Positions 1-64,000 of a stretch of 64,000 bases of DNA are shown in pieces. Both the position numbers and the translations under genes were made by a program. Under the pieces are notes generated by a model. It ran no database searches and was not told the origin of the DNA. It worked only from the letters and a program-made list of their open reading frames with translations. Numbering within the stretch: the stretch's first letter is position 1; every line of letters starts with the position of its first letter. Source of the DNA: Thermogemmatispora tikiterensis (GTDB taxonomy: Bacteria; Chloroflexota; Ktedonobacteria; Ktedonobacterales; Ktedonobacteraceae); contig NZ_MCIF01000002.1 of assembly GCF_003268475.1 (NCBI RefSeq), positions 3,642,671 to 3,706,670 of the forward strand. The letters are read 5' to 3'.

Positions 1-356
1 AGCAGCTCGCCGCAGGCCAGGCGCTGGACCCAGCGCTCGCGCTGCTCCGCGTTACCAAAGCGAGCAATGGAGCCAGCCACCATGTTATGCACCGACAGGC
101 CGACAGCGGTGGCCATATCTCCCCTGGCCAGTTCTTCATAGACCAGAGCGGCCACGGTCCGGCTCAGGGCACTGCCCCCGTATATCTCAGGGATTGTCAT
201 GCCCAGCAGGCCCAAGGTGGCCATTTTCAGGTAGACTTCGCGTGGGAAATACTCCTGTTCGTCCCACGTAGAGGCGTGGGGCACAATCTCCTGTTCGGTA
301 AAGCGACGGACGGTGTCGCGAATCGCTCGTTGCTCCTCGTCGAGATCGAACTGCAC
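1..356 (-). CDS. Acyl-CoA dehydrogenase, N-terminal part (runs off window)
   Basis: The leftward reading frame gives the N-terminal helical domain of an acyl-CoA dehydrogenase, the FAD enzyme that makes trans-2-enoyl-CoA in fatty-acid or branched-chain acyl-CoA breakdown. Visible hallmarks are the opening FDLDEEQRAIRDTVRRF, then a FPREVYLKMATLGLLGM segment and a YEELARGDMATAVGLSVHN segment. About 118 codons lie inside the window; the FAD-binding middle and C-terminal domains lie outside it. The start is taken as GTG at 356-354 because AGGAG sits 6 bases upstream; there is no usable ATG. Substrate chain length cannot be told from this part. The family call is firm. Confidence 0.85.
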   Translation of the reverse strand, partial: MQFDLDEEQRAIRDTVRRFTEQEIVPHASTWDEQEYFPREVYLKMATLGLLGMTIPEIYGGSALSRTVAALVYEELARGDMATAVGLSVHNMVAGSIARFGNAEQRERWVQRLACGEL

Positions 357-995
357 TGCTAGCTCCTGTTCTACTACTGGTTTCGGCTCGCCATCGATAG
401 ACAGGGAAGAGCCGGAGCCAGCGAACGAACGCACTTACTCTTGCTAGCTGGCACTGGCTGGCGCAGACCGGGCAGAGAAAGGCGAGCAGGCCGGGGCGAA
501 GCGGCAGGCGAGGTATAGTGCGCCGGACAGGCTGTGCGCCACTGCATCGCCTGCACCGGACAGGCGGGTAACCTCTGCCGGTCTCTTCATCATTATAGCA
601 GTCCTGCAACCAGGTGCCGTTGGTGGCTGCCGGCGCGAGGAACGGAGCGGGGCAAGACGAGCACCAGGCTCGCCCAAAACGCTAGGCTTGACACCGGCGA
701 GCTATCCGTTCTGCGCAGGCAGCGAGCAGTGCGCCAGAGGGCAGGGAGAGACTGACAGGCCGGCGGGCGACGGGGCGGGTGCGTAACCGCAGGGCCGCAG
801 GCATCTGGCTGGCTGACGTGTTTCCTGCCGGGTTCAGCCAGGGTGCCATGAACGAACGCTAAGCCGGGCAGCTGATCAGGCCAGACATACGGGCTACTCT
901 GCTGAACCACTCTCGACACGCAAGACAGCCAGGCAGCATCAGTGTCCTTACTGTTGCGCTCTGGGCGTCGCGTCACGCCCTGCACAATACGGCAA
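357..995. other. Gene-free stretch upstream of the acyl-CoA dehydrogenase
   Basis: Several overlapping open frames exist here on both strands, but they are Arg/Pro/Ser-rich, lack ribosome-binding sites and match no family I recognise, so they look like GC-rich noise. A short hairpin (GGGCGT/ACGCCC, 962-979) lies at the right end. The promoter of the acyl-CoA dehydrogenase should lie here, but I see no convincing -35/-10 pair. Confidence 0.5.
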
Positions 996-1022
996 GCCCC
1001 GGCGTTCCACGACTGCCGGGGC
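996..1022 (-). terminator. Hairpin behind tRNA-Thr, probable terminator
   Basis: Perfect 8-bp stem GCCCCGGC/GCCGGGGC with an 11-base loop, beginning 6 bases past the tRNA-Thr 3' end when read leftward. Only a weak T-rich stretch (TTGCCGTATTG) follows, so termination is probable but not certain. Confidence 0.5.
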
Positions 1023-1027
1023 AGCGG

Positions 1028-1100
1028 AGCCGATGGTCGGACTCGAACCGACGACGACTCGCTTACAAGGCGAGTGCTCTACCAGCTGAGCTACATCGGC
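1028..1100 (-). tRNA. tRNA-Thr (anticodon UGU)
   Basis: A 73-base cloverleaf on the minus strand. The acceptor stem is GCCGATG/CATCGGC, the D-loop begins TAGCTCAGCTGG, the anticodon loop is CTTGTAA (UGU, reading ACA) closed by CTCGC/GCGAG, and the T-arm carries GGTTCGAGTCC. The discriminator is followed by CCG, so CCA is not encoded and must be added after transcription. Confidence 0.97.
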
Positions 1101-1176
1101 CTCTCTTCTCACTCGCTTGAGCGCTGTCTGCTTTGCTCGCTGAGATACCCTCTGGTTACTTTCTTCTGTGCTCTCT

Positions 1177-1205
1177 ACTATAGCACAATGGGGCTGAGAT
1201 TGCAA
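1177..1205 (-). promoter_or_regulatory. Sigma-70-type promoter of tRNA-Thr
   Basis: On the minus strand TTGCAA (1205-1200) and TATAGT (1182-1177) are separated by exactly 17 bases. The -10 box lies 77 bases before the mature tRNA, leaving room for a 5' leader removed by RNase P. Called by eye from the consensus. Confidence 0.65.
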
Positions 1206-1734
1206 GAGAGGAGGAGAGGAAGAGGGCGTAACGCTGCGCGGGGTGTGAAGGCAGGCTGGAGGCAGTTGGAGCGCCGCCAGGTCAGGCGGCGAAGCTGGCA
1301 AGTGGCATGGTATCTTACTTTAAAGTTTCTTTACATATCCGTCATACTTTTCTGAACTCTTCTCTGTATACTTGAGCAGCGACCGGGTATCCTCCAGTAG
1401 GGATGGTGGCCTGCCAAATCTCCTGCCACCGGTGGTTCTTGCATGGTGGCAGGCCACCTCCCCCTGCTGCGGCCAATGAGCCTGGCTGCCAGAGGCAGTG
1501 GTCAGGGGCACCTCGCCCGGCCTGGCCTGGAGGAGGGGCCTGCTGCCCTGCCAATGAAGGCCTGGTTCTGGCCTGCCATGACCTACTACCGGGCTTCACA
1601 GCCTCAAGTGCAGACAAGGCGGGGTAGATGAGACAAAGAGACGCTGAAACGCAGATAGTAAGGCGTGCTCGATGCGCTCGCTAAGCGTAGCGCCTTCCCT
1701 GGCTGCCTTGTGAGGAGATGCCAGAGCTGAGCAT
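1206..1734. other. Gene-free stretch before the two-component operon
   Basis: No credible coding sequence. A local AT-rich patch at about 1310-1375 stands out from the GC-rich surroundings and could hold the promoter of the response-regulator operon that starts at 1735, but no clean -35/-10 pair is visible. The 1400-1560 part is rich in CCTGCC/GGCAGG words on both strands and could form several imperfect hairpins. Confidence 0.4.
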
Positions 1735-2433
1735 ATGAGATTGCTGGTCATTGAAGACGAGCCTGATATCGCGCACGCGCTCGCGAAGGGGTTGCGCCAG
1801 CGTGGCTATGCTGTAGATGTCGCCTACGATGGGGAGCGCGGTTGCATGCTGGCCGAAGTCAATGACTACGACCTGGTTGTTCTCGATCTCAATTTACCCG
1901 GCCTCGATGGCCTGGAGGTGTGTCGTCGCCTCCGCGCACTTCGTCCCGCTTTACTCATCCTCATGTTAACTGCCCGCAGCAAGCCGGATGAGCGGGTGGC
2001 CGGCCTGGAGCTAGGGGCTGATGATTATCTGGTCAAGCCCTTCTACTTCGCCGAGCTGGTGGCTCGTATTGGGGCCTTGCTGCGCCGCGATCTCCGCGGG
2101 CGTGAGCCGCTCCTCTGCTACGCCGATCTGAAACTTGACCCGGTGGCGCGCGTGGTCTGGCGGGGTAATCAGCGCCTCTCGCTGACCGGCAAAGAGTTCG
2201 GCATTTTGGAATATCTGATGCGCCACCAGGGCGAGGTCGTCAGTCAGGAAACGCTCCTTGAGCACGTTTGGGATTCGCAGGCTAATCCGTTCACCAATAC
2301 GGTGCGCGTGCACATCAATTCACTGCGACGCAAGCTGGGAGACGTCGCTGAGGCGCCGCGCTATATCGAAACGGTCGTTGGCCAGGGCTACCGTCTCGGT
2401 CCGCTCTCTGCCCCATCGGAGGAGAAAGCATGA
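1735..2433 (+). CDS. OmpR/PhoB-family response regulator
   Basis: DNA-binding response regulator of 232 residues, the normal family length. The receiver domain (about 1-120) shows the acidic pair E7/D8, phospho-acceptor D51 in VVLDLNLPG, Thr79 in MLTA and Lys101 in YLVKPF. The C-terminal winged helix (about 130-225) carries LSLTGKEFGILEYLM and the recognition-helix region NTVRVHINSLRRKLG. It overlaps the following sensor kinase gene by 4 bases (ATGA), so the two are translationally coupled and should form a cognate pair. The neighbouring lipoprotein and ABC exporter suggest the pair responds to an envelope or drug signal and controls that export operon; this is inference. No good ribosome-binding site lies just before the ATG. 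Confidence 0.95.
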   Translation: MRLLVIEDEPDIAHALAKGLRQRGYAVDVAYDGERGCMLAEVNDYDLVVLDLNLPGLDGLEVCRRLRALRPALLILMLTARSKPDERVAGLELGADDYLVKPFYFAELVARIGALLRRDLRGREPLLCYADLKLDPVARVVWRGNQRLSLTGKEFGILEYLMRHQGEVVSQETLLEHVWDSQANPFTNTVRVHINSLRRKLGDVAEAPRYIETVVGQGYRLGPLSAPSEEKA

Positions 2434-3752
2434 CCAGATTCTCTTTCCCGTTCCTGCGCCTCCCGCGTCTACATCAGAGGAGGCGCTTTTTGCCGCTACG
2501 TTTACGTATCGCCATTGGCTCCGCTGCGCTGGTCTTTGTACTCAGTTTCTCGCTTCTCTTCTTTATCAATATTGCAGCCATTAATGGTTTCTCTCGCATC
2601 ATCCACAGTAGTGGACTGGACCGGCCACGCACCACGGTTTTGCCCAATGGTACGCGTCTCAGGAATACGCTGCCGCCCTTGCCGGCCCCGCTGGCGGAGC
2701 GCCTGGCCGAGAGCTTCGCCCGCGGTCATCTCAATCCTATTGAGCGCGCCCTCTTGCTGGAGCTGCAGAGTATCTCGCTGATTGGCCTGGCCCTGGTAGC
2801 GGTGCTGGGCGGATTTGGGGCCTACTGGCTGGCGGGCACCGCTCTGCGCCCCCTGCGTCAGGTCAGCAATGCGGCGCGGCGCATTAGTGTTGAGACGCTC
2901 GATACACGTCTGGCGCTGACGGGGCCACGCGATGAGATTAAGGAGCTGGCCGACGCCTTTGATGCCATGCTGGCCCGGCTGGGCGAAACCTTTGCTCAAC
3001 AGGGGCGCTTTGTTGCCAACGTGGCCCACGAGCTGCGCACACCCCTGGCGGCCATGCGCGCCAGCCTGGAAGTCGTGACCAGTGATCCACAGGCGACGCT
3101 GGAGGATTATCAGGAGATGGCTGCTGCTCAGGAGCGCGCGCTTAGCCGTCTCGAATCGCTCGTCTCTAATATGCTGCTGCTTGTCAAGAGCGAGCAGCCG
3201 CTGCGCAACCGCTGTGAGGTCAGCCTGGGGCCGCTGCTGGAGGAGGTCCTCCAGGAACTGCAGCCGCTGGCCCAGGAACATGGGGTCAGTCTCGTGCTTG
3301 AGAATCTGCCCGATCTGGTCGTGATCGGCGACGAGCTACTGCTGGCACGCGTCTTCTCCAACCTGATCGAGAACGCGATCTGTTACAATCGCCCGGGCGG
3401 TGAAGTGCGTGTCAATGGTCTGGAGGCCGAAGGGCAGGCACGTGTTACCGTTGCCGACACAGGGATTGGTATTCCTCCTGAGGAGCAGGGGCTTATCTTC
3501 GACCGCTTCTATCGTGTTGATAGCTCGCGCTCGCGTCACAGTGGGGGAGCTGGGCTTGGCCTCTCGATTGTCGCGGCCATTGTGCAGCAGCATCATGGCC
3601 ACATCAGCCTCTGGAGCGAGCCGGGGCGTGGCAGCATCTTCACTGTTTCCTTGCCGTTAGTTCAGAGTGAGCTGGCCGCCAGTGCTCATGCCGCCCTACC
3701 GTCGGCTGCCGGACGTGCTGGCTCCGAAATGCCAGTATTCGCCGGGAGATAA
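2430..3752 (+). CDS. Membrane sensor histidine kinase (HAMP-HisKA-HATPase)
   Basis: Partner of the preceding regulator, 440 residues. A membrane segment at about 27-52, a short outside loop of about 60 residues, and a second segment at about 115-136 are followed by a HAMP linker (to about 188). The HisKA motif FVANVAHELRTPL puts the phosphorylated histidine at residue 200. The ATPase domain shows the N box (NLIENAICYN), the G1 box (DTGIGIPPEEQG) and the G2 box (GGAGLGLSIV). The sensory loop is short and has no recognised domain, as in many EnvZ/CusS-like kinases; the ligand is unknown. The start overlaps the stop of the regulator gene. Confidence 0.95.
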   Translation: MTRFSFPFLRLPRLHQRRRFLPLRLRIAIGSAALVFVLSFSLLFFINIAAINGFSRIIHSSGLDRPRTTVLPNGTRLRNTLPPLPAPLAERLAESFARGHLNPIERALLLELQSISLIGLALVAVLGGFGAYWLAGTALRPLRQVSNAARRISVETLDTRLALTGPRDEIKELADAFDAMLARLGETFAQQGRFVANVAHELRTPLAAMRASLEVVTSDPQATLEDYQEMAAAQERALSRLESLVSNMLLLVKSEQPLRNRCEVSLGPLLEEVLQELQPLAQEHGVSLVLENLPDLVVIGDELLLARVFSNLIENAICYNRPGGEVRVNGLEAEGQARVTVADTGIGIPPEEQGLIFDRFYRVDSSRSRHSGGAGLGLSIVAAIVQQHHGHISLWSEPGRGSIFTVSLPLVQSELAASAHAALPSAAGRAGSEMPVFAGR

Positions 3753-4083
3753 CTTTCGCCTTTTCGGCAGCAGGAGAGAGACCCTGCTCACTGGCCAGGA
3801 CAACTGTTCCCACAGGTCTGGCAAGCGGCCAGGATCTCAGCTGAGAGCTTTCTTCTTCCTGGCAGGCCTGCCCTCGGCCCACCTATTTTCTAGCGAGATC
3901 AACCCACGACCCTTTGAGCGCAGGTTAAGCTGCTCGATGGCTGGCAAAGCCAGAGCAGTACCAGGAGAAACGGACCAAGACCTGACTGGCGGACTATCTT
4001 AACAGAGATTTTATTATCCATCAGCTAGATTCCCTCATGTGACGAGACCCATAGAGTGTTTAAGCGAAGGGAGTCACCGCACC
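3753..4083. other. Spacer between sensor kinase and exporter genes
   Basis: About 330 bases with no credible gene. The last 100 bases turn AT-rich (ATTTTATTATCC near 4008-4019) and could contain a promoter for the lipoprotein/exporter operon, though no clear -35 box is visible. A GTG-started frame from 4039 merges with the lipoprotein gene, but its N-terminal extension would bury the signal peptide. Confidence 0.4.
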
Positions 4084-4848
4084 ATGATTGTTGTCAGGCA
4101 AGCAGCGCGTCGGCTGCTGCGCTGTGCCGCTGGCTTGCTCTCGCTGACGGCTCTCCTGTTATTGGTGGCCTGTGGCACCAACAGCAACAGTGCCGCCGGG
4201 GGCGTCAGCGCCTCTGCTTCCGCGACTCCCACCTGTCCCCCTACCCCACGCTTTCAGAGCGTGAGCGGGACGGTGCAGAGCGTGAGTACTGGCTCCTTCA
4301 CAGTGCTGGATCGGCAGGGTCAGAGCAAGCAGGTCGTCTACACCAGCAGTACGCGCTTTACAAAGCAGGTGCAGGAGAAGGTTAGCGACCTCAAGGAGGG
4401 GGAACAGGTCACGGTCTTTGTAAGCCAGAACTCGGACGGTACCTACTCCGCTGTCTCTATTACCGCGGGGAGCGGTCAGGCGGGCTTCGCGAGTAATGGC
4501 CAAGGCTCACGCCAGGGCTTCGGTGGCAATCGTGGCAACTTCAACGCCGCCTGTTTCCGGCGCCAGAGTCAGGCTGTTTCCGGTGCTAACGGCACAAGCA
4601 GTCAAAACTCGCGTGCGGTGCGCGGTAGCATTACCCAGATCGCCGGCAATCAGCTGACAGTGACCGATAGCAGCGGCAGCAACTTCGTGCTGACCTTGAC
4701 CAGCACCACGCGCATCGTTGAGACCGAGGCTGCCAGGGCGAGCGATCTCAAGAGCGGGGTGACGGTGCTGGTCGTTGGTTCCAATGGCAGCCAGGGTCAG
4801 CTGACCGCCTCCAGTGTCACCATCAATCCCCAGATGCAGGGGAGGTAA
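4084..4848 (+). CDS. Secreted lipoprotein with two DUF5666-like domains
   Basis: Predicted lipoprotein of 254 residues. The start is taken at ATG 4084, preceded by GGGAG at about 10 bases, because this places a classical lipoprotein signal (basic MIVVRQAARRLLR, hydrophobic core, lipobox LLVACG) at the N-terminus. Two related beta-rich units follow: one from VSGTVQSVSTGSFTVLD, the other from VRGSITQIAGNQLTVTD, each ending in an LKxG-V-V segment. This is the DUF5666 pattern. They are linked by a Gly/Gln/Asn/Ser-rich stretch. The gene lies just before the HlyD-like adaptor and ABC exporter, so it may be an accessory of that exporter; its biochemical role is unknown. Confidence 0.75.
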   Translation: MIVVRQAARRLLRCAAGLLSLTALLLLVACGTNSNSAAGGVSASASATPTCPPTPRFQSVSGTVQSVSTGSFTVLDRQGQSKQVVYTSSTRFTKQVQEKVSDLKEGEQVTVFVSQNSDGTYSAVSITAGSGQAGFASNGQGSRQGFGGNRGNFNAACFRRQSQAVSGANGTSSQNSRAVRGSITQIAGNQLTVTDSSGSNFVLTLTSTTRIVETEAARASDLKSGVTVLVVGSNGSQGQLTASSVTINPQMQGR

Positions 4849-4911
4849 GGAATGAAGGCAGGTTGATAGCAGAAGCGAACAAGGAGCCTTCTTCTGAAAG
4901 GAGATGTAAGC

Positions 4912-6324
4912 ATGTCCGATGTCGAGACGAATCTCCAGCCGTTACTGGAGGACGAAGGGAGTGAGATCGCTACAGAGGAAGCGGCGCATTTCGATACCAA
5001 GCTCACTTTGCCGCCGCGCCGCCGGCGCCGCCGCGGTTGGGTGATTGCCACAGTGCTGGTCGTCGTTTTGCTGCTGGCCGCAGGGGGAGTGCTGTCCTAC
5101 ATGCATCTGACGGCGCAGCAGAAGCCTCAGTATACGGAGGCGACGGTGACCACCGGCAACCTCTCAGTGACCGTCTCGGGCACCGGTCCCATCATGCCGC
5201 GGGCCCAATACAATCTGAACTTCCCCAGCTCGGTGGGTGGTCAGATCAGCGAGATCGATGTGCAGGTGGGTCAGCAGGTGACCAAAGGCCAGGTGCTGGC
5301 GAAAGTCGACTCTCCCTCGCTGCAGGACGCCGTGACGCAGGCCCAGCAAGCGGTGAACAACGCGCAAACGGCCTACAACGATGCGGTCAACAGCGGGGCT
5401 TCGCAATCGCAGCTTGATCAGCTCCAGGGCCAGCTCCAGAGCGCTGAGGATCAGCTGACAGCGGCCCAGCACAATCTGGCCCAGACTGTGCTGACAGCTC
5501 CCTCCAATGGAACGATCGTCGCCATTAATGGGACGGTCGGCCAGACGCCTGGTACAACAGGCTCCAGCTCCGGTTCCTCTGGCGGCAGCGGGAGTAGCGC
5601 CTTTATGGTGCTTGTTGATACCAGCTCGCTGACGATCGCCGCGGCTGTCAATGAGGCTGACATTGCCAATGTCCGGATAGGTCAGCCAGCCTCCTTCACG
5701 GTTGCAGCCTATCCTAACCAGACCTTCCATGCGACCGTTTCCTCGATCGATATTCTTGGCCAGAACTCTTCCAATGTGGTGAGCTATACCGTTGATCTGA
5801 CGGTCAATCAGAACAGCCTCAACGGGGCTCACATTTATCCGGGCATGACTGCCACGGTCAATATCACAACTCAGCAGCGCATCGGCGTGCTGCTGGTGCC
5901 AAACCAGGCGCTGACGTTCACCAACGAGGCGGTGCAGGTTGGGGCCATCAGCCGACAGTCGCTGGCGCAGGTCTATCGCAATGCCGGCGCCTCCTTTGGC
6001 CAGAGTAATGCCAATACTAGCGGGGCCAGCAGCTCCAGCCCGAGCAGCTCTGGCAGCAGTAGCAGTGGAAGCACGCATGTGGTGCTGACGCTGCGCAATG
6101 GTCAATTGGTCCCGGTGGTGATTCAGACGGGCCTGACCAATGGCACCTATACCGAGGTGCTCTCGGGCCTGCAGGACGGCGACCAGGTGGTAGTCAGTGC
6201 GACTGGTGGCGTCTTCTCTAACCTCTCCACGACTACCACGAGCACTGGTGGCGGTGGCCTGGGTGGGAATGGCTTCGGTGGCGGTGGCGCGCGCTTCTTC
6301 GGCGGAGGAGGAGGTGGCCGCTAA
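4912..6324 (+). CDS. MacA/HlyD-like membrane fusion (adaptor) protein
   Basis: Adaptor subunit of a tripartite ABC exporter, 470 residues. One membrane segment lies at about 42-66 after a strongly basic PPRRRRRRG stretch. A biotinyl-lipoyl-like domain (around GQISEIDVQVGQQVTKGQVLAKVDS) is interrupted by a coiled-coil hairpin (about 145-190), then a beta-barrel (TASSLTIAAAVNEADIANVRIG) and a membrane-proximal domain follow. Ser/Gly-rich linkers occur near 208-224 and 365-390, and the tail is almost pure Gly/Phe/Arg, which is unusual. A good AAAGGAG-type site precedes ATG 4912. The stop codon directly abuts the ATP-binding subunit's ATG. In a single-membrane lineage such adaptors work without TolC; that is inference. 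Confidence 0.9.
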   Translation: MSDVETNLQPLLEDEGSEIATEEAAHFDTKLTLPPRRRRRRGWVIATVLVVVLLLAAGGVLSYMHLTAQQKPQYTEATVTTGNLSVTVSGTGPIMPRAQYNLNFPSSVGGQISEIDVQVGQQVTKGQVLAKVDSPSLQDAVTQAQQAVNNAQTAYNDAVNSGASQSQLDQLQGQLQSAEDQLTAAQHNLAQTVLTAPSNGTIVAINGTVGQTPGTTGSSSGSSGGSGSSAFMVLVDTSSLTIAAAVNEADIANVRIGQPASFTVAAYPNQTFHATVSSIDILGQNSSNVVSYTVDLTVNQNSLNGAHIYPGMTATVNITTQQRIGVLLVPNQALTFTNEAVQVGAISRQSLAQVYRNAGASFGQSNANTSGASSSSPSSSGSSSSGSTHVVLTLRNGQLVPVVIQTGLTNGTYTEVLSGLQDGDQVVVSATGGVFSNLSTTTTSTGGGGLGGNGFGGGGARFFGGGGGGR

Positions 6325-7122
6325 ATGGAGCAGCGTGAGCAGTGGCAGGCTGATGGACATCGCGCCTATCCACTGGTGCGAGTCCGTCAGCTTGTCAAGA
6401 ACTATTACCTGGGTCACACAGTCGTGCCAGCTCTGCGGGGGGTTGATCTCGATGTCTGGCCGGGCGAGTTAGTGGCCCTCATGGGTCCCTCTGGCTCGGG
6501 CAAATCAACCTTCATGAATCTGCTCGGCTGCCTGGACCAGCCGACGGCGGGCCGTTACCTGCTCAATGGGGTGCCGGTCGATGAGCTTAGCCCCAATGAG
6601 CTGGCCGACGTGCGCAATCGCTCGATCGGCTTCGTCTTCCAGAATTTCAACCTCTTGCCCTGGATGTCTGCCCTGGAGAATGTCGAGCTGCCGCTGACCT
6701 ATATGCAGATGCCCGCCGAGGAGCGTAGGAGACGGGCGGAGATTGCTCTGACGCTGGTGGGCTTGCGCACGCGCGCTCTCCATCGTCCGACAGAGATGTC
6801 CGGTGGTCAGCAGCAGCGCGTGGCCATTGCGCGTGCCCTGGTAACGTCGCCGACTCTGCTCCTGGCCGACGAGCCAACGGGGAACCTGGATAGCCAGACC
6901 AGTATTCAGATCATGGGCATCCTGCAGGAGCTGAATCGTCGTGGCCTGACCATTATTCTGGTGACGCACGAGGCCGATATCGCCTCCTATTGCCGTCGCC
7001 AGGTGCGTTTCCGCGATGGGCGCGTCGTGGGCGACACGCTCAATCCCGAACCACTGCAGGCGCGCTTGCAGCTCACCCATGATCACAATCAGGAACAGGA
7101 GGGAAGGAAGGTGACCTCATGA
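6325..7122 (+). CDS. MacB-type ABC transporter ATP-binding protein
   Basis: ATPase subunit of the exporter, 265 residues, of the MacB/LolD/FtsE class. Walker A is GPSGSGKS, the Q-loop is VFQNFNLLP, the signature is MSGGQQQRVAIARAL and Walker B with catalytic Glu is LLADEPTG, followed by the switch His in VTHEAD. The start ATG follows the adaptor stop without any gap, and its end overlaps the permease start by 4 bases, indicating a tightly coupled operon. Substrates of this class include macrolides, antimicrobial peptides, lipoproteins and toxins; this sequence alone does not tell which. Confidence 0.93.
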   Translation: MEQREQWQADGHRAYPLVRVRQLVKNYYLGHTVVPALRGVDLDVWPGELVALMGPSGSGKSTFMNLLGCLDQPTAGRYLLNGVPVDELSPNELADVRNRSIGFVFQNFNLLPWMSALENVELPLTYMQMPAEERRRRAEIALTLVGLRTRALHRPTEMSGGQQQRVAIARALVTSPTLLLADEPTGNLDSQTSIQIMGILQELNRRGLTIILVTHEADIASYCRRQVRFRDGRVVGDTLNPEPLQARLQLTHDHNQEQEGRKVTS

Positions 7123-8453
7123 GCTTTCTGAGGCCCGAGACTGGTGCACAGCATGCCACGGTGCCGCAGCCGGCGCCGCTGGACCGCAGCGCTTTCCTGC
7201 CTCCCGTTCACAAATATCGGCGGGCCCGCGGCTTCTCTGCCGTCTACCAGGGAACTCGCAGCGCGCTGCGAGCCTTGCGTGCTAACGCGCTGCGCTCCTT
7301 GCTGACTTCGCTGGGGATCATTATCGGCGTCGGCGCTGTGATTATGATGATCTCGATCAGCGAGGGAAACGCCGCTACCATTAATCAGCGGCTCTCCTCT
7401 CTCAATCCAACCCAGCTCACGGTCTTCCCCGGTAGCGCCCGCGGCACCGGAGGGGTCAGCGCCGGCCTGGGGTCCGCCCAGTCGCTGACGCTGGACGATG
7501 CCAACGCCATCGCTCAGCTCCCCCATGTGACCGCTGTCAGTCCTTTGATTAATACCCAGGGGCAGCTGGTGGCCGGTGACCAGAACTGGTCAACCTCGGT
7601 GGTCGGCGTGGCTCCCCCGTATCAACAGATCGGAGGCTGGCAGCTTCAGGATGGCAACTTCATCTCGCAGGACGATGAGGATAGTGGCCATACCGTAGCT
7701 GTGCTCGGGCAGACGGTGGTCGATAACCTTTTTGGCCCGGGCGCCGATCCAGTAGGGCAGAGTGTGCGGATCAATGGCGTCCCCTTTACGGTGATCGGGG
7801 TCCTGGCTCCCAAGGGAACCACCGGTGGGCGCAACGCCGATGACGTGGTCTATGTGCCCTATACCACCGCTCGTCAGCGTCTGAGTGGTGGGCGCTCCCT
7901 GGGCCAGATCGTGCTGACCGCTGATAGCACCTCCGATGTCGGCCTGGTGCAAAATGAGGTCGAGCAGTTGCTGGAGCAGCGGCACAACATTTCTAATCCG
8001 CAGCTCGATGACTTCCAGATCTCTAATCAGCTCCAGGTCCTGCAGTCGGTGCAGGGGACCAATCAGGCCCTGACGATCCTGCTGGTCAGTGTGGCCTCGG
8101 TCTCGCTGGTGGTCGGCGGTATTGGCATCATGAACATCATGCTGGTCTCGGTGACCGAGCGGACGCGTGAGATCGGTATTCGCATTGCTATCGGGGCTCG
8201 TCCCCGTGATGTGATGACGCAGTTCTTGATCGAGGCTCTGGTGCTGAGTGTCCTGGGCGGACTGATCGGTATCGTGCTGGGCCCTGTCGGGGCTTTGGTG
8301 CTGATGCATTTTACCAATACGCCCTTTGTGCTCGATCCGCTCTCGGTGTTGCTGGCTTTCGGGGTCTCTGCCCTGGTCGGCATCATCTTCGGCTTCTATC
8401 CAGCACAGCGGGCGGCGCGCCTTGATCCGATTGTCGCCTTGCGCACCGAGTAA
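7119..8453 (+). CDS. MacB/FtsX-family ABC permease
   Basis: Membrane subunit of the exporter, 444 residues. After about 45 N-terminal residues comes a first membrane helix with the typical LRANALRSLLTSLGIIIGVGAVI, then a large extracytoplasmic MacB_PCD domain (about 85-295), then three helices of the FtsX fold (from about 315), including the conserved GGIGIMNIMLVSVTERTREIG-like loop (split here for length) and the C-terminal PAQRAARLDPIVALRTE. The domain order matches mechanotransmission-type MacB transporters with a separate ATPase gene. It closes the operon; no obvious terminator hairpin lies directly behind it. Confidence 0.93.
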   Translation: MSFLRPETGAQHATVPQPAPLDRSAFLPPVHKYRRARGFSAVYQGTRSALRALRANALRSLLTSLGIIIGVGAVIMMISISEGNAATINQRLSSLNPTQLTVFPGSARGTGGVSAGLGSAQSLTLDDANAIAQLPHVTAVSPLINTQGQLVAGDQNWSTSVVGVAPPYQQIGGWQLQDGNFISQDDEDSGHTVAVLGQTVVDNLFGPGADPVGQSVRINGVPFTVIGVLAPKGTTGGRNADDVVYVPYTTARQRLSGGRSLGQIVLTADSTSDVGLVQNEVEQLLEQRHNISNPQLDDFQISNQLQVLQSVQGTNQALTILLVSVASVSLVVGGIGIMNIMLVSVTERTREIGIRIAIGARPRDVMTQFLIEALVLSVLGGLIGIVLGPVGALVLMHFTNTPFVLDPLSVLLAFGVSALVGIIFGFYPAQRAARLDPIVALRTE

Positions 8454-9163
8454 GCCTCTTTGCAAAGCAGGCGAGCCTGTTATCCTTTCGTTGATACCCT
8501 CAACTGCGCTCTGTCTGAGAAGAGGGGTGAGCACCCAGGAATGGCCTGCCCGCCTTCCTGACGTGCCCGCCCCTCTGGCACTCTTTCACGGCTACCCTCT
8601 GACTGATCGTAGCGGAACCGCCAGCTCTCTCAACGGCCAGAGTGCCCAAACGGTACAGGGGAGATGGCCGAGGAGCGTAATCAGGCTCGTGGCCCTGGCT
8701 GCTGGCTCTCTCTTTCCCCTGCTTGATCGATGATCCCTCCCACCACGGCCCTGGGCGGCTCGACCGCGATCGACGCTTTCGGCCCGGTTCGGTTGCCATG
8801 AGCTATCTCTCACCAGCTCAGGTCTCGATCGTACTCCTTCTCGCCTCAATGAGCGCCTGGCCAGAGCGTTGAGAAACAAAAAAATGATCGACGCTCTTGC
8901 TCGTTATTTTGTTGATGTGTATGAGAACGTGAATTTTTCGGCCTCCGCTATACTCAACATAGTCGCTATTCTTTAACCTGACCTTTGCGCCCGCTTAATC
9001 AAGGCGTGATACAATCCCTCATGGAGCTGCAAAGAAGACAGTCATTGCCGGGCAGACGACGCCTGGCGGCTGTCAGACGCGATACGGGATGATCAGAGGC
9101 TTACCGATTCCAGGCAGGACCAGTTTCTGGTCTCGTGAGCTTGCGGAAAGGTTGGAGCAAACG
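8454..9163. other. Intergenic region before the secreted phosphoesterase
   Basis: About 700 bases with no supported gene. An AT-rich segment at 8875-8960 contains TATACT (about 8949) and a later TACAAT (about 9010), both plausible -10 boxes for the rightward phosphoesterase gene, but neither has a good -35 at the correct distance. A frame open from 9089 only extends the phosphoesterase upstream of its signal peptide. Confidence 0.35.
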
Positions 9164-10681
9164 ATGAAGCGCGTCTTTCAAGTCGGACTGGCTGTGTTGC
9201 TGATGGTCATTCTACTGGGAACGGTGGCCGCGGCAAGCGCACCGGCCCAGCTTCGGACAGGAGCAACGGCAGCGCGGCGCTCGACAATCACTCCTATTCA
9301 GCATCTCGTGGTCATCTTTGATGAGAACGTCTCTTTCGATCACTATTTCGCCACCTATCCCGTCGCGCTGAATCCTCCGGGCGAGCCGGCTTTCCATGCC
9401 AGACCTGGCACGCCCACCGTTAACGGATTGACTCCGAGCCTGTTGAATCACAACCCCAATCTTGCCAATCCCAAGCGGCTCGATCGCTCCCAGGCCCTGA
9501 CCTGCGATCAGGATCACGGCTATACCGATGAGCAGAAGGCCTTTGATCGCGGCCTGATGGATAGCTTTGTGCAGTCGGTGGCTGGCTCAAGCTGCACCGA
9601 TAAGTCGATCGTGCTGGACTACTACGATGGCAACACTGTCACTGCGCTCTGGAACTATGCCCAGCACTTCGCTATGAGCGATAACTCTTTCGGCACCACG
9701 TTTGGCCCCTCGACGCCAGGTGCGCTTAATCTGGTCTCTGGTCAGACGCATGGCGCCACGCCGGCCAATGTTCCCGGCTTAATCAGTAACGGGACGGTCA
9801 TCAGCGATGTGCGTCCCGCCTTCGATGACTGCTCGGTGGGAACAACGGCTTCGCTGAGCGGCAAGAACATAGGGGATCTGCTCAATGCCAAGGGCATTAC
9901 CTGGGGCTGGTTCCAGGGTGGTTTCCGCCCCACGGCGGTCAGTAATGGCAAGGCGGTCTGTGGCGCGGCACACAAGAACATTGGAGGGGTCACCGTCACC
10001 GACTACATCCCTCACCATGAGCCGTTTCAGTACTATCAATCGACCGCCAATCCCCATCATCTGCCGCCTTCCTCGGTGCATATGATCGGGCGCACCGACC
10101 AGGCCAATCATCAGTACGATCTCAGCGATTTCTGGGCGGCGCTGCAGGCTGGCAATCTGCCGGCGGTCAGCTTCCTGAAGCCTCCCGCCTATCAGGATGG
10201 TCACGCTGGCTACTCTGACCCGCTCGATGAACAGCAGTTTCTGGTCAACACGATCAATCGCCTGGAGCGCTCGGAGTACTGGGAGAGCATGGCCATCATT
10301 ATCGCTTATGACGATTCAGATGGCTGGTACGATCATGTGATGGGGCCAATCGTGAACCGTTCTGCTGACTCGACCTACGATGCGCTCACGGGTCCGGGCC
10401 AGTGCGGAACGCCCCAGCCCGGCGCCTACTCGGGGCGCTGCGGCTATGGGCCACGTCTGCCCTTGCTGGTGATCTCGCCCTTTGCGCGGGTCAACTTCGT
10501 CGATCATACGGTGACTGATCAGACCTCGATTCTGCGCTTTATCGAAGATAACTGGCAGCTGGGGCGCATTGGCGATCAGTCTTTTGACGAGCTGGCTGGC
10601 CCCTTGACGCAGATGTTCGACTTCTCCGGCCCGCGTGCAGCGCGTCTCTTCCTCGATCCTGAGAGCGGCACGCCCCTCTAA
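9164..10681 (+). CDS. Secreted phosphoesterase (phospholipase C / acid phosphatase family)
   Basis: Extracellular phosphoesterase of 505 residues, in the superfamily that includes bacterial phospholipase C and AcpA-type acid phosphatases (PF04185). The start at ATG 9164 (GGAG 7 bases upstream) gives a signal peptide MKRVFQVGLAVLLMVILLG ending near Ala-Ser-Ala. Family landmarks are VVIFDENVSFDHYFATYP near the N-terminus (metal-binding Glu-Asn and Asp), the SDNSFGTTFGPSTPG segment holding the likely Thr/Ser nucleophile, DYIPHHEPFQYY, and the C-terminal DDSDGWYDHV and PLLVISPFAR motifs. It stands alone. Whether it acts on phospholipids or small phosphate esters cannot be decided; secretion suggests phosphate scavenging. 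Confidence 0.88.
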   Translation: MKRVFQVGLAVLLMVILLGTVAAASAPAQLRTGATAARRSTITPIQHLVVIFDENVSFDHYFATYPVALNPPGEPAFHARPGTPTVNGLTPSLLNHNPNLANPKRLDRSQALTCDQDHGYTDEQKAFDRGLMDSFVQSVAGSSCTDKSIVLDYYDGNTVTALWNYAQHFAMSDNSFGTTFGPSTPGALNLVSGQTHGATPANVPGLISNGTVISDVRPAFDDCSVGTTASLSGKNIGDLLNAKGITWGWFQGGFRPTAVSNGKAVCGAAHKNIGGVTVTDYIPHHEPFQYYQSTANPHHLPPSSVHMIGRTDQANHQYDLSDFWAALQAGNLPAVSFLKPPAYQDGHAGYSDPLDEQQFLVNTINRLERSEYWESMAIIIAYDDSDGWYDHVMGPIVNRSADSTYDALTGPGQCGTPQPGAYSGRCGYGPRLPLLVISPFARVNFVDHTVTDQTSILRFIEDNWQLGRIGDQSFDELAGPLTQMFDFSGPRAARLFLDPESGTPL

Positions 10682-10869
10682 GCAGTGGGGCGCCATTGCT
10701 CGCCTGCTCTGCCTGCCTGGATGGCTTGCCGTCAGCGCTTCCCCTTCCTGCGTCATTGACTGTGAATGCCGGGTGGCGAGGAGCCTGGGCCGTTGACCGG
10801 CGTGCCCAGGCTCCTCCTGCCATTGGCAGACGACTTAGTTGCAGGCGATCTGGCCGGGTTCGGGTCGTG

Positions 10870-12294
10870 TCAGGTAGCCTGACGGCTGTCGGCCAGGGCC
10901 TGCAGGGCGGAAATGAAGCATGCCATCGGCGGATGAACGATACCGGCCCCGACCTGACCGATGCCGGGCAGGCGGTGCGCAATGCCCGTATTGATCACCG
11001 GCGGCAGATTGAGGCGACAGACCTGACGGATATCAATGCCGGTCGGGGTCCCCTGGAAATTGAGAGAAGGCAGACTGAACTGTGGGTTCGTGGTCACAGT
11101 CAAGGCGTACATCTCACGGGTATAGCGCAAAGCGTCAGCGGGCGTGCCTCCGATAAACTGGACGATGGCTGGGGCCCCAGCCATCGCGAAGGCTCCCAGC
11201 CCGGCGGTCTCCGTAATAGCGCTATCCCCGATATCAGGATTGGCATCCTCGGGGCCGAAGCCAGCGAAATAGAGGCCTTGAATCGACTGGGCTGGTCCCA
11301 CAAACCAGCGCTCTCCCAGCCCGCTCACGCGGATGCCGAAGTCGACCCCATTGCGCGCCATCGTGACTACCACGCTGCTGTTAGGCACATTCGACCCCGC
11401 CAACGTCATGGCCTTGGCCGCAGCCATTGATGGGTTCAGATGAAAATGGTCGTTGGAGGCGATGAAGCGCAGCACGCTGGCGGTTTCCGCACTGGAGGTC
11501 CCTGTTTCGACCAGTGCTGGAGCCAGCTGGCGCAGAAAGAGGGAAGTAGCCGCTTTATTGCGGTTATGACCCTCATCGCCCATGTGCAGAGCCTGGGCCA
11601 GCAGCGAGCGCAGATCAAGACCGCCGATATGGCGCAAGGCCCGACTCAGCGCCGGCCCGAGCACTTCCTGCATCCAGCGCAGGCGCTCGATGACCTCTGG
11701 TGCGTAGGCCCCATAACGCAGGACCTTGCCCAGTCCCTCATTCAAGGGAGCAAAGGTACGGTTGCCATGCACTCTATCCTCAACAATGAGCAGAGGCATC
11801 GAGGGCGAGACAATACCGGCCATTGGACCAACGGCATTATAGTGGTGGCATGGAGCGAAGGTAATGCTTCCCGTCTCTACCAGCTGCGTGGCCTCCTCCT
11901 CGTTGCCCGCCCAACCTTCGTAAAGGCAGGCACCAATAATGGCGCCCCGCATGGGTCCGCACATCCGCTCCCAGCTAATTGGCGGACCGGCGTGGAGCAG
12001 GGCATAGCCTCCTTCGGCCTCGCGGAAGAGGGGAATGAGAGTCCGAGCTGGCTGTACGTCGACCAGCACCGGCTCGGCGGCCAGCATACGCCCTACGGCA
12101 ATCTCGTTGGCGCGATCGATGACGGGATCGGCCAACAGGCGCGCTAAGAGTGCGGGATCACCGGCGGGCGGGCGCCAGGCCACGCTGGTCACAGTGACGC
12201 CCTGGCTGCGCAGGGCCTCGGCAAAAAGCTCGGCCCCCACGTTGATGACGCTGAATGGTGAAAGGCTGGGTTGCTCTGGCGTGCTAGGCGACAC
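10870..12294 (-). CDS. DUF1116 protein, AllG (YlbE)-like, putative oxamate carbamoyltransferase subunit
   Basis: Leftward gene of 474 codons. The protein is recognisable as DUF1116, the family of E. coli YlbE, from NVGAELFAEALRSQGV at the start, WRPPAGDP, a central GDEGHNRNKAAT motif and a late TTNPQFSLPSLNFQGTP stretch. In E. coli this family is encoded beside FdrA in the allantoin/oxamate operon and has been assigned as the AllG subunit of oxamate carbamoyltransferase. I chose GTG 12294 because AGGAGG lies 9 bases before it; this start overlaps the end of the upstream fdrA-like gene by 11 bases. An ATG at 12330 is possible but would overlap more and lack a site. No AllH or carbamate kinase gene is beside it. 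Confidence 0.78.
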   Translation of the reverse strand: MSPSTPEQPSLSPFSVINVGAELFAEALRSQGVTVTSVAWRPPAGDPALLARLLADPVIDRANEIAVGRMLAAEPVLVDVQPARTLIPLFREAEGGYALLHAGPPISWERMCGPMRGAIIGACLYEGWAGNEEEATQLVETGSITFAPCHHYNAVGPMAGIVSPSMPLLIVEDRVHGNRTFAPLNEGLGKVLRYGAYAPEVIERLRWMQEVLGPALSRALRHIGGLDLRSLLAQALHMGDEGHNRNKAATSLFLRQLAPALVETGTSSAETASVLRFIASNDHFHLNPSMAAAKAMTLAGSNVPNSSVVVTMARNGVDFGIRVSGLGERWFVGPAQSIQGLYFAGFGPEDANPDIGDSAITETAGLGAFAMAGAPAIVQFIGGTPADALRYTREMYALTVTTNPQFSLPSLNFQGTPTGIDIRQVCRLNLPPVINTGIAHRLPGIGQVGAGIVHPPMACFISALQALADSRQAT

Positions 12295-13891
12295 TGCCGC
12301 TTTCCTCCTGCTCATAGAGTAACTGGACACAGTGCAGGGCTGCCTCGGCGTTGCTCATAAGGACGGTGGCCCCGGCTTCCTGCAGGCGCGCGGCCTGGAC
12401 TGAGAGACGCTGTGGGTCGCCTTCGGTTCCGCAGAGCGAAACCACGATTGCGGGACGAGGGCCGCGGCGGCGAAGCTCTGCGATGACGGGCGCGTAGATG
12501 GCAGCCGGATCAGGATGGGCGCAATAGCCGAGCACCAGGTCGAGCAGAACCACCGCAACTCGCGGCTGGTCAGCCACGGTCTCAAGGGCCTGCAGGCGCT
12601 GGGAGGGATCGATCATCGGATGGGGACGTCCGCGGGTATATTCGTCGGCCCCGAAGTCGATGGCGCAGTGACCGGGGAGAGCAGTCAGACTGCTTTCGTG
12701 CAGACGCCAGGCCGGCTCTAACGGAATATTTGAATAAATAGGCCCCAGCAGGGCGCTCCAGAGCTGCATCGCCTCGTCACAGAGGGTACCGCCGGCGAAA
12801 AGGCCGACCAGGTGCCCGCTGGCCGAGGAGACGGCACAGGTTTGCCTGAGCCGCTCAAGGCGCGCGGCAATGGCGCCGGCGGGCGTGGTAGCCGCATGGT
12901 AGGAGGCGGGTGTGGCAGCAAGTTGAACAGCCAGGGTAGCGGCGTCGGTCAGGGTGCGGGCCACCACGACCCGACTGCCGTAGCGCTGCTCCAGGGCCTC
13001 ATGGTCGGCGCCCAGAAAGCAGGTCACCACTGCCTTTGAGCCGCTTGCCGCCTCCTCTATCACGCGAGCCGCCACCTCCGGCGCGGGCGGCTTGGAGACC
13101 AGGACGATCACGCGCGTGTCCTCATCCTCTAGGAGCAGACGGATACCTGCCAGCGTAGTCAAGGCCCCCACCTCGCGGCTCAGGTCGCGCCCGCCGCTGC
13201 CGATGACCTGGGAGACGCCACTGCCCTGCTGAGCGATCAACGACATCACCTGCTGGATACCGGTGCCCGAAGCGCCGACGATGCCGATGGGGCCGCGTGG
13301 CACGACATTCACAAAGCCCAGGCCAACACCATGAAGCAGGGCCGTGCCGCAGTCTGGTCCCATCAGCAGCAGGCCACGCTGCTGAGCCAGCTGCTTCAAG
13401 GCAATTTCTTCCTGGAGCGGCACATTATCACTGAATAAAAAGACATGCAGGCCGGCGCGCAAGGCCAGCTCGGCCTCCAGGGCCGCATAGGGACCAGGAA
13501 CCGAGATCATGGCCAGGCGAGCCTCGGGCTGGCGTCTAACGGCCTCTTCCAGAGAGTGTGGCGGCTGCGGGGAGGCAGCGAGCGCGAACTCGCCGTCGTG
13601 GAGGAGTGTCTTCTTCGGCTGGCGGGCGGTCAGCAACTCCTCAGCGGCCTGCAACGCCTGCTCGGCGGCCTCCGGCATAGTGGCTTTGACCACCAGCAGC
13701 AGATCTTCTGCTCCTGCTGTTACCCCGCCGGGATGAAGGCCGGTCTCGGCGAGGAGCTGAAGATTCGCCTCGGTAGCCATCACGGCGGCGGCGTTCTCGA
13801 CGCCTGGCAACCCCTTGAGGGCCGTAGCGATCTGCATCAGGGTGATCGAATCAACGTAGGTACGTCGCCTGACCTGCGCTTGAATCACCAT
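12284..13891 (-). CDS. FdrA-like acyl-CoA-synthetase-fold protein (AllF-like)
   Basis: Protein of 535 residues matching FdrA, a succinyl-CoA-synthetase-related family, from the opening VRRRTYVDSITLMQ, the MATEANLQLL segment, the nucleotide/CoA-type loops MGPDCGTALLHGVGLGFVN and IGIVGASGTGIQQV, and the GSGGRDLS motif. E. coli FdrA is about 20 residues longer. The start is ATG 13891, with AAGGA 8 bases upstream; an upstream in-frame ATG at 13957 has no site. Coupled by overlap to the DUF1116 gene downstream. Known work assigns FdrA and YlbE, with YlbF, to anaerobic oxamate carbamoyl transfer at the end of allantoin degradation. Here only two of the three genes are adjacent, so the substrate is inferred. 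Confidence 0.82.
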   Translation of the reverse strand: MVIQAQVRRRTYVDSITLMQIATALKGLPGVENAAAVMATEANLQLLAETGLHPGGVTAGAEDLLLVVKATMPEAAEQALQAAEELLTARQPKKTLLHDGEFALAASPQPPHSLEEAVRRQPEARLAMISVPGPYAALEAELALRAGLHVFLFSDNVPLQEEIALKQLAQQRGLLLMGPDCGTALLHGVGLGFVNVVPRGPIGIVGASGTGIQQVMSLIAQQGSGVSQVIGSGGRDLSREVGALTTLAGIRLLLEDEDTRVIVLVSKPPAPEVAARVIEEAASGSKAVVTCFLGADHEALEQRYGSRVVVARTLTDAATLAVQLAATPASYHAATTPAGAIAARLERLRQTCAVSSASGHLVGLFAGGTLCDEAMQLWSALLGPIYSNIPLEPAWRLHESSLTALPGHCAIDFGADEYTRGRPHPMIDPSQRLQALETVADQPRVAVVLLDLVLGYCAHPDPAAIYAPVIAELRRRGPRPAIVVSLCGTEGDPQRLSVQAARLQEAGATVLMSNAEAALHCVQLLYEQEESGSVA

Positions 13892-14129
13892 AGGTCCGAT
13901 CCTTTTCTCCTGCTGAGCTGGCTGTTCGCCTAAGCGCGAGATACTAGACTGGCGCACTCTGCGCTAGCGAGACAGCCCCCGCGTGACTTGGCTGAATGAA
14001 GGTAAGGTAAGGTGACGCCTTGACTGGGTTGGCGATGATGGATGCTCGTGCTGGCCTCATCGCTCGCTGCCGCCAAGGCCTGCTCGCAGGAACGAGTCGG
14101 TGGCGACGAGAGGCGGCAGAAAAGCGAAG

Positions 14130-14187
14130 CCGGACCGGATGCGGGCTAGAAAAAACCAGCACCGCAGTGCTGCCGCATCCGGTCCGG
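14130..14187. repeat. 15-bp perfect inverted repeat enclosing the tRNA-Lys terminator
   Basis: CCGGACCGGATGCGG (14130-14144) is the exact reverse complement of CCGCATCCGGTCCGG (14173-14187). The 28 bases between the arms contain a complete small terminator hairpin. The large and the small stem can coexist or compete, so this could be a bidirectional terminator or an alternative structure. It lies between the convergent-facing ends of no coding genes: behind tRNA-Lys and ahead of the fdrA-like gene, both read leftward. Confidence 0.8.
14150..14172 (-). terminator. Intrinsic terminator of tRNA-Lys
   Basis: Read leftward, CAGCAC-TGCG-GTGCTG forms a perfect 6-bp stem with a 4-base loop and is followed, after one G, by six T residues. 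It lies 69 bases past the tRNA-Lys 3' end. It is nested inside a longer inverted repeat. Confidence 0.75.
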
Positions 14188-14240
14188 ATGGGTACTGCAT
14201 CACATCAGGATACCGCAGGGGAGACGCCAGAAGAAAACAA

Positions 14241-14312
14241 TGACCGCGGTGGGACTCGAACCCACGACCTTACGCTTAAAAGGCGCCTGCTCTACCGCTG
14301 AGCTACGCGGTC
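14241..14312 (-). tRNA. tRNA-Lys (anticodon UUU)
   Basis: A 72-base cloverleaf on the minus strand with acceptor stem GACCGCG/CGCGGTC, D-arm TAGCTCAGCGG, anticodon loop CTTTTAA (UUU) and T-arm GGGTTCGAGTCCC. The anticodon stem is slightly imperfect at its outer end (one G-U and one G-A). CCA is not encoded. Upstream, TTGACA (minus strand, 14393-14388) is visible but the matching -10 (CATGAG) is poor. Confidence 0.96.
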
Positions 14313-14800
14313 GGTGCAGGGAGGGTCACCGCCGAAAGGGGAAGGAAGAGACATTCCTCCCTGGCTCATGGCTAATGATACCATGCCTGTCAAGAAGAGG
14401 AGCGTCACTAAGGGGGTCGACCCCTGCCCTGTTCAGGCTTGCGTGAGACATGGCCCGCGCGCCTGGTTTGCCACCAGGGTGAGGCCGATGGCTTAAGACC
14501 AGCGTGTATAATGAAGGGGAGATGGACAAGGGGAGAAGGATAGGAGGCGGCCCTGGCCACGCTCGCTCATCCGCTGTCAGAGGAGAGGGCGCTGGCTGGC
14601 GGCTGGCGACCTTGTCTTGTCAGAGAGGGCGTGGTACACTTACCGATAAGCGCCACTGGGGAAAGCAAGATCTCGATGGCACTCGAAGGGATCAGAGGCG
14701 CTCTCTTGACAAGGACCAGGTTTGTGTATATCCTCATGTCGGTCTAGGGGCTGTTATCCCTGGGGACAGGTCTCTAGCTGCCCCGGCCCAGCTCAACGGT

Positions 14801-14830
14801 AGGGCCGCGGGCCCTGTATGTGTCACATAC
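14801..14830. repeat. Two abutting perfect 15-base palindromes
   Basis: AGGGCCGCGGGCCCT (14801-14815) is followed without a gap by GTATGTGTCACATAC (14816-14830); each has two 7-base arms around one central base. The first is pure GC-type, the second AT-richer. They could be stacked RNA hairpins or a pair of dimer-binding operator sites. Confidence 0.75.
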
Positions 14831-15011
14831 CTGCTATCTGATGCCGTGCAGGCAATTACGATGTTGAGCGGCGTGGACGCGCTGGCCGCAGCAACAGCTT
14901 TGTTGTGCCAGGGGGAGAGCGTGGTAGATAGGAAAAGGTAGCATGAGGTCAAAGCGGTCAGGGCCGCGCCAGTGCCGCTCTCCTCTCTGGCCAGTCGTGA
15001 GGACCAGCGGA

Positions 15012-15049
15012 AGGCCTGGCGGGCGGAAACCCGCCGTGAGGAACGGCCT
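15012..15049 (+). terminator. Compound hairpin ahead of the receiver gene
   Basis: An inner stem GGCGGG/CCCGCC (15018-15035, loop CGGAAA) is enclosed by an outer AGGCC/GGCCT stem, and CCTTTTCCTC follows. It could end a transcript from the preceding gene-free region, or act as an attenuator for the receiver gene 157 bases further on. Confidence 0.4.
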
Positions 15050-15205
15050 GCCTTTTCCTCAGTTGAACAATAGGGAAACGTACCGGAACGGAAGGACAGC
15101 TAGGCGGCTATTAACAGGAGGCGGCGTCTATCCCTGTTCGTGATCCGGCCCGTCTCCTGCGGGGACGGGACCAGGCGGCAGAACGGGGGGCTGCGCCGAA
15201 AGAAC

Positions 15206-15601
15206 GTGACCAAGCATATACTCGTTGTTGATGACAAAAACGAGCTGCTGCATCTGATGCGGCGAGTCCTGGAAGACGAGGAGTACCAGGTCTCCATTTT
15301 ACAGCACGGGCGCGAGACGCTGGCGCGTGTCAAACGTGATCTGCCTGACCTGCTCATCCTCGATCTGCGACTGGGCGATGTCTCCGGTCAGGAGATCCTC
15401 AAGCAGCTACGTGCTGATCCTCTCACTCGAGAGGTCCCGGTTATTGTCTATACTGCCGCCGTGTTAGAGGCGGAGCAGGTGAGCAAGCTGGTGGCAGAGC
15501 AGCCAGGCTACTACCAGGGGGTGCATGTGGTGCAGAAGCCGTTTGAGCTAACCAACCTGCTGGCACTTGTCCAGCAGGTCCTCAATGAGCCGGCGCATTG
15601 A
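15206..15601 (+). CDS. Single-domain response regulator (CheY-like)
   Basis: Stand-alone receiver of 131 residues. It shows HILVVDDKNELLHLMRRVLED at the start with the acidic pair in VVDD, the phospho-acceptor Asp in LLILDLRLGDVSG, Thr in VIVYTAAV and the conserved Lys in VQKPFEL. There is no output domain, so it probably acts by protein contact or in a phosphorelay. The start is taken at GTG 15206, since that directly precedes the receiver fold; an upstream GTG at 15140 would add 22 basic residues of no known domain. Neither has a strong ribosome-binding site. No kinase gene is adjacent. Confidence 0.85.
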   Translation: MTKHILVVDDKNELLHLMRRVLEDEEYQVSILQHGRETLARVKRDLPDLLILDLRLGDVSGQEILKQLRADPLTREVPVIVYTAAVLEAEQVSKLVAEQPGYYQGVHVVQKPFELTNLLALVQQVLNEPAH

Positions 15602-15938
15602 GCGTGCTGACTCTCTTTTGCAGGAGAACCGCCTGCTGACTGACGCTCAATGCCTGGCCTTTTCTCCTCCTGTCGTGGTACTGGTTGTCCACACCAGAGT
15701 CTGGCAGGCAGATCCGCGCGTACTATATTCAGGAGTCGAAACGCTCCGTTACAGCGGCAGGCTGGCGTCAGGAGAGGGCTATGCGGATCGTGTTCTGCCT
15801 CCAGCTAGTCTTTCGTCTTTTTCATGCCACTTCTACCTCTCCAGCGCCATTCCTTTGCCCGCCAGTGGCGTACTAAGACAAGCAAAGCAAGCAATAAGTG
15901 AGAGAGCTTTCTACAGAAAGAGAGGATGGACGATACCT

Positions 15939-16196
15939 ATGAAATTTGTTGCCGGCTTACTCCTGGGTTTTGGGCTGGGTTTTGCCGCCGGTCTGCTGTT
16001 CGCGCCGCAGTCGGGCGAGGCGACTCGGGCGCAGCTTACGGAGCAGGGACTGCTGCTGCGTGATCGCTCGCTGGGACTGAGCCAGGAGCTGCGTCAGCGC
16101 GCGAACGAGGCCCTATCCCAGGGACGGGAGATCTACGAGCGCACCAAGGAGGAACTCAGCGAGCGCTATAGCAAGGCCAAGAGCGGCCAGCTCTAG
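15939..16196 (+). CDS. Small YtxH-domain membrane protein
   Basis: Protein of 85 residues with one N-terminal membrane helix rich in glycine (MKFVAGLLLGFGLGFAAGL), the LLFAPQSGEATR motif typical of YtxH/GvpP-like proteins, and an amphipathic, coiled-coil-prone tail of Gln, Arg and Glu residues (to about 82). YtxH family members are general-stress proteins of unknown mechanism. The start is ATG 15939; a longer open frame upstream (from 15567) has no coding character. The 330-base spacer after the receiver gene suggests its own promoter. Confidence 0.78.
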   Translation: MKFVAGLLLGFGLGFAAGLLFAPQSGEATRAQLTEQGLLLRDRSLGLSQELRQRANEALSQGREIYERTKEELSERYSKAKSGQL

Positions 16197-16418
16197 GTCT
16201 TGTTCAGCTGAAGGGACTTGCTGGGTGCCTGGGGACTCTCCCTTCGGCTGTGGGGGCGCGAGGCAGGCCCGGGGGTGCCCTCTGGCGCGCTCAGGCGTAG
16301 ATTGGATTAGTAGCAAGCAAGAAGGCAGGTGCCGCTGGCAGGCTGATCACAGAGGCTTGCGCGGGCCTGCCTGCCTGCCTTCTTCTTCTTCGTCTCAGCG
16401 TCTCGTCTCCTACCCGCT

Positions 16419-16673
16419 TCAAGAAGCGCCTGGGCGATCATACTGGCGCAGCAGACGATCCACCAGATTCCCAATCTCATGCCAGATATGGTGCTGATAG
16501 TCGAGCATGCGCGCCTGGGTCAGGTCGAACTCACGGTTGCCAGGATCGCTCTGGGCGTGCTCCTCAAACTGGCGAGCGAGCTTTAAAGACCGCTCGCCGC
16601 GGCTGTGTAAGTAGCGTGATAGCTCATACAGGTCCTTGATCAGGGCCTTCAGTTGCTCCTCGCTCGTAGCCAT
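16419..16673 (-). CDS. Small conserved-looking helical protein, unknown function
   Basis: Protein of 84 residues starting at ATG 16673 with GGAAGGA about 12 bases upstream. It is predicted almost wholly helical and charged: KALIKDLYELSRYLHSRG, then KLARQFEEHAQSD and a MLDYQHHIWHEIGNLVDRLL stretch near the C-terminus. I do not recognise a family. Its first 50 bases overlap, in another frame, the 3' end of the AhpD-like gene that lies immediately upstream, so the two are probably co-transcribed leftward. Confidence 0.55.
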   Translation of the reverse strand: MATSEEQLKALIKDLYELSRYLHSRGERSLKLARQFEEHAQSDPGNREFDLTQARMLDYQHHIWHEIGNLVDRLLRQYDRPGAS

Positions 16674-17274
16674 AGGCTTCTGTATCCTTCCTCTCTCCGC
16701 TGCCGCTGCCCCGTTGAGCCTCTTCCTTACTCCGAGAGCGGGTGGGTGGCTCAATATGGAGAGCATCCGCGAAGCGGTTGAAGCAGTTGAAGAGGCCGAT
16801 CACCATCGCCAGCTCAACGATCTCACCGTCATCAAAATGGCTCTGCAGTTCGTCCCACAACTCTTCATCGATGTCGCGGGCCGAGGTCGTCATGATCTCG
16901 GCGAAGCGCAAAGCTACCAGCTCACGCGCCGTAAAGAGATGGCGGTGAGTATCGATGTGATAGAGCGCATCCAGCAGCTCCTCGCTGACGCCTAGCTGCC
17001 CTGCCAGGGCAGTATGGGCAGCCATTCAATAGTGGCAGTAGTTGACCTGGGAGACGCGGATCGCCAGCAGCTCTTTCAAGCGCGGCTCAACGCTGCCGCT
17101 ACGCATGACTGTTTGCAGCAGCTGCATCGTCTGGCGCGCCACCTCGGGACGGTGGGCCATGACGCGAAACAGCTCCTGCATGGTAGCGAAAGCCTGAGTC
17201 TGGTGTTGATGTGACTCGCCTTCCGCGCCCGCGGGCCAGAAATTGCTGTCTTCAACCGGGGGGATGCGTGACAT
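16624..17274 (-). CDS. AhpD/carboxymuconolactone-decarboxylase-like protein with in-frame UGA in CxxC: putative selenoprotein
   Basis: Two leftward frames, 17274-17029 and 17025-16624, are separated only by TGA (17028-17026) and are in the same phase. Read through, they give one protein of 216 residues with the AhpD/CMD fold. The active-site block is ELLAIRVSQVNYC-H-Y-(UGA)-M-A-A-H: Cys80, UGA at 83 and His87, exactly the family's CxxCxxxH with UGA in place of the second Cys. Sequence after the UGA continues the family normally (ALAGQLGVSEELLDAL, then LFTARELVALRFAEIM). A hairpin with a G near the start of its apical loop follows the UGA by 19 bases, as in bacterial SECIS elements. AhpD-like CxxU selenoproteins are known. 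The alternative is a nonsense mutation of TGC. No Sec machinery lies in this window. Confidence 0.7.
16996..17012 (-). promoter_or_regulatory. Candidate bacterial SECIS hairpin behind the in-frame UGA
   Basis: Read leftward, CTGCCC-TGGCA-GGGCAG forms a perfect 6-bp stem with a 5-base loop whose second base is G. Nineteen bases lie between the UGA and the loop, inside the 16-37 range of the bacterial SECIS consensus. A competing 7-bp stem (GCTGCCC 17022-17016 with GGGCAGC 17001-16995) also exists. Hairpins are common in GC-rich coding DNA, so this is supporting, not decisive. Confidence 0.45.
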
Positions 17275-17414
17275 CGGACTCGCTTCATCCTGCTCTTTGG
17301 CTTTGTGATCATTCTAGCGAAAGGCAGACCCTGGGTGCAAGCACCTCCTGGCTGACTGTCGATGAAGACGGCGATCTGCAGATCTGCACCTGCAGCCCAC
17401 TCGATAGGGAGGGA

Positions 17415-18337
17415 TCAGAAGTATCCCTGGTCGAGCACCGTCTCCTCATCCAGCGTCTCTTGAGAGAGGAACTGATCAATATAGCTGATGAAAAGCTGAA
17501 AAACCTCCTCGCGGTAAGGATGGCTGCGCAGAAAAGTAAGATAGGTCCCTTTCAGACTTTGCCTCCCTTGGTAAGTGCTGAATTTCTCGCGTGTGGCCGC
17601 GCTGATTCTTTTTGCCTTGCGCAAGATCAGAACTCTATCAGTAGGCGTTGTGCCCGTGTTGATGGACTTCATATCCAGCCACTCGCAAAGGAGAAGATAT
17701 TTGGCCAATGGCAGGGCTGATTTCAGATCCCGGGCTGTAGCACATGCCTCCTGGAACATAGTCTTATCCAGATTAGTTTTGCATTCGGTTGCTATGTAAG
17801 CTAAATTGGTCCTCAGTTCGAGTGATCCCTCAAAGGTGGGCGAGTGAGAGGCGCGGATGTAGAGAGGCAAGCTCAGAGCGAAGTCCTGGGCTTTCTGGCG
17901 AAGGGAGAGACCTCCTCCTGGCTCTCTCCTGATTAGGCTTGAGTCAAACCAGATGGCAGAAAAGCTTTCAACAGGTCCGAGGTGAATGCCTGGCGGTAGC
18001 TTATGACCAAGTAATGCCTGTACCAAGCGAGGAAGGAACTCCTCAATGATTGAGTTATCCAACTTGGTTTGGCCTTTCTGGCGATAGAGCCAGTCATGAG
18101 GGCTGTCAAAGATCAAGTTGATATCGAGATGCAGTCTGTATCATTCAATTCGCTTACCATGTAATGAAGAAGCTTTTGCGGCTGATATCTGTACTGAAGA
18201 CTAATTGATTCTAAACTAGATATCCAAATATAATAATCTTTCAGAGCTTTCTCAACCAGCGGCTTATCGTCGTGAGGCAACTTCTCATTAAGGAGTGTCG
18301 CCGTTAGCTTATCCAGGTGAGGAGTAGGGAATTTCAT
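17415..18337 (-). pseudogene. Bpu10I-like type II restriction endonuclease, frameshifted
   Basis: Two leftward frames, 18337-18113 and 18116-17415, look like one gene broken by a -1 shift. The first begins MKFPTPHLDKL and runs to TGA at 18113. Switching phase between about 18120 and 18145 restores LDINLIFDSPHDWLYRQKG, which flows into the second frame. The second part has the nuclease signature YIATECKTNLDKTMFQEA (ExK of the PD-(D/E)xK fold), as in Bpu10I-family enzymes. Whole length would be about 307 residues. It follows a DNA methyltransferase gene with a 4-base overlap, the usual arrangement of a restriction-modification pair. Base composition is less GC-rich than the surroundings, suggesting transfer. 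Assignment to Bpu10I is from memory of the motif, not a search. Confidence 0.65.
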
Positions 18338-19679
18338 AGGAGTCCTCCGATGGTATGCCTGGGATCGAAGAAGGGAGAAGGTTGCACACGCTGGGCTTTG
18401 CTGATGGCTTCCAAGATCTCCTGACCGGCAGGCGCCTCTGTATCTATTTGTTGAAATGCATCCCTGAGAATACAGAGAGCTAGGGAACGAGCAAAATCAT
18501 CATTGAATGGAGGAAATGTAGAAGTCGATGCTAGGTGGAGTACATCCTCGTAGATGATCTCTCCGAACTTATTGAGAAACTTTCGTTCTTCGACCGAGGC
18601 CAGCTCTAGACCGGCCCCTCCTAGCGCGAGCGCGGTGATGAGCCTGCTGTTGCCGAGCCGCACGCCGCGGATGGTGGACTCGCGACCTATGACGATAACC
18701 AGGTGCCCATCCTCAACAAGCAGGCGTCGCATTTCTCGCAGGGCTGCTAGCATGTCTAAAGCGCACTGAATCACTGTGAGAAATCTGTTTTGGCGGTGTT
18801 TACGGTTGGCTCCAATCTCGGATTGAGCAACGGTGAGGAGGTTCCATCCCAGCTGTTCCATCACCGCTCGGTTGTTTTGATGGTAGTTGAAAACATTCAT
18901 ATAGGGAGGGGAGGTCACAATCAGCTGAACGCTTGTATTAGCCAGAGGCAAAGAGCGGGCATCATTGTGAAAGATATGATATTGGGCAACGCTATAGGGT
19001 AGATTTCTGATAATCGCAGCCAGCTCATGGAAAGATGTATACCAGTTATTCCCCTTTTTGTTTTTTTATTTTCAAAATATTTCATTAGTGTGTTTACTAG
19101 TATGATTCTTAAAAAGTGATCGTTCGTCTCTTTTATTAGAGAAAGCATAATCTCTTCTTTGGAGTGGGAATAGTCATCAACCCCAGGTTCCCCAGGTTCA
19201 AGATTACTAAGGGAGAAAAGGTCTATAAAGGCGGGCTGTAGCGCTTTCTTTAAAAGAGACTCTGCCTCCTGGATCAGATCCTGGCGTTCAGAGGGCGTCA
19301 GGCGGACAAAGTAGACTGTCCGAGCCAGCGCCACCGCTGCGGGATTGATATCGGCAGCGTAGCAGCTCAGGCCCTGACGTGCCGCCTCAAAAAGGGTCGT
19401 ACCGCTGCCCACAAAGGGGTCCAGGACGACGGTCCCCTGCTCTGCATAGCGGTGCAAAAGCAGCTCGACCAGTTGAGGAGAGAACTGGCCGCGCCACGGA
19501 AAGAGACTGGTGCGCTCTCTCCTTTTCAAGTCGAGACGCCCTGCAGATGTGCGCCAGCCCTCTTGCAGCGAAATCGTCGCCTGCTCGAGGAGCCTGGCGC
19601 TTGACGAAAAGATATCCTTGGGTAGACTCTGCTCTATGGCCGCATCCAGGAGGCTCTGAGACGATTTCTGGTACATCAT
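18334..19679 (-). pseudogene. DNA (cytosine-N4/adenine-N6) methyltransferase, frameshifted in an A-tract
   Basis: The 5' frame holds motif I (VVLDPFVGSGTTLFEA, then YAADINPAA); the 3' frame holds motif IV (VTSPPYMNVFNY) and the LVIVIGREST region. The switch is -1 and lies in the tract AAAAAAACAAAAAGGGG (about 19068-19052 on the minus strand): past it the other frame reads GNNWYTSFHELAAIIRNLPY, joining smoothly to the 3' frame. Restored length is about 448 residues from ATG 19679; the true start is uncertain since a TTG at 19688 has a better GAGGAGA site. Motif order is I before IV. It overlaps the following nuclease gene by ATGA. One missing base, a phase-variable tract or a sequencing error would all give this picture. 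Confidence 0.75.
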
Positions 19680-19923
19680 GCCGCTCAACGACCTTGAGTC
19701 TCCTCGCACCTGAGGGAAGTTCTCCTCTCCTCCTCGCTGTATTGTCCTTGCGGAGCCGGAGGAGCCAGAGCGCCATCGGTGGAATGGTGCGGCAACAGCC
19801 CTACGATTGCCGCGGGTGAGGCGTGTGGCTCCATTTTGCCACAGGCAGCTCAACCTGTCAATCAACAGCGTCCTGGTTTGGGCCTGGCCAGGTTCCAACA
19901 ACTAAGCTGGACTGCAAGGAGAA

Positions 19924-19976
19924 AAGAGAGAGACCAGCATGGGAAAGGGAAGGTTCTCCATGCTGGTCTCTCTCTT
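19924..19976 (-). terminator. Strong terminator of tRNA-Phe
   Basis: A perfect 19-bp stem (19924-19942 with 19958-19976) around a 15-base loop; leftward it ends in CTCTCTTTTCTCC. It starts 16 bases past the tRNA-Phe 3' end. The stem is half purine/pyrimidine-alternating (AGAGAGAGACC), so it is long but not GC-rich. Confidence 0.8.
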
Positions 19977-19991
19977 GTGGTTAAAGGGAGG

Positions 19992-20064
<73 letters not shown>

Positions 20065-20171
20065 GTCTCGGCCCACTTTAGGCCCGGGTCAATGACATAT
20101 TGTTCAGCTGATCACTGGCCCATTGCTCAGGGTGATCACGTACAGGTACGTTGGATCAGGATTCTGGTCTC

Positions 20172-20200
20172 ATTGTACAGATACTTTGGTGTGCTGTCAA
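20172..20200 (-). promoter_or_regulatory. Sigma-70-type promoter, probably of tRNA-Phe
   Basis: On the minus strand a perfect TTGACA (20200-20195) and TACAAT (20177-20172) are separated by 17 bases. The -10 lies 108 bases before tRNA-Phe, giving a leader of about 100 bases. No other leftward gene begins in between. Confidence 0.65.
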
Positions 20201-20524
20201 GAGGGGTGTGGGGCAGTTGGCCATGTGGTATGGCCGAGTGAGCGGGCCAGGTTGGGCGAATGTCCTTCCTCATCTAATACCCAAATTGAAGAGTGGCTTC
20301 GTCAGGACGTAGCGCTGGCCAGAGAACAACAGGGATGCTCCGCCTGCGCCCCCGTTCCTGGGGAAGCCCGTCCCTTCTGCTCTTGCTCTACGCGGCTACT
20401 CTTCGGGATTCGAGTCGCGCTACGCTAAGACATTCTGGCTAATTTCACGGCGGTACCGTACCCTGCGGAATACCTTGATATAAAATACTCCTATGTATGG
20501 ATATGAATTTCCGGGCTAGCGATT
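20201..20524. other. Gene-free stretch before the small lipoprotein
   Basis: No supported gene. Near the right end TATAAA (20479-20484) within TTGATATAAAATAC is a likely -10 region for the lipoprotein gene at 20525, but no good -35 box is seen at 16-18 bases. Confidence 0.35.
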
Positions 20525-20860
20525 ATGATTTCTCCGCGTAGCACAGCTGTCATATTTGTCCTGCTTCTGGTAGCTATCTTATCGCTGGCCTGCATCAGCC
20601 CGCTCGCCCTGTTCAACCCAACAGTGACCCAGGGGCCAGGTGTAGAGCACGCCGATGGCAAAATTGTGGCGATTCAGCAGGCCGATATGAGCTTTGTGCT
20701 TCAGACCGCCAGCGGTCAACGCCTGCGCTTTCTCTGCGTAGAGCGCTGTCGTCTGGCGCTGCAGCATATGGAGCGGCACCTGCGTGAGAAAGCGCATACC
20801 GATGTCTATTATTATCCGCAGACCACGGGCAAGCCTCCGATTGCCTTTCAGGTAGATTAG
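20525..20860 (+). CDS. Small predicted lipoprotein, unknown function
   Basis: Protein of 111 residues. The N-terminus is a lipoprotein signal: MISPRSTAVIFVLLLVAIL followed by the lipobox LSLAC, giving Cys23 as the lipidated residue. The mature part has a beta-strand-like GKIVAIQQADMSFVLQTASG segment followed by RLRFLCVERCRLALQHM and VYYYPQT. It contains two close cysteines (C-x3-C). No family is recognised. The ATG lacks a clear ribosome-binding site, but an upstream TATAAA-rich stretch suggests a short leader. It stands alone between tRNA-Phe and the FAD oxidoreductase operon. Confidence 0.6.
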   Translation: MISPRSTAVIFVLLLVAILSLACISPLALFNPTVTQGPGVEHADGKIVAIQQADMSFVLQTASGQRLRFLCVERCRLALQHMERHLREKAHTDVYYYPQTTGKPPIAFQVD

Positions 20861-21178
20861 CTGTCGCCGTTGGCTCACCGGCTCTCATGCCCGTCTCAAT
20901 CGAGGCTTTCGGCTTAGTGCCTGAGCGCTCGAAGCGAGTGATTAACTCGGCGGCGGCAGTGAGTGCCGAAAACAGACAAGGCAAGAGTCAGGGGGCGAGA
21001 GCAGTGAGTCTCCAGCTTGCTGGTGGGAGGATGAATGAGGTGAATGGGGAGCAGAGGGCCTCGTCGCTGGAGCCGGGGCCGGTCAAAGACGAGGCCCTGG
21101 CCAGCGCGCTCGAGAGCGAGGAGCTGGTCAGACTCAGGTGATGAACTCAGGTGATGGGTGAGTACAGATAGAGGAGCT
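20861..21178. other. Spacer before the electron-transfer operon
   Basis: About 320 bases. A rightward frame at 20887-21141 (84 codons) is open but unremarkable and I do not accept it. The direct repeat ACTCAGGTGATG at 21133-21157 (two copies, the first within GACTCAGGTGATGAACTCAGG) lies just before the oxidoreductase start. Confidence 0.35.
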
Positions 21179-22996
21179 ATGAGACAGGATCAAGCAGGTC
21201 ACCGGGCGCCCTTTTTCAAAGGGACTGAGCAGCCCAGTATTGATCGGGCTGATATTGTGATTGTTGGCAACGGCATCGCTGGTTTGACCGCGGCCCTCCA
21301 GGCGCGGAGCTTCGAACCTGATGCCCGTATTGCTATTATCAGCGATCAGAACCATCCCACGATCAATACGCCCGCGCTCAAACAGTTCGCCGTTGGCAAA
21401 CTGACCCGTGAGCAGCTTTTAGCCTATCCCCCCGGTACAGAGCGACAGGAGCGTATCCACCTGATCCACGCGCGGGTCGAAAAAATCAGTGCCCAGAGCA
21501 AGTCTGTGACCCTGGCCAACGGCAGTGCCTTTGGCTATGGTACGCTGCTTCTAGCCACTGGCAGTATGCCTACTGCTCTGCCCTCTCAACTGCCGGGACG
21601 CGATTTCGATGGCGTCCTGACCTTGCACCGTCTGCAGGACTACCTGGATCTGCGGCGCCGCCTGCCCGAGGTCGAGGAGGCTGTGGTGATCGGCGGCGGG
21701 GCCCATGCCTGTGAAACAGTGATGTGCCTGCTGCACTGGGGTATCCATGTCCACTGGTTGATCCGCAGCGCTGTCCTGTTGCCGCGCATGCTAGACGAGA
21801 CCGCTTCAGAGATGGTGCTGGAGCGCATCAGGCAGGCCGGGGCGACCGTCTATACTTCTACCGAGGTGATCGGCATTGTGGGCCGTGTGGGCAGCGTCAT
21901 TGGCGTGGTGACCAATCATCAGCAGTTTATCCCCTGCCAGCTGGTCGTGGCCTGCACTGGCACAAAGCCGGTGACGACTCTGGCAAAACACTGTGATCTG
22001 CCCCTCAAGCATGAAAATGGCATCCTGGTCGACGACCATCTGCGCAGTAGTGTCCGTGATATTTATGTTGCCGGCGATGTAGCGGCCCTCAAAAACCCAC
22101 TCACCGGTCAGTATGAGCCACGCGCTCTGTGGTACGCCGCTGTGGAGCAAGGCCGCATGGCTGGAGCGATGATGACTGGCCATCGTGAAGCTGTGCGCCC
22201 GTTCGGTGTTCCCTGGCATGCGACGCACCTGGGCGACCTGTCGATGCTCTACGTCGGTAATCCGCTGCAATCACCTCCTGGGTCCTATGTGCTAACTGAT
22301 ACCAGTCGCGGCGGCTATCGCCGCCTCTTGCTGCAGGGTGAGCGCCTCATTGGCTATCTCTCGCTCGGTCCGATGCAGCCCGATAGCCTGGCAATCAAGC
22401 GCATTATCGATGAAGAGCTGCCCGTGCGCGATATTTTGAAGGGCCTCTTGAAAGGCGAGTTCGACGCCCGCCAGTATTTGACACGCCAGCGCACCTACAC
22501 CGCTCAGGATCTGGTGACCAGCGGACGCCTGGCCAGCGTGAAGCTCTCTCCTGTTCAGACGACCGCTCAGACCACACCCGAGCCAGCTCCCGCCGCTCGT
22601 AGCCTTGCTCCGGCTACAGCAGCAGCTCAGCTTGAGCCTCGTCTGCCAACAACCGAGCAACTACCCCCAATCTCTACCGGGCCAGTTGCCGCCCCTCAGC
22701 ATGCTCCGGCCTCCGCTCCTGCTGTGCATGCTGGCTCCCGTTATCCTATCTTGCACGAAGAAGAGGAGATCAGTCCTTTCACCGGCACCTTGCCTGCTCT
22801 GCCAGAGCAAGGGCAAGGACAGGCAGGGACGCGCTTGCTCTCTGGCGACCTGCCCTCTCGTCAAGAGCAGGGCCGCGGAGGACGGCGCAATCTGTGGGCT
22901 TACAGCGATCCTGTGCTGCCCGCATTCCCGCGCCAGAGTCCAGCGCAGATGCAGCATAGCCGATCCTACAGTGAGAAACGGGAGGGAGGACGTTAA
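21179..22996 (+). CDS. FAD-dependent pyridine-nucleotide-type oxidoreductase with Pro/Ala-rich tail
   Basis: Flavoprotein of 605 residues. An N-terminal FAD Rossmann motif IVIVGNGIAGLTAALQ (about residues 26-41), a second nucleotide-binding motif VVIGGGAHACETVMCL, and IYVAGDVAAL for the flavin are all present, as in the ferredoxin-reductase/NirB N-terminal type. Catalytic folding ends near 470; the remaining 135 residues are rich in Pro, Ala, Gln and Ser and look like a disordered linker. The start is ATG 21179 (AGGAG just upstream); GTG 21158 is the alternative. Its stop lies next to the ATG of a 2x[4Fe-4S] ferredoxin, then a membrane cytochrome-like protein, so it probably passes electrons between NAD(P)H and a membrane carrier. 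Direction and substrate are unknown. Confidence 0.82.
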   Translation: MRQDQAGHRAPFFKGTEQPSIDRADIVIVGNGIAGLTAALQARSFEPDARIAIISDQNHPTINTPALKQFAVGKLTREQLLAYPPGTERQERIHLIHARVEKISAQSKSVTLANGSAFGYGTLLLATGSMPTALPSQLPGRDFDGVLTLHRLQDYLDLRRRLPEVEEAVVIGGGAHACETVMCLLHWGIHVHWLIRSAVLLPRMLDETASEMVLERIRQAGATVYTSTEVIGIVGRVGSVIGVVTNHQQFIPCQLVVACTGTKPVTTLAKHCDLPLKHENGILVDDHLRSSVRDIYVAGDVAALKNPLTGQYEPRALWYAAVEQGRMAGAMMTGHREAVRPFGVPWHATHLGDLSMLYVGNPLQSPPGSYVLTDTSRGGYRRLLLQGERLIGYLSLGPMQPDSLAIKRIIDEELPVRDILKGLLKGEFDARQYLTRQRTYTAQDLVTSGRLASVKLSPVQTTAQTTPEPAPAARSLAPATAAAQLEPRLPTTEQLPPISTGPVAAPQHAPASAPAVHAGSRYPILHEEEEISPFTGTLPALPEQGQGQAGTRLLSGDLPSRQEQGRGGRRNLWAYSDPVLPAFPRQSPAQMQHSRSYSEKREGGR

Positions 22997-23290
22997 ATGC
23001 GTAATCCTGTCCTTTTACATAAAACCGCTTCTCAGGTTCAACAGGAACTTGAGGCCTGCATTGGCTGCAATGAATGCCTGCTTGCTTGCCCAGCTCTTGA
23101 TGAAGCCCTGACGATCGATGTCCTCAATCGCGAGACCTTCGGCGGTCCGATCTCGGCTCCGGTTGCGCGCTTTGCCCGCTCGTGCTATCAGTGTGGTGCT
23201 TGCGTGCCTCCCTGTCCGGTGGGCCTGCACCGTGATGCCATGATGATGTGGCTGAAGATCCGTCTGTACCGTTCTGGAGAGGAGGATTGA
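22997..23290 (+). CDS. HdrC/GlpC-like ferredoxin with two [4Fe-4S] clusters
   Basis: Protein of 97 residues with two complete cluster motifs: CIGCNECLLACP (Cys21, 24, 27, 31) and CYQCGACVPPCP (Cys63, 66, 69, 73). The spacing and length resemble the iron-sulfur subunits HdrC and GlpC. It begins immediately after the flavoprotein stop and 4 bases before the start of the membrane protein gene, so it is the obvious electron wire between the two. The ATG is preceded by GGGAGGA. Confidence 0.9.
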   Translation: MRNPVLLHKTASQVQQELEACIGCNECLLACPALDEALTIDVLNRETFGGPISAPVARFARSCYQCGACVPPCPVGLHRDAMMMWLKIRLYRSGEED

Positions 23291-23294
23291 ACTG

Positions 23295-24290
23295 ATGCCG
23301 GCTTCGCGTTCTTCCTCGCCCTATGATTATGCCTCTGATCGAGAGTGGGCTGGCACGAGAGGCTATCCGCTCTTTTTCGTGTATATCAAGCCACGCAATT
23401 TACTGCGTGTAGCGCTCGGGCTGCTCATTATTGTGGCTGGGCTGGCATTCTGTATCTGGTATAGTCGCAATGGGAGCGATCCGACTCCTGATAGCCTTGT
23501 GGGTCTGATCTATGCCGTCCTGGGCACAGTTTTTCTCCTCTTGGCCGGCCTCCTCTATAGCTTGCATCGTCGCTCGCGCAAGAGCAAAAAGGTGATTGGT
23601 GGACTGCGCTCGGCCCTGGGCTGGCATATGTTCTTTGGCCTGACCGGTCTGGCTCTGATCTTCTATCACTCCTTTGGCAATTTTAACCCGCGCTCCGGCA
23701 CTTATGCTCTCTATGGCCTCATTGCCCTGGTCATCAGCGGCATCATCGGGCGCAGCCTTGATCGAATCATGCCGCGCCTGATTGCGAAAGAAGCAAGTAA
23801 GGCCCTGACCCAGGAAGGGGAGGATCGCATTGAGGCCATTTCGCAGCAGCTGCAGGCCATTGTCGAGCATAATATGCAGCGTGTGCGCGGACTGACCCCA
23901 TCGCCGGCCTCGGCCTCACCTGCTATCTCTGCTGCCCCAGAGCGCGGGGGAAGCGCTGGTCGCGGGCGCACCCTGCATGGCCCCTGGGACCTGGCCTATC
24001 TGACACTGGAGGAGACGCCCCAGGAGCTGAGCCGCTATGAACAGAGCTATCGCCTTGTACCCGATCGTAAAAGTCCCCTGAGCCGTCCCGGGGCCTTGCT
24101 ACCCGGGGCCCAGGAGCAAATGGCTGCCTTGCAGGCGGTCGAACATGCCATGAGGCGCGAGCAATTCTATCGCTATGTCATTCGCTACTGGCGCATTTTC
24201 CATATCCTCCTGGCCCTGGTCACTGCTGGCCTGGTCATCTGGCACTTAGAGTATGCCGCCTCTCTGGTGATCCCCACGCTGTTCCATTAG
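23295..24290 (+). CDS. Cytochrome-b-like integral membrane protein
   Basis: Protein of 331 residues with about five membrane helices: two near residues 36-58 and 69-92, two near 112-155, and one near the C-terminus (about 300-325). Paired histidines sit within the helices: H-x-13-H in GWHMFFGLTGLALIFYHSFG-like sequence, and FHILLALVTAGLVIWHLEY near the end. This arrangement fits two b hemes in a quinone-linked anchor subunit, as in NarI/HdrE-type proteins. The middle (about 165-285) is a soluble, helical insertion. It follows the flavoprotein and ferredoxin genes. Heme content and quinone use are inferred, not shown. Confidence 0.65.
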   Translation: MPASRSSSPYDYASDREWAGTRGYPLFFVYIKPRNLLRVALGLLIIVAGLAFCIWYSRNGSDPTPDSLVGLIYAVLGTVFLLLAGLLYSLHRRSRKSKKVIGGLRSALGWHMFFGLTGLALIFYHSFGNFNPRSGTYALYGLIALVISGIIGRSLDRIMPRLIAKEASKALTQEGEDRIEAISQQLQAIVEHNMQRVRGLTPSPASASPAISAAPERGGSAGRGRTLHGPWDLAYLTLEETPQELSRYEQSYRLVPDRKSPLSRPGALLPGAQEQMAALQAVEHAMRREQFYRYVIRYWRIFHILLALVTAGLVIWHLEYAASLVIPTLFH

Positions 24291-24480
24291 AGTGAGCGCT
24301 CATCCTGCAGCAGCCACAGACAGCAGGGCGGGCTCTCTTCCTCTCCTATCTGCCTGCCTGCTGTCTGGAGGGCCTGGATTGGGGAGAGCTGCCTGCCTCG
24401 CCTGCCATCGCTCCCCGTGGTCTCTCGGCCTGGAAAACCCTGGTAGCGCTTGCTACGTATTAAGTAATGGAGGGAATACT

Positions 24481-24867
24481 ATGTCGAGAGAACTGCTTAT
24501 GCCCGGTACGCGCCCGCGGCGACTATGGCCGAGGCGCCTTGACCTACTCTTTCATCTCATCAAGACCGTTCGCTTGATTGCCTACCTGCTGCGACATGAG
24601 CATGTCGGAATTGGGCGGAAGGTGCTCTTTGTGAGCGGCTGTGGCCTCTTACTATTTTTGCTTCTCTTCCCCGATACCTTTGGTGAGCTGGTAAGCAGTA
24701 CGCTGCTACCTGTAGTGGGAACTATCCTGGGGGTGCCTCTGGATGCTGGATTCGACTGGCTGACGCTGGTACTTGTCCTGGTATCCCTCTTGCGCGTCTT
24801 CCCCGCCGAGGTGGTAGAAGAGGGCTATCGCCGGATCTTCATTCGGCCAAAAAAGGCGCAGCCCTGA
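24481..24867 (+). CDS. Small membrane protein, unknown function
   Basis: Protein of 128 residues starting at ATG 24481 with GGAGGG 8 bases upstream. After a basic stretch (RPRRLWPRRLDLLFHLIKTVRL) it has two or three hydrophobic segments: VLFVSGCGLLLFLLLFP, VSSTLLPVVGTILGVP and WLTLVLVLVSLLRVFP. It ends with basic residues. The central part loosely recalls DUF1232-type small membrane proteins, but I do not claim this. It may belong to the preceding electron-transfer operon although 190 bases separate them. Confidence 0.6.
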   Translation: MSRELLMPGTRPRRLWPRRLDLLFHLIKTVRLIAYLLRHEHVGIGRKVLFVSGCGLLLFLLLFPDTFGELVSSTLLPVVGTILGVPLDAGFDWLTLVLVLVSLLRVFPAEVVEEGYRRIFIRPKKAQP

Positions 24868-25167
24868 CCGGCATAACCGGAGGGAGGCGCTCGCCTATCA
24901 GTCAGCTTCTCTGCCGGTGCTGCACGGTAGAAAGCCGAAAAGATGATCAAAAAAACACCAAGACCATACTGCACCGGTGGTGGTCTGGTCATCCCCCCGC
25001 TCAGAGCAGTACCCTGGCTCTTGCGCTGATCTTATCTCTACTGTTCCCCTGTTGTGATCCTCAATCGACCTGTGGTCGCCTTGCCTGGCTAGGGAGGCAG
25101 CCTGGACTCTTCTCCCAGCGATCCCTGGCAGAGAAAAGCGGTGGCTGGTCCGTGACTCTTTCTCTGC
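24868..25167. other. Convergent intergenic region
   Basis: Three hundred bases between a rightward and a leftward gene. A GACCA...TGGTC type dyad with an internal CACCGGTG palindrome near 24960-24985 might serve as a terminator. Nothing else is seen. Confidence 0.35.
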
Positions 25168-26037
25168 TCAGAGATGGATTTTGTCATTGGCATCAGACGG
25201 CCTGAACTTTGTCCCTGTGTTAATGAACACAATGTTCTGATCGCCGAGGTGGATGATCATGTCAGGCTTGCCGTCACCGTTGACGTCTTTAAACTCCAGG
25301 ATTGGAGGAATCTGGTCGACATTCGAATTGGTGCCATAGAGATAGGGGCCACCGTAGGTGATGGCTTTCGCAGGATCGCCAGCCATCAGTTCAACAACAA
25401 TGATGTGGCCGTGCAGGTTGATGGCGATAAAGTGGCTCGGATGCTGAGGACTGTCGCCTCCGTGACCAACGACGGCGTCAGTCTGATAGGTGCGCGGATA
25501 GCCATAGCGGATGTCATCAAGGCGCTGGGTGCCCCAGGAGATCAGCCAGGAAGTAAGAACCCAGAGGGCTAACATGACGAGCATGCCAACGCCGATAAAG
25601 AGCAGCCAGTGGATACGCCGATTTGCTTCCTTCTCTCTCTCGGGGAGGGGACTTTTGTAAGGGGCTTTCTGTGAGGTCTGCAGAGCTGGCGCTGGTGTAG
25701 CTCGCATGCGCGCCGTGATGGCCGGGCTGGCCGTAGTTGTCACCGGTTGCTGGGCGCTGCGTCGGTAGGTGTAGGGCACCGGCATCTGGCGCGTGGTCGA
25801 CTGCGGGCTTATGGCTCGCTGCGTCCCCGTGAGACGAGGGTCGTTGAGCCGAATGGCACTACTACCGGGCCGCGGTGGTCGTGATGCATCTGGATCGTCT
25901 TCTGCAAAATAATCGAGCGGATCTGGTGGTACATAGCCACCACGGCGTGTCTGCGTTGTAGGGAGGGGCATTTCGTCTCTTCTAAGCCGGACGGATCGCT
26001 TCGTTGTTGTGTATTGCTGCCTCTCTTCTCCAGACAT
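25168..26037 (-). CDS. Single-pass membrane protein with C-terminal VCBS/FG-GAP-like segment
   Basis: Protein of 289 residues. The first 140 residues are Pro/Arg/Thr-rich and cytoplasmic by the positive-inside rule; a single membrane helix lies at about 145-170 (WLLFIGVGMLVMLALWVLTSW). The outside domain contains FIAINLHGHIIVVELMAGD and DVNGDGKPDMIIHLGDQ, the latter an FG-GAP/VCBS-like calcium-binding loop. It is probably a surface-anchored protein, but the partner is unknown. A near-consensus leftward promoter lies about 100 bases upstream, so it is transcribed alone. Confidence 0.65.
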   Translation of the reverse strand: MSGEERQQYTTTKRSVRLRRDEMPLPTTQTRRGGYVPPDPLDYFAEDDPDASRPPRPGSSAIRLNDPRLTGTQRAISPQSTTRQMPVPYTYRRSAQQPVTTTASPAITARMRATPAPALQTSQKAPYKSPLPEREKEANRRIHWLLFIGVGMLVMLALWVLTSWLISWGTQRLDDIRYGYPRTYQTDAVVGHGGDSPQHPSHFIAINLHGHIIVVELMAGDPAKAITYGGPYLYGTNSNVDQIPPILEFKDVNGDGKPDMIIHLGDQNIVFINTGTKFRPSDANDKIHL

Positions 26038-26138
26038 TAGCTCTCCCTTTCTCGATCAGTTTTTCCTGGGCGCTGCGCACAATGTCAATGCACGTTGCTC
26101 GACGAAAGCACCAGACGCACAAATTGCAAGCCCCAATA

Positions 26139-26168
26139 ATTATGTAAGATAACCTGCCAGGTTGTCAA
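26139..26168 (-). promoter_or_regulatory. Sigma-70-type promoter of the membrane protein gene
   Basis: Perfect TTGACA (minus strand, 26168-26163) and CATAAT (26144-26139), spacer 18 bases, inside a locally AT-rich stretch. It points leftward to the gene starting at 26037. Confidence 0.75.
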
Positions 26169-26246
26169 GGATAGATGTATATCAATTTAATGCAGACGTG
26201 TTTTGAAAAGAAAACGGCAGTTTCCTGCTTTTTGATGATATCTGTA

Positions 26247-27734
26247 TCAGCATGAAGAATGGCTCTCTCCAGTAATGGACGAAGAACCCTCACTGTGGGT
26301 ATCAGAGTGAGCCGCGGGCGATGCTGGCTGACTTTGGGTGGAAGAGGTGCGGCGTCGCTCCAGCCAGCGCCTGATGCTGGCCTCGTTGCCCTGCAGTCCA
26401 GGCTCGTAGTAGCGCCTTCCCTGCAGATTCGCTGGCAGGTACTCCTGCAACTGCACAGCTGGTGGTCGGGAAGGGTCGTCGCTTGCCTCCTCAAGCTGGT
26501 GGTAATAATCATGGGCATACTTATAATCTCTGCCGTATCCCAGCTGTTTCATCAGCGTAGTGGGAGCATTGCGGAGAGAGAGGGGTACCGTCTCCTGACG
26601 CTCCTGGTGCACGTCATCGCGCGCTCGCCCGTAGGCCAGGTAGAGGGCGTTGCTTTTCGGAGCGCTGGCCAGGTAGACCACGGCCTCTGCCAGGGCCAGA
26701 TCAGCCTCGGGCAGGCCCACGAACTGGACCGCCTGTTGGGCGGCCACACACAGAGGTAAGGCCAGGGGGTCGGCCAGGCCCACGTCTTCCGTGGCGATCC
26801 GAATCAGGCGGCGGGCAATAAAGAGGGGGTCCTCGCCCGCTTCCAGCATACGCGCCAGCCAGTAGAGGCTGGCATCGGGGTCGGAGCCGCGGATGGCCTT
26901 ATGCAGAGCCGAGATGGTATCGTAGTGTTGATCGCCGCTTTTATCGTAGAGCAAGGTCCGCTGTTGCTGAGCCTCGGCCACCGTTTCCGCGGTGATACGT
27001 CCCTCTCTGACGCCGGCGGCGGCCAGCTCCAAGACATTGAGCGCCGTGCGGGCATCGCCATTGGCGAAACGTGCGATCTGTTGCAAAGCCTCGTCTTCAA
27101 TCTCCAGGTGATAGCGGCCCAGACCCCGCTCCTCATCTTGTAAAGCTCTTCTCAGGAGCTGGATAACGGCCTCCTCGCTGAGCGGATTCAAGGTAAAGAC
27201 GCGGCAGCGCGAGAGCAGAGCGGCGTTTACCTCGAAAGAAGGATTCTCGGTAGTTGCCCCGATCAGGGTCAGCAGGCCCTGCTCAACGTAGGGTAAAATA
27301 GCGTCCTGCTGGGCCTTATTCAAGCGATGAATCTCATCGATAAAGAGAATGGTGCGCTCTCCTCGCAGCTGGCGTAGCCTGCGGGCCTCCTCGGTCACAC
27401 GGCGCAAATCGGCCACCCCGGCGGCAACGGCGCTGAGCGTCACGAAGTGAGCGCGAGTCAGCTGGGCAATCAAACTGGCCAGCGTTGTCTTGCCGCTGCC
27501 GGGTGGTCCCCACAGGATCAGTGAAGGGACGCGATCCTCCTCCAGGCAGCGCCGTAGCAAGCGCCCCTCTCCAAGCAGATGTTCCTGTCCTACAAACTCA
27601 TCAAGTGTTCGGGGGCGCAGGCGGGAAGCCAGCGGCTCTGCAGCTCTGTTTTCGCTGGCAGTGGCATTGGTACGCGGCGGTGCGCCCTTCTGGCTAGATG
27701 CTGGATCTGGAAAGAGCGATGCTTGCTCCATCAT
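26247..27734 (-). CDS. rarA: RarA/MgsA-like replication-associated recombination ATPase
   Basis: AAA+ ATPase of 495 residues in the RarA (MgsA, WRNIP1) family, which works at stalled forks on DNA. After a short N-terminal extension it shows [17 protein letters not shown], Walker [13 protein letters not shown], Walker [16 protein letters not shown], sensor [12 protein letters not shown], and arginine-finger region ALLSRCRVF. The C-terminal half has [24 protein letters not shown] and the typical [12 protein letters not shown] and [12 protein letters not shown]. The start is uncertain: ATG 27734 with AAGG upstream is preferred to ATG 27794. The last 40 residues are Ser/Gln-rich and not conserved in the family. 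Confidence 0.93.
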
Positions 27735-27833
27735 AGCGCTTGGCCTTGTCGGCGCTCGCGATGTCCTCCCGAGTGTGATGAGCGGTTTCTCCATTCTACC
27801 ACGCGCGAGGTGCTGGCGTACAGCGCCTGTGTC

Positions 27834-27870
27834 CTGTCTGTCTGTCTGTCTGCCTGCCTGCCTGCCTGCT
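27834..27870. repeat. Tetranucleotide tract (CTGT)n(CTGC)n
   Basis: About nine tandem units: four or more CTGT followed directly by four or five CTGC, located between rarA and the PfkB-family gene. Non-coding in my reading. Such tracts slip during replication, so copy number may vary among relatives. Confidence 0.8.
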
Positions 27871-27927
27871 TATCTGTCGCAGACTTCCTCGAAAGGGACC
27901 TGTTGGCGATTGGGGAGGGGGAGAGGG

Positions 27928-28848
27928 TTAGCCAGCTTCTGGGCCTCGGCGCTGGGCCAGGCGCTTCTCCACCTGGGTAGGGGAGGGGATACCGCGCGTG
28001 CCCACGTCTTCCACCGAGAACGACGCCACGCAATTGGCAAAATCGACTGCGGCAACAGGATCGCCGGAGCGGGCCAGCTGCACCAGGAATGCGGCGGCGA
28101 ACACATCGCCGGCCCCGGTCGGGTCAACTTCGCGCGCGGGATAAGCTGGGAAATGTTGCGCCAGGCCTGCGCGGAAGAGCGTAGCCCCCTCGCGGCCTGC
28201 CGTTGCTACCAGCAGAGGTACCAGTTGGCTCCAGCGGCGTAGAATCGCCTCGGCCTCCGCCCGGCTGCCGTTGGCAAATGGCAGCAGGTCGTCATGGCTC
28301 AAGATGAGAGCATCCAGATGAGGAAGGACCTGCTCGGCGGCCTCCCAGGGTGTGGGCCAGACCCTGCCATCGCTATCCCAGCGCCGCAGCCAGCCCTGAG
28401 GGGTTGCGGCCAGAATGCGCCCCTCGCCGCGCGGGAAAAGAGCAACTATCTCAGGGGTCAGCTCTTGGGCCAGGGGGGCCAGGAGCACGATCGGAGCTGC
28501 ACGCCAGGGGTGAGGGACATCCTCGATCTCCAGAGGCTCACTGCGTGCGCGTAAATACTGGATACGGAAGCCATCCTGATAACGATTCTCAAAGGTTGTC
28601 GTCGTAGCTGCCATACGAGCGGCCAGACCAATACCGGGTAGCAGCGAAGGCAGCTGCTGGCAGATGTCTGGGGAGGCACAGGTCACAAGCGCTGCGGGCA
28701 GGCCGAGGCGCTCAACGGTTAACGTGGCGAAGGTCACTGTCCCGCCGAGAGCGAAGGAGCCATCAGGAAGCACATCGCGAGTAATATGACCGATACTCAG
28801 GAAGGCCGGTGGCTCAGCGCGAGCAGGCTGAAGGACGGTCGCAGGCAT
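27928..28848 (-). CDS. PfkB/ribokinase-family carbohydrate kinase
   Basis: Kinase of 306 residues. The N-terminal substrate region has FLSIGHITRDVLPDGSFALGGTVTFA; the C-terminal ATP/catalytic motif is EVDPTGAGDVFAAAFLVQ, in which the Asp of GAGD is the general base of the family. The start is ATG 28848 with GGAGGTG 8 bases upstream. The opening substrate-binding GG motif (GGTVTFAT) is intact. Sugar, nucleoside or other substrate cannot be told; it stands between rarA and the jag-yidC block without a metabolic neighbour. Confidence 0.85.
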   Translation of the reverse strand: MPATVLQPARAEPPAFLSIGHITRDVLPDGSFALGGTVTFATLTVERLGLPAALVTCASPDICQQLPSLLPGIGLAARMAATTTTFENRYQDGFRIQYLRARSEPLEIEDVPHPWRAAPIVLLAPLAQELTPEIVALFPRGEGRILAATPQGWLRRWDSDGRVWPTPWEAAEQVLPHLDALILSHDDLLPFANGSRAEAEAILRRWSQLVPLLVATAGREGATLFRAGLAQHFPAYPAREVDPTGAGDVFAAAFLVQLARSGDPVAAVDFANCVASFSVEDVGTRGIPSPTQVEKRLAQRRGPEAG

Positions 28849-29071
28849 AAAAAGAACACCTCCCCTCTGGCGTGCGCAGCGCTGCACAGCGCAGTTTGAT
28901 CACCTGTATCTGCCCGCCTGCACCTGGGACAAGCTATGCTTCTCCTGGCCGCTGTCCCTCATGACGAAGACGAGAGCAAGCGAGCGGCATAGTGGCGAGC
29001 CAGCAATCCCTTCTGATGGGAGAGAGAACCGGGCCAGTCAACCAGGCTGGCCAGTCGAGGACGGGCTTGGC

Positions 29072-30085
29072 TTAAGAGCGTCCGGGACGCTTCAGAGAGA
29101 TCACCACGCGGCGCGCATCTCCCTCACCAATGCTCTCCGTACTGATATCCTGGCTGTCGGCCAGAGCCAGGTGCACGATTCGCCGCTCATGGGGAGGCAT
29201 GGCCTCCAGGGCAATCGAACGGCGATAATTGCGCACTTGTTGCGCCACTCGCAGCGCCAGCGAGCGCAGATTCTCCTCGCGGCGCTGGCGATAGTTCTCC
29301 GCATCAACGATGATGCGCATGCGGCGTTTCGTGCGGTGACTGACGATGAGGTTCACCAGCAGCTGGAGGGCAGAGAGCGTTTCGCCGCGGCGGCCAATCA
29401 GCAGGCCCAGATTTTCATGAATGCCCTGGATATTGAGGGTGAGCGGATCGGTCGAGCGCACCTGGACCGAGGCGCGGATATTCATATAGCGTAAGATCTG
29501 CTGGAGCACATCGACAGTCAGCTCGATGTCCTCGCGTGTAGGCTGCACTGGCTCCTGGATGGTGGGTGAGCCAGTGGAGGTCTCGGCGGAAGAGGGAGCA
29601 ACAGGGGCCGAGGAGGATGTTACACCAGCGGAGGCTGAGCTAACGGCGGGGGGAGCCGTAGAGGTGATCTGCTCACCAGGCAGCTGCTGAGGGCGAGCCG
29701 TAGGCTGCACTTCTGGGGAGAACGGCAGAGGCTCCTCGCCATACTGCTCCTCCTCATCCTCGTTCTCATCCTCTGAGAAATCTACAAACTCTTCCTGACT
29801 GTCGTAGGCTCCATGAGAGGCGCTTGTGAAGAAATCCTCCTCATCCTCTTCCCCCGCCTCGACCTGGCTTAGAATGGCATCAGCCATCTCAGGGGTAATC
29901 ACCGCGCCGCGGCTGGGGCGAACCGTCACCCGGACTCGTGCCTCGCGGCTGCCAAGCCCAAAGGCGCCGCGTGCAGGTTCTTGCAGGACCGTCACCTCGA
30001 CCTCATCTCGGCGCCTGCCCAAACGGAGCAGGGCCTGCTGGACAGCTTCTTCAACGCTTTTACCACTGGCCTCAATGCTTTCCAC
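29072..30085 (-). CDS. jag: Jag/KhpB-like RNA-binding protein
   Basis: Protein of 337 residues with the order Jag_N (1-55, ending GAFGLGSREARVRV), a long acidic and Ser/Pro/Ala-rich linker (about 75-185), a KH domain with GRRGETLSALQLL, and an R3H domain ending in ERRIVHLALADSQDISTESIGEGDARRVVISLK. It binds RNA in the cytoplasm and in other bacteria partners KhpA in regulating cell division. Start is GTG 30085 (GGGAGG upstream). It follows yidC in the usual order, but 329 bases separate them. The linker is much longer than in Firmicutes. Confidence 0.92.
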   Translation of the reverse strand: MESIEASGKSVEEAVQQALLRLGRRRDEVEVTVLQEPARGAFGLGSREARVRVTVRPSRGAVITPEMADAILSQVEAGEEDEEDFFTSASHGAYDSQEEFVDFSEDENEDEEEQYGEEPLPFSPEVQPTARPQQLPGEQITSTAPPAVSSASAGVTSSSAPVAPSSAETSTGSPTIQEPVQPTREDIELTVDVLQQILRYMNIRASVQVRSTDPLTLNIQGIHENLGLLIGRRGETLSALQLLVNLIVSHRTKRRMRIIVDAENYRQRREENLRSLALRVAQQVRNYRRSIALEAMPPHERRIVHLALADSQDISTESIGEGDARRVVISLKRPGRS

Positions 30086-30414
30086 TGCTTACTTGCCTCC
30101 CTTGAAGGTATCACACAATGCCGGGCAGAACGAGAAGCGAAAGCGAGAGCGCAAGAAAATCGGTCAGTTGGTTGCCAGCCGGGGCAGTGGTTTAACCTGG
30201 ATAGGGCAGACCAACCGAACCAAACCGAACTGGACCTTGGCGGTTATCGTATGGCAGCGGCCAACCTCTGCAGGCAGGCAGGCTGGCTTACAAGGCCTGC
30301 TCATTAGCTCTGCTACTAATTTGCCGGGGTAGGCCGGTGCGGCCCAATTCATAAACAACATCTATCCATCCAGTCCGCCCCGGCTCAAGACGACCTGACC
30401 GATGCCAGCTCCTC
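30086..30414. other. Spacer between yidC and jag
   Basis: No gene. Contains a cluster of related AACCGAACC / AAACCGAACT words at about 30205-30232, a short imperfect tandem repeat of unknown meaning. The leftward jag gene may have its own promoter here, but none is clear. Confidence 0.35.
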
Positions 30415-31422
30415 CTAGCTGGGAGTAGCATTCCTCCTTCGTACAACGCCGCGTCGACGGGCCGAAGCGCTGCGCAGGTGGCGGCGTGATGCGCTCGTGC
30501 CATTGCGCCAGGCGCGTTCCTCTGAGAAGGCTGGTCGCGCCTCCTGTGACTCAATTGTCTCTTCAAGAACACGGGTCTGGGTCAGTTGCTCACGCTGCTT
30601 CTCTTCCTCTTTGCGGGAGGGAGAGAAAGGGCTGGCTGGACCTGTGACCAGGTAGTACTGGGCCGCCATGATAATGGAGCCGACGGCCCAGTAGAGGGCC
30701 AGACCGGCGGGAAAACTCCAGGCGAAGAAGAGAGTGATCAGCGGCATCATCCAGGTCATGATCTTCATCGTCTGCTGCTGGGCGGCCAGAGCATCAGGGG
30801 TATTGGTGCCGGAGGAAGCCGTTGCAGAGAGAGCGCGATTGTTACGGGACTGAGTCAGATAGAGTTGGACAAAGGTGGCCAAAGCGGCCAGGATCGGCAG
30901 AATGTGGGTCGGGTCAGGTAGGGCCAGCGACAGGTGCCAGGATGGGTTAATGAAGGTGAACCAATCGAGGTTGACGTTGGGGAAATGGCTAAACTTTGGC
31001 AAGAAGGGATAGATAAAGCCATTGAGCCGCTCCAACCCCTGATTCCCCTTCACCGAAGCATCGTCAATGACCGCCCGGAAGGCAAAGTACAGCCCGTAGA
31101 GCACTGGCAGCTGCAGGAGCAACGGCAGGCAGCCCGAGTAGGGATTGATATTGTAGCGTTTGTATAGCTCCTGCGTGGCCTCTAGCTGGGCGCGCGGATC
31201 GTCGCGGAAACGCTCGCGGATGCGGCTGATCTCTGGCTGCAGCTCCTGCATCGCCTTAGCCGACTTCAGCTGCTGCAGCGTCAGCGGGAAGAGAATCAGG
31301 CGGATGATGAGCGTCAAAACGATGATCGACAGGCCGAAATCGCCAAAGAGGTGGTACAGCAGCATCAAAACGTTGAAGATGGGCTGCGTAAAGACGACAT
31401 TGATAAAATCACTGATCCCCAC
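30415..31422 (-). CDS. yidC: Membrane protein insertase YidC/Oxa1
   Basis: Insertase of 335 residues without the large periplasmic domain of proteobacterial YidC, as expected for this lineage. The conserved hydrophilic-groove arginine lies in the helix VLTLIIRLILFPLT; the following cytoplasmic hairpin runs LQPEISRIRERFRDD; the conserved YSGCLPLLLQLPVLYGLYFAFR follows (given here split). Further helices lie at about 220-260. The tail after 275 is basic, suited to ribosome contact. GTG start at 31422 with AGGAG 7 bases upstream. It inserts membrane proteins with or without SecYEG. Confidence 0.93.
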   Translation of the reverse strand: MGISDFINVVFTQPIFNVLMLLYHLFGDFGLSIIVLTLIIRLILFPLTLQQLKSAKAMQELQPEISRIRERFRDDPRAQLEATQELYKRYNINPYSGCLPLLLQLPVLYGLYFAFRAVIDDASVKGNQGLERLNGFIYPFLPKFSHFPNVNLDWFTFINPSWHLSLALPDPTHILPILAALATFVQLYLTQSRNNRALSATASSGTNTPDALAAQQQTMKIMTWMMPLITLFFAWSFPAGLALYWAVGSIIMAAQYYLVTGPASPFSPSRKEEEKQREQLTQTRVLEETIESQEARPAFSEERAWRNGTSASRRHLRSASARRRGVVRRRNATPS

Positions 31423-31451
31423 GGGATTTCTCCTGCCTTCCTCGATCTTGC

Positions 31452-31679
31452 CTACTGGCCCAGGCGCTCAGGAACTGGGTCATAGAGATCTCCATGATAG
31501 AACGGGTGACAGCGTGCCAGGCGTTTCACCGTCAGCCAGCCCCCACGAATCAGCCCGAAGCGCTGGATTGCCTCGTACCCGTACTGTGAGCATGAAGGAA
31601 CGAAGCGACACGAGGGGGGTAGAATGACGGAAAAGGTGCGCTGGTAGACACGAATCAGAAACATTGCAACGTACTTCAC
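31452..31679 (-). CDS. yidD: Membrane protein insertion efficiency factor YidD
   Basis: Protein of 75 residues with the complete YidD pattern: [29 protein letters not shown] and [16 protein letters not shown], including the three conserved cysteines. Starts at GTG 31679, two bases after the rnpA stop; the short spacing and order rnpA-yidD-yidC show one operon. It helps YidC-dependent insertion at the inner face of the membrane. Confidence 0.95.
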
Positions 31680-31681
31680 GG

Positions 31682-32077
31682 CTATCGACCTTTATGGACA
31701 CTCCCTGCCGGGCGCTGCCGCCCAGACGCCTCATTGGCCAGCAGCAATCGCGCTCGGCGTAACAAAACCTGCAGCTCGGCCTTCAACGTCTGTAGATCAG
31801 CCTCAAGCGCTTCGCGCCTGGGAATCAGCACAAGGTCCACGCTGCGCAGCCGGGGCAGACAAGGCCGAATGGCCTCGCTGAGCAAGCGTTTGAGACGATT
31901 GCGCTGCGTGGCCAGCTTGAAAATGCGCCGGCTTACTACAAAGCCGACACGAACCTGATCGCTCTCCGTCGGTGCCCAGGCGAGGACCAACAACCTGGAG
32001 GCAACACTCCTTCCCTGCTGCCTGATCCGCTGGAAATCGCGGCTTCTGCGCAGGCGCAGTTCGCGTCTTAATGCCAC
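31682..32077 (-). CDS. rnpA: Ribonuclease P protein component
   Basis: Basic protein of 131 residues. The RnpA signature is [29 protein letters not shown] (given here as RVGFVVSRR ... QRNRLKRLL), with the expected arginine-rich RNR motif. It binds RNase P RNA and the 5' leader of precursor tRNAs. GTG start at 32077. Located between rpmH and yidD as in most bacteria. Confidence 0.93.
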
Positions 32078-32216
32078 CGTCTTGATAACTTCTGATCTAT
32101 CATCTTCACCAACAGGTGAGAGAGAGCGCCTTAAGAGACACCCCAGGAAGGGAGCTGCCGCAGGCGGCGAGTCGACGCCGTCGGGCCAGGTGAGTATGGC
32201 CCGCCTGCGGGGGGCG

Positions 32217-32351
32217 CTAGACTGTCAAGCGCCAGCGGCCCTTCAGGCGGCGGGCCTTGAGCACTCGCCGACCGGCGCGCGTCGCCATGCGTTTCAAAAA
32301 GCCGTGTTCCCTCTTGCGGGGGATACGCTTCGGTTGCCAGGTGCGTTTCAT
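32217..32351 (-). CDS. rpmH: 50S ribosomal protein L34
   Basis: A 44-residue, very basic protein read leftward from ATG 32351 to TAG 32219-32217. It begins [18 protein letters not shown] and continues [17 protein letters not shown], the L34 pattern. GGAGGAG lies 10-16 bases upstream, and a near-perfect promoter is 39 bases from the start codon. It heads the rpmH-rnpA-yidD-yidC-jag block; dnaA, its usual divergent neighbour near the replication origin, is not adjacent. Confidence 0.97.
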
Positions 32352-32389
32352 AAACCCCTCGTTCTCCTCCACTAAAGGATGTCTTGTAG

Positions 32390-32419
32390 ATTATAGCGGG
32401 TAGCGATCCTGGCTGTCAA
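32390..32419 (-). promoter_or_regulatory. Near-consensus promoter of rpmH operon
   Basis: Perfect TTGACA (minus strand, 32419-32414) and perfect TATAAT (32395-32390), spacer 18 bases, pointing leftward to rpmH. The best sigma-70 match in the window, as suits a ribosomal protein operon. Confidence 0.88.
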
Positions 32420-32499
32420 TGACGGGGGGAGGCATAGCTGGCTGCGCTCCGCTGGCAGCAGCTGCCTCCCCGCTTGAGCTCTTCTCCCCTACCTCTGGC

Positions 32500-33168
32500 T
32501 TACGAGGTTTTAAAACGCAACAGCACACGACCCAGCTTGATCTCGTCGTTATCGTGCAGCGGCGTTGGCGTCTTGGGGGCCAGGCGCTGCCGATTGAGGA
32601 AGGTGTAATTGGTGCTGTTCTCATCCTCGATCATGTACTGACCGTTCTGGATAAAGATACGCGCATGCATGCGCGAGACACCGCCCTCTTCGCCTCCGTG
32701 GGGAGTGAGGTCGATGTCGGGAAAGATGTTGCTGACCGCATCTTCACGGCCAATCAGGATGTTATCCTTCCCACTGATGTCGAACTCCTGGTTATCCGCC
32801 TCGACGATCAGTCGGGCGTGGAGGGCGGAACCTGCCGCCGCAGGGGCAGGGGCGGATGTTGCTGGTGCTGGGGAGGCCACAGGAGCGGCTGGCGCCACAC
32901 TGGGGGCGCTCACCGCCGCTGGTGCTCCCAGCAGGCTCACGCCGCAATTCGAACAGAAAGCCTCGCCCTGGGGATTCTGCGCGCCACATGAGGGGCAGGT
33001 TTGCATGCCTGGCTGCGCGGCTCCACTGGGAGCAACGGGCACTGCCGGGGCTGAAGCCGCTGGAGACGCTGGTGCCGCTGGTGCTGCCGCGCTCAACGGC
33101 TCGCCACATTCGTCGCAAAATGCCGAACCATCCGGGTTCTCATGACCCAGTGAACAATAAACTGGCAT
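32500..33168 (-). CDS. FHA-domain protein with two N-terminal zinc ribbons
   Basis: Protein of 222 residues. Two CxxC...CxxC-type ribbons come first: YCSLGHENPDGSAFCDECG and CPSCGAQNPQGEAFCSNCG. An Ala/Pro-rich linker follows (to about 125), then a forkhead-associated domain with ILIGREDAVSN, DIDLTPHGGEEGGVSRMHARI and DENSTNYTFLN, which binds phosphothreonine peptides. The start is ATG 33168 with GAGGAGGAG upstream. It is the last gene of a leftward block containing a Ser/Thr kinase and two PP2C phosphatases, so it is likely a reader of that kinase's products. Confidence 0.9.
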   Translation of the reverse strand: MPVYCSLGHENPDGSAFCDECGEPLSAAAPAAPASPAASAPAVPVAPSGAAQPGMQTCPSCGAQNPQGEAFCSNCGVSLLGAPAAVSAPSVAPAAPVASPAPATSAPAPAAAGSALHARLIVEADNQEFDISGKDNILIGREDAVSNIFPDIDLTPHGGEEGGVSRMHARIFIQNGQYMIEDENSTNYTFLNRQRLAPKTPTPLHDNDEIKLGRVLLRFKTS

Positions 33169-33307
33169 AATTCTACTCTCCTCCTCTAATCCGGTGTTAC
33201 CCCTGAAGCACGCCTTCTCGCTTCTGCGCGCGTCGGTGGCGCAGGCGACCGACACCTTCAGTGAATCCTCCCGTGCTGTTCTGCTCTTTCTGCTCTGTTG
33301 CGCACTG

Positions 33308-34546
33308 TCAGGGCAGGATGTCGTCCAGGCGTTGTGTCAGCTTCCTCGTCTTGTTACCAATCGATTTGACTTGCTCTTGAGAGATCTGCTGCCCTTTGCT
33401 AATCTGCTCAAGCGCCGCTTGTGTCTCTTCATCAAGGATACGCGTCACATTGGGGGCCAGGCGGGTTGTTACCTTGCCTGTGCGCTTATACTCATCAAGG
33501 ATGCGTGTCACGAGGCGCTGGGCGTTAGCCTTCTCAGCGAAATTCATGACTCGCGCGTTCACCTGAGCTGCCTGGTTGGGATCGGTGGTGAATGTGACTT
33601 TAATATCTTCGCGGATGCGCTCGCCCACTAGATTGGCGATGGGCACATCGTAGGACAGCTCGGCCTGAGCGATGCGGAAGAGGCCCGCCGGACGTGGATC
33701 GATGAGCAGTTCGACCAGCACGGCCTGGGGCGTCTCCTTCTCCAGGTCGCCCAGGGGAATCACCACCTGACGGTCCGAGAGGACGGACTGCCCGAGATCG
33801 CTGATGATGGGCAAGACTTTGACGGCCTTTTTCGGAGTGACGCCTGTTGGCAGGCGCAGGGTAAGGACGGCGTTGCGCACGGCCACAGCGACGGCGCTCT
33901 GAACCTGCTGCTGGAAGATGCTCATGGCGTCGGCGGGATTCCTGATGAATTCCGCCGGCATCCCCCCACTGAGCTGGCCAATGTCATCTAGCAGATTCTC
34001 ATCCCAGTCCTGTCCAATGCCCAGCGGATAGATGGCGATTCCCGCAGCTGCTGCTTCGCGGGCAAGCTGGCGACAGCGATCTGAATCGCCGTAGGTGACC
34101 CCATCCGTCAGCAGTATCATGCGATTGACGGTATTAGGAAAGCTGTAGCGTCGCAGTTCGTTGAGGCCCTGGATCATGCCCAGTGACATGGTGGTACCGC
34201 CTCCGTCGCGAATGCGGTCGATGGCCGCCTTCATGCCTACCTTGTCCTGCGCGGGCATGGAGGGGATAATCACCTGGGCCGTGTCGTCGAAGACGATGAC
34301 TGAAACGTAGTCGGTCGGCTCCAGGTGGTCAATGACCATCTTGACCGCCTCTTTGACGTTATGCAGCTTGGCTCCTTTCATGGAGCCGGAGTGATCCAGA
34401 ACCAGGGCAAAATTCAGGGGCAGACGGACCTGGGCCATCATCTCGGTGGGCTTGGCCTCCAACAGGACATAGGCGAGCTGGCTCCCACCGGTGACCGGCA
34501 TATAGTCCTTCCCCAGCTGATACGCCAGCACTACCTCACCAGGCAT
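33308..34546 (-). CDS. VWA-domain protein (von Willebrand factor type A)
   Basis: Soluble protein of 412 residues with no signal peptide. The VWA domain has an intact metal-ion-dependent adhesion site: DHSGSMKG (Asp51, Ser53, Ser55), a later Thr in GGGTTMSLG and Asp in ILLTDGVTYGD. The second half is a beta-rich region (about 215-320) followed by a helical tail with repeated TRILDEYKRTGKVTTRL / TRILDEETQAALEQI segments. GGAG lies 10 bases before ATG 34546. In the leftward signalling block it stands between PP2C and FHA genes, an arrangement reminiscent of VWA-PP2C-kinase (TerY-P type) triads. Its bound partner is unknown. Confidence 0.88.
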   Translation of the reverse strand: MPGEVVLAYQLGKDYMPVTGGSQLAYVLLEAKPTEMMAQVRLPLNFALVLDHSGSMKGAKLHNVKEAVKMVIDHLEPTDYVSVIVFDDTAQVIIPSMPAQDKVGMKAAIDRIRDGGGTTMSLGMIQGLNELRRYSFPNTVNRMILLTDGVTYGDSDRCRQLAREAAAAGIAIYPLGIGQDWDENLLDDIGQLSGGMPAEFIRNPADAMSIFQQQVQSAVAVAVRNAVLTLRLPTGVTPKKAVKVLPIISDLGQSVLSDRQVVIPLGDLEKETPQAVLVELLIDPRPAGLFRIAQAELSYDVPIANLVGERIREDIKVTFTTDPNQAAQVNARVMNFAEKANAQRLVTRILDEYKRTGKVTTRLAPNVTRILDEETQAALEQISKGQQISQEQVKSIGNKTRKLTQRLDDILP

Positions 34547-34595
34547 AGTCTATCAGCTCCTTTCATTGGTGGCAGCCTTCAGTATATCATAGTGT

Positions 34596-36518
34596 TCAAC
34601 GTACAAAGACCACAACAGCGCTGATGTTATCTTCTCCCCCATTTGCATTGGCTGCCTCTATCAACTGGGCACAGGCTGTCTGTGGATCTGGGGCTGTGTT
34701 GAGAATGCTCTCGATCTGTGGGTCGCGTACCATCTCCCAAAGCCCGTCCGAGCAACTCAGCAGGATGTCTCCCGGGTACAACTCTTGCTTGAAGAGATCG
34801 ATCTGCACGTTGGGGCGATCGCCCAGGCTGCGGAAGATCTGGCTACGCTGCGGATGGGTGTACACTTCGTCAGGCTGGAGCAAACCGCCGGCCACAAGCT
34901 GCCCCACGAGCGAGTGATCGGTCGTCCGCTGATAGAGTTGTCCGCCACGGACCATATAGGTACGACTATCGCCCACATTAACGATATACGAGTGGCGCCC
35001 CACAATCATAAAACCGGTCAGGGTGCAACCCATATCGGTCTTGTTCTGCTGGTTAATCTGGCAGAGGCGGCTGTTGGCCTCCTCGACGGCTTCCTGAAGC
35101 AAGCGCACAAGCTGGTCTTCCTCCGCGGGTGCCGGCGGTTGCTGGCTCTCCCTTTCGGCGCTCAGGGGGGCTGCCAGCAGGTCGCGGACAATGCGCTCGG
35201 CTATAGTATTGACGGCGACGCGGCTGGCAAGCTGACCGCTGGCATGTCCTCCCATGCCGTCGGCGACGATGAAGATACCCATTGGTTGGGAGATGGATTC
35301 GTGCGAGCGCTCCAGGAGGAGGACCAGGGTGCTGTCCTCGTTCGGCTGATCGCGGCGAAGGATGCCCGCGTCGGAGAGGGCCGCCGCCATCAAATGCACG
35401 CCCTCGGGGAAGGGATCGCGCTCGGCCTGCGGCTGCTCAACGGCGTAGGTGCGCCCTCCTTCAATGAAAGTGTTGATGATGTGACCTCCGGTGACCCGAG
35501 TCTCTGGGCTGGTCCGCTCGCCGCTAAATTCATGCAAAAGGTAGGGCATACCCAGCAATTCGGCGCCGCAATTGATGCAGAATTCGTCACCTTCGGCATT
35601 TTCCTGGCTGCCACAGTTCCAGCAGCGCTGGTAGCCCTGCTGGTCGGTGACCTGATAGATGCGCTCGTGTTCCTCTTCTCGTATGAGCTGGTTGATCAGG
35701 TAGCGCCCACCAAGGAGGGTGCCGCTCTCTAGCGGCCCGCTGCTCGCTCCTGCCATGACTTCGCTGCCGAGATTCTCTGCTTGCTGGCTCTTTGAATCCA
35801 ATCCAGCACTGGCTGCGGAGGTCTGCTCGGCAGCCTCTGGCTGAGCAGGTTGATCTGCTGATGATTGCTCTTCCACCGCGGTTGTTATCCCTTCTTGTGA
35901 TTGTTCTTCTATTGCTCCTTGCGCGGCTGACTCTGCTGGGCGGTCAGCCGCGCGGCTGACCGCAGCGGAGGCCGGTTGCTCGCTCTCGACAGACTGAGCT
36001 GCTGAGGTCCCCATCAGCTCGCCGCTGCTTGGTGGACTGCTCATCGCTGCCGCTGAGCCTGGCTCTGCCTGGCCACTTCTCTCGCCGGTCGCAGCCGCTG
36101 AAGCAGCGGGCTGCTCACTGGCGATGGTGCCACCCGGCGTCTCGGCTACCTTCTCGCTCATGCCCGGCGCAAGCAGAATGGTTGGTAAGTCGGCCACGTC
36201 CCTGGCCTCTTCTTCCGATCTGCTGCTTGCTTGCTGCTGCTGCTTTTGCTGACGTTCGGCCTCCTCCAGCTCGCGCTGCCAGCGCTGGCTATGGTAGGCC
36301 ATCATGCGCTCGGGAGTAAGGATCAGGGTCGGTGCCAGACTGGGGTCTTCCGGCTCCTGGCTGGTGGCGATGCGCTCCGCTCCTTGTGGTTGTCCAATTG
36401 ACTGCTCGGAAGCGGTGGAGCTTTCGCCGGCGGGGGTTTCCCGCGGAAGCGAGCGCCCACAGCTTTTGCAGAATTTTGCATCGTCGCGGTTGGGCGTGCT
36501 ACACACTGGACAGATCAT
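34596..36518 (-). CDS. PP2C-family Ser/Thr phosphatase with zinc ribbons and long disordered region
   Basis: Protein of 640 residues. An N-terminal zinc ribbon CPVCSTPNRDDAKFCKSCG (residues 3-21) precedes a 240-residue Ala/Glu/Gln/Ser-rich region, then a second ribbon CWNCGSQENAEGDEFCINCG (near 295-315) and a PP2C domain (about 375-640). Phosphatase motifs are NEDSTLVLLLE, FIVADGMGGHASGQ (metal-binding Asp-Gly), VNVGDSRTYMVRGG, TDHSLVGQLV and ILLSCSDGLWEMVRD. All metal ligands look intact. It should remove phosphate placed by the kinase encoded upstream. Good GGAG site before ATG 36518. Confidence 0.92.
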   Translation of the reverse strand: MICPVCSTPNRDDAKFCKSCGRSLPRETPAGESSTASEQSIGQPQGAERIATSQEPEDPSLAPTLILTPERMMAYHSQRWQRELEEAERQQKQQQQASSRSEEEARDVADLPTILLAPGMSEKVAETPGGTIASEQPAASAAATGERSGQAEPGSAAAMSSPPSSGELMGTSAAQSVESEQPASAAVSRAADRPAESAAQGAIEEQSQEGITTAVEEQSSADQPAQPEAAEQTSAASAGLDSKSQQAENLGSEVMAGASSGPLESGTLLGGRYLINQLIREEEHERIYQVTDQQGYQRCWNCGSQENAEGDEFCINCGAELLGMPYLLHEFSGERTSPETRVTGGHIINTFIEGGRTYAVEQPQAERDPFPEGVHLMAAALSDAGILRRDQPNEDSTLVLLLERSHESISQPMGIFIVADGMGGHASGQLASRVAVNTIAERIVRDLLAAPLSAERESQQPPAPAEEDQLVRLLQEAVEEANSRLCQINQQNKTDMGCTLTGFMIVGRHSYIVNVGDSRTYMVRGGQLYQRTTDHSLVGQLVAGGLLQPDEVYTHPQRSQIFRSLGDRPNVQIDLFKQELYPGDILLSCSDGLWEMVRDPQIESILNTAPDPQTACAQLIEAANANGGEDNISAVVVFVR

Positions 36519-36640
36519 ACCTGCTCTCCTCGCTCTCTGAGACAGATTCGGTCCTCTCTTCTCCTGGTGTTCGGCTCAGGAGTGGCTGGCGACGATCCTT
36601 TCATTCATTGCTGTCTTGTTGATGCTCCAGGTCAGGCTCA

Positions 36641-38647
36641 TCACAGCTGCTTTTGCAGACGCAGCGCCTCGGCGCTGTTGGGATCGCGCTGGAGGGCCTC
36701 GCGGAGCATTTGTCTGGCTTCCACCTTTTTACGCATTTTCAGGTAGCACGTGGCCATGGCGCTATAGATCTCGGCTCGCTCGGGATCGCGTTGCCGCGCC
36801 TGTTCAAGGGCGCTGAGGGCCTGATTCCACTGGTTGGCGCGCATGTGAGCGCGACCTAACTCATACCAGCCGTCCACGTGTGAGGGGTCGCAACGCGTGG
36901 CCTCCTGGAGGACGCGGATCGCCGAGTTGTACTGGCGTGTTTCGCTGTAAAGGCGCCCCAGGGCGAGCAAAATGAGGGCGTGATCGGGATTAATCTTGAG
37001 ACCTTCGAGCAGGTAGCCCTCGGCTTCGCGATGGTAGCCCTGTTTCATGGCCACCTGCCCTAGCTGATAATAGATGGCGGCGTCCTGGGGGGCAATGCGC
37101 TGTGCCTCTTTGAAAGCGGCCTCGGCCTTGGGATAAAGGCCCAGGTCGAGATAGCAGAGGCCGAGCTGGAAGTGGGCATCCAGGGCGTTCTGCCGGTTAT
37201 TGACCGCCTGGGCGAAGTACTCAGCAGCATGCGTCATGTTTTCATGAAAAAGCTTCTCATCTTTATCGCGCAGGGACTGAGCGTACTGACGATAAGCTCG
37301 GGCCAGGCTGTAGAGTACGTCGTAGGTAGGGCGACCCAGGGCCAGCGCTTGCTTGAATTCCTCAATCGCCTCGACGTAGTGCCGGTTGTTGAGATCTTGC
37401 AAGCCGCGTCGATAGAAGGCCAGCGGGTCGTTGCTGACCGGGGCACCGACGGAGACGGGACGGGCGCGGATCGGCTGGCGCACGACGCCTGCTGGCAGTG
37501 AGGCGTAAGCTTGTGCCTGCAGGCGTACATTGGGGGGGACCGTGGCCGCTCCCTGGAACAGGGGCTGACCATCACGCTTGCAGAATTTGGCCCCCGGGCG
37601 GTTCTGCAGGCCGCAGCGGGGACAAATGGGCCCCTGGCCCTGGGGAGCCTGGGGCAGCGACGCCGCTGGTGTGGCTGCCTGTCCACCTATTGCCGGCACC
37701 ACAATGGTGGCGTTGGGTGAGATCGCCGGAATGTGAATGGTAGCGGGCGCCGCCTGACCAGGCAGACACTGCTGCAAGGCTACTCGCATGGCCTCGGCGC
37801 TCTGAAAGCGATGGGCCGGGTCCTGCTGCATGGCTTTGATAATCACCTGCTCGATCGGGCAGATGATGCGCCCGTCTACCTGGATCGTGCGCAACTTCGG
37901 ATTCCTGGCGCGAATGCTGCCCGGAGCCGGCGTCTGCATCGGCTCCGGCTCCTGGTTGGTCAGCAGGTGATACATGGTGGCCCCAAGCGAATAGATATCC
38001 GAGCGGGCGTCGGTTTGAACCAGACGACCGGGGTTCTGAGGTGAGCGCTTCTGGCCCGGAGCAGTAATTGAGCCAAGATGCTCGGGCGAGGCATAAGAGA
38101 TGGTGCCCAGGTTCTCTGTGTTGGTCCGCTTATTCGGGTTGAAGCGGCGGGCAATCCCAAAGTCGATCAGCTGCACATCGCCCTCCGGCGTGATCATGAT
38201 ATTGCCGGGCTTGAGGTCGCGTAGTATGATCGGCGGGTTACGCGAGTGGATGTAGCTGAGGGCCTCACAGACCTTCATCATCCAGCGAATGACCTGTTCC
38301 TCATCGAGCGGCCCCTTGTTCTCTTCCAGGATCTTATCGAGGCTTTTACCGGGCACAAATTCCATGACGAAGTAGTAATTGCCCCGTTCCTGGAAGCTGA
38401 CAATCAACGAGGGGATATTGGGATGCTTGAGATTGAACATCAAATCAATCTCTTTATTAAAGCGCTCGATGGCGGCTTTGCGCTCCTCCTCTGGCATGGC
38501 CGGGTTGATGAGCAGCTCCTTGACCGCGCGATAAAAGCCGGGGCGATCAACCTGCTCGACCTTGTAGACGGTGCCCATCCCGCCTTCGCCGAGCACTTCA
38601 ACAACGCGGAATTTACCATCGAGAATTGTGCCGATCGGGAGAGCCAT
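36641..38647 (-). CDS. Ser/Thr protein kinase with zinc ribbon and TPR repeats
   Basis: Hanks-type kinase of 668 residues. The kinase domain (about 12-290) has the glycine loop LGEGGMGTVYK, Lys43 in AVKELL, LRDLKPGNIM in place of HRDLKP, and DFG in LIDFGIARRF. The HRD histidine is Leu, a known type of variation in bacterial kinases; the Asp and Lys remain. A ribbon CPRCGLQNRPGAKFCKRDG follows (about 345), and the C-terminal half holds five or more TPRs (e.g. ALDAHFQLGLCYLDLGLYPKAEAAF). No membrane helix is seen, so it is cytosolic. It is flanked by two PP2C genes in the same direction, a kinase/phosphatase module. Confidence 0.93.
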   Translation of the reverse strand: MALPIGTILDGKFRVVEVLGEGGMGTVYKVEQVDRPGFYRAVKELLINPAMPEEERKAAIERFNKEIDLMFNLKHPNIPSLIVSFQERGNYYFVMEFVPGKSLDKILEENKGPLDEEQVIRWMMKVCEALSYIHSRNPPIILRDLKPGNIMITPEGDVQLIDFGIARRFNPNKRTNTENLGTISYASPEHLGSITAPGQKRSPQNPGRLVQTDARSDIYSLGATMYHLLTNQEPEPMQTPAPGSIRARNPKLRTIQVDGRIICPIEQVIIKAMQQDPAHRFQSAEAMRVALQQCLPGQAAPATIHIPAISPNATIVVPAIGGQAATPAASLPQAPQGQGPICPRCGLQNRPGAKFCKRDGQPLFQGAATVPPNVRLQAQAYASLPAGVVRQPIRARPVSVGAPVSNDPLAFYRRGLQDLNNRHYVEAIEEFKQALALGRPTYDVLYSLARAYRQYAQSLRDKDEKLFHENMTHAAEYFAQAVNNRQNALDAHFQLGLCYLDLGLYPKAEAAFKEAQRIAPQDAAIYYQLGQVAMKQGYHREAEGYLLEGLKINPDHALILLALGRLYSETRQYNSAIRVLQEATRCDPSHVDGWYELGRAHMRANQWNQALSALEQARQRDPERAEIYSAMATCYLKMRKKVEARQMLREALQRDPNSAEALRLQKQL

Positions 38648-38670
38648 AGCGCTTTCTTCCTCAACCGCCT

Positions 38671-39600
38671 TCAGGCCGCCTCGACGCGCACGACAAGGGC
38701 GGTGATATTATCTTCGCCCCCGTGTGCGTTGGCCAGAGCGATCAACTGATCGCAGATGTCCTGAAGGGACTTCTGTTCGCTTAAGGTTTTGCAGATTTCA
38801 TCATCGCGGACCATTTCCCAAAGCCCATCACTACAGAGAAGCAACATATCGCCAGGCTGCAAGCGCTCCTGAAAGATGTCTACCTCGACCTGCCGGCGGC
38901 CCGCTCCTAGCGAGCGATAGATGAGATTGCGCTGAGGATGAGTGTAAATCTCTTCAGGCGAAATCTGGTGAGCTTCGACCAGCTTGGCCACCAGCGAATG
39001 GTCTCGTGTCAATGGCTTGAGCTGGCCATGACGCAGCAGGTAGGTCCGGCTGTCACCAACGTTGGCGATGTAGGCTGTGCCCTGGTAAACCAGGGCCGCG
39101 GTGACGGTACAGCCCAGTCCCCGGGCCTCTCTTCGCTGCTCGCCGTGGTGGATGATGGCGCTGTTGGCCTGCCTGATGGCGTTCACAAGCCGCTCTTCAA
39201 CGGAGCGCAACAGCGGCGTCTCAGGTAGTTTGATCGTCAGTCGCGCCTGTTGCTCCGGGGCGGGTGAATGATGAGGAACGGCTTCCTGGCTGCCCCTTAC
39301 CGCGGGTGCCTCCTCGGCTGGGGGAGCCAGTTTCACGGTCGGCTGCTCTTCTATCGGAGGAGCAAGCTGAATGGTTGGTTGCTCACTAAGCGGCTGGAAA
39401 AAGCTGTCGAGGGCCTGGCTGATCGTTTCTACCGCCAGGCGGCTGGCAACTTCCCCGGCGCGGTAGCCCCCCATTCCATCGGCGACGATGAAAAGGGCCA
39501 CATCCCCCTCTGAGCTAATCCTCCGATAGGCGCAGTCTTCATTCTGTTCTCGTTGCCGACCAACATCGGTTTTATCCGCGGCAAGCAGTTTCAATGGCAT
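38671..39600 (-). CDS. PP2C-family Ser/Thr phosphatase (Stp1-like)
   Basis: Phosphatase of 309 residues. PP2C motifs are DVGRQREQNEDCAY, FIVADGMGGYRAGEVAS, a VNAIRQANSAI helix, ANVGDSRTYLLRHG, TRDHSLVAKLV and MLLLCSDGLWEMVRDDEI; the C-terminus has NAHGGEDNITALVV. A Pro/Glu-rich insertion with repeated EEQPTVKLAPP-like words lies at about 75-125. The start is ATG 39600 with GAGGT 8 bases upstream; ATG 39615 is possible. Its stop is 23 bases before the kinase start, so the two are co-transcribed and this phosphatase probably opposes the kinase. Confidence 0.92.
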   Translation of the reverse strand: MPLKLLAADKTDVGRQREQNEDCAYRRISSEGDVALFIVADGMGGYRAGEVASRLAVETISQALDSFFQPLSEQPTIQLAPPIEEQPTVKLAPPAEEAPAVRGSQEAVPHHSPAPEQQARLTIKLPETPLLRSVEERLVNAIRQANSAIIHHGEQRREARGLGCTVTAALVYQGTAYIANVGDSRTYLLRHGQLKPLTRDHSLVAKLVEAHQISPEEIYTHPQRNLIYRSLGAGRRQVEVDIFQERLQPGDMLLLCSDGLWEMVRDDEICKTLSEQKSLQDICDQLIALANAHGGEDNITALVVRVEAA

Positions 39601-39770
39601 GGTCGAATACCTCATGCAGGCGGGCTTTTCTGCCTGTATTTCACTGTTTGTTTACTATAGCATAACTCATATTTATGGGGGAGGTGAAAGGCACAGACCG
39701 CCTCTACCTACGTCATTTAAAAAGGGTTCAGGAAACTCTCATTACTGTATCATCTAGCCTTGACACTAGT

Positions 39771-40361
39771 CTATACGTGGCATGGATGCGAAGGTTGTAG
39801 CCCGGGGGCGGAGAGGTAGGAGCGCGGCTGCTGGTCCAGGGTCCACCACAGAAGAGCAGCCAGCGCAATCGCCAGACCTATTCCCGCAAGGACCAATTGC
39901 CCCATCAGGCCAACAATGACCAGAAGCAGACCCGCAGCCGTTGCCAGCGGGCAAAAGCTCGTCTGATGGCTCACGGCCTCTGCGACCACAGGCTGGGCCG
40001 TGAGCCGCTCTTTGATTAATGCATAGAGAAAACGTGCATCGAAAGGCTTACGTACGTAAAACGTAGTTTCATCTCGCGGAAACCAAGGCGTTTCCCAATC
40101 CCAAGACAAGGCGATGGCTGTCGCTCCGGCAAACTGCGGTTGAGCGCGCAGGATCTGCAGGAGAGAAGCATCTTGCCTGCGACCGGTATCGATGTCTATG
40201 ACCAGAAGTGCTGGTTGATAATCAGGTGAGAGAGAGGGCCAGTGCTGGGGATCGGTCGCGATGACCGAGATCCCTTGTTGTTGCAAGCCCAGGGTGATCA
40301 GGCGCCGTAGGGAGGCTTCTGCCTCGATCAACAGGACGGTTTGGGTGGGCGAATCTGCCAT
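39771..40361 (-). CDS. Receiver-domain protein with C-terminal membrane anchor
   Basis: Protein of 196 residues. The receiver-like part (1-125) starts QTVLLIEAEASLRRLITLGLQQQG, with Glu residues where the acidic pair normally lies, a possible phospho-acceptor Asp in LLVIDIDTGR and a Lys in VRKPFDARF. Two hydrophobic segments follow: PLATAAGLLLVIVGLMGQL and AGIGLAIALAALLWW (about 138-175). A receiver tied to the membrane by its C-terminus has no usual output domain. GGAGG lies 10 bases before ATG 40361. It lies upstream of the PP2C/kinase genes in the same direction, 170 bases away. Confidence 0.7.
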   Translation of the reverse strand: MADSPTQTVLLIEAEASLRRLITLGLQQQGISVIATDPQHWPSLSPDYQPALLVIDIDTGRRQDASLLQILRAQPQFAGATAIALSWDWETPWFPRDETTFYVRKPFDARFLYALIKERLTAQPVVAEAVSHQTSFCPLATAAGLLLVIVGLMGQLVLAGIGLAIALAALLWWTLDQQPRSYLSAPGLQPSHPCHV

Positions 40362-41179
40362 TGCTCTCTGGCCTCCTACTCAGCGGCGGCTTGTCATGGA
40401 CAGTCATGAGCAGAGACTGGTTTCCTTCCTGCAGAGTGGCCTCCTCTGTGGCAGCCTCTCTACGGGCAGACTATGATCTCCCCTGTCAAGATACTACGCT
40501 ATGATCCCAAGCGATCTAGACATGAGCCTGCAGCGGCGCCTTTCTCTTCTCCTCGGCTATAGCCGCGGGCCAGCCGAAGTGGACCTGCCAGGGGCTATCG
40601 CCATCCCCCTAAAGGATACGTTTCGGTCTGGCGAGCGGTTACAGAATGTTGAGTTGAGAGGGAGTCTGGCCCCAACAGGCGAAGGTCCGATCTCTGTCTT
40701 CGCGGTCGCAAGTGCTTTTGCATCCGGCAGAGCAAGATGGCCTAAGCCGGCCAGGTGAGCAGAGGGAGTAGCGGCAGGCCGCTGCGTCTATTGCTCCCGG
40801 GAAACAAAGAAAGGAGGCGAGCAAAAGCAACCGCTTTTGCTCGCCTTGCTTGCGTCGCCTCAGCTCAAAAAGAATCTCCAAAACGACTGGCAGTCTGGCA
40901 GCCAGGCCTAGTCGTTGGCATGAGGAAAACAGGGCCAGGGCTATCGATTAAGCACAGAAACCCTCTCCCTGCTATGTTCTCGCTCGTCCCGCAGGGCCGG
41001 ATGAGCGACTGATTTGACTGGCCAGTAAAGTCACTGGCCAGATAGACGGGTCCTATGATCAGCTGACAGGTGCGTTCAACACCCAGGCTAAGCCGGAGGC
41101 GAGAGATGGAGTGGGGAACGGGTCGGACAGCCTTTGAACGGCCAAAGAAACATCCCCCGGCCCGGAACCGAGACCGAGA
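40362..41179. other. Gene-free stretch with one strong hairpin
   Basis: About 820 bases between two leftward genes. Open frames here are short, lack sites and are composition noise. The only clear element is the hairpin at 40816-40845. Confidence 0.5.
40816..40845 (-). terminator. 13-bp perfect hairpin, probable terminator
   Basis: GGCGAGCAAAAGC (40816-40828) pairs exactly with GCTTTTGCTCGCC (40833-40845) around AACC. Read leftward, a T/C-rich run (TCCTTTCTTTGTTTC) follows, which fits a terminator for transcripts coming from the BON gene 335 bases to the right. Confidence 0.6.
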
Positions 41180-41992
41180 CTAGCCCTTTCCGACTTTCCC
41201 CTTTGTGCGACCCAGCTCGCCTGGGATATCCTCATTCAGGCCAATGTGGTTCACCACTACACGCACGCCAGGGATCTGGATCAGCTCATCCTCCAGCAGG
41301 TACTTCATCTGGCGCGTAGGCACTTCGCCGTAGAGGTGAAGGACATAGTTTTCAACCAGCACCCGCAGGTCTGTGGCGCCCTCCAGCTTGCCCGCCTCTT
41401 GTAGCTTAGCAATGCGGCGGTTGGCCTCGTTGAGGATGGCATCCTCAGCGATAATGAAGTTGCGCACATCGATCACATGGGGCAGCTTACGAATCTCTTC
41501 CTCGATAGCCTGCTTCTGAGCCTCCAGCTCCACCTTACCGTAGAGGGCCAGGACCACACCCTCCTGCTCTACCTCCACGTTGACCGGGTGGGCACTCCAG
41601 GCCAGATCTCCACGCACCACCAGGCGATCGACAATCTCCTGGGCCTGCTCGCGCACCGCCTCGGCTAGCGGACTGACCTCGCCCTCGGCGGTGCCGACAC
41701 CGAAACCGGGGTAGGCCTCGGCATGAGCATGAGCCTGCGGGTCTTCCAGTCCCCAGCCGACGATCCCGATGAGCGTGCCCAGCGCACCAAGTAAGGCCAG
41801 CACCGGCGTCTGATCGATGATCAGCAGGCCGATGAAGGTCACAAAGATTGACACGCTGGCGATCAGCGGCCAGTAGCTAGGAATGGGCAGGTGATGCTCT
41901 CCTGCCCCCTCATGCTCCTCCTCATAGGCCGGGAGGAGCGTGGCGGTCAGGTCACCTGTCGAGAGATTGATGCCTTGCAGGTGAGTTTCCAT
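41180..41992 (-). CDS. Membrane protein: oxidase subunit-IV-like helices plus two BON domains
   Basis: Protein of 270 residues. The N-terminal part has HHLPIPSYWPLIASVSIF and LALLGALGTLIGIVGWGLE, two adjacent membrane helices (about 37-80) that resemble the small subunit encoded at 49616. The soluble remainder holds two BON domains: one with VNVEVEQEGVVLALYGKVELEAQ and LPHVIDVRNFI, another with LRVLVENYVLHLYGEVPT and IPGVRVVVNHIGL. BON domains usually bind membranes or lipids. The start is ATG 41992; a longer frame to 42304 lacks family character. Located at the left edge of the oxidase region, so a role in the oxidase is possible, but unproven. Confidence 0.72.
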   Translation of the reverse strand: METHLQGINLSTGDLTATLLPAYEEEHEGAGEHHLPIPSYWPLIASVSIFVTFIGLLIIDQTPVLALLGALGTLIGIVGWGLEDPQAHAHAEAYPGFGVGTAEGEVSPLAEAVREQAQEIVDRLVVRGDLAWSAHPVNVEVEQEGVVLALYGKVELEAQKQAIEEEIRKLPHVIDVRNFIIAEDAILNEANRRIAKLQEAGKLEGATDLRVLVENYVLHLYGEVPTRQMKYLLEDELIQIPGVRVVVNHIGLNEDIPGELGRTKGKVGKG

Positions 41993-42303
41993 ACTTATCG
42001 CATCTCCGCGAAATCTTTCTACTGCAGAATAAATAGCGTACGAGCGCGGACAGATTGCAAGAGTCCCCTCCTTTTCTAAGGATAGCAGGAGAGGAAGGTT
42101 CTTGCAAGCCAGGCCCCACAGCTTCAGGCTTTCAGACAGGGGCCCCATCCTCTCCATAGCTCTTCTTTTGGGCGCGGCGTCTTGCCCTGCCCTGGCCTGT
42201 CTGCTGCCGCCAGTAACGCCGAACCTCTCCCGTCCTGTTGTCTGCCTGGGCCTTGACTCCGGCCTGAAGAGCGAGCCTGGCTGGCTGGCTGGCTGCGCTG
42301 GCA
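41993..42303. other. Spacer upstream of the BON gene
   Basis: About 310 bases. The open frame here is only the upstream extension of the BON gene and is not supported. An AT-rich stretch at 42010-42085 may contain the BON gene promoter; no clear boxes. CTGGCTGGCTGGCTGG near 42280 is a short tandem repeat. Confidence 0.3.
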
Positions 42304-42969
42304 CTACTCCTTAAGCAGTATTTTCAGGTCGCTCGTTAGCTGAGATGGGTCGAAGTCATCGCTCAGGAGGACGCGCTCACGCCCCTGTTTATCCAGCACA
42401 TAGAGCACGGCAGTATGGGACACCGAACCGCTGCTACTATTGGCGGTAGCCGCCTCGGCATCGATACTATAAGCGCTCCAGATAGGCGAGAGAGCTGAGC
42501 GCGAGCCGATCAAGAAGTGCCAGTAGGCGGTCATCTTGTGCGTATTCGAAAAGGCCAGAGCGGCGGACTGGGTATCGCCTACCGGGTCGACGCTTACAGC
42601 CAGGACCGCCACGCGCTGGGCCTCGCTGCCGAGCTGCTGCATGACTGTATGCAGCTTATCGGCGGTCAAGGGGCAGACCGTTGGGCAGTGAGTATAGAGA
42701 AAGGTGATCACCACCGGCTTCCCCTTGAACTCTGCCAGTGAGACGGAATGGCCGAACTGATCTGTGAGCTGGAAACCAGGGGCAGGTCGACCATCCAGCA
42801 GCGTCCCCTGCAGCCCAGAGCTGTTAGCGGTGGGCTGAGCTGCAGGCTGGCCGCTGGCGCTCCCTCCCTGGCCGGCCCGCAAGTTCAGCACAGCCACCAC
42901 GAGGACCACCAGCAAGGCCATTGTCAATACCGAAAGGCGTGAAGCCAGACGCCAGTTCAGCCACCTCAC
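42304..42969 (-). CDS. SCO1/SenC-family copper chaperone
   Basis: Membrane-anchored thioredoxin-like protein of 221 residues. An N-terminal signal anchor (about 8-32) is followed by a Gly/Ala/Gln linker and a SCO domain with FQLTDQFGHSVSLAEFKGKPVVITFLYTHCPTVCPLT: the CPTVC pair (C-x3-C) is the copper/redox site, and the conserved late His lies in SVSHTAVLYVLD. GTG start at 42969 with GGAG 7 bases upstream. The stop of the upstream fused ctaA-ctaB gene is 10 bases away. SCO proteins deliver copper to the CuA site of cytochrome oxidase subunit II, which is encoded 3.5 kb to the right. Confidence 0.93.
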   Translation of the reverse strand: MRWLNWRLASRLSVLTMALLVVLVVAVLNLRAGQGGSASGQPAAQPTANSSGLQGTLLDGRPAPGFQLTDQFGHSVSLAEFKGKPVVITFLYTHCPTVCPLTADKLHTVMQQLGSEAQRVAVLAVSVDPVGDTQSAALAFSNTHKMTAYWHFLIGSRSALSPIWSAYSIDAEAATANSSSGSVSHTAVLYVLDKQGRERVLLSDDFDPSQLTSDLKILLKE

Positions 42970-42979
42970 GGCTCAGCTC

Positions 42980-44836
42980 CTAATGGAAAATGACGCGATC
43001 CAACACCATTGCAGCGAAGATCATCGCCAGATAGCAATTAGAATACCAGAACAATGTGCGGGCCCAGCGCCGGGAGTGTCTCTCCCAAAGCAGGCGCAGA
43101 GCCATATAAACCAGGATGCCCCCCAGTACCAGCGCTGCCGCCAGGTAGAGGTAGCTCATCGCCCGCATGGCGAAGAGCACCAGGGTCACTGCCAGCAACA
43201 GCAGCGAGTAGAGGAAAATCTGCTTGCGCGTCTCCTGCTCGCCAAAGAGAACCGGAAGCATAGGCACATGGGCCTTCTCGTAGTCTTTCTCGATCAAGAG
43301 CGAGAGGGCCCAGAAGTGGGGCGGTGTCCAGTAGAAAATGATGGCGAAGAGCCAGATCGCTGGCAGCGAGATCGTACCAGTAACCGCCGCCCAGCCGACA
43401 AGGACAGGAACAGCGCCGGCGGCCCCCCCAATGACGATATTCTGCGCCGTGGTGCGTTTCAGCCACATGGTATAGACACCCACATAGAAGAGAATGGCAC
43501 CACAGGCCAACACTGCGCTTAGCAGGTTCACAAAGAGGGCCAGGATCAAGAAAGAGGCCACGCCCAGCGCGAGACCGAAGATCAGGGCCTGGCGTGGCTG
43601 CACGCGCCCGGCGGGAAGAGAGCGCCGCGATGTGCGGGACATGATGCTGTCGATATCGCGGTCGTAGTAACAGTTAATGGCATTGGCGCTGCCCGCTGCC
43701 AGAGCGCCGCCCAGTAAGGTCGCCACTGTCAAGCCCAGTGGGGGCAGGCCCTGGTAGGCGATGGCCATCGCCGCCGCGGTTGTTCCCAGCAACAGCACCG
43801 TCACATGGGGTTTCATCAGGTCGATGTAGCCCGAGAGCGTCTGGCGCAGGGGGCTGACGCTCTCGCGTGCAGCGGCCTCAGCGGCCTCCAGCCGCTCCAG
43901 CTCGGCGCCCTGGGGAGCAGCGCGCAACTGGCGAGCGGCCAAGACGGCCAGGAGGACCAACAGGCCCCAGACGGCGCTTGCCACCGCCAGGTGCAAGCCG
44001 CGCATAAAGGTAGCCGCATCCTGATTGGAAATGCTACCGAAATGCAGCGAGCCACTGCCGAGCAGGGGAATGGTGCCGCCAATCAGGGACTGCAAGACAA
44101 AGAGCAAGGCGGCAGCTACAGCCACGCGAGCCTGTCCGGGGGCGACCTGGCGCCGACGCCAGGCCGTATAGAGGGTCCAGGCCACCACCAGTCCTACAAT
44201 GGTCGCGATCAGGCGGTGGAGGGTATTAATATCTCCGAGGCGCGCCATGCCGGGAAGCGTTTGCCCGCACAGGGGCCAGCTCGTGCAGGCAAAAGTCGCC
44301 CCGCTGCCAACCACGTAGGAGCCGCTCAGCATCAACCCGTAAACCAGTAAGGCCGTTGTCAGCGCCAGGCGCAAGAAACGACGGGTCTGAGCCGGATGCT
44401 CCTGGCTGGGAGAGGGCTGGCCGGCCATCACCGCGATCGTAATCACCGTCGCGAAGATAGCCAGAGCCGTCGCCAGGTGAGCGGTAATAATCTCGGGGGG
44501 CAGCTTCCAAAGCACCGTCAGCCCTCCCAGCACAATCTGCACTACCAGCAGCGCGGGAGCAATCAAAGCAGGGATCAGTACCTGCCGCTCCTTCCGGGCC
44601 CACAGCAGGGCGCAGATGGCCAGGGCTACAATCAAGGCGCTCACAATCGAAGCCGTATAGCGGTGCGACTCCTCAAGCAAGGTACGGATATTGGGGAAGA
44701 CGAAGGGCCGGCCATAGCAGAGTGGCCAGTCCGGGCAGCTCAGGCCGGCGTCGTTGACACGCACCGTTCCCCCCAGTGCCACCAGAAAATATGTGAAACC
44801 AACCGCGACCCATGCGATACGGCGTATAATCTTCAT
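42980..44836 (-). CDS. Fused heme A synthase (CtaA/COX15) - heme O synthase (CtaB)
   Basis: One frame of 618 codons covers two enzymes of heme a formation. The N-terminal half (about 1-310) is COX15/CtaA: multiple helices with GGTVRVNDAGLSCPDWPLCYG, HRYTASIVSAL, a second CTSWPLCG, and HRLIATIVGL; the histidines bind heme. The C-terminal half (about 340-618) is UbiA-type protoheme IX farnesyltransferase: NAINCYYDRDIDSIMSRT with the prenyl-diphosphate Asp motif and YTMWLKRTTAQNIVIGG. The enzymes catalyse sequential steps (heme B to O, then O to A), here in reverse order along the chain. Start ATG 44836; a GTG at 44887 is possible. Linked to SCO by 10 bases. Confidence 0.95.
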   Translation of the reverse strand: MKIIRRIAWVAVGFTYFLVALGGTVRVNDAGLSCPDWPLCYGRPFVFPNIRTLLEESHRYTASIVSALIVALAICALLWARKERQVLIPALIAPALLVVQIVLGGLTVLWKLPPEIITAHLATALAIFATVITIAVMAGQPSPSQEHPAQTRRFLRLALTTALLVYGLMLSGSYVVGSGATFACTSWPLCGQTLPGMARLGDINTLHRLIATIVGLVVAWTLYTAWRRRQVAPGQARVAVAAALLFVLQSLIGGTIPLLGSGSLHFGSISNQDAATFMRGLHLAVASAVWGLLVLLAVLAARQLRAAPQGAELERLEAAEAAARESVSPLRQTLSGYIDLMKPHVTVLLLGTTAAAMAIAYQGLPPLGLTVATLLGGALAAGSANAINCYYDRDIDSIMSRTSRRSLPAGRVQPRQALIFGLALGVASFLILALFVNLLSAVLACGAILFYVGVYTMWLKRTTAQNIVIGGAAGAVPVLVGWAAVTGTISLPAIWLFAIIFYWTPPHFWALSLLIEKDYEKAHVPMLPVLFGEQETRKQIFLYSLLLLAVTLVLFAMRAMSYLYLAAALVLGGILVYMALRLLWERHSRRWARTLFWYSNCYLAMIFAAMVLDRVIFH

Positions 44837-44986
44837 AACAGCTACAGGCTCCCGATCAAGAGTCTCTACAGGTAAATAATAGCCCACTCAGTCCAGTCAG
44901 CTCAGAACACTGTCAGTATTGTCAAACCTGAACCTGATACTGTCCTTACAGGCAAAGAGGCGTACCTTACAGTTACCTGAACGCTG

Positions 44987-45015
44987 TTGTCGCCGCTGCT
45001 TTCCCTTGCTATAGT
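44987..45015 (+). promoter_or_regulatory. Sigma-70-type promoter of ctaG
   Basis: TTGTCG (44987-44992), 17-base spacer, TATAGT (45010-45015), pointing to the CtaG gene 142 bases further. This lies in the divergent region between the leftward ctaA-ctaB gene and the rightward oxidase genes. A leftward TTGACA is also visible near 44925-44920 but without a good -10. Confidence 0.65.
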
Positions 45016-45156
45016 ATCTTAAGAGCAGTTTGGCGGCAGGCGAGCCAAGCACTGTTCGAAATTATCGGACGAAGGGCAGGGCCGAGGAGTAGAGAAGGCC
45101 GAGTCGCTCCTCTGGTTCCCTTCGAGGCTGCAATCAGTGCGCAATGGAGCGGGGCA

Positions 45157-46128
45157 ATGGACTTCTGGCTGAGAGCCTGGCATTTCATCCCTTCTGTAGT
45201 GGTCGGCTGCGTGGCGATTACTGTCCTCTATCTCTACGCCATTGGGCCGCTGCGCAGACAGTACGATCTGGGGCCGCCAGTTCAGCCCAGCCGGGTGATC
45301 GTCTTCCTGCTGGGAGTAGTGATCATCTTTCTGGCCCTGGTCTCGCCACTTGATGAGCTGGGGGATGACTATCTCTTCAGCGCCCATATGGTGCAGCACC
45401 TGCTCATCACCTTGGTGGCTCCGCCGATGATGTTGTGGGGCATACCTGGCTGGCTCCTCACTCCACTACTGCGCAACCGCCTGCTGTTCAGACTGGCCAG
45501 GGTGCTGACCTTACCCGTTGTCACTTTCTTTCTCTTCAACGCAGATATCTTTCTCTGGCACGCGCCGCCGCTCTACGACGCTACCCTTGAGAATGAAGGT
45601 ATCCATGTTCTTGAGCATGTAACCTTTATTGCCTTCAGTTTTCTCTTCTGGTGGCCGGTCTTGAGTCCACTGGAGGGCGAGCTGGGACCGCTGCCTTTGC
45701 CTGGCCAGGTGCTCTATCTCTTCCTCAGTGGCATGCCGATGGTTTTACTGGGGGCTGGATTGACCTTTGTGCCACCGCTCTATGCTCCCTACCTGGCGGC
45801 GCCGCGGATCTGGGGGATCTCAGCGGCCACAGATCAGCAGCTCGGCGGACTGATTATGTGGGTGCCGGCCAATATCCTGGTGATTGTGCTGATGAGTGTC
45901 CTCTTTATTCGCTGGATGCTGGAGCAGGAGCGACGTCAGGAGGAACGCGAGCGTTTGGCCTGGCAGCGAGAAGAGGAAGAGGAGCGGCTGCGAGCGCTTG
46001 AGCAGAGCAGTGGTGAGGCTGGTACTGGCCGCCACAGCGAGGGTGTGAGCGAGAACGAGAGCCGGGGGACGGATGTCAGCCTGTCATCGTCTACCAGGGG
46101 CGAGCGTCCTGGCGAGCAATCGCCTTGA
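45157..46128 (+). CDS. ctaG: Cytochrome c oxidase assembly protein CtaG (caa3 type)
   Basis: Membrane protein of 323 residues with about seven helices (first at about 10-30, last near 240-260). Family features of caa3_CtaG are FSAHMVQHLLITLVAPPMML with its histidines, the FLWHAPPLYDATL block, and the HVLEHVTFIAFSFLFWWPV stretch. The last 60 residues are Arg/Glu-rich and soluble. GGAG lies 7 bases before ATG 45157. It assists maturation of the heme-copper centre and precedes coxB by 380 bases with its own promoter. Confidence 0.9.
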   Translation: MDFWLRAWHFIPSVVVGCVAITVLYLYAIGPLRRQYDLGPPVQPSRVIVFLLGVVIIFLALVSPLDELGDDYLFSAHMVQHLLITLVAPPMMLWGIPGWLLTPLLRNRLLFRLARVLTLPVVTFFLFNADIFLWHAPPLYDATLENEGIHVLEHVTFIAFSFLFWWPVLSPLEGELGPLPLPGQVLYLFLSGMPMVLLGAGLTFVPPLYAPYLAAPRIWGISAATDQQLGGLIMWVPANILVIVLMSVLFIRWMLEQERRQEERERLAWQREEEEERLRALEQSSGEAGTGRHSEGVSENESRGTDVSLSSSTRGERPGEQSP

Positions 46129-46511
46129 CAGCGACCGAAAGCTGACGGGGCGAAGTCTGCCCTGCGGGAGAGCTGCATTCAGGTGGCTGTAAGGTTCCCT
46201 TTCGGTCCTGCAAGTTTCCTGTCAGGGAAGGACGCTAGACTGATCTGCCAGACTGGGCCTGCTCTGTCGCCTTACTTCCGCTGCGCGCGGGGCGCAGGGG
46301 CAAGAGTAAGTCATCGGTTCGCTGGTGCGCCGGCCAGCGGGCCAGTGGCAGTGCGAGATAAGGCCGGCCTCTGACTGGTCAGGCTGGGTCGACAATGAGG
46401 AGGAGGAAAGGCAGGCGAGCGGAGAGGCCCGCGCTCTGGTTGAAGGCTCCCGCGGGGCGGCCCTATAATTATCTAGAGCGCTAATCTGTGTCTAATTGAG
46501 GAGTGCGAGCA
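46129..46511. other. Spacer between ctaG and coxB
   Basis: About 380 bases, no supported gene. It carries the coxB promoter at its right end (46440-46469). Confidence 0.4.
46440..46469 (+). promoter_or_regulatory. Promoter of coxB
   Basis: TTGAAG (46440-46445), an 18-base very GC-rich spacer, and a perfect TATAAT (46464-46469), 43 bases before the GTG start of coxB. Confidence 0.75.
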
Positions 46512-47549
46512 GTGAGGATACCGTTATTTCGAGGGAAAATACGTTGGGGGCTGCTACCCCTGGCGTTGCTCTTATCCTCGCTCCTGTTCGCCGCCTGTGG
46601 CGGCAACCCCTCGATCCTCAACCCGGCGGGGCCGGTCGCCCAGGAGGAGGCCAATCTCTTCTGGTTTATCCTGGGTGTGGCCACCTTTGTCTTTGTGGTT
46701 GTCGAGGGGATTCTGATCTGGTCGATCATTCGCTTCCGCGAGCGTCCGGGGATGCCGACGCCGCGTCAGATTCATGGAAACACGACGCTGGAGATTGTGT
46801 GGACTGTGGCGCCCTCGATCTTCCTCTTCGTGGTGCTGGTCTTTACGATCCGCACGATGTTCCAGGTCGATACCATCCCCACAGGTGGGCAGCAGCTAGA
46901 GGTCACGGCAGTCGGCCATCAGTGGTGGTGGGAGTTTGACTATCCGACCCAGAAGATCATTACCGCTGATGATTTGGTGGTGCCGACAGGGACCGTGGTC
47001 CATGTCAAGCTCTATTCGAACAATGTGATCCATAGCTTCTGGGTTCCCAATCTGACGGGCAAGACCGACGTCGTGCCTGGCCACGACAACGAGAAGTGGT
47101 TTAGCGTCGATAAGCCCGGAACCTACCACGGCCAGTGCGCCGAGTACTGCGGCCTGCAGCATGCCAACATGGCCTTTAATGTGATTGCGCTGCCGCCGGA
47201 CCAGTTTGCAACCTGGGTGAGTGGCCAGCAGCAGGCGGCGGCTAATAATCCGCAGTATGCGCGCGGGCTGGCGCTCTTCAAGTCGAAGGGGTGCACGGCT
47301 TGCCACGGGATCGTAGGGGTCAACCTCAACGATTTCAATACGCAGCCGCAAACGCTGGTCGGCCCCAATCTGACACACTTTGGAAGCCGTGATTTAATCG
47401 CCGGCGGCGTGCTCAAGAATACGCCTGAAAATCTGGCGAAGTGGTTGCATGATCCGCAGGCGGTGAAGCCGGGGAATGATATGCCCAACCTCGGGCTGTC
47501 CCAGTCCGAGATCAATGACCTGGTGGCCTATCTAGAAAGCCTGAAGTAA
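46512..47549 (+). CDS. coxB: Cytochrome c oxidase subunit II with fused cytochrome c domain
   Basis: Protein of 345 residues. A lipoprotein signal ends at LLFAACGG (Cys29 lipidated), two membrane helices follow (about 45-70 and 95-115), then the cupredoxin domain. CuA ligands are visible in NVIHSFWVPNL and CAEYCGLQHANM (C-x3-C-x3-H-x2-M). The tail (about 240-345) is a class I cytochrome c with CTACH and axial Met in NDMPNLG, so this is a caa3-type subunit that accepts electrons by its own heme c. Start: GTG 46512 with GAGGAG 9 bases upstream. It forms the core oxidase with the coxA product. Confidence 0.95.
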   Translation: MRIPLFRGKIRWGLLPLALLLSSLLFAACGGNPSILNPAGPVAQEEANLFWFILGVATFVFVVVEGILIWSIIRFRERPGMPTPRQIHGNTTLEIVWTVAPSIFLFVVLVFTIRTMFQVDTIPTGGQQLEVTAVGHQWWWEFDYPTQKIITADDLVVPTGTVVHVKLYSNNVIHSFWVPNLTGKTDVVPGHDNEKWFSVDKPGTYHGQCAEYCGLQHANMAFNVIALPPDQFATWVSGQQQAAANNPQYARGLALFKSKGCTACHGIVGVNLNDFNTQPQTLVGPNLTHFGSRDLIAGGVLKNTPENLAKWLHDPQAVKPGNDMPNLGLSQSEINDLVAYLESLK

Positions 47550-47568
47550 AACAATAGTAGTATAGAGA

Positions 47569-47589
47569 ATGGCTTTTTCGAAAGGCCAT
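47569..47589 (+). other. UUCG-capped hairpin between coxB and coxA
   Basis: ATGGCTTT-TTCG-AAAGGCCAT forms an 8-bp stem with one bulged G and a UUCG tetraloop, about 20 bases after the coxB stop. There is no T-run, so it may stabilise or process the mRNA, or act as a partial terminator that sets subunit ratios. Confidence 0.5.
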
Positions 47590-47750
47590 CGGGCTGATGA
47601 GCGCCTGGGGGGGCAGTCAGGCTATCAGCCAGGGGTGAGCTGATCAGCCGCTGGGCGATGGCTCTGCCTGCCACCGCTGAGCCTGTCAGGGAGAGGGCTG
47701 GTCTCCCCGGTTTGCCTGCAGGGGCTGATTGGATATTCGGAGGATTTTCC

Positions 47751-49436
47751 ATGGCAACCAGTACCATTGTTGAGCGTCCTGCTCTGGTCCGACAGAAGCG
47801 CTTCAGCGAGACATATATTGGCCAGTGGCTGACGACGACCGATCATAAGAAGATCGGGATCATGTACATGGTCACGGCCTTCTTTTTCTTCGTGGTCGGC
47901 GGGCTGGAGGCATTGCTGATCCGTACTCAGCTAGCGCTGCCGGACGGCAAGGTGCTCGATCCCCAGACCTATAACGAGATCTTTACGATGCATGGCACCA
48001 CGATGATCTTCCTCTTCGTGATGCCGATGTTCACAGGTCTCGGTAACTATGTAGTGCCGCTGATGATCGGGGCGCGTGATATGGCCTTCCCGCGCCTGAA
48101 TGCCTTTGGCTACTGGATTGTACTCTTCGGCGGCCTCTTTCTCCAGTCCAGCTTCTTGTTCCATGCGGCACCAGACGGCGGCTGGTTCGCTTATGCACCT
48201 TTGACTGAGTGCGGCGTGCAAGGGGTGAACTGTATCCCGGCGACGCCCTCGATCAATATGGATTTCTGGGCTTTGGGCGTGCTGCTGCTGGGCATCTCCT
48301 CAATTGCGGGCGCGTTGAACTTTGTGGTGACGATCTTCAAGCTGCGCGCGCCTGGCATGACGATTAACCGCATGCCGCTCTTCGTCTGGATGACGCTGGT
48401 GACGTCCTTCCTGCTGCTTTTTGCTCTGCCCAGCTTGACGGCGGCCTCGGGCTTGCTGCTGCTGGATCGCCATCTGGGCACGCACTTCTATCAGGCGGCC
48501 TTCAATGGTGACCCACTGCTGTGGCAGCATCTCTTCTGGTCCTTCGGCCACCCCGAGGTCTATATTCTGATTCTGCCGGCTTTCGGTATCGTCTCGGAGG
48601 TACTGCCGGTCTTCTCGCGCAAGCCGATCTTTGGCTATACCTTCGTGGCCTGGTCGGGTGTAGCCATCGGTTTCCTGAGCTTTACGGTCTGGGCGCACCA
48701 TATGTTCGCCGTGGGTCTGCCGGTGGTGGCTCAGGCTTTCTTCGCCACGAGCACGACCCTGATCGCTATTCCGACGGCGGTCAAGATTTTCAACTGGTTG
48801 GCGACGCTCTATGGCGGTAAGCTTTCGTTCAAGACGCCGATGCTTTTCGCCCTGGGCTTTGTCGCCATGTTCTTGATCGGCGGCCTTAACGGGGTGGCGC
48901 TGGCGATCGTGCCGTTCGACTATCAGGTGACCGATAGCTACTTTGTGATTGCGCACCTGCACTATGTGCTCTTCGGCGGGGCAGTCTTCGCTATCTTCGC
49001 GGCCATCTTCTACTGGTTCCCGAAGATGACGGGCAGGCTGCTCAATGAGCGCCTGGGCCAGATCCAGTTCTGGCTCATGTTGATCGGGGTGAATGTGACC
49101 TTCTTCCCGATGCATATTCTGGGTCTGCTCGGGATGCCGCGCCGTATCTATACCTACGCTCCCGATCTGGGCTGGAATGAGCTGAATCTGCTGGAGACGG
49201 TCGGCGCCTTTATTATCGCAGCGGCTATCCTGGTCTTCTTGTTCAACTTCGTGACAAGCCTCCGCCAGGGTCAGCCAGCGGGCAGCGACCCCTGGGATGC
49301 CTTCACGCTGGAGTGGGATACGGCTTCTCCGCCGGAGCCATACAACTTTAAGACGATCCCGGTGGTGCGCAGCCGCCGCCCGTTCTATGATAAGAAGAAT
49401 CCGGAGACGGCAGACTGGAAAGTGGCCGTCCATTGA
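47751..49436 (+). CDS. coxA: Cytochrome c oxidase subunit I
   Basis: Core heme-copper subunit of 561 residues with twelve predicted helices. Metal ligands are visible: low-spin heme His in FTMHGTTMIFLFVMP, the CuB His and cross-linked Tyr in SFGHPEVYILILP, the CuB His pair in WAHHMFAVG, and heme His in IAHLHYVLFGGAVF. The YIGQWLTTTDHKKIG opening is typical of A-type oxidases. The start is ATG 47751 with GGAGG 7 bases upstream. It reduces oxygen to water and pumps protons in the cytoplasmic membrane, partnered by CoxB and CoxC encoded on both sides. Confidence 0.97.
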   Translation: MATSTIVERPALVRQKRFSETYIGQWLTTTDHKKIGIMYMVTAFFFFVVGGLEALLIRTQLALPDGKVLDPQTYNEIFTMHGTTMIFLFVMPMFTGLGNYVVPLMIGARDMAFPRLNAFGYWIVLFGGLFLQSSFLFHAAPDGGWFAYAPLTECGVQGVNCIPATPSINMDFWALGVLLLGISSIAGALNFVVTIFKLRAPGMTINRMPLFVWMTLVTSFLLLFALPSLTAASGLLLLDRHLGTHFYQAAFNGDPLLWQHLFWSFGHPEVYILILPAFGIVSEVLPVFSRKPIFGYTFVAWSGVAIGFLSFTVWAHHMFAVGLPVVAQAFFATSTTLIAIPTAVKIFNWLATLYGGKLSFKTPMLFALGFVAMFLIGGLNGVALAIVPFDYQVTDSYFVIAHLHYVLFGGAVFAIFAAIFYWFPKMTGRLLNERLGQIQFWLMLIGVNVTFFPMHILGLLGMPRRIYTYAPDLGWNELNLLETVGAFIIAAAILVFLFNFVTSLRQGQPAGSDPWDAFTLEWDTASPPEPYNFKTIPVVRSRRPFYDKKNPETADWKVAVH

Positions 49437-49615
49437 GGGCAGGGCGCTGGTGAGCGCCTGCGGGTTGTGCCGGCTTCCGACTGGAGTCCGGACTGACCGA
49501 CTGTGCTTCTGGCGGTGCGGTCCGATGGCGGAAGCCGGCGCGCCCCCCGCTGGGGAGGGCTATCTTGCCTGTCTCTGGATGAGCTGGCCCGGCGATCGGA
49601 CGAGAGAGGCATACT

Positions 49616-49996
49616 GTGATTAACGAGGAAGAGCAGAAGGATAGGTCTCCAACTCAGGATGGGGGCCTGCAAGGTCAGGAGGAGGAGAAGAGAGAATCAG
49701 GCAATCCTGGGAGCACCGGGGTGCCGCAACAGCTGCAGAGTGAGAGCGGTGAGACGATGCAGGTGGGGGAGGAGAAGCCGCAACCGGAGACTGCCGAAAA
49801 GACCGGTGATCCGCCCCAGGGTCGTCCGTCTCGCGCGCGGGTTCCGCACAGCCCTCATCCCAGTCTCTGGCCCTTCGTGCTAGCTCTGGCCATTGCGCTG
49901 GTCTGTTTGGGTGTGGTAACTCATCCGGCGGTGCTGGTGGTCGGCGCTTTGCTGATCGTGGTGGCCGCCGTCGGTTGGGGCCTGGAGCGCTATTAG
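49616..49996 (+). CDS. Small membrane protein, putative oxidase subunit IV-like
   Basis: Protein of 126 residues. Residues 1-75 are Glu/Gln/Gly-rich and charged, without a fold. The rest has HPSLWPFVLALAIALVCLG and VLVVGALLIVVAAVGWGLE, two membrane helices, matching the pattern P-x-SxWP...G...GWGLE found also in the BON protein at 41180. Located between coxA and coxC, exactly where small subunit IV genes occur, so it is very likely an oxidase accessory subunit. GTG start at 49616 with GAGAGG upstream; an ATG at 49757 would remove most of the charged region. Confidence 0.65.
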   Translation: MINEEEQKDRSPTQDGGLQGQEEEKRESGNPGSTGVPQQLQSESGETMQVGEEKPQPETAEKTGDPPQGRPSRARVPHSPHPSLWPFVLALAIALVCLGVVTHPAVLVVGALLIVVAAVGWGLERY

Positions 49997-50222
49997 GTGA
50001 AGAGTCGCGGCGCAGCATGGCTTCTTCTTTCGGCTGCTTGATGTGCTCTCGCGTAACGCCTGTGCAGGCATGCGCTGGACGCGCTGTCTATCTACCTATC
50101 GCTGGCCGGTATCTGGCGCTGGCGATCTTGCTCGTGTTGGTTGCATGCCGAGAGGTTGCCAGGCAGCAAGATCACCTCTGTTTAGCTTCTTGGAGAGAGA
50201 ACAGTCAGGAGAATTTCGGGGT

Positions 50223-50840
50223 ATGAGTGTTGCCTATCGCGAGGGGATACCTGCTCTAGAGCAGGTGCATGATGAAGGTGGGCGCAGCCTCGGCTGGTGG
50301 GGCATGATGTTTTTCATCGCCTCGGAGGCTCTGATTTTCGCTAACCTGATAGCCGCCTATCTCTATCTGGAGATTCGCCAGGGTGGCCACGGCTGGCGCC
50401 TGCCTAGTGAGATCTGGTATCCGCTCATCAATACGATCATTCTGCTGGGAAGTAGTGCGCCCATTCACTATATCGCTGCCAGGGGCATCGAGAAGGGTAA
50501 CCAGCGGCGCCTGATCTGGGGCTTGTTGGCTACAATAGTAATGGGTGCTATTTTCCTGGGAGGCCAGGTCTACGAGTATAGCTCGCTCATCAGCGAGGGC
50601 TTCACGCCGCAGAGCCAGCTCTTCGGATCGGCCTTCTTTACGCTCACTGGCTTCCACGGCTTGCATGTGACCGTTGGGCTGATCTTCTTGCTGATCGTCT
50701 TCGTGCGTGCTTTGAACGGTCACTTTACGAAGGAGCGGCATTTCGCTTTCCAGGCCGGCGAGATGTACTGGCACTTCGTTGATGCGGTCTGGATCTTTGT
50801 CTTTAGCATAGTCTACCTGCTCCCACTGTTGCGCGGTTAG
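50223..50840 (+). CDS. coxC: Cytochrome c oxidase subunit III
   Basis: Protein of 205 residues with five helices, the short form lacking the first two. Features include GWWGMMFFIASEALIFANLIAAYL, with the conserved Glu in the helix, GFHGLHVTVGLIFLLI and EMYWHFVDAVWIFVFSIVYL. The start is ATG 50223 (GGAG upstream); a longer frame from 50043 reads Arg/Cys-rich noise. It stabilises subunit I. A strong terminator follows at 50976, ending the oxidase operon. Confidence 0.95.
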   Translation: MSVAYREGIPALEQVHDEGGRSLGWWGMMFFIASEALIFANLIAAYLYLEIRQGGHGWRLPSEIWYPLINTIILLGSSAPIHYIAARGIEKGNQRRLIWGLLATIVMGAIFLGGQVYEYSSLISEGFTPQSQLFGSAFFTLTGFHGLHVTVGLIFLLIVFVRALNGHFTKERHFAFQAGEMYWHFVDAVWIFVFSIVYLLPLLRG

Positions 50841-50975
50841 CCGAGAGTGGCAGACAAGCTGCGACGATGATGCTCGCGGCCTGAGCTGGCTCGCTGGCTG
50901 GCTCATAGAGAGCTGCATCCAGGATCAGACCAGGCCGATCCGAGCGAGACCTCGGCAGCGTTGAGCAGGCTGATG

Positions 50976-51024
50976 AGCAAGGGCGTTCTGGCGACTGGTG
51001 AACCCCGCTGAGAACGCCCTTGCT
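50976..51024 (+). terminator. Terminator of the oxidase operon
   Basis: AGCAAGGGCGTTCT (50976-50989) is the exact reverse complement of AGAACGCCCTTGCT (51011-51024), a 14-bp stem with a 21-base loop, followed by TGTTTG. It lies 135 bases after the coxC stop. Confidence 0.65.
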
Positions 51025-51162
51025 TGTTTGATGCGTAACCCTTCCGATGATGTGATACAATTAGAGACGTGGGACGAAAGAAAGATGCCCGCCCACGATC
51101 GTCTCCCGATCGTTAGCGACGTGCTGATTGGACCGGCGAGCTTTGGAAAGGAATCGCCACTC

Positions 51163-51588
51163 ATGGGAGAGGTTAAGCATAGCGGTAGCCTGTCTTCGCA
51201 CAGCATCGACGCGGGTACGCAATCGCCACGGGCGAGAAAGCGCATTATCCGCAATTGCTCGGTCTGTACTCAGCGCATTCCGCTGGAGGCCATTGCGGTC
51301 ACGGAGCCCGAAGGCGCGCCCGAGCCGCGCCAGTCCTGGGTGTTGTGTCGCGATTGCTATCGTGCTCTGCTCGCTGAGATGAGTCGCTCGCCGGTGCGTT
51401 CACCCCTGCGTCTGCGCATTGCGCTGGGTCTGGTCGCCGCTGAGCGTCGCCCGCCTTCTGCTTCGTCAGCTCCTCATATTCGTCGCTTTGTCCATGATCA
51501 TCGCGCCATTATGTTTATTGCATGGACGCTAATCATTGGCATGCTTTTGCATCTTCTGTTGATTGTGGGGCTGGCCAGTCTGCACTAG
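51163..51588 (+). CDS. Zinc-ribbon protein with C-terminal membrane anchor, unknown function
   Basis: Protein of 141 residues. Two CxxC pairs, CSVCTQRIP and CRDCYRALL, 40 residues apart, form a probable zinc site. A C-terminal hydrophobic helix (MFIAWTLIIGMLLHLLLIVGLA split over about 117-138) anchors it with the ribbon inside the cell. The start is ATG 51163, chosen for the AAGGAATC site; the frame is open further upstream to 50998 but overlaps the terminator hairpin. No family recognised. Confidence 0.6.
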   Translation: MGEVKHSGSLSSHSIDAGTQSPRARKRIIRNCSVCTQRIPLEAIAVTEPEGAPEPRQSWVLCRDCYRALLAEMSRSPVRSPLRLRIALGLVAAERRPPSASSAPHIRRFVHDHRAIMFIAWTLIIGMLLHLLLIVGLASLH

Positions 51589-51649
51589 TCTTCTCTGCTC
51601 GTGCTCTCGCTTCTAGCAGCGACACTGTCCTTCAGGTGGGCAGGCCGTC

Positions 51650-51678
51650 TTGAACCTTGACCGCCTTGCTAGAATATT
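51650..51678 (+). promoter_or_regulatory. Possible promoter of the hybrid sensor regulator
   Basis: TTGAAC (51650-51655), 17 bases, AATATT (51673-51678). The -10 match is only 4 of 6. It would give a leader of about 42 bases to ATG 51727. Confidence 0.35.
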
Positions 51679-51726
51679 CATGAGTACTCATCGATCGTGC
51701 CAGCAATGCGGAAAGGTGTTCGTTTC

Positions 51727-53727
51727 ATGGAGCGCGCCGCCAGAGATGGGGCGGACATGGCCAGCGTTGACCGTCGCTCTGCAGAGTATATGACGTTCCT
51801 TGCCTGCACGGCCTCTGATGCTTCTCTCCCTTGGGCATCGACTACCTCTGCGCTGATGCCCTCTACCGCGCAGGCGATCCTGGCAGCAGTGGCGGAAAAT
51901 CTCCATAGTGGCTTGTTGCTTTTGAACCAGCACGAGCGGTTGGCCTGCGCGAATAGGCGGGCAGGCGAGTTGCTAGGCTGTGAAGCTCATGAGCTGGTTG
52001 GCGAGTCAACAGTGGATGTACGCGCACGTCTGTTGGCGCGGGCTGCCGATCCCCAACGCGCTCGGGAGGCCCTTGATCGTCTCTGGGAACGCTCTGAGCA
52101 GGAGATGTCGACAGATCTGGCTCTGGTTGATGCGGCGGTCCGCTGGCTACGTGTGCACAGTTTTCCTATCCACGGCGCCGAAGGTCGCTTATTGGGACGG
52201 GGCCTTCTCCTGGAGGATATTACCCTGGAGCGTGAGGCTGCTCAGGCCCGCTCGGAGGCTCTGGCCCTGGCTGCCCATGAGCTGAAAACTCCCCTGGCGA
52301 TTATTAAGGGGTGTGCGACAACCCTGCTCGGTTCGTCGCGCCGCTGGGATGCGGCTGTGCAACGTGAAATGCTGGAGATGATCGATGCCCAGGCCGATCG
52401 CTTGTATGAGATTCTCAATACTCTTGTAGATGTGTGGCGGCTCGATAGTGGAACGCAGACGCTGCATCTGGCGCAAGTGCAGTTTGAGGAGTTGCTGCGT
52501 CGCCTGGTGGAGCAGCGCGAGCGTTCGGCTCCCGGCCATCGCTTTATTCTGCGCCTGCCTCCTTCTTTACCTCCAGTGCCGTGCGATCCATTGCGCATAG
52601 AGCAAGCACTCAATCATTTACTGGATAATGCCGTTCGCTATTCGCCTGGTGGGGGAACGATTCGCCTGGAGGTGGAGGCCGAGGGCGCTGAATTGCGCGT
52701 GAGTATTACTGATCAGGGCTTGGGGATTCCGCGAGAGCATCTCGAGCATATCTTTCAGCGCTTCTATCGCTTGCCGCGCGAAGAGGCTGAGGGTGAAGAG
52801 GAGGGCAGCGGCCTTGGACTGGCGGTGGCGCGGGCGACCATTGAAGCGCATGGTGGGCGCATCTGGGCCGATTCGCCTGGCCCAGGTCAGGGGGCGACGT
52901 TCTCCTTCACGCTGCCACTGCAGGCAACGGGAGAGCTTGCGGCTGCTGGCCCGACAGCGGAGACGCTGCCAGCCTTGGCTTCCGCGAGTGCTCCGGCTCA
53001 CAGTCAGGGGCCGACCCTGCGCCGCGAGCGCCTGGCGTCCGTCTTGCTGGCTGAGCAGGATGCGCGCATCGCTCGTTACCTGCGCGCCCATCTGGAGGAG
53101 CAGGGCTGCCAGGTACAGCTGGCAACCCATAGCGCCCAGTTCTTCCGCCTGCTAGATCTGCAGGAGCCGGACCTGATCTTGCTGGCTGATCTGTCGGATA
53201 TTACGGCTTTGGAGCTGCTGCGCCGTCTGCGCGAGTTCGCCGAGACGCCGGTGATTGCTCTCTGTACTGCTGGTCATGAGGAGGAGGGGGTTCGCCTGCT
53301 CGATGCTGGCGCGGATGATCTGGTCTATAAGCCTTTTCATCTGCGGGAGCTACTGGCTCGGGTGCGCTGTCGCCTGCGTCGGCGTGGTCGGGAGAGTGCT
53401 GCGGAGGCCAGGTATCAGCGTGTCTTCCGCACTGGCGATTTGGTGATCGATTATGCGCAGCATCAGGTCTTTGTCAATGGGCAGCCGGTGCAGTTGAGTC
53501 GCACAGAGTATCGCCTGTTGAGTACGTTGGCGCAGCATGCCGGCATGGTGATGACGCATGAGCTGCTCCTCGAAAAGGTCTGGGGGCCGGAGTACAGCCG
53601 TGAGATAGATTTTGTTTGGGTCTATATCTGTCGTTTGCGACGCAAGATTGAGCCGGACCCGCGCCATCCGCGCTATATTCTGACGGTGCCGGATGTGGGT
53701 TATAAGCTGGCCCGCCTGTCCGGTTGA
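51727..53727 (+). CDS. One-polypeptide PAS-histidine kinase-receiver-winged helix regulator
   Basis: Protein of 666 residues without membrane helices. Order: PAS-like domain (about 45-165), HisKA with LALAAHELKTPLAIIKG (His184), HATPase with NHLLDNAVRYSPGGG, DQGLGIPREH and GSGLGLAVAR (to about 405), a linker, a receiver-like domain (about 435-550), and an OmpR-type winged helix (about 560-660) with LSRTEYRLLSTLA and VWVYICRLRRKIE. The kinase parts look active. In the receiver the Asp expected after DLILL is Ala (DLILLADLSD), although the acidic and Lys positions (AEQD, VYKPF) remain. DNA binding may therefore be controlled without normal phosphotransfer. Start is ATG 51727 with AAGGTG 8 bases upstream. 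Confidence 0.88.
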   Translation: MERAARDGADMASVDRRSAEYMTFLACTASDASLPWASTTSALMPSTAQAILAAVAENLHSGLLLLNQHERLACANRRAGELLGCEAHELVGESTVDVRARLLARAADPQRAREALDRLWERSEQEMSTDLALVDAAVRWLRVHSFPIHGAEGRLLGRGLLLEDITLEREAAQARSEALALAAHELKTPLAIIKGCATTLLGSSRRWDAAVQREMLEMIDAQADRLYEILNTLVDVWRLDSGTQTLHLAQVQFEELLRRLVEQRERSAPGHRFILRLPPSLPPVPCDPLRIEQALNHLLDNAVRYSPGGGTIRLEVEAEGAELRVSITDQGLGIPREHLEHIFQRFYRLPREEAEGEEEGSGLGLAVARATIEAHGGRIWADSPGPGQGATFSFTLPLQATGELAAAGPTAETLPALASASAPAHSQGPTLRRERLASVLLAEQDARIARYLRAHLEEQGCQVQLATHSAQFFRLLDLQEPDLILLADLSDITALELLRRLREFAETPVIALCTAGHEEEGVRLLDAGADDLVYKPFHLRELLARVRCRLRRRGRESAAEARYQRVFRTGDLVIDYAQHQVFVNGQPVQLSRTEYRLLSTLAQHAGMVMTHELLLEKVWGPEYSREIDFVWVYICRLRRKIEPDPRHPRYILTVPDVGYKLARLSG

Positions 53728-53964
53728 GTCCGGCTCGTTGCTTACTCCTGCTCTTGCTTGTCTTCTCTCCTCCCTCCTGGCCTTCGCTTGAGCTTAGGAC
53801 GGTTCAGGTTGCCTGGCCGCGACGCCTGTTTTTTGTGTCATTCTCTGTCTGCTCTCGTTCCCTCTCTCTATCCCTTTCTGCTTCTTGCCCCCTCTCCTGA
53901 ACTTGCTCGCTGACCGATGGCGGTAACGTCGGGCGTCGCGCTGGCTGAGCCGGCGCCGACCTGT

Positions 53965-55239
53965 TTAGTTGAGAAGCCGCTCTTCGCTCAGGGGACCGAG
54001 GGCGACCAGGACCTGTTTTTCGCGCAGGGGAAAGCGCTGCAAGGTGCGCATGATGTCGTCGGCGGTGACGCGCTCAACGCGCTCGATTTCTTCGTCGATG
54101 CTGATGAGTCGGCCTTCGGTGACCCAGTCTGAGGCCAGGGTGCGCATGCGAGTGAAGGTTGATTCGCTGCTGAGGACGATGCTGCTGATCCATTTATCCT
54201 TGGCGCGGCGCAGTTCATCCTCGTAAATGCCATCCGCTAGCAGGCTCTCAAGCTCGGCGCGCAGGAGATGCAGGACACGGGGGGCCTCTTCGGGGGTAGA
54301 GTTGGCTTCGAGCAGGAGCATGCCGGTGTCTTCGAGGGCCCAGAGGCCGGCGCTGGCCGATTCAGCCAGGCCCTTTTGATGGATGTTCCAGTAGATGCGC
54401 GAGCCGTCGGTATCGCCCAGGATGCTGCCCCCGAGGGCGGCGGCGTAATAGTCGGGGTCCTGGATGCTGACACAGGGCATGGCCAACAGGATGATTTGCT
54501 GTCTGAGGCGCGGGTCGACGATGACGTTGTTGATGGCGTGCGCTGGTTCGTAGGGCTGTGGCTGGCGTCCACTCTCACCGGTGCGCCAGTCGCTGCACAG
54601 CTGCTCAGCTCGCGCGACGAAGCGCTCCCAGTCGAAATTGCCGGCAACAGCCAGGATCATGTTGTTGGCGCCGTAGCGACGCTGCCAGTAGTCGCGCATT
54701 TGCTCGATGCGCATGTTGCGGATACTTTCGCGCGAGCCGAGAACGTCGTGGCCCAGGGGATGGCCGTTGAAATAGGTTTGGGCCAGGCGGCGGAAGGCCA
54801 GGTTGTAGGGCTGGTCTTCGGAGCGGGCGATCTCGTTGATGATCACTTCTTTTTCGGTTTCGAAGTCGCTTTCGGCCAGACGTGGATACATCATGTCACT
54901 GAGGAGTTCGAGGGCACGCTCGCTGTATTCGCCGAGGACGCGCGCGAAATACATGGTGGCTTCGTGCGAGGTGAAGGCGTTTAACTCGGCGCCGATTTTG
55001 TTGAATTCAAGGGTGATTTGCTGCCAGTCGAGATGCTGGGTGCCTTTGAAGACCATGTGTTCGAGGAAGTGTGAGACGCCCTCGATGGCCGGGTTGTGCT
55101 CGTCGCGCGAGCCGGTGCGCACGTAGTAGGCGATGGAGACCGATTCGAAGTCGGGCATGCTCTGACCCACGATCTGCAGGCCATTGCTGAGGCGATGGGT
55201 GTGGAAGATGTCCCGACCAACGGTGATAGAATCTGTCAT
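53965..55239 (-). CDS. M16-family zinc metallopeptidase
   Basis: Protease of 424 residues in the pitrilysin/mitochondrial-processing-peptidase superfamily. The inverted zinc motif HFLEH is at 57-61, preceded by GSRDEHNPAIEGVS and followed by MVFKGT; the distal Glu ligand should be in the ETEKEVIINEI segment. The second half-domain carries YGANNMILAVAGNFD and a late STPEEAPRVLHLL. The start is ATG 55239 with GGAGG upstream. Unlike the two-gene forms, no second M16 gene is adjacent, so it probably forms a homodimer. The neighbouring 53728-53964 stretch between it and the converging regulator gene is pyrimidine-rich with a T6 run at about 53830. Confidence 0.92.
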   Translation of the reverse strand: MTDSITVGRDIFHTHRLSNGLQIVGQSMPDFESVSIAYYVRTGSRDEHNPAIEGVSHFLEHMVFKGTQHLDWQQITLEFNKIGAELNAFTSHEATMYFARVLGEYSERALELLSDMMYPRLAESDFETEKEVIINEIARSEDQPYNLAFRRLAQTYFNGHPLGHDVLGSRESIRNMRIEQMRDYWQRRYGANNMILAVAGNFDWERFVARAEQLCSDWRTGESGRQPQPYEPAHAINNVIVDPRLRQQIILLAMPCVSIQDPDYYAAALGGSILGDTDGSRIYWNIHQKGLAESASAGLWALEDTGMLLLEANSTPEEAPRVLHLLRAELESLLADGIYEDELRRAKDKWISSIVLSSESTFTRMRTLASDWVTEGRLISIDEEIERVERVTADDIMRTLQRFPLREKQVLVALGPLSEERLLN

Positions 55240-55433
55240 TCTCTCTTCCTCCGCGTGAACAGGAGCCTCATATGTTCTTTTTTCTAGCATGATAGCCCCT
55301 GCCAAGAGCGGCTGTCAAATTGAGAGGGTCGGCCTCTCGGCCCTGGCCAGTGACCAGTGAGGCCAACGAGGCCAGCAACAATGATGGCGGCCTGCTCTCG
55401 CCTGCCTGGTGTTGCTTAGGCCGCGCCAGGCAC

Positions 55434-55462
55434 TTGACAGGACCCCAGGAGCATGCTAGGAT
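55434..55462 (+). promoter_or_regulatory. Sigma-70-type promoter of tRNA-Arg
   Basis: Perfect TTGACA (55434-55439), 17-base spacer, TAGGAT (55457-55462), 113 bases upstream of tRNA-Arg. Confidence 0.7.
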
Positions 55463-55575
55463 GAAACCAGTCCACTAGCTAGCTGGCCTGATAACTGGCA
55501 GACGTATGCTTTTGCCTCTCGCTGACCGGTGCAGGCTGTTGGCTTCGAGAGCCGTTTCTATGTGTCAAGGAGGAA

Positions 55576-55648
55576 GGGGCCGTAGCTCAGTGGATAGAGC
55601 AGCGACCTCCTAAGTCGCGTGTCGGAGGTTCGATTCCTCTCGGCCCCA
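55576..55648 (+). tRNA. tRNA-Arg (anticodon CCU)
   Basis: A 73-base cloverleaf: acceptor GGGGCCG/CGGCCCC, D-arm TAGCTCAGTGGAT, anticodon loop CTCCTAA (CCU, reading AGG) closed by GCGAC/GTCGC, T-arm GGAGGTTCGATTCCTC. CCA is not encoded; a T6 run starting two bases after the gene may end transcription. The DNA immediately downstream is AT-rich and foreign-looking. Confidence 0.97.
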
Positions 55649-55794
55649 CTTTTTTCTTATACCGCATAGCTGGTTGTCCGCTTCACCTGCTTTGCCTGCT
55701 CGTTCCTCGCGGATGAGAAGCCCCGACGACATACGAGACCGCCCTGTGTGAGCGACGAGAATAAGACGGACCTTCCTTTGCTTGCTGCCCCAGC

Positions 55795-56091
55795 ATGCAC
55801 CGTTGGCGTCTAAAGAGTTCTCAGCATTATTTTTTCGATGATTTTGGTATTAATATATCCGCACTTGACTTCATTATTGGAATAAGTAAGTTTGAAGATG
55901 ATATCATCTCTGATGAAGGAGATTTAGATTTTTCTGATCAAATTAGAGACGATGTGAATATCGTTGATGCGAAAATACCGTCAATAGGTAATTATCCGAT
56001 ACATCGACGACTGTCTCTACTCCAAAAAAGATTGGAAAAGCAAAATATTACGCGTAAAATGCTTTTGTTTTCATTTAAAAAAGCAATATAA
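55795..56091 (+). CDS. AT-rich orphan ORF behind tRNA-Arg
   Basis: Frame of 98 codons, strongly AT-rich against the surrounding DNA, encoding a protein rich in Ile, Asp, Phe and Lys (IIGISKFEDDIISDEGD, SLLQKRLEKQNITRKML). Codon usage is unlike any other gene in the window. It ends in TAA only 21 bases before, and in the same phase as, the HEAT-repeat gene. No family is recognised and no clear ribosome-binding site is seen. It could be a remnant of a foreign gene joined to the HEAT protein. Confidence 0.4.
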   Translation: MHRWRLKSSQHYFFDDFGINISALDFIIGISKFEDDIISDEGDLDFSDQIRDDVNIVDAKIPSIGNYPIHRRLSLLQKRLEKQNITRKMLLFSFKKAI

Positions 56092-56112
56092 TCAGGTGAT
56101 CAAAAAAGGATA

Positions 56113-57267
56113 GTGGATGCTTTGCTATCACTGGTGCGGGCAGAGGAGCTGACTGTGAGGTTCCGCTCTGACTGTGTCCTGGCGCTGGCCTGGGTATTGG
56201 ACTGTTACGACGATGATGAGGCGGTGAGGATGCTGCTGTCACTGGTCAAGAATAAGAAGTTACCCGAAAAGGTGTGTTACAACTGTATAAATTTATTGGA
56301 TAATATATTAGTAAAATATGGAGATAAAAATGTAATAGAGGTTCTGCTGTCGTTGGTGGGGGATAAGAAGTTACCTGCAGGGATGCGTCATCACTGTGTA
56401 GAAGCCTTGAACAGGGTACTAAGCAGTCATGGTGATGGGGAGGCCGTAGAGGTTCTGCTGTCGTTGGTGAGGGATGAGCAGCTAGCGATGATGTCACGCC
56501 TGGCTTGTGTCGAGACGCTAGGCCACCTGGCCAAAGAGGTCGCGCCAGCGCAAACTGGAGCGCTAGCTGCGCTGGCCGATGTGAGTCTGCACAGCGAAGT
56601 ACGTGCTGCTCTCGCTCTTGCGTTGGGTGAGGGAGAGCGCCTTCTCGCCGCTCCCCTGCGCCTCTGTTGGGAGCGCGAGCAAGATGAGAGGCTCAAACGT
56701 ACTCTGCTCTTGGCCCTGGTATGCCTCGATGATCAGGATCTGGGCGTCCTGGCACAGGGTGAAGAGCTGGCTCTCCAGGGCCATCCTGGTGGGTCTCTGG
56801 ACCCTTCAGAGAGTTCCCTCTGGGATGCCTACTTGCCTGAGTATCTGGCAAAGCATAGCAGACCGGAGACGCTGGGGCGCTTGCTGAGGAGGAGCAGGTT
56901 TTCGAGGGGATGGTTCTCAGGCTCGTTGATAAAGGCGATAGAGACTGCTGAACGTCGCGACCTGGTGCCTGTGCTGCTCGATGTCTTGGAGCACTCGTCG
57001 CTGAGGGCAGAGCCGACGAAGCTCAGGGGCGTAAAGCTCCAGGGCATTATACGGGCGCTCAGCCAGCTAGGTGAAACGCCCGAAGTTGCCAGGCGCCTGC
57101 TTGCGCTCTTCCAGAGGGCAGTTACGGATGCCACTCTTCCGGTCGGCTACTGGGTCGTTGATTACCTTTTTGAAGCGCTCTGGCACGTCACGCGGCGGGC
57201 TGGCCTGCTGGTCGTCGAACGCCCGCGCGGCAGCCATCGCTACGTCCTGCTCCCGCGCCGCTCCTGA
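56113..57267 (+). CDS. HEAT-repeat protein, probably N-terminally truncated
   Basis: Protein of 384 residues. The first 140 residues are four HEAT/armadillo-like helical repeats of about 35-38 residues, each with an (A/V)xxLLSLVxxxxL core (LLSLVRAEEL, LLSLVKNKKL, LLSLVGDKKL, LLSLVRDEQL). The rest is less regular, with helical pairs to residue 370. HEAT arrays of this kind are often the sensor arm of larger NACHT-type proteins; no such ATPase domain is present here, and the frame starts abruptly at GTG inside the repeat pattern. Base composition is mosaic: the second repeat (about 56270-56345) is AT-rich, the flanks GC-rich. Function unknown. Confidence 0.65.
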   Translation: MDALLSLVRAEELTVRFRSDCVLALAWVLDCYDDDEAVRMLLSLVKNKKLPEKVCYNCINLLDNILVKYGDKNVIEVLLSLVGDKKLPAGMRHHCVEALNRVLSSHGDGEAVEVLLSLVRDEQLAMMSRLACVETLGHLAKEVAPAQTGALAALADVSLHSEVRAALALALGEGERLLAAPLRLCWEREQDERLKRTLLLALVCLDDQDLGVLAQGEELALQGHPGGSLDPSESSLWDAYLPEYLAKHSRPETLGRLLRRSRFSRGWFSGSLIKAIETAERRDLVPVLLDVLEHSSLRAEPTKLRGVKLQGIIRALSQLGETPEVARRLLALFQRAVTDATLPVGYWVVDYLFEALWHVTRRAGLLVVERPRGSHRYVLLPRRS

Positions 57268-57327
57268 ACGGCCATCGACAGCTCGCACAGCCTGTACACT
57301 TTCCCCCAGCCGGCCAGCCTCACTCAC

Positions 57328-58206
57328 TCAAGTCTGGTCTGGCGGCCCCTCCGCCTGCTCATCCTCCCTCACCACGCGCTTCACCCCCCACACACAGCTC
57401 GCCAGCCGCTCGTTATAGTCCTCGTCGCCCGGCTCCAGACTATTGATCACCACGCGATTATACTCCACCCCCTCCGCATGCACAAAGCGCCGCTCATCCA
57501 GAGCCAGCGCCACATGCGTAATCCGCTCGCGCCCAAAAAAGAGCAAGTCGCCGGCGCGCAGCTCTGTCAGCGGCACCGAGCGCGGCAAAAAAGCATACTG
57601 CTGATCCGCATCGCGCGGCAGCACATAGCCCGCCATCCGATAACAGAGCTGGACCAGGCCGCTGCAATCGATCCCCTCGCAGGTTGTCCCGCCCCATAGG
57701 TAGGGCGTGCCCAGCAGCTCGCGGGCATACTCCAAAGCCACCCTCACGGGGCGGCGCGGAAAAGCCTCGTGGGCCAGCTGTACCGCCACCGCCTCGCGCT
57801 CCAACCAGCCACGGCGCTCGCCCGGCAGAGCCACCTCCACCCGTGAGGTAAAACGCAGATCGGTCACCGGCAAGAGCGTCGACAGATAGACCGATTCCAG
57901 CGTCTCAACGCCCTCCGCCGCTGCAAAGAGCCAGGTTCGCGGCCTCTGCACCACCGCCACCAGCGGCAGCGCCGTCCCACAGCCCTCACCAACCCGGCAG
58001 AAGCCCGTCACAATCGGCTCTTCCAGATCGGCCTCGCGCAGCCAGCCGCTGTAATCCGAAAGCTGCCCATGGAGCCATTCGCCCTGCTCCCCATCAACTA
58101 CCACCTCGCGGTTCAGCAGCGCCTGCGTCACCAGCTCTGAAGCCGCATCCGGCTCGCGCCGCACATCCGCCACCGGCACCGCCACCACCAGCTTCGTCGT
58201 CATCAC
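57328..58206 (-). CDS. NlpC/P60 cell-wall peptidase with SH3-like N-terminus
   Basis: Protein of 292 residues. The N-terminal 110 residues include two SH3b-like segments (VADVRREPDAASELVTQ, and a second around TLLPVTDLRFTSR). The catalytic NlpC/P60 domain has GTPYLWGGTTCEGIDCSGLVQL with the nucleophilic Cys in DCSG, His in ITHVALALDE, and FVHAEG. Such enzymes cut gamma-D-Glu-diamino-acid bonds in peptidoglycan stem peptides. No signal peptide is seen, suggesting cytosolic recycling (as YkfC-type) or non-classical export. Start GTG 58206 or ATG 58203, after GAGGAG. Confidence 0.9.
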   Translation of the reverse strand: MMTTKLVVAVPVADVRREPDAASELVTQALLNREVVVDGEQGEWLHGQLSDYSGWLREADLEEPIVTGFCRVGEGCGTALPLVAVVQRPRTWLFAAAEGVETLESVYLSTLLPVTDLRFTSRVEVALPGERRGWLEREAVAVQLAHEAFPRRPVRVALEYARELLGTPYLWGGTTCEGIDCSGLVQLCYRMAGYVLPRDADQQYAFLPRSVPLTELRAGDLLFFGRERITHVALALDERRFVHAEGVEYNRVVINSLEPGDEDYNERLASCVWGVKRVVREDEQAEGPPDQT

Positions 58207-58264
58207 AGCGCTTACTCCTCCATTGCCTGAGAGAAACGTCTGGCGCTCGTGAGCTAAAGAGCGC

Positions 58265-59173
58265 TCAGCGCCACAGATTGCTCAAGACAAACATCAGATT
58301 GGCCGGACGCTCCGCCAGGCGGCGCATCAGATACGGGTACCACTGTGAACCATAGGGCACATAGACCCGCACATGGTAGCCCTCGCGTGCCAGCCGCTCC
58401 TGAAGGTCGCGCCGGATACCATACAGCATCTGAAACTCGAACGCATCGCGGCTAATGCCGTGATCGCGTGCAAAGCGACAGGCCGCCGTAATCATGGCCT
58501 CATCATGCGTGGCAATAGCCGGAAAGTTCCCACGTGCCAGCAACATCCCCATCAAGCGCACATAATTCGCATCCACCTCCGCCTTCTGCGGAAAAGCCAG
58601 ATCCGGCGGCTCCTTGTAGGCTCCCTTCACCAGCCGCACCCGTACCCCTTCTTGCAGCAGACGCTCCAGATCATCCTTGCTGCGATACAGATAAGCCTGG
58701 ATCACCGTCCCAACCTGGGCAAACTCGCGGTGCAGGCGCAGCGTTAGATCGATCGTCCGCTCGGTATAGGCCGAGCTTTCCATATCGATACAGACAAAGA
58801 TCCCCAGACGAGCAGCCTCCGACAACAAGCGGCGGAGATTCTCCTCGCACAGCTCCTGAGCAATATCCAGGCCCAGCGCCGTCAACTTGATCGAGATATT
58901 GGCCTCCAGGCCGCTCTCCTTAATGCACTCCAGAGCGCGGATGTAATCCTCGGTCGCCGCCCGCGCCTCGTGCTCGTCGGTAACGTTCTCGCCGAGATGA
59001 TCCAGTGCCACGCTCAGCCCCTGCTGATTGAGCGTGCGGGTGACCTCGATACTGTCGCTCAGCTGCTCGCCAGCCACGAAGCGGTGAGAGAAATTGCGCG
59101 CTGTCCGGTTCGACAGCGCAAAGTTGCGCAGCCCATCATGCTGCGATAGATACAGCAGTGTATCTCTGAGCAT
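58265..59173 (-). CDS. Proline dehydrogenase
   Basis: FAD enzyme of 302 residues, stand-alone type as in Thermus, oxidising proline to pyrroline-5-carboxylate. It has a beta/alpha-barrel with FVAGEQLSDSIEVTRTLNQQG, ALDHLGENVT, ISIKLTALGLDI, CIDMESSAYTERTID, VIQAYLYRSKDDLERL, VRLVKGAYKEP, IATHDE and FEFQMLYGIRRDLQERL with the late Arg residues that bind the substrate carboxylate. GAGGGGG precedes ATG 59173. No P5C dehydrogenase gene is adjacent. Confidence 0.95.
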   Translation of the reverse strand: MLRDTLLYLSQHDGLRNFALSNRTARNFSHRFVAGEQLSDSIEVTRTLNQQGLSVALDHLGENVTDEHEARAATEDYIRALECIKESGLEANISIKLTALGLDIAQELCEENLRRLLSEAARLGIFVCIDMESSAYTERTIDLTLRLHREFAQVGTVIQAYLYRSKDDLERLLQEGVRVRLVKGAYKEPPDLAFPQKAEVDANYVRLMGMLLARGNFPAIATHDEAMITAACRFARDHGISRDAFEFQMLYGIRRDLQERLAREGYHVRVYVPYGSQWYPYLMRRLAERPANLMFVLSNLWR

Positions 59174-59386
59174 CAGTGCCCCCTCTGGCCAATGACAAAA
59201 TGGAGATGATCAAGCATCAGCATAGCCTTGTCTTGCTAAGCTTTCCTGCCCCTATGATAGCACAAAAATAGCCGCCCTGGCTCCCTTGCCACTGGGTTCC
59301 AGAGCAGCTCAGCGCTCCTCGGAACAGTCGAGCTAGCCCGGTGAGGATGCGCCCCGGGCGTAAGCTCCACCGCAGCCAGCGCGAGG

Positions 59387-60259
59387 CTACCAGCGCAGTG
59401 AGCGACGAATCTGCCAGTCCCAGAAGCGATCGGGGAGCCAATAGCGCAGGCGCATTGCCCAGGCCATCGCTGGCGGAACAGCATAACGCGTGCGTGGGCG
59501 AGGGCTGCGCAGAATCTTCTCAACTGTCTGGGCGAACAGCTCCGGCGGGAATCCCCCCCTGCCAGCGGCCAGGCGCGTCGCACTCTTCTCCATCACTGTC
59601 AGCAGGCGCTCGTAAGGACTCCCCTGGCCGCGATACTGCTCCAGCTTACCACGCGCCCGTTCCATACTCGTACGCCAGATCCCTGTCGGGCTAGAGGTCG
59701 GCTCGATCACCACCACCCGCACACCGAAGGGAGCCAGCTCCACCCGCAAACTATCGCTGAGAGCCTCCAGCGCGAACTTGCTCGCTCCATAGGGGCCCAG
59801 AGCCGGCAAGGGAATACGGCCATTAACACTGCTCACATTAATAATCGTCCCGCGCGCCTCCTTCAGCAGAGGGAGCAGCGCCTGCGTCACCCCGATATGG
59901 GCAATCGTATTGATCTCAAACTGCGCACGCAGATCGTCGAGGTCGATCAGTTCCAGGGGACCGGCGAAAGCCGTGCCCGCGTTGTTGAGGAGCGCTGTCA
60001 ATGCTGGCGTTGCCGCCGCCACCTGTTCAGCCAGAGCCTTCACCTGGGCGGCATCTGTAATATCACACAAGAGCGGCGTCAGGTTTCCATTGATGCCGAG
60101 CGCCTTGGCCTCTGCCAGCAACTGCTCCGCGTCTGCTTCGCGTCGCACCGTCGCAAAGACCTGCCAGCCACGTCGCGCCAGGTGGAGGGTCGTAACCCGA
60201 CCGAAGCCGCTGGAACAACCCGTAATTACAATGGTCGCATTCCCTGCCGTCTTACTCAT
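59387..60259 (-). CDS. Short-chain dehydrogenase/reductase
   Basis: SDR of 290 residues. NAD(P) site TGCSSGFGRVTTLHLARRG, NNAGTAFAG, catalytic Ser in IINVSSVNG, and YGASKFALEAL with the YxxxK pair. After the SDR core, a C-terminal extension of about 50 residues (RYAVPPAMAWAMRLRYWLPDRFWDWQIRR) looks membrane-associating, as in retinol-dehydrogenase-like SDRs. GAGGAG precedes ATG 60259. Substrate unknown. The strand opposite contains only shadows. Confidence 0.9.
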   Translation of the reverse strand: MSKTAGNATIVITGCSSGFGRVTTLHLARRGWQVFATVRREADAEQLLAEAKALGINGNLTPLLCDITDAAQVKALAEQVAAATPALTALLNNAGTAFAGPLELIDLDDLRAQFEINTIAHIGVTQALLPLLKEARGTIINVSSVNGRIPLPALGPYGASKFALEALSDSLRVELAPFGVRVVVIEPTSSPTGIWRTSMERARGKLEQYRGQGSPYERLLTVMEKSATRLAAGRGGFPPELFAQTVEKILRSPRPRTRYAVPPAMAWAMRLRYWLPDRFWDWQIRRSLRW

Positions 60260-60311
60260 GTTGCTCTCTGCTCCTCTCCTTTCTCTCTGTCGCTCTGCCG
60301 CTGACGAGAGA

Positions 60312-60569
60312 TTAGAAAAGCTCCTCGCCCTCCTGATCTTCAGGGCGCGGGCCAGGCCCGATGCGATCCCAGAGACCCAGGCGGATCAACTCACAGCGGG
60401 CCTCAAAGCCGAACTGCTCGGGGTCCATCTCGCGGCCATGACGGAGGACCAGGCTGCGCAGCATCTCGATCTGCTCCGCCTTTGAAGCAACATCCTGCTC
60501 AAAAGGAATATGCTGCGCCAGATGCTCTACCGCCTGACGCTGATACCATTGCTCCTGTGACTCTGCCAT
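60312..60569 (-). CDS. Small conserved-looking hypothetical protein
   Basis: Protein of 85 residues from ATG 60569 (GTG 60575 is possible). Soluble, helical, acidic: SQEQWYQRQAVEHLAQHI, SKAEQIEMLRSLVLRHG, FGFEARCELIRLGLWD and an acidic tail RPEDQEGEELF. No family recognised. It lies 52 bases upstream of the SDR gene in the same direction. Confidence 0.5.
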   Translation of the reverse strand: MAESQEQWYQRQAVEHLAQHIPFEQDVASKAEQIEMLRSLVLRHGREMDPEQFGFEARCELIRLGLWDRIGPGPRPEDQEGEELF

Positions 60570-60923
60570 AGGCACCCGCTCAGTAGGCAGTCAGATCAAG
60601 ACCAACAAGCTGCAAGTGAGCAATCGCCGGTGGTGCTGCCAACCAGCCAACCAGCAAAAAAGCAGGCCAGGCTGCACCTGTCGGCCTTGCACCCCTTCAT
60701 CAAGGTAATGCTATCATGGCCGCTCCCGGCGGCGCAAGGGCGCCCGTATCCTGGCTAGGCCTGTGGGAGAGATACACTCTGAAACAGATTTGTATACGTT
60801 GGACATAGCCATTTTGCCCTAAAGCGCCCGCTCACTCTTGACCGCATCAGGCAACAATGCTACTGTCAGAAAGGAGATCGATGCTTGATAGATAACTTCC
60901 GGTATATAGCGAAGGTGATTGTG
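60570..60923. other. Divergent intergenic region
   Basis: No gene. It should hold promoters for the leftward small gene and the rightward zinc-ribbon protein. AAAGGAG at about 60867-60873 is a strong ribosome-binding site for either a 4-codon ATG CTT GAT AGA TAA mini-frame or a TTG start at 60885; the first may be a leader peptide. Confidence 0.35.
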
Positions 60924-62264
60924 ATGATGCTCTGTGTCCACTGTAATACGTATCGACCGGAGGGCGAGGGTCCCTGTCCCTATTGCGGCGGGCCAGCGCC
61001 GGCCAGGCCGGCTGATGGCGCCAACGGCAGCAACGGCAGCGGCTTCTTCTCCACTGGCAGTGGCCACACGACGGTTGCCATGCCGCCGCTGGGTTCCTCC
61101 TTTGGCGCTGCCTCTGGGGCAGGAGCTGGAACAGGAACAGAGTGGCAGGCACAATCACTGTCGAGCTATCAGCCGTATCAGAACTATCAGCAGGGGCTGG
61201 GCAATGGCGAGAGCGGGGGAAGCTCGGCAATCAACTATCCGACCGCCGGTCCTGGCGGCTCCGATCTCAGCTATCCAGCCTTGAGCGCTCCTGGTTTCAG
61301 TGTCCCCCCGGCGGTGGATGGAGCTGAAAGTTTCTCCGCCCCCCTCTGGGGCCAGAATCAATCTCCGCAGCCGGGTGGGGCAAGCGAGGCCGTTTCCCAG
61401 GAACCTTTCCCGCCAGGCCAGCAGCAATTTCCTGGTACTTACCCAGGCATCGAGGGAATGCCGGCCCAGCAACAGACCGGTCCCCAGCCTCTACTTCAGG
61501 GCCAGGGTCAGCAGACGATGGCCATGCTGCCCGTGCTCTATCAGGACCCGGCCAATCCTTCTACGCAGTCGCTGATCCTCATTCCACAGGCCCAGGGCCA
61601 GGGCATCAACACCGGTGCTCTCTTGCCGTTCGGTCAGCAGATGCCGGGCCCTCCGATTGCCGGCATCCCGACGGAAGAGGAGGCGCTCTACATCCCGCCG
61701 ATGTATACGAAGCCGAGGCCGATCATCCCACGTTACCGTGCCATCAGCGGCTTCCTCAGCTTCATGATCGTTATTCTCTTACTGTGCAGCGGAGCAACCT
61801 ATTACGCCAAAGTGACTGGTAAGCTGGCCTTCCTGGGGCAACTGGTAGGCGTCGCTCCGCCCAACGTGGTGGCGACACCGGTGCCTAACCTGCCCGACCC
61901 CAAAGCCAGCGAGAATGGCCCGGCCTACGGGATCATTAGCTCGGCCACAACCGCGCCCAGCGTCGACCCCAAGACCGGCATCGCGCTCCAGCCCAGTCAG
62001 GTCTTTAAACCTGGCCAGACTGTTTACCTGACCTATAGCGTCCACGCCAAAAAAGCCGGCACGGTCACCGTCAAATGGTACACCAATGGCCTGCTCTATC
62101 AGGTGCTCTCAAAAGCCACTCCGGACCCGAAAGGCGGCTCATGGACGGGCGTTTCTATGATGCGCTTTACTCAGCCCCTCGAAGGCATGATCGAACTCTA
62201 CTGGAACGATACGGGGAAACAGCCCCAGCTGGCCATTCGCCTCTACTTCGTTGTGCGTCCCTAG
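60924..62264 (+). CDS. Zinc-ribbon, disordered, single-membrane-pass protein
   Basis: Protein of 446 residues. MMLCVHCNTYRPEGEGPCPYCGG is a zinc ribbon (two CxxC pairs). It is followed by about 250 residues rich in Gly, Ser, Gln and Pro (disordered), a membrane helix at about 275-297 (GFLSFMIVILLLCSGATYYA), and a beta-rich outside domain of about 130 residues (QPSQVFKPGQTVYLTYSVHAKKAGTVTVKWYTNG). This architecture (ribbon inside, sensor or Ig-like fold outside) recurs among Ktedonobacteria membrane proteins, by inference. A TTG at 60885 with a better ribosome-binding site could add 13 residues. Confidence 0.7.
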   Translation: MMLCVHCNTYRPEGEGPCPYCGGPAPARPADGANGSNGSGFFSTGSGHTTVAMPPLGSSFGAASGAGAGTGTEWQAQSLSSYQPYQNYQQGLGNGESGGSSAINYPTAGPGGSDLSYPALSAPGFSVPPAVDGAESFSAPLWGQNQSPQPGGASEAVSQEPFPPGQQQFPGTYPGIEGMPAQQQTGPQPLLQGQGQQTMAMLPVLYQDPANPSTQSLILIPQAQGQGINTGALLPFGQQMPGPPIAGIPTEEEALYIPPMYTKPRPIIPRYRAISGFLSFMIVILLLCSGATYYAKVTGKLAFLGQLVGVAPPNVVATPVPNLPDPKASENGPAYGIISSATTAPSVDPKTGIALQPSQVFKPGQTVYLTYSVHAKKAGTVTVKWYTNGLLYQVLSKATPDPKGGSWTGVSMMRFTQPLEGMIELYWNDTGKQPQLAIRLYFVVRP

Positions 62265-62430
62265 CCTAGCAACCTGCCAATATGCGAGCGAGGCTGGTCA
62301 TCGTGCTGCGCTGGTGGTCTGGCCTGGAGAGGACCTTCTGAATGGGGCCCTCCAAATAAAAAGGAGGAAGGAGGCAAGGGCGGCCACAGACGCAGGGACT
62401 GCCCCGCTCCTTCTCTGCCTCTATCCGGTG

Positions 62431-62754
62431 CTAGGCTTCTTCCCCGCGCCTCTTGCACAACGTCTCAACGTTCACGTCGCCGTAGACGCGTACCTGGCAG
62501 GCCAGACGCACATTCGGATTCTTCTTAAGATCGTTGCGCAGCCAGAACTTTTCCATGAAGGTCAGCTCATTCGTATTGCTGGCGGGGTAGACCGCTACGC
62601 GATCCGTGCCACAGAGTCCATTGCCATGACAGTTGGCGAATTTCCACATGCCGCAGTAAACTGGCACATCATGCTCAAGCGCTGGATAGCGCACGTTGTC
62701 GCCTTCAGGAACCTCAACCTTGACCTTTTCACGTACAAACGTAATCGTTGGCAC
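62431..62754 (-). CDS. Small [2Fe-2S] ferredoxin-like protein with altered cysteine pattern
   Basis: Protein of 107 residues with the ferredoxin fold start ITFVREKVKVEVPEGDNVRYPALEHDVPVYCG. The usual CxxxxCxxC loop is replaced by C-x7-C-x5-C (YCGMWKFANCHGNGLCGTD), where the third loop Cys is Asp; a final Cys is in VRLACQVRV. An insertion (ASNTNELTFMEKFWLRNDLKKN) separates the loop from the last Cys. Four cysteines still remain, so a cluster is possible, with rearranged ligands. GTG start at 62754 with GGAGG 8 bases upstream. No redox partner gene is adjacent. Confidence 0.7.
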   Translation of the reverse strand: MPTITFVREKVKVEVPEGDNVRYPALEHDVPVYCGMWKFANCHGNGLCGTDRVAVYPASNTNELTFMEKFWLRNDLKKNPNVRLACQVRVYGDVNVETLCKRRGEEA

Positions 62755-63067
62755 GATGAATTCCTCCGCAGGAATGGTGCTGGCTCTCTTTGAATGCTCC
62801 TTTGCCGGGGACCAGCCAGCCAGTCAGCAAAACAGACAGAACCTAACCAGGCCGGTGAGAGAGCGCGGGCCCAGTCTCACCTGGCCTCGATCTGGCCCCT
62901 CGTTTCCTCCACACGCTGACCTCTAACCAGTTGACCTTGTACCTGTGCTGTGTCAGGCGCGTCGGGGGTCTGTTGCTGCTGTGCCTGGTGAGAGTGTAGC
63001 ATAGAGCACCAGGGCTAGCAAGGGCGGGGGGAGCCGGGACACAGAGCTGCCTGGCCTGGTCTGAGCC
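62755..63067. other. Intergenic, no recognised element
   Basis: About 310 bases between two leftward genes. The open frames are short and unsupported. A terminator for the repeat protein on the right might lie here, but I see no clear stem followed by T residues. Confidence 0.35.
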
Positions 63068-64000
63068 TTAGATAACAGCGATGAGAACGAGGACCTGCTG
63101 CGGGGCCACCAGAGGAGCCAGGTCCTGATCACGCTCTGCTACCGTCAGTGTCAGGCTCAGCGAGGTATTGGCAGGCACCTGAGAGAGCACGGGGACAATG
63201 CTGACAGTCACGTCTTGTCCAGGCGCCAGAGGGCCACCACTATCGGGTGTGATCTTCAGAGGCGGGTCGCTCTTATCTACGGTAATGGTCCAGTTGAGCG
63301 GTGCCTTGCCTCCATTGCTAATGGTCACAGTTTCAGCCGCCGGCGTCGTACCGTGTGGCACATCGAAGATGAGGATCGTTGGCTCAATGCTAATCGTGGG
63401 CAAAGCCAGCGCCTGCACTGTTAAAGTGACAGTGATTTCCTGTTTGAGCGCGCCGGCGCTGAAGATCAGGCTCCCCTGATAACTTCCTGGGGCCAGGCCA
63501 GCCACATTGATCTGCACCTTCACCGTGACACGCGCCCCCGGGGCCAGCGTTCCTGACGTTGGCGTGGCCCCCAGCCAAGTTCCATTATCGCTGGTGCTGC
63601 TTGTCAAGGACCAGCTCACCGTGAGGCCGCCATTGTTGTACAACGTCAGCGACTGCGGCGGAGGATTCTGACCCTGAGTCGTTGTGAAGCTAAGAGCAGA
63701 CGGTGTCAGGGCCAGCTGACCCGGTGCCACCACATGCAAGCTAACCAGCAACTGTGGTCCCTCTCCTACCCCGCCGACGCTCTCAAAGTGCACCGTCCCT
63801 TGATAGTCCCCCACAGAGAGCGAGGCCGGCGAAACCGTCACGCTGAGCGTGATACTGGCTTCGGCCTCCAGGTGACCAGCGCTCGGAGTGACCTGGAGCC
63901 AGTCCCCGCCGGCGTTAGTGGTCACCTGACTGCTCCAGTCGAGCGCCTGCTGGCTATGGTTCTGCAGAGCCACCGTCTGCCTCAGTGGGGTCTGGGCGTC
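63068..64000 (-). CDS. C-terminal part of a secreted repeat protein with BACON/Ig-like domains
   Basis: The leftward frame is open to the window edge (310 codons visible; the start lies outside). It consists of at least three tandem beta-sandwich units of about 90-100 residues. Each unit opens with a hydrophobic strand such as LALTPSALSFTTTQGQNPPPQ or TISIEPTILIFDVPHGTTPAA, and has SWSLTSSTSDNGTWLGATPTSG-like or NWTITVDKSDPPLKITPDSG-like centres. This is the BACON/HYDIN-type pattern of extracellular binding domains. Probably a surface or secreted protein; the ligand is unknown. The end VLIAVI is unusually hydrophobic. Confidence 0.72.
   Translation of the reverse strand, partial: DAQTPLRQTVALQNHSQQALDWSSQVTTNAGGDWLQVTPSAGHLEAEASITLSVTVSPASLSVGDYQGTVHFESVGGVGEGPQLLVSLHVVAPGQLALTPSALSFTTTQGQNPPPQSLTLYNNGGLTVSWSLTSSTSDNGTWLGATPTSGTLAPGARVTVKVQINVAGLAPGSYQGSLIFSAGALKQEITVTLTVQALALPTISIEPTILIFDVPHGTTPAAETVTISNGGKAPLNWTITVDKSDPPLKITPDSGGPLAPGQDVTVSIVPVLSQVPANTSLSLTLTVAERDQDLAPLVAPQQVLVLIAVI

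What the first reader, a model, noticed from the sequence alone, without database searches (positions are those of the whole stretch)
16624..17274. Candidate selenoprotein: AhpD/CMD-like protein with in-frame UGA replacing the second Cys of CxxC
The sequence shows two frames in the same phase separated only by TGA, and the combined product is a complete AhpD/carboxymuconolactone-decarboxylase-like protein of 216 residues. The TGA falls at the second Cys of the CxxCxxxH active site (C-H-Y-UGA-M-A-A-H), the one place where selenocysteine would make chemical sense, and family sequence continues normally after it. AhpD-like proteins are a known selenoprotein family. A SECIS-like hairpin follows. 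A standard gene caller would break this into two genes or call a pseudogene.
Basis: partly seen in the sequence, partly recalled or inferred. Interest (0 to 1): 0.88.

Follow-up and report, generated by a model that had tools for sequence, protein, structure and literature searches.

The report
Selenium-containing AhpD-like protein gene, confirmed
A gene that looks broken by a stop codon in a heat-loving soil bacterium (Thermogemmatispora) is almost certainly intact and uses that codon to insert selenocysteine into the active site of an AhpD-like redox enzyme, a clear new case of an already known kind of selenoprotein.

Summary
The finding holds. On the minus strand (17274→16624) one frame encodes a 216-residue CMD/AhpD-like protein interrupted only by TGA at 17028–17026, the second position of C-H-Y-U-M-A-A-H. 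The genome carries tRNA-Sec (UCA), selA, selB and selD, and selD itself has an in-frame TGA. Orthologues occur in 43 of 47 genomes of the order: 42 have TGA at this codon and one has Cys. A 7-bp hairpin with a GGC loop starts 13 nt after the UGA. It is present in all 45 UGA genes examined, including Bacillota and Eremiobacterota (99.6% of pairs formed, three covarying pairs, up to seven paired changes on the tree). It is absent from nine Cys homologues. Stem pairing even dictates the encoded residues (Gly/Arg/Lys, Gln/Arg). Both halves are under equal purifying selection. Pseudogene and two-gene readings are rejected.

AhpD-like CxxU selenoproteins (TIGR01926, PF02627) are already described, so this is a new member of a known kind; Sec insertion is inferred, not measured. 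The less expected part is a conserved, unannotated 84-residue helical-hairpin protein (16422–16673, minus) directly downstream across the order, which overlaps the selenoprotein gene by 50 nt in this genus.

The parts
16624..17274 (-). AhpD-like (CMD family) selenoprotein gene, 216 aa, Sec at residue 83; residues after about 176 are a variable genus-specific tail
   Evidence: Translation with TGA=U; Pfam CMD 56.7 bits across the TGA; orthologues in 43 of 47 genomes of the order
17026..17028 (-). In-frame UGA codon read as selenocysteine, second position of CxxU (CHYU)
   Evidence: TGA in 42 of 43 orthologues of the order, TGC in one; also TGA in Bacillota, Eremiobacterota and another Chloroflexota family
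16996..17012 (-). Bacterial SECIS-like hairpin CUGCCCU-GGC-AGGGCAG, 7-bp stem, apical loop 20 nt after the UGA, G at loop positions 1 and 2
   Evidence: 99.6% of pairs formed, three pairs with compensatory changes; absent in nine Cys homologues
16422..16673 (-). Conserved downstream partner gene, 84 aa, predicted two-helix hairpin; its start overlaps the end of the selenoprotein gene by 50 nt
   Evidence: Adjacent in nearly all orthologue loci with sequence downstream; match in 40 of 47 genomes, nearly always one copy; no Pfam or NCBIfam hit over cut-off; AlphaFold pLDDT 93.6

Best explanation
This is a functional selenoprotein gene of Thermogemmatispora (Chloroflexota, Ktedonobacteria). Its mRNA carries a bacterial SECIS hairpin whose loop starts 20 nt after the in-frame UGA. 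SelB with selenocysteinyl-tRNA-Sec, made by SelD and SelA, decodes the UGA as selenocysteine, giving a complete all-helical AhpD-like protein. In the AhpD active site the Sec replaces the second cysteine of CxxC (Mtb Cys133, PA0269 Cys51), inside an intact Glu68-Cys80-Tyr82-Sec83-His87 proton-relay arrangement. The likely chemistry is peroxide or disulfide reduction with a selenenylsulfide formed to Cys80 and re-reduced by a thiol donor. Shown here: the gene architecture, Sec machinery, conservation, hairpin covariation and active-site residues. Inferred: Sec incorporation, the redox chemistry, the substrate, and the role of the downstream 84-aa partner.
For: tRNA-Sec 69.3 bits and ARAGORN SeC(tca); selA 579 bits, selB 349 bits, selD 381 bits with its own in-frame TGA (SCAGUAAK). 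TGA at the same codon in 42 of 43 orthologues of the order, in Alkaliphilus peptidifermentans and an Eremiobacterota MAG, and in another Chloroflexota family. Hairpin: 99.6% of pairs formed, covariation score above all 500 shuffles and all slid registers; changes on the tree at col 21/29 (7 and 7), 22/28 (4 and 4) and 18/32 (4 and 3). UGA with hairpin 45 of 45, Cys with hairpin 0 of 9. pN/pS 0.081 before and 0.082 after the UGA within the genus. G003, G006 and G007 lack the orthologue and also lack a selA match. Active-site residues match PA0269 (PMC3141380; residue columns).
Against: No protein-level or 75Se evidence exists here. Three genomes with the UGA gene gave no selA match (G008, G016, G045), but they are MAGs at 76-84% completeness. 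One orthologue (L029) has one mismatched stem pair. On the tree there are only 3 Sec/Cys changes (2 on well-supported branches), so the Sec-hairpin association rests on few independent events. The window protein is 1 bit below the TIGR01926 cut-off.
Confidence: 0.97

Rival explanations
1. The TGA is a true nonsense mutation and the gene is a decaying pseudogene.
For: Table 11 gives two ORFs; a gene caller would report them separately.
Against: The same TGA is kept in 42 of 43 orthologues across four families of the order and in other phyla, with no other stop inside the domain. pN/pS is equally low on both sides. The hairpin covaries.
Confidence: 0.01
2. Two separate genes: an 82-aa product and a re-initiated 133-aa product beginning at the ATG right after the TGA.
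For: The codon after TGA is ATG in this genome.
Against: The next residue is Met, Lys, Glu, Leu, Ile or Arg in relatives and one orthologue has TGC with a continuous frame. The CMD domain is split across the TGA. It does not explain the covarying hairpin.
Confidence: 0.01
3. UGA is read through as another residue (Trp or Cys by near-cognate tRNA) rather than Sec.
For: Near-cognate read-through of UGA is known in bacteria (own knowledge).
Against: The site aligns with catalytic Cys; the full Sec machinery is present; a bSECIS-type hairpin appears only with UGA and not with Cys.
Confidence: 0.01

Closest known systems
AhpD-like selenoproteins (TIGR01926 / COG2128, CxxU), listed in PMC13188914 and reported in the Sargasso Sea set (PMC1088965)
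   Same: CMD/AhpD fold, Sec at the second position of CxxU, bacterial SECIS just downstream, Cys homologues widespread
   Different: The window protein scores 80.8 bits against a cut-off of 81.8; this Ktedonobacterial clade has a conserved downstream partner gene and a strictly constrained 7-bp/GGC SECIS. I found no paper describing it.
YciW-related (seleno)protein NF053654
   Same: Related CMD protein with CxxU; a separate true member exists in the order (L063, 354.7 bits)
   Different: The window protein scores 92.8 bits against a cut-off of 310, so it is not this equivalog
AhpD of M. tuberculosis and PA0269 of P. aeruginosa (PDB 2O4D; PMC3141380)
   Same: Same relay residues and spacing (Glu, Cys, Tyr, second Cys/Sec, His); 65.3 bits to 2O4D
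   Different: Those use Cys, not Sec; no AhpC or AhpF neighbour was seen beside this gene

Membership tests
Bacterial selenoprotein | In-frame UGA at a position that is Cys in homologues | tested here: met
   42 of 43 orthologues of the order have TGA, one has TGC; other Cys homologues
Bacterial selenoprotein | SECIS hairpin just downstream of the UGA, small apical loop with a conserved G | tested here: met
   7 bp, loop GGC, loop 20 nt after UGA, covariation; loop G as in PMC1088965
Bacterial selenoprotein | Genome encodes tRNA-Sec, SelA, SelB, SelD | tested here: met
Bacterial selenoprotein | Selenocysteine present in the purified protein | not testable with these tools
   Needs 75Se labelling or mass spectrometry
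CMD family PF02627 | Pfam gathering score 23 bits | tested here: met
   56.7 bits
AhpD core domain TIGR00778 | Cut-off 27.8 bits | tested here: met
   50.3 bits
AhpD-like TIGR01926 (peroxidase-related) | Cut-off 81.8 bits | tested here: inconclusive
   Window protein 80.8, 1 bit short with C written for U; orthologues from the same order score 76.9 to 92.6, L090 from another Chloroflexota family 103.8
AhpD-like TIGR01926 (peroxidase-related) | Proton-relay residues Glu, Cys, His/Tyr, Cys(Sec), His at AhpD spacing | tested here: met
   E68, C80, Y82, U83, H87, compared with PMC3141380
YciW-related (seleno)protein NF053654 | Cut-off 310 bits | tested here: not met
   92.8 bits

The most novel reading that the evidence does not exclude
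The Sec-AhpD protein and its conserved 84-aa helical-hairpin neighbour form an undescribed two-gene redox module, ancestral in Ktedonobacterales, in which the small protein is a dedicated partner (adaptor, scaffold or electron-donor docking protein) of the selenoenzyme.
Probability: 0.45. Interest if true: 0.45.

Novelty: new member of a known kind. Interest (0 to 1): 0.35.

Why it matters
It rescues a gene that automated annotation would split or call a pseudogene, and shows the same in 42 genomes of one Chloroflexota order. The family shows plainly how a coding-region SECIS constrains protein sequence: residues 9 and 10 codons after Sec change (Gly/Arg/Lys, Gln/Arg) in step with changes in the codons on the other side of the stem, and the constraint vanishes where Cys stands in place of Sec. 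It also points to an unannotated conserved partner protein that could be tested for a link to the selenoenzyme.

Tried and rejected
Plus-strand reading: contains a TAG and gives no family product. Rfam scan of 16000-18500: only chance miRNA hits, no SECIS family match. A genome-contig scan with one protein found 16 relatives and supplied organism names and distant UGA/Cys homologues. Literature searches for selenoproteins in Ktedonobacter, Thermogemmatispora or Chloroflexota found nothing on this gene. PMC5330540 mentions a Ktedonobacter racemifer AhpC in a figure legend, not AhpD. The partner gene was searched in Pfam and NCBIfam without a significant hit; a fold search was not run because a two-helix hairpin would match many unrelated structures. 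Tandem repeats: none.

Full report
OBSERVATION. The stretch 16624-17274 read on the minus strand gives ATG, 82 codons, TGA (17028-17026), 133 more codons and a terminal TGA: 216 residues with U at residue 83 in NYCHY-U-MAAH. The plus strand carries no such product. Joined through the TGA the product matches Pfam CMD at 56.7 bits over nearly the whole profile; the first half alone scores 30.3 and the second half has no hit. NCBIfam gives ahpD_dom 50.3 (cut-off 27.8), peroxid_rel TIGR01926 80.8 (cut-off 81.8) and YciW-related (seleno)protein 92.8 (cut-off 310).

GENOME. The nearest named relatives are Thermogemmatispora (MAG HOG59, T. aurantia, T. carboxidivorans, MAG HOG45; 81-95% identity over the protein). 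The window's own genome (5.97 Mb, 94.5% complete) holds a tRNA-Sec with UCA anticodon, selA at 579 bits, selB at 349 bits and selD at 381 bits. selD itself contains an in-frame TGA in SCAGUAAK, so it appears to be a selenoprotein too.

CONSERVATION. In the order, 43 of 47 genomes have an orthologue at 42% identity or more. After orientation and alignment by motif, 42 carry TGA at exactly this codon and one (G018, L045) carries TGC. Outside the order, UGA is found at the same place in Alkaliphilus peptidifermentans and an Eremiobacterota MAG and in another Chloroflexota family (L090). Cys is found in seven genomes of one Chloroflexota family (L083-L089) and in an Acetothermia MAG (L078). Within the genus pN/pS is 0.081 before and 0.082 after the UGA. 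G003, G006 and G007 lack both the orthologue and a selA match; G008, G016 and G045 have the gene but no selA match, and are incomplete MAGs.

SECIS. A hairpin CUGCCCU-GGC-AGGGCAG lies at 17012-16996, its loop starting 20 nt after the UGA. RNAalifold finds the same hairpin on 39 sequences. Over 35 diverse UGA sequences 99.6% of pair cells are standard and three of seven pairs show changes on both sides; no shuffle of 500 reaches the covariation score and sliding the register destroys the pairing (the same on the order alone). On a tree built with the hairpin residues masked, paired positions change 7 and 7, 4 and 4, and 4 and 3 times; branch support is moderate, so these are best-tree counts. 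The coding sequence bends to the RNA: GCC-CUG...GGG (Gly), GCC-UUG...AGG (Arg) and GCU-UUG...AAG (Lys) occur as sets, and ACU...CAG (Gln) becomes ACC/UCC...CGG (Arg). All 45 UGA genes have 6-7 of 7 pairs; the nine Cys genes have 1-3. There are only three Sec/Cys changes on the tree (two on well-supported branches), so the Fisher value there overstates independence. From my own knowledge, the loop distance and the G in the first loop positions fit the published bacterial SECIS model; PMC1088965 states the small apical loop with a guanosine.

MECHANISM. The AhpD proton relay of PA0269 is Glu36, Cys48, Tyr50, Cys51, His55, matching Mtb Glu118, Cys130, His132, Cys133, His137 (PMC3141380). The window protein has E68, C80, Y82, U83, H87 at identical spacing. 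Sec therefore sits at the second cysteine. Inference: peroxide or disulfide reduction through a selenenylsulfide with Cys80. The three family f3 orthologues (L057-L059) have Ala instead of Glu and Gln instead of His while keeping CxxU and the hairpin, so the relay may be altered there.

PARTNER GENE. An 84-aa protein (16422-16673, minus) starts 50 nt before the end of the selenoprotein frame. It has a match in 40 of 47 genomes of the order, nearly always as one copy, and lies just downstream of the selenoprotein gene in nearly all orthologue loci with enough sequence, including the Cys-form genome G018. In G037 it lies elsewhere in the genome, and no match was found in G029 or G030. It has no Pfam or NCBIfam match over cut-off and is predicted as a confident two-helix hairpin (pLDDT 93.6). 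Its function is unknown; operonic linkage suggests a shared role. The last 40 residues of the selenoprotein vary in length within the genus because this stretch runs into the partner's start.

NOVELTY. AhpD-like CxxU selenoproteins are catalogued (TIGR01926 and PF02627 rows in the 2026 review PMC13188914; 27 sequences in PMC1088965; AhpD-like 1 and 2 in PMC2398784). No paper found describes the Ktedonobacterial members. This is a new member of a known kind.

Noticed in passing
window 16422-16673 (-): Conserved 84-aa two-helix protein with no Pfam or NCBIfam match over cut-off, next to the selenoprotein gene across most of the order.
   Followed up: partly
window 17415-18116 (-): Bpu10I-type restriction endonuclease (PF09549, 268 bits) just upstream of the selenoprotein gene.
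   Followed up: no
window 18334-19901 (-): DNA methylase matching N6_N4_Mtase in two pieces in different frames (18921-19901 and 18334-18951), probably a frameshift or sequencing error in the companion of the restriction gene.
   Followed up: no
L061, L063, L065, L066: Further CMD-type protein groups in the order with TGA at the second position of CxxU and a possible hairpin: L063 is NF053654 YciW-related, L065 is TIGR01926, L061 and L066 fit no equivalog over cut-off.
   Followed up: partly
L014 (own genome, C2:1611645-1612583 +): selD carries an in-frame TGA (SCAGUAAK), so selenophosphate synthetase is probably itself a selenoprotein here.
   Followed up: partly
L057, L058, L059: Family f3 orthologues keep CxxU and the hairpin but have Ala for the relay Glu and Gln for the relay His, hinting at changed chemistry.
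   Followed up: no
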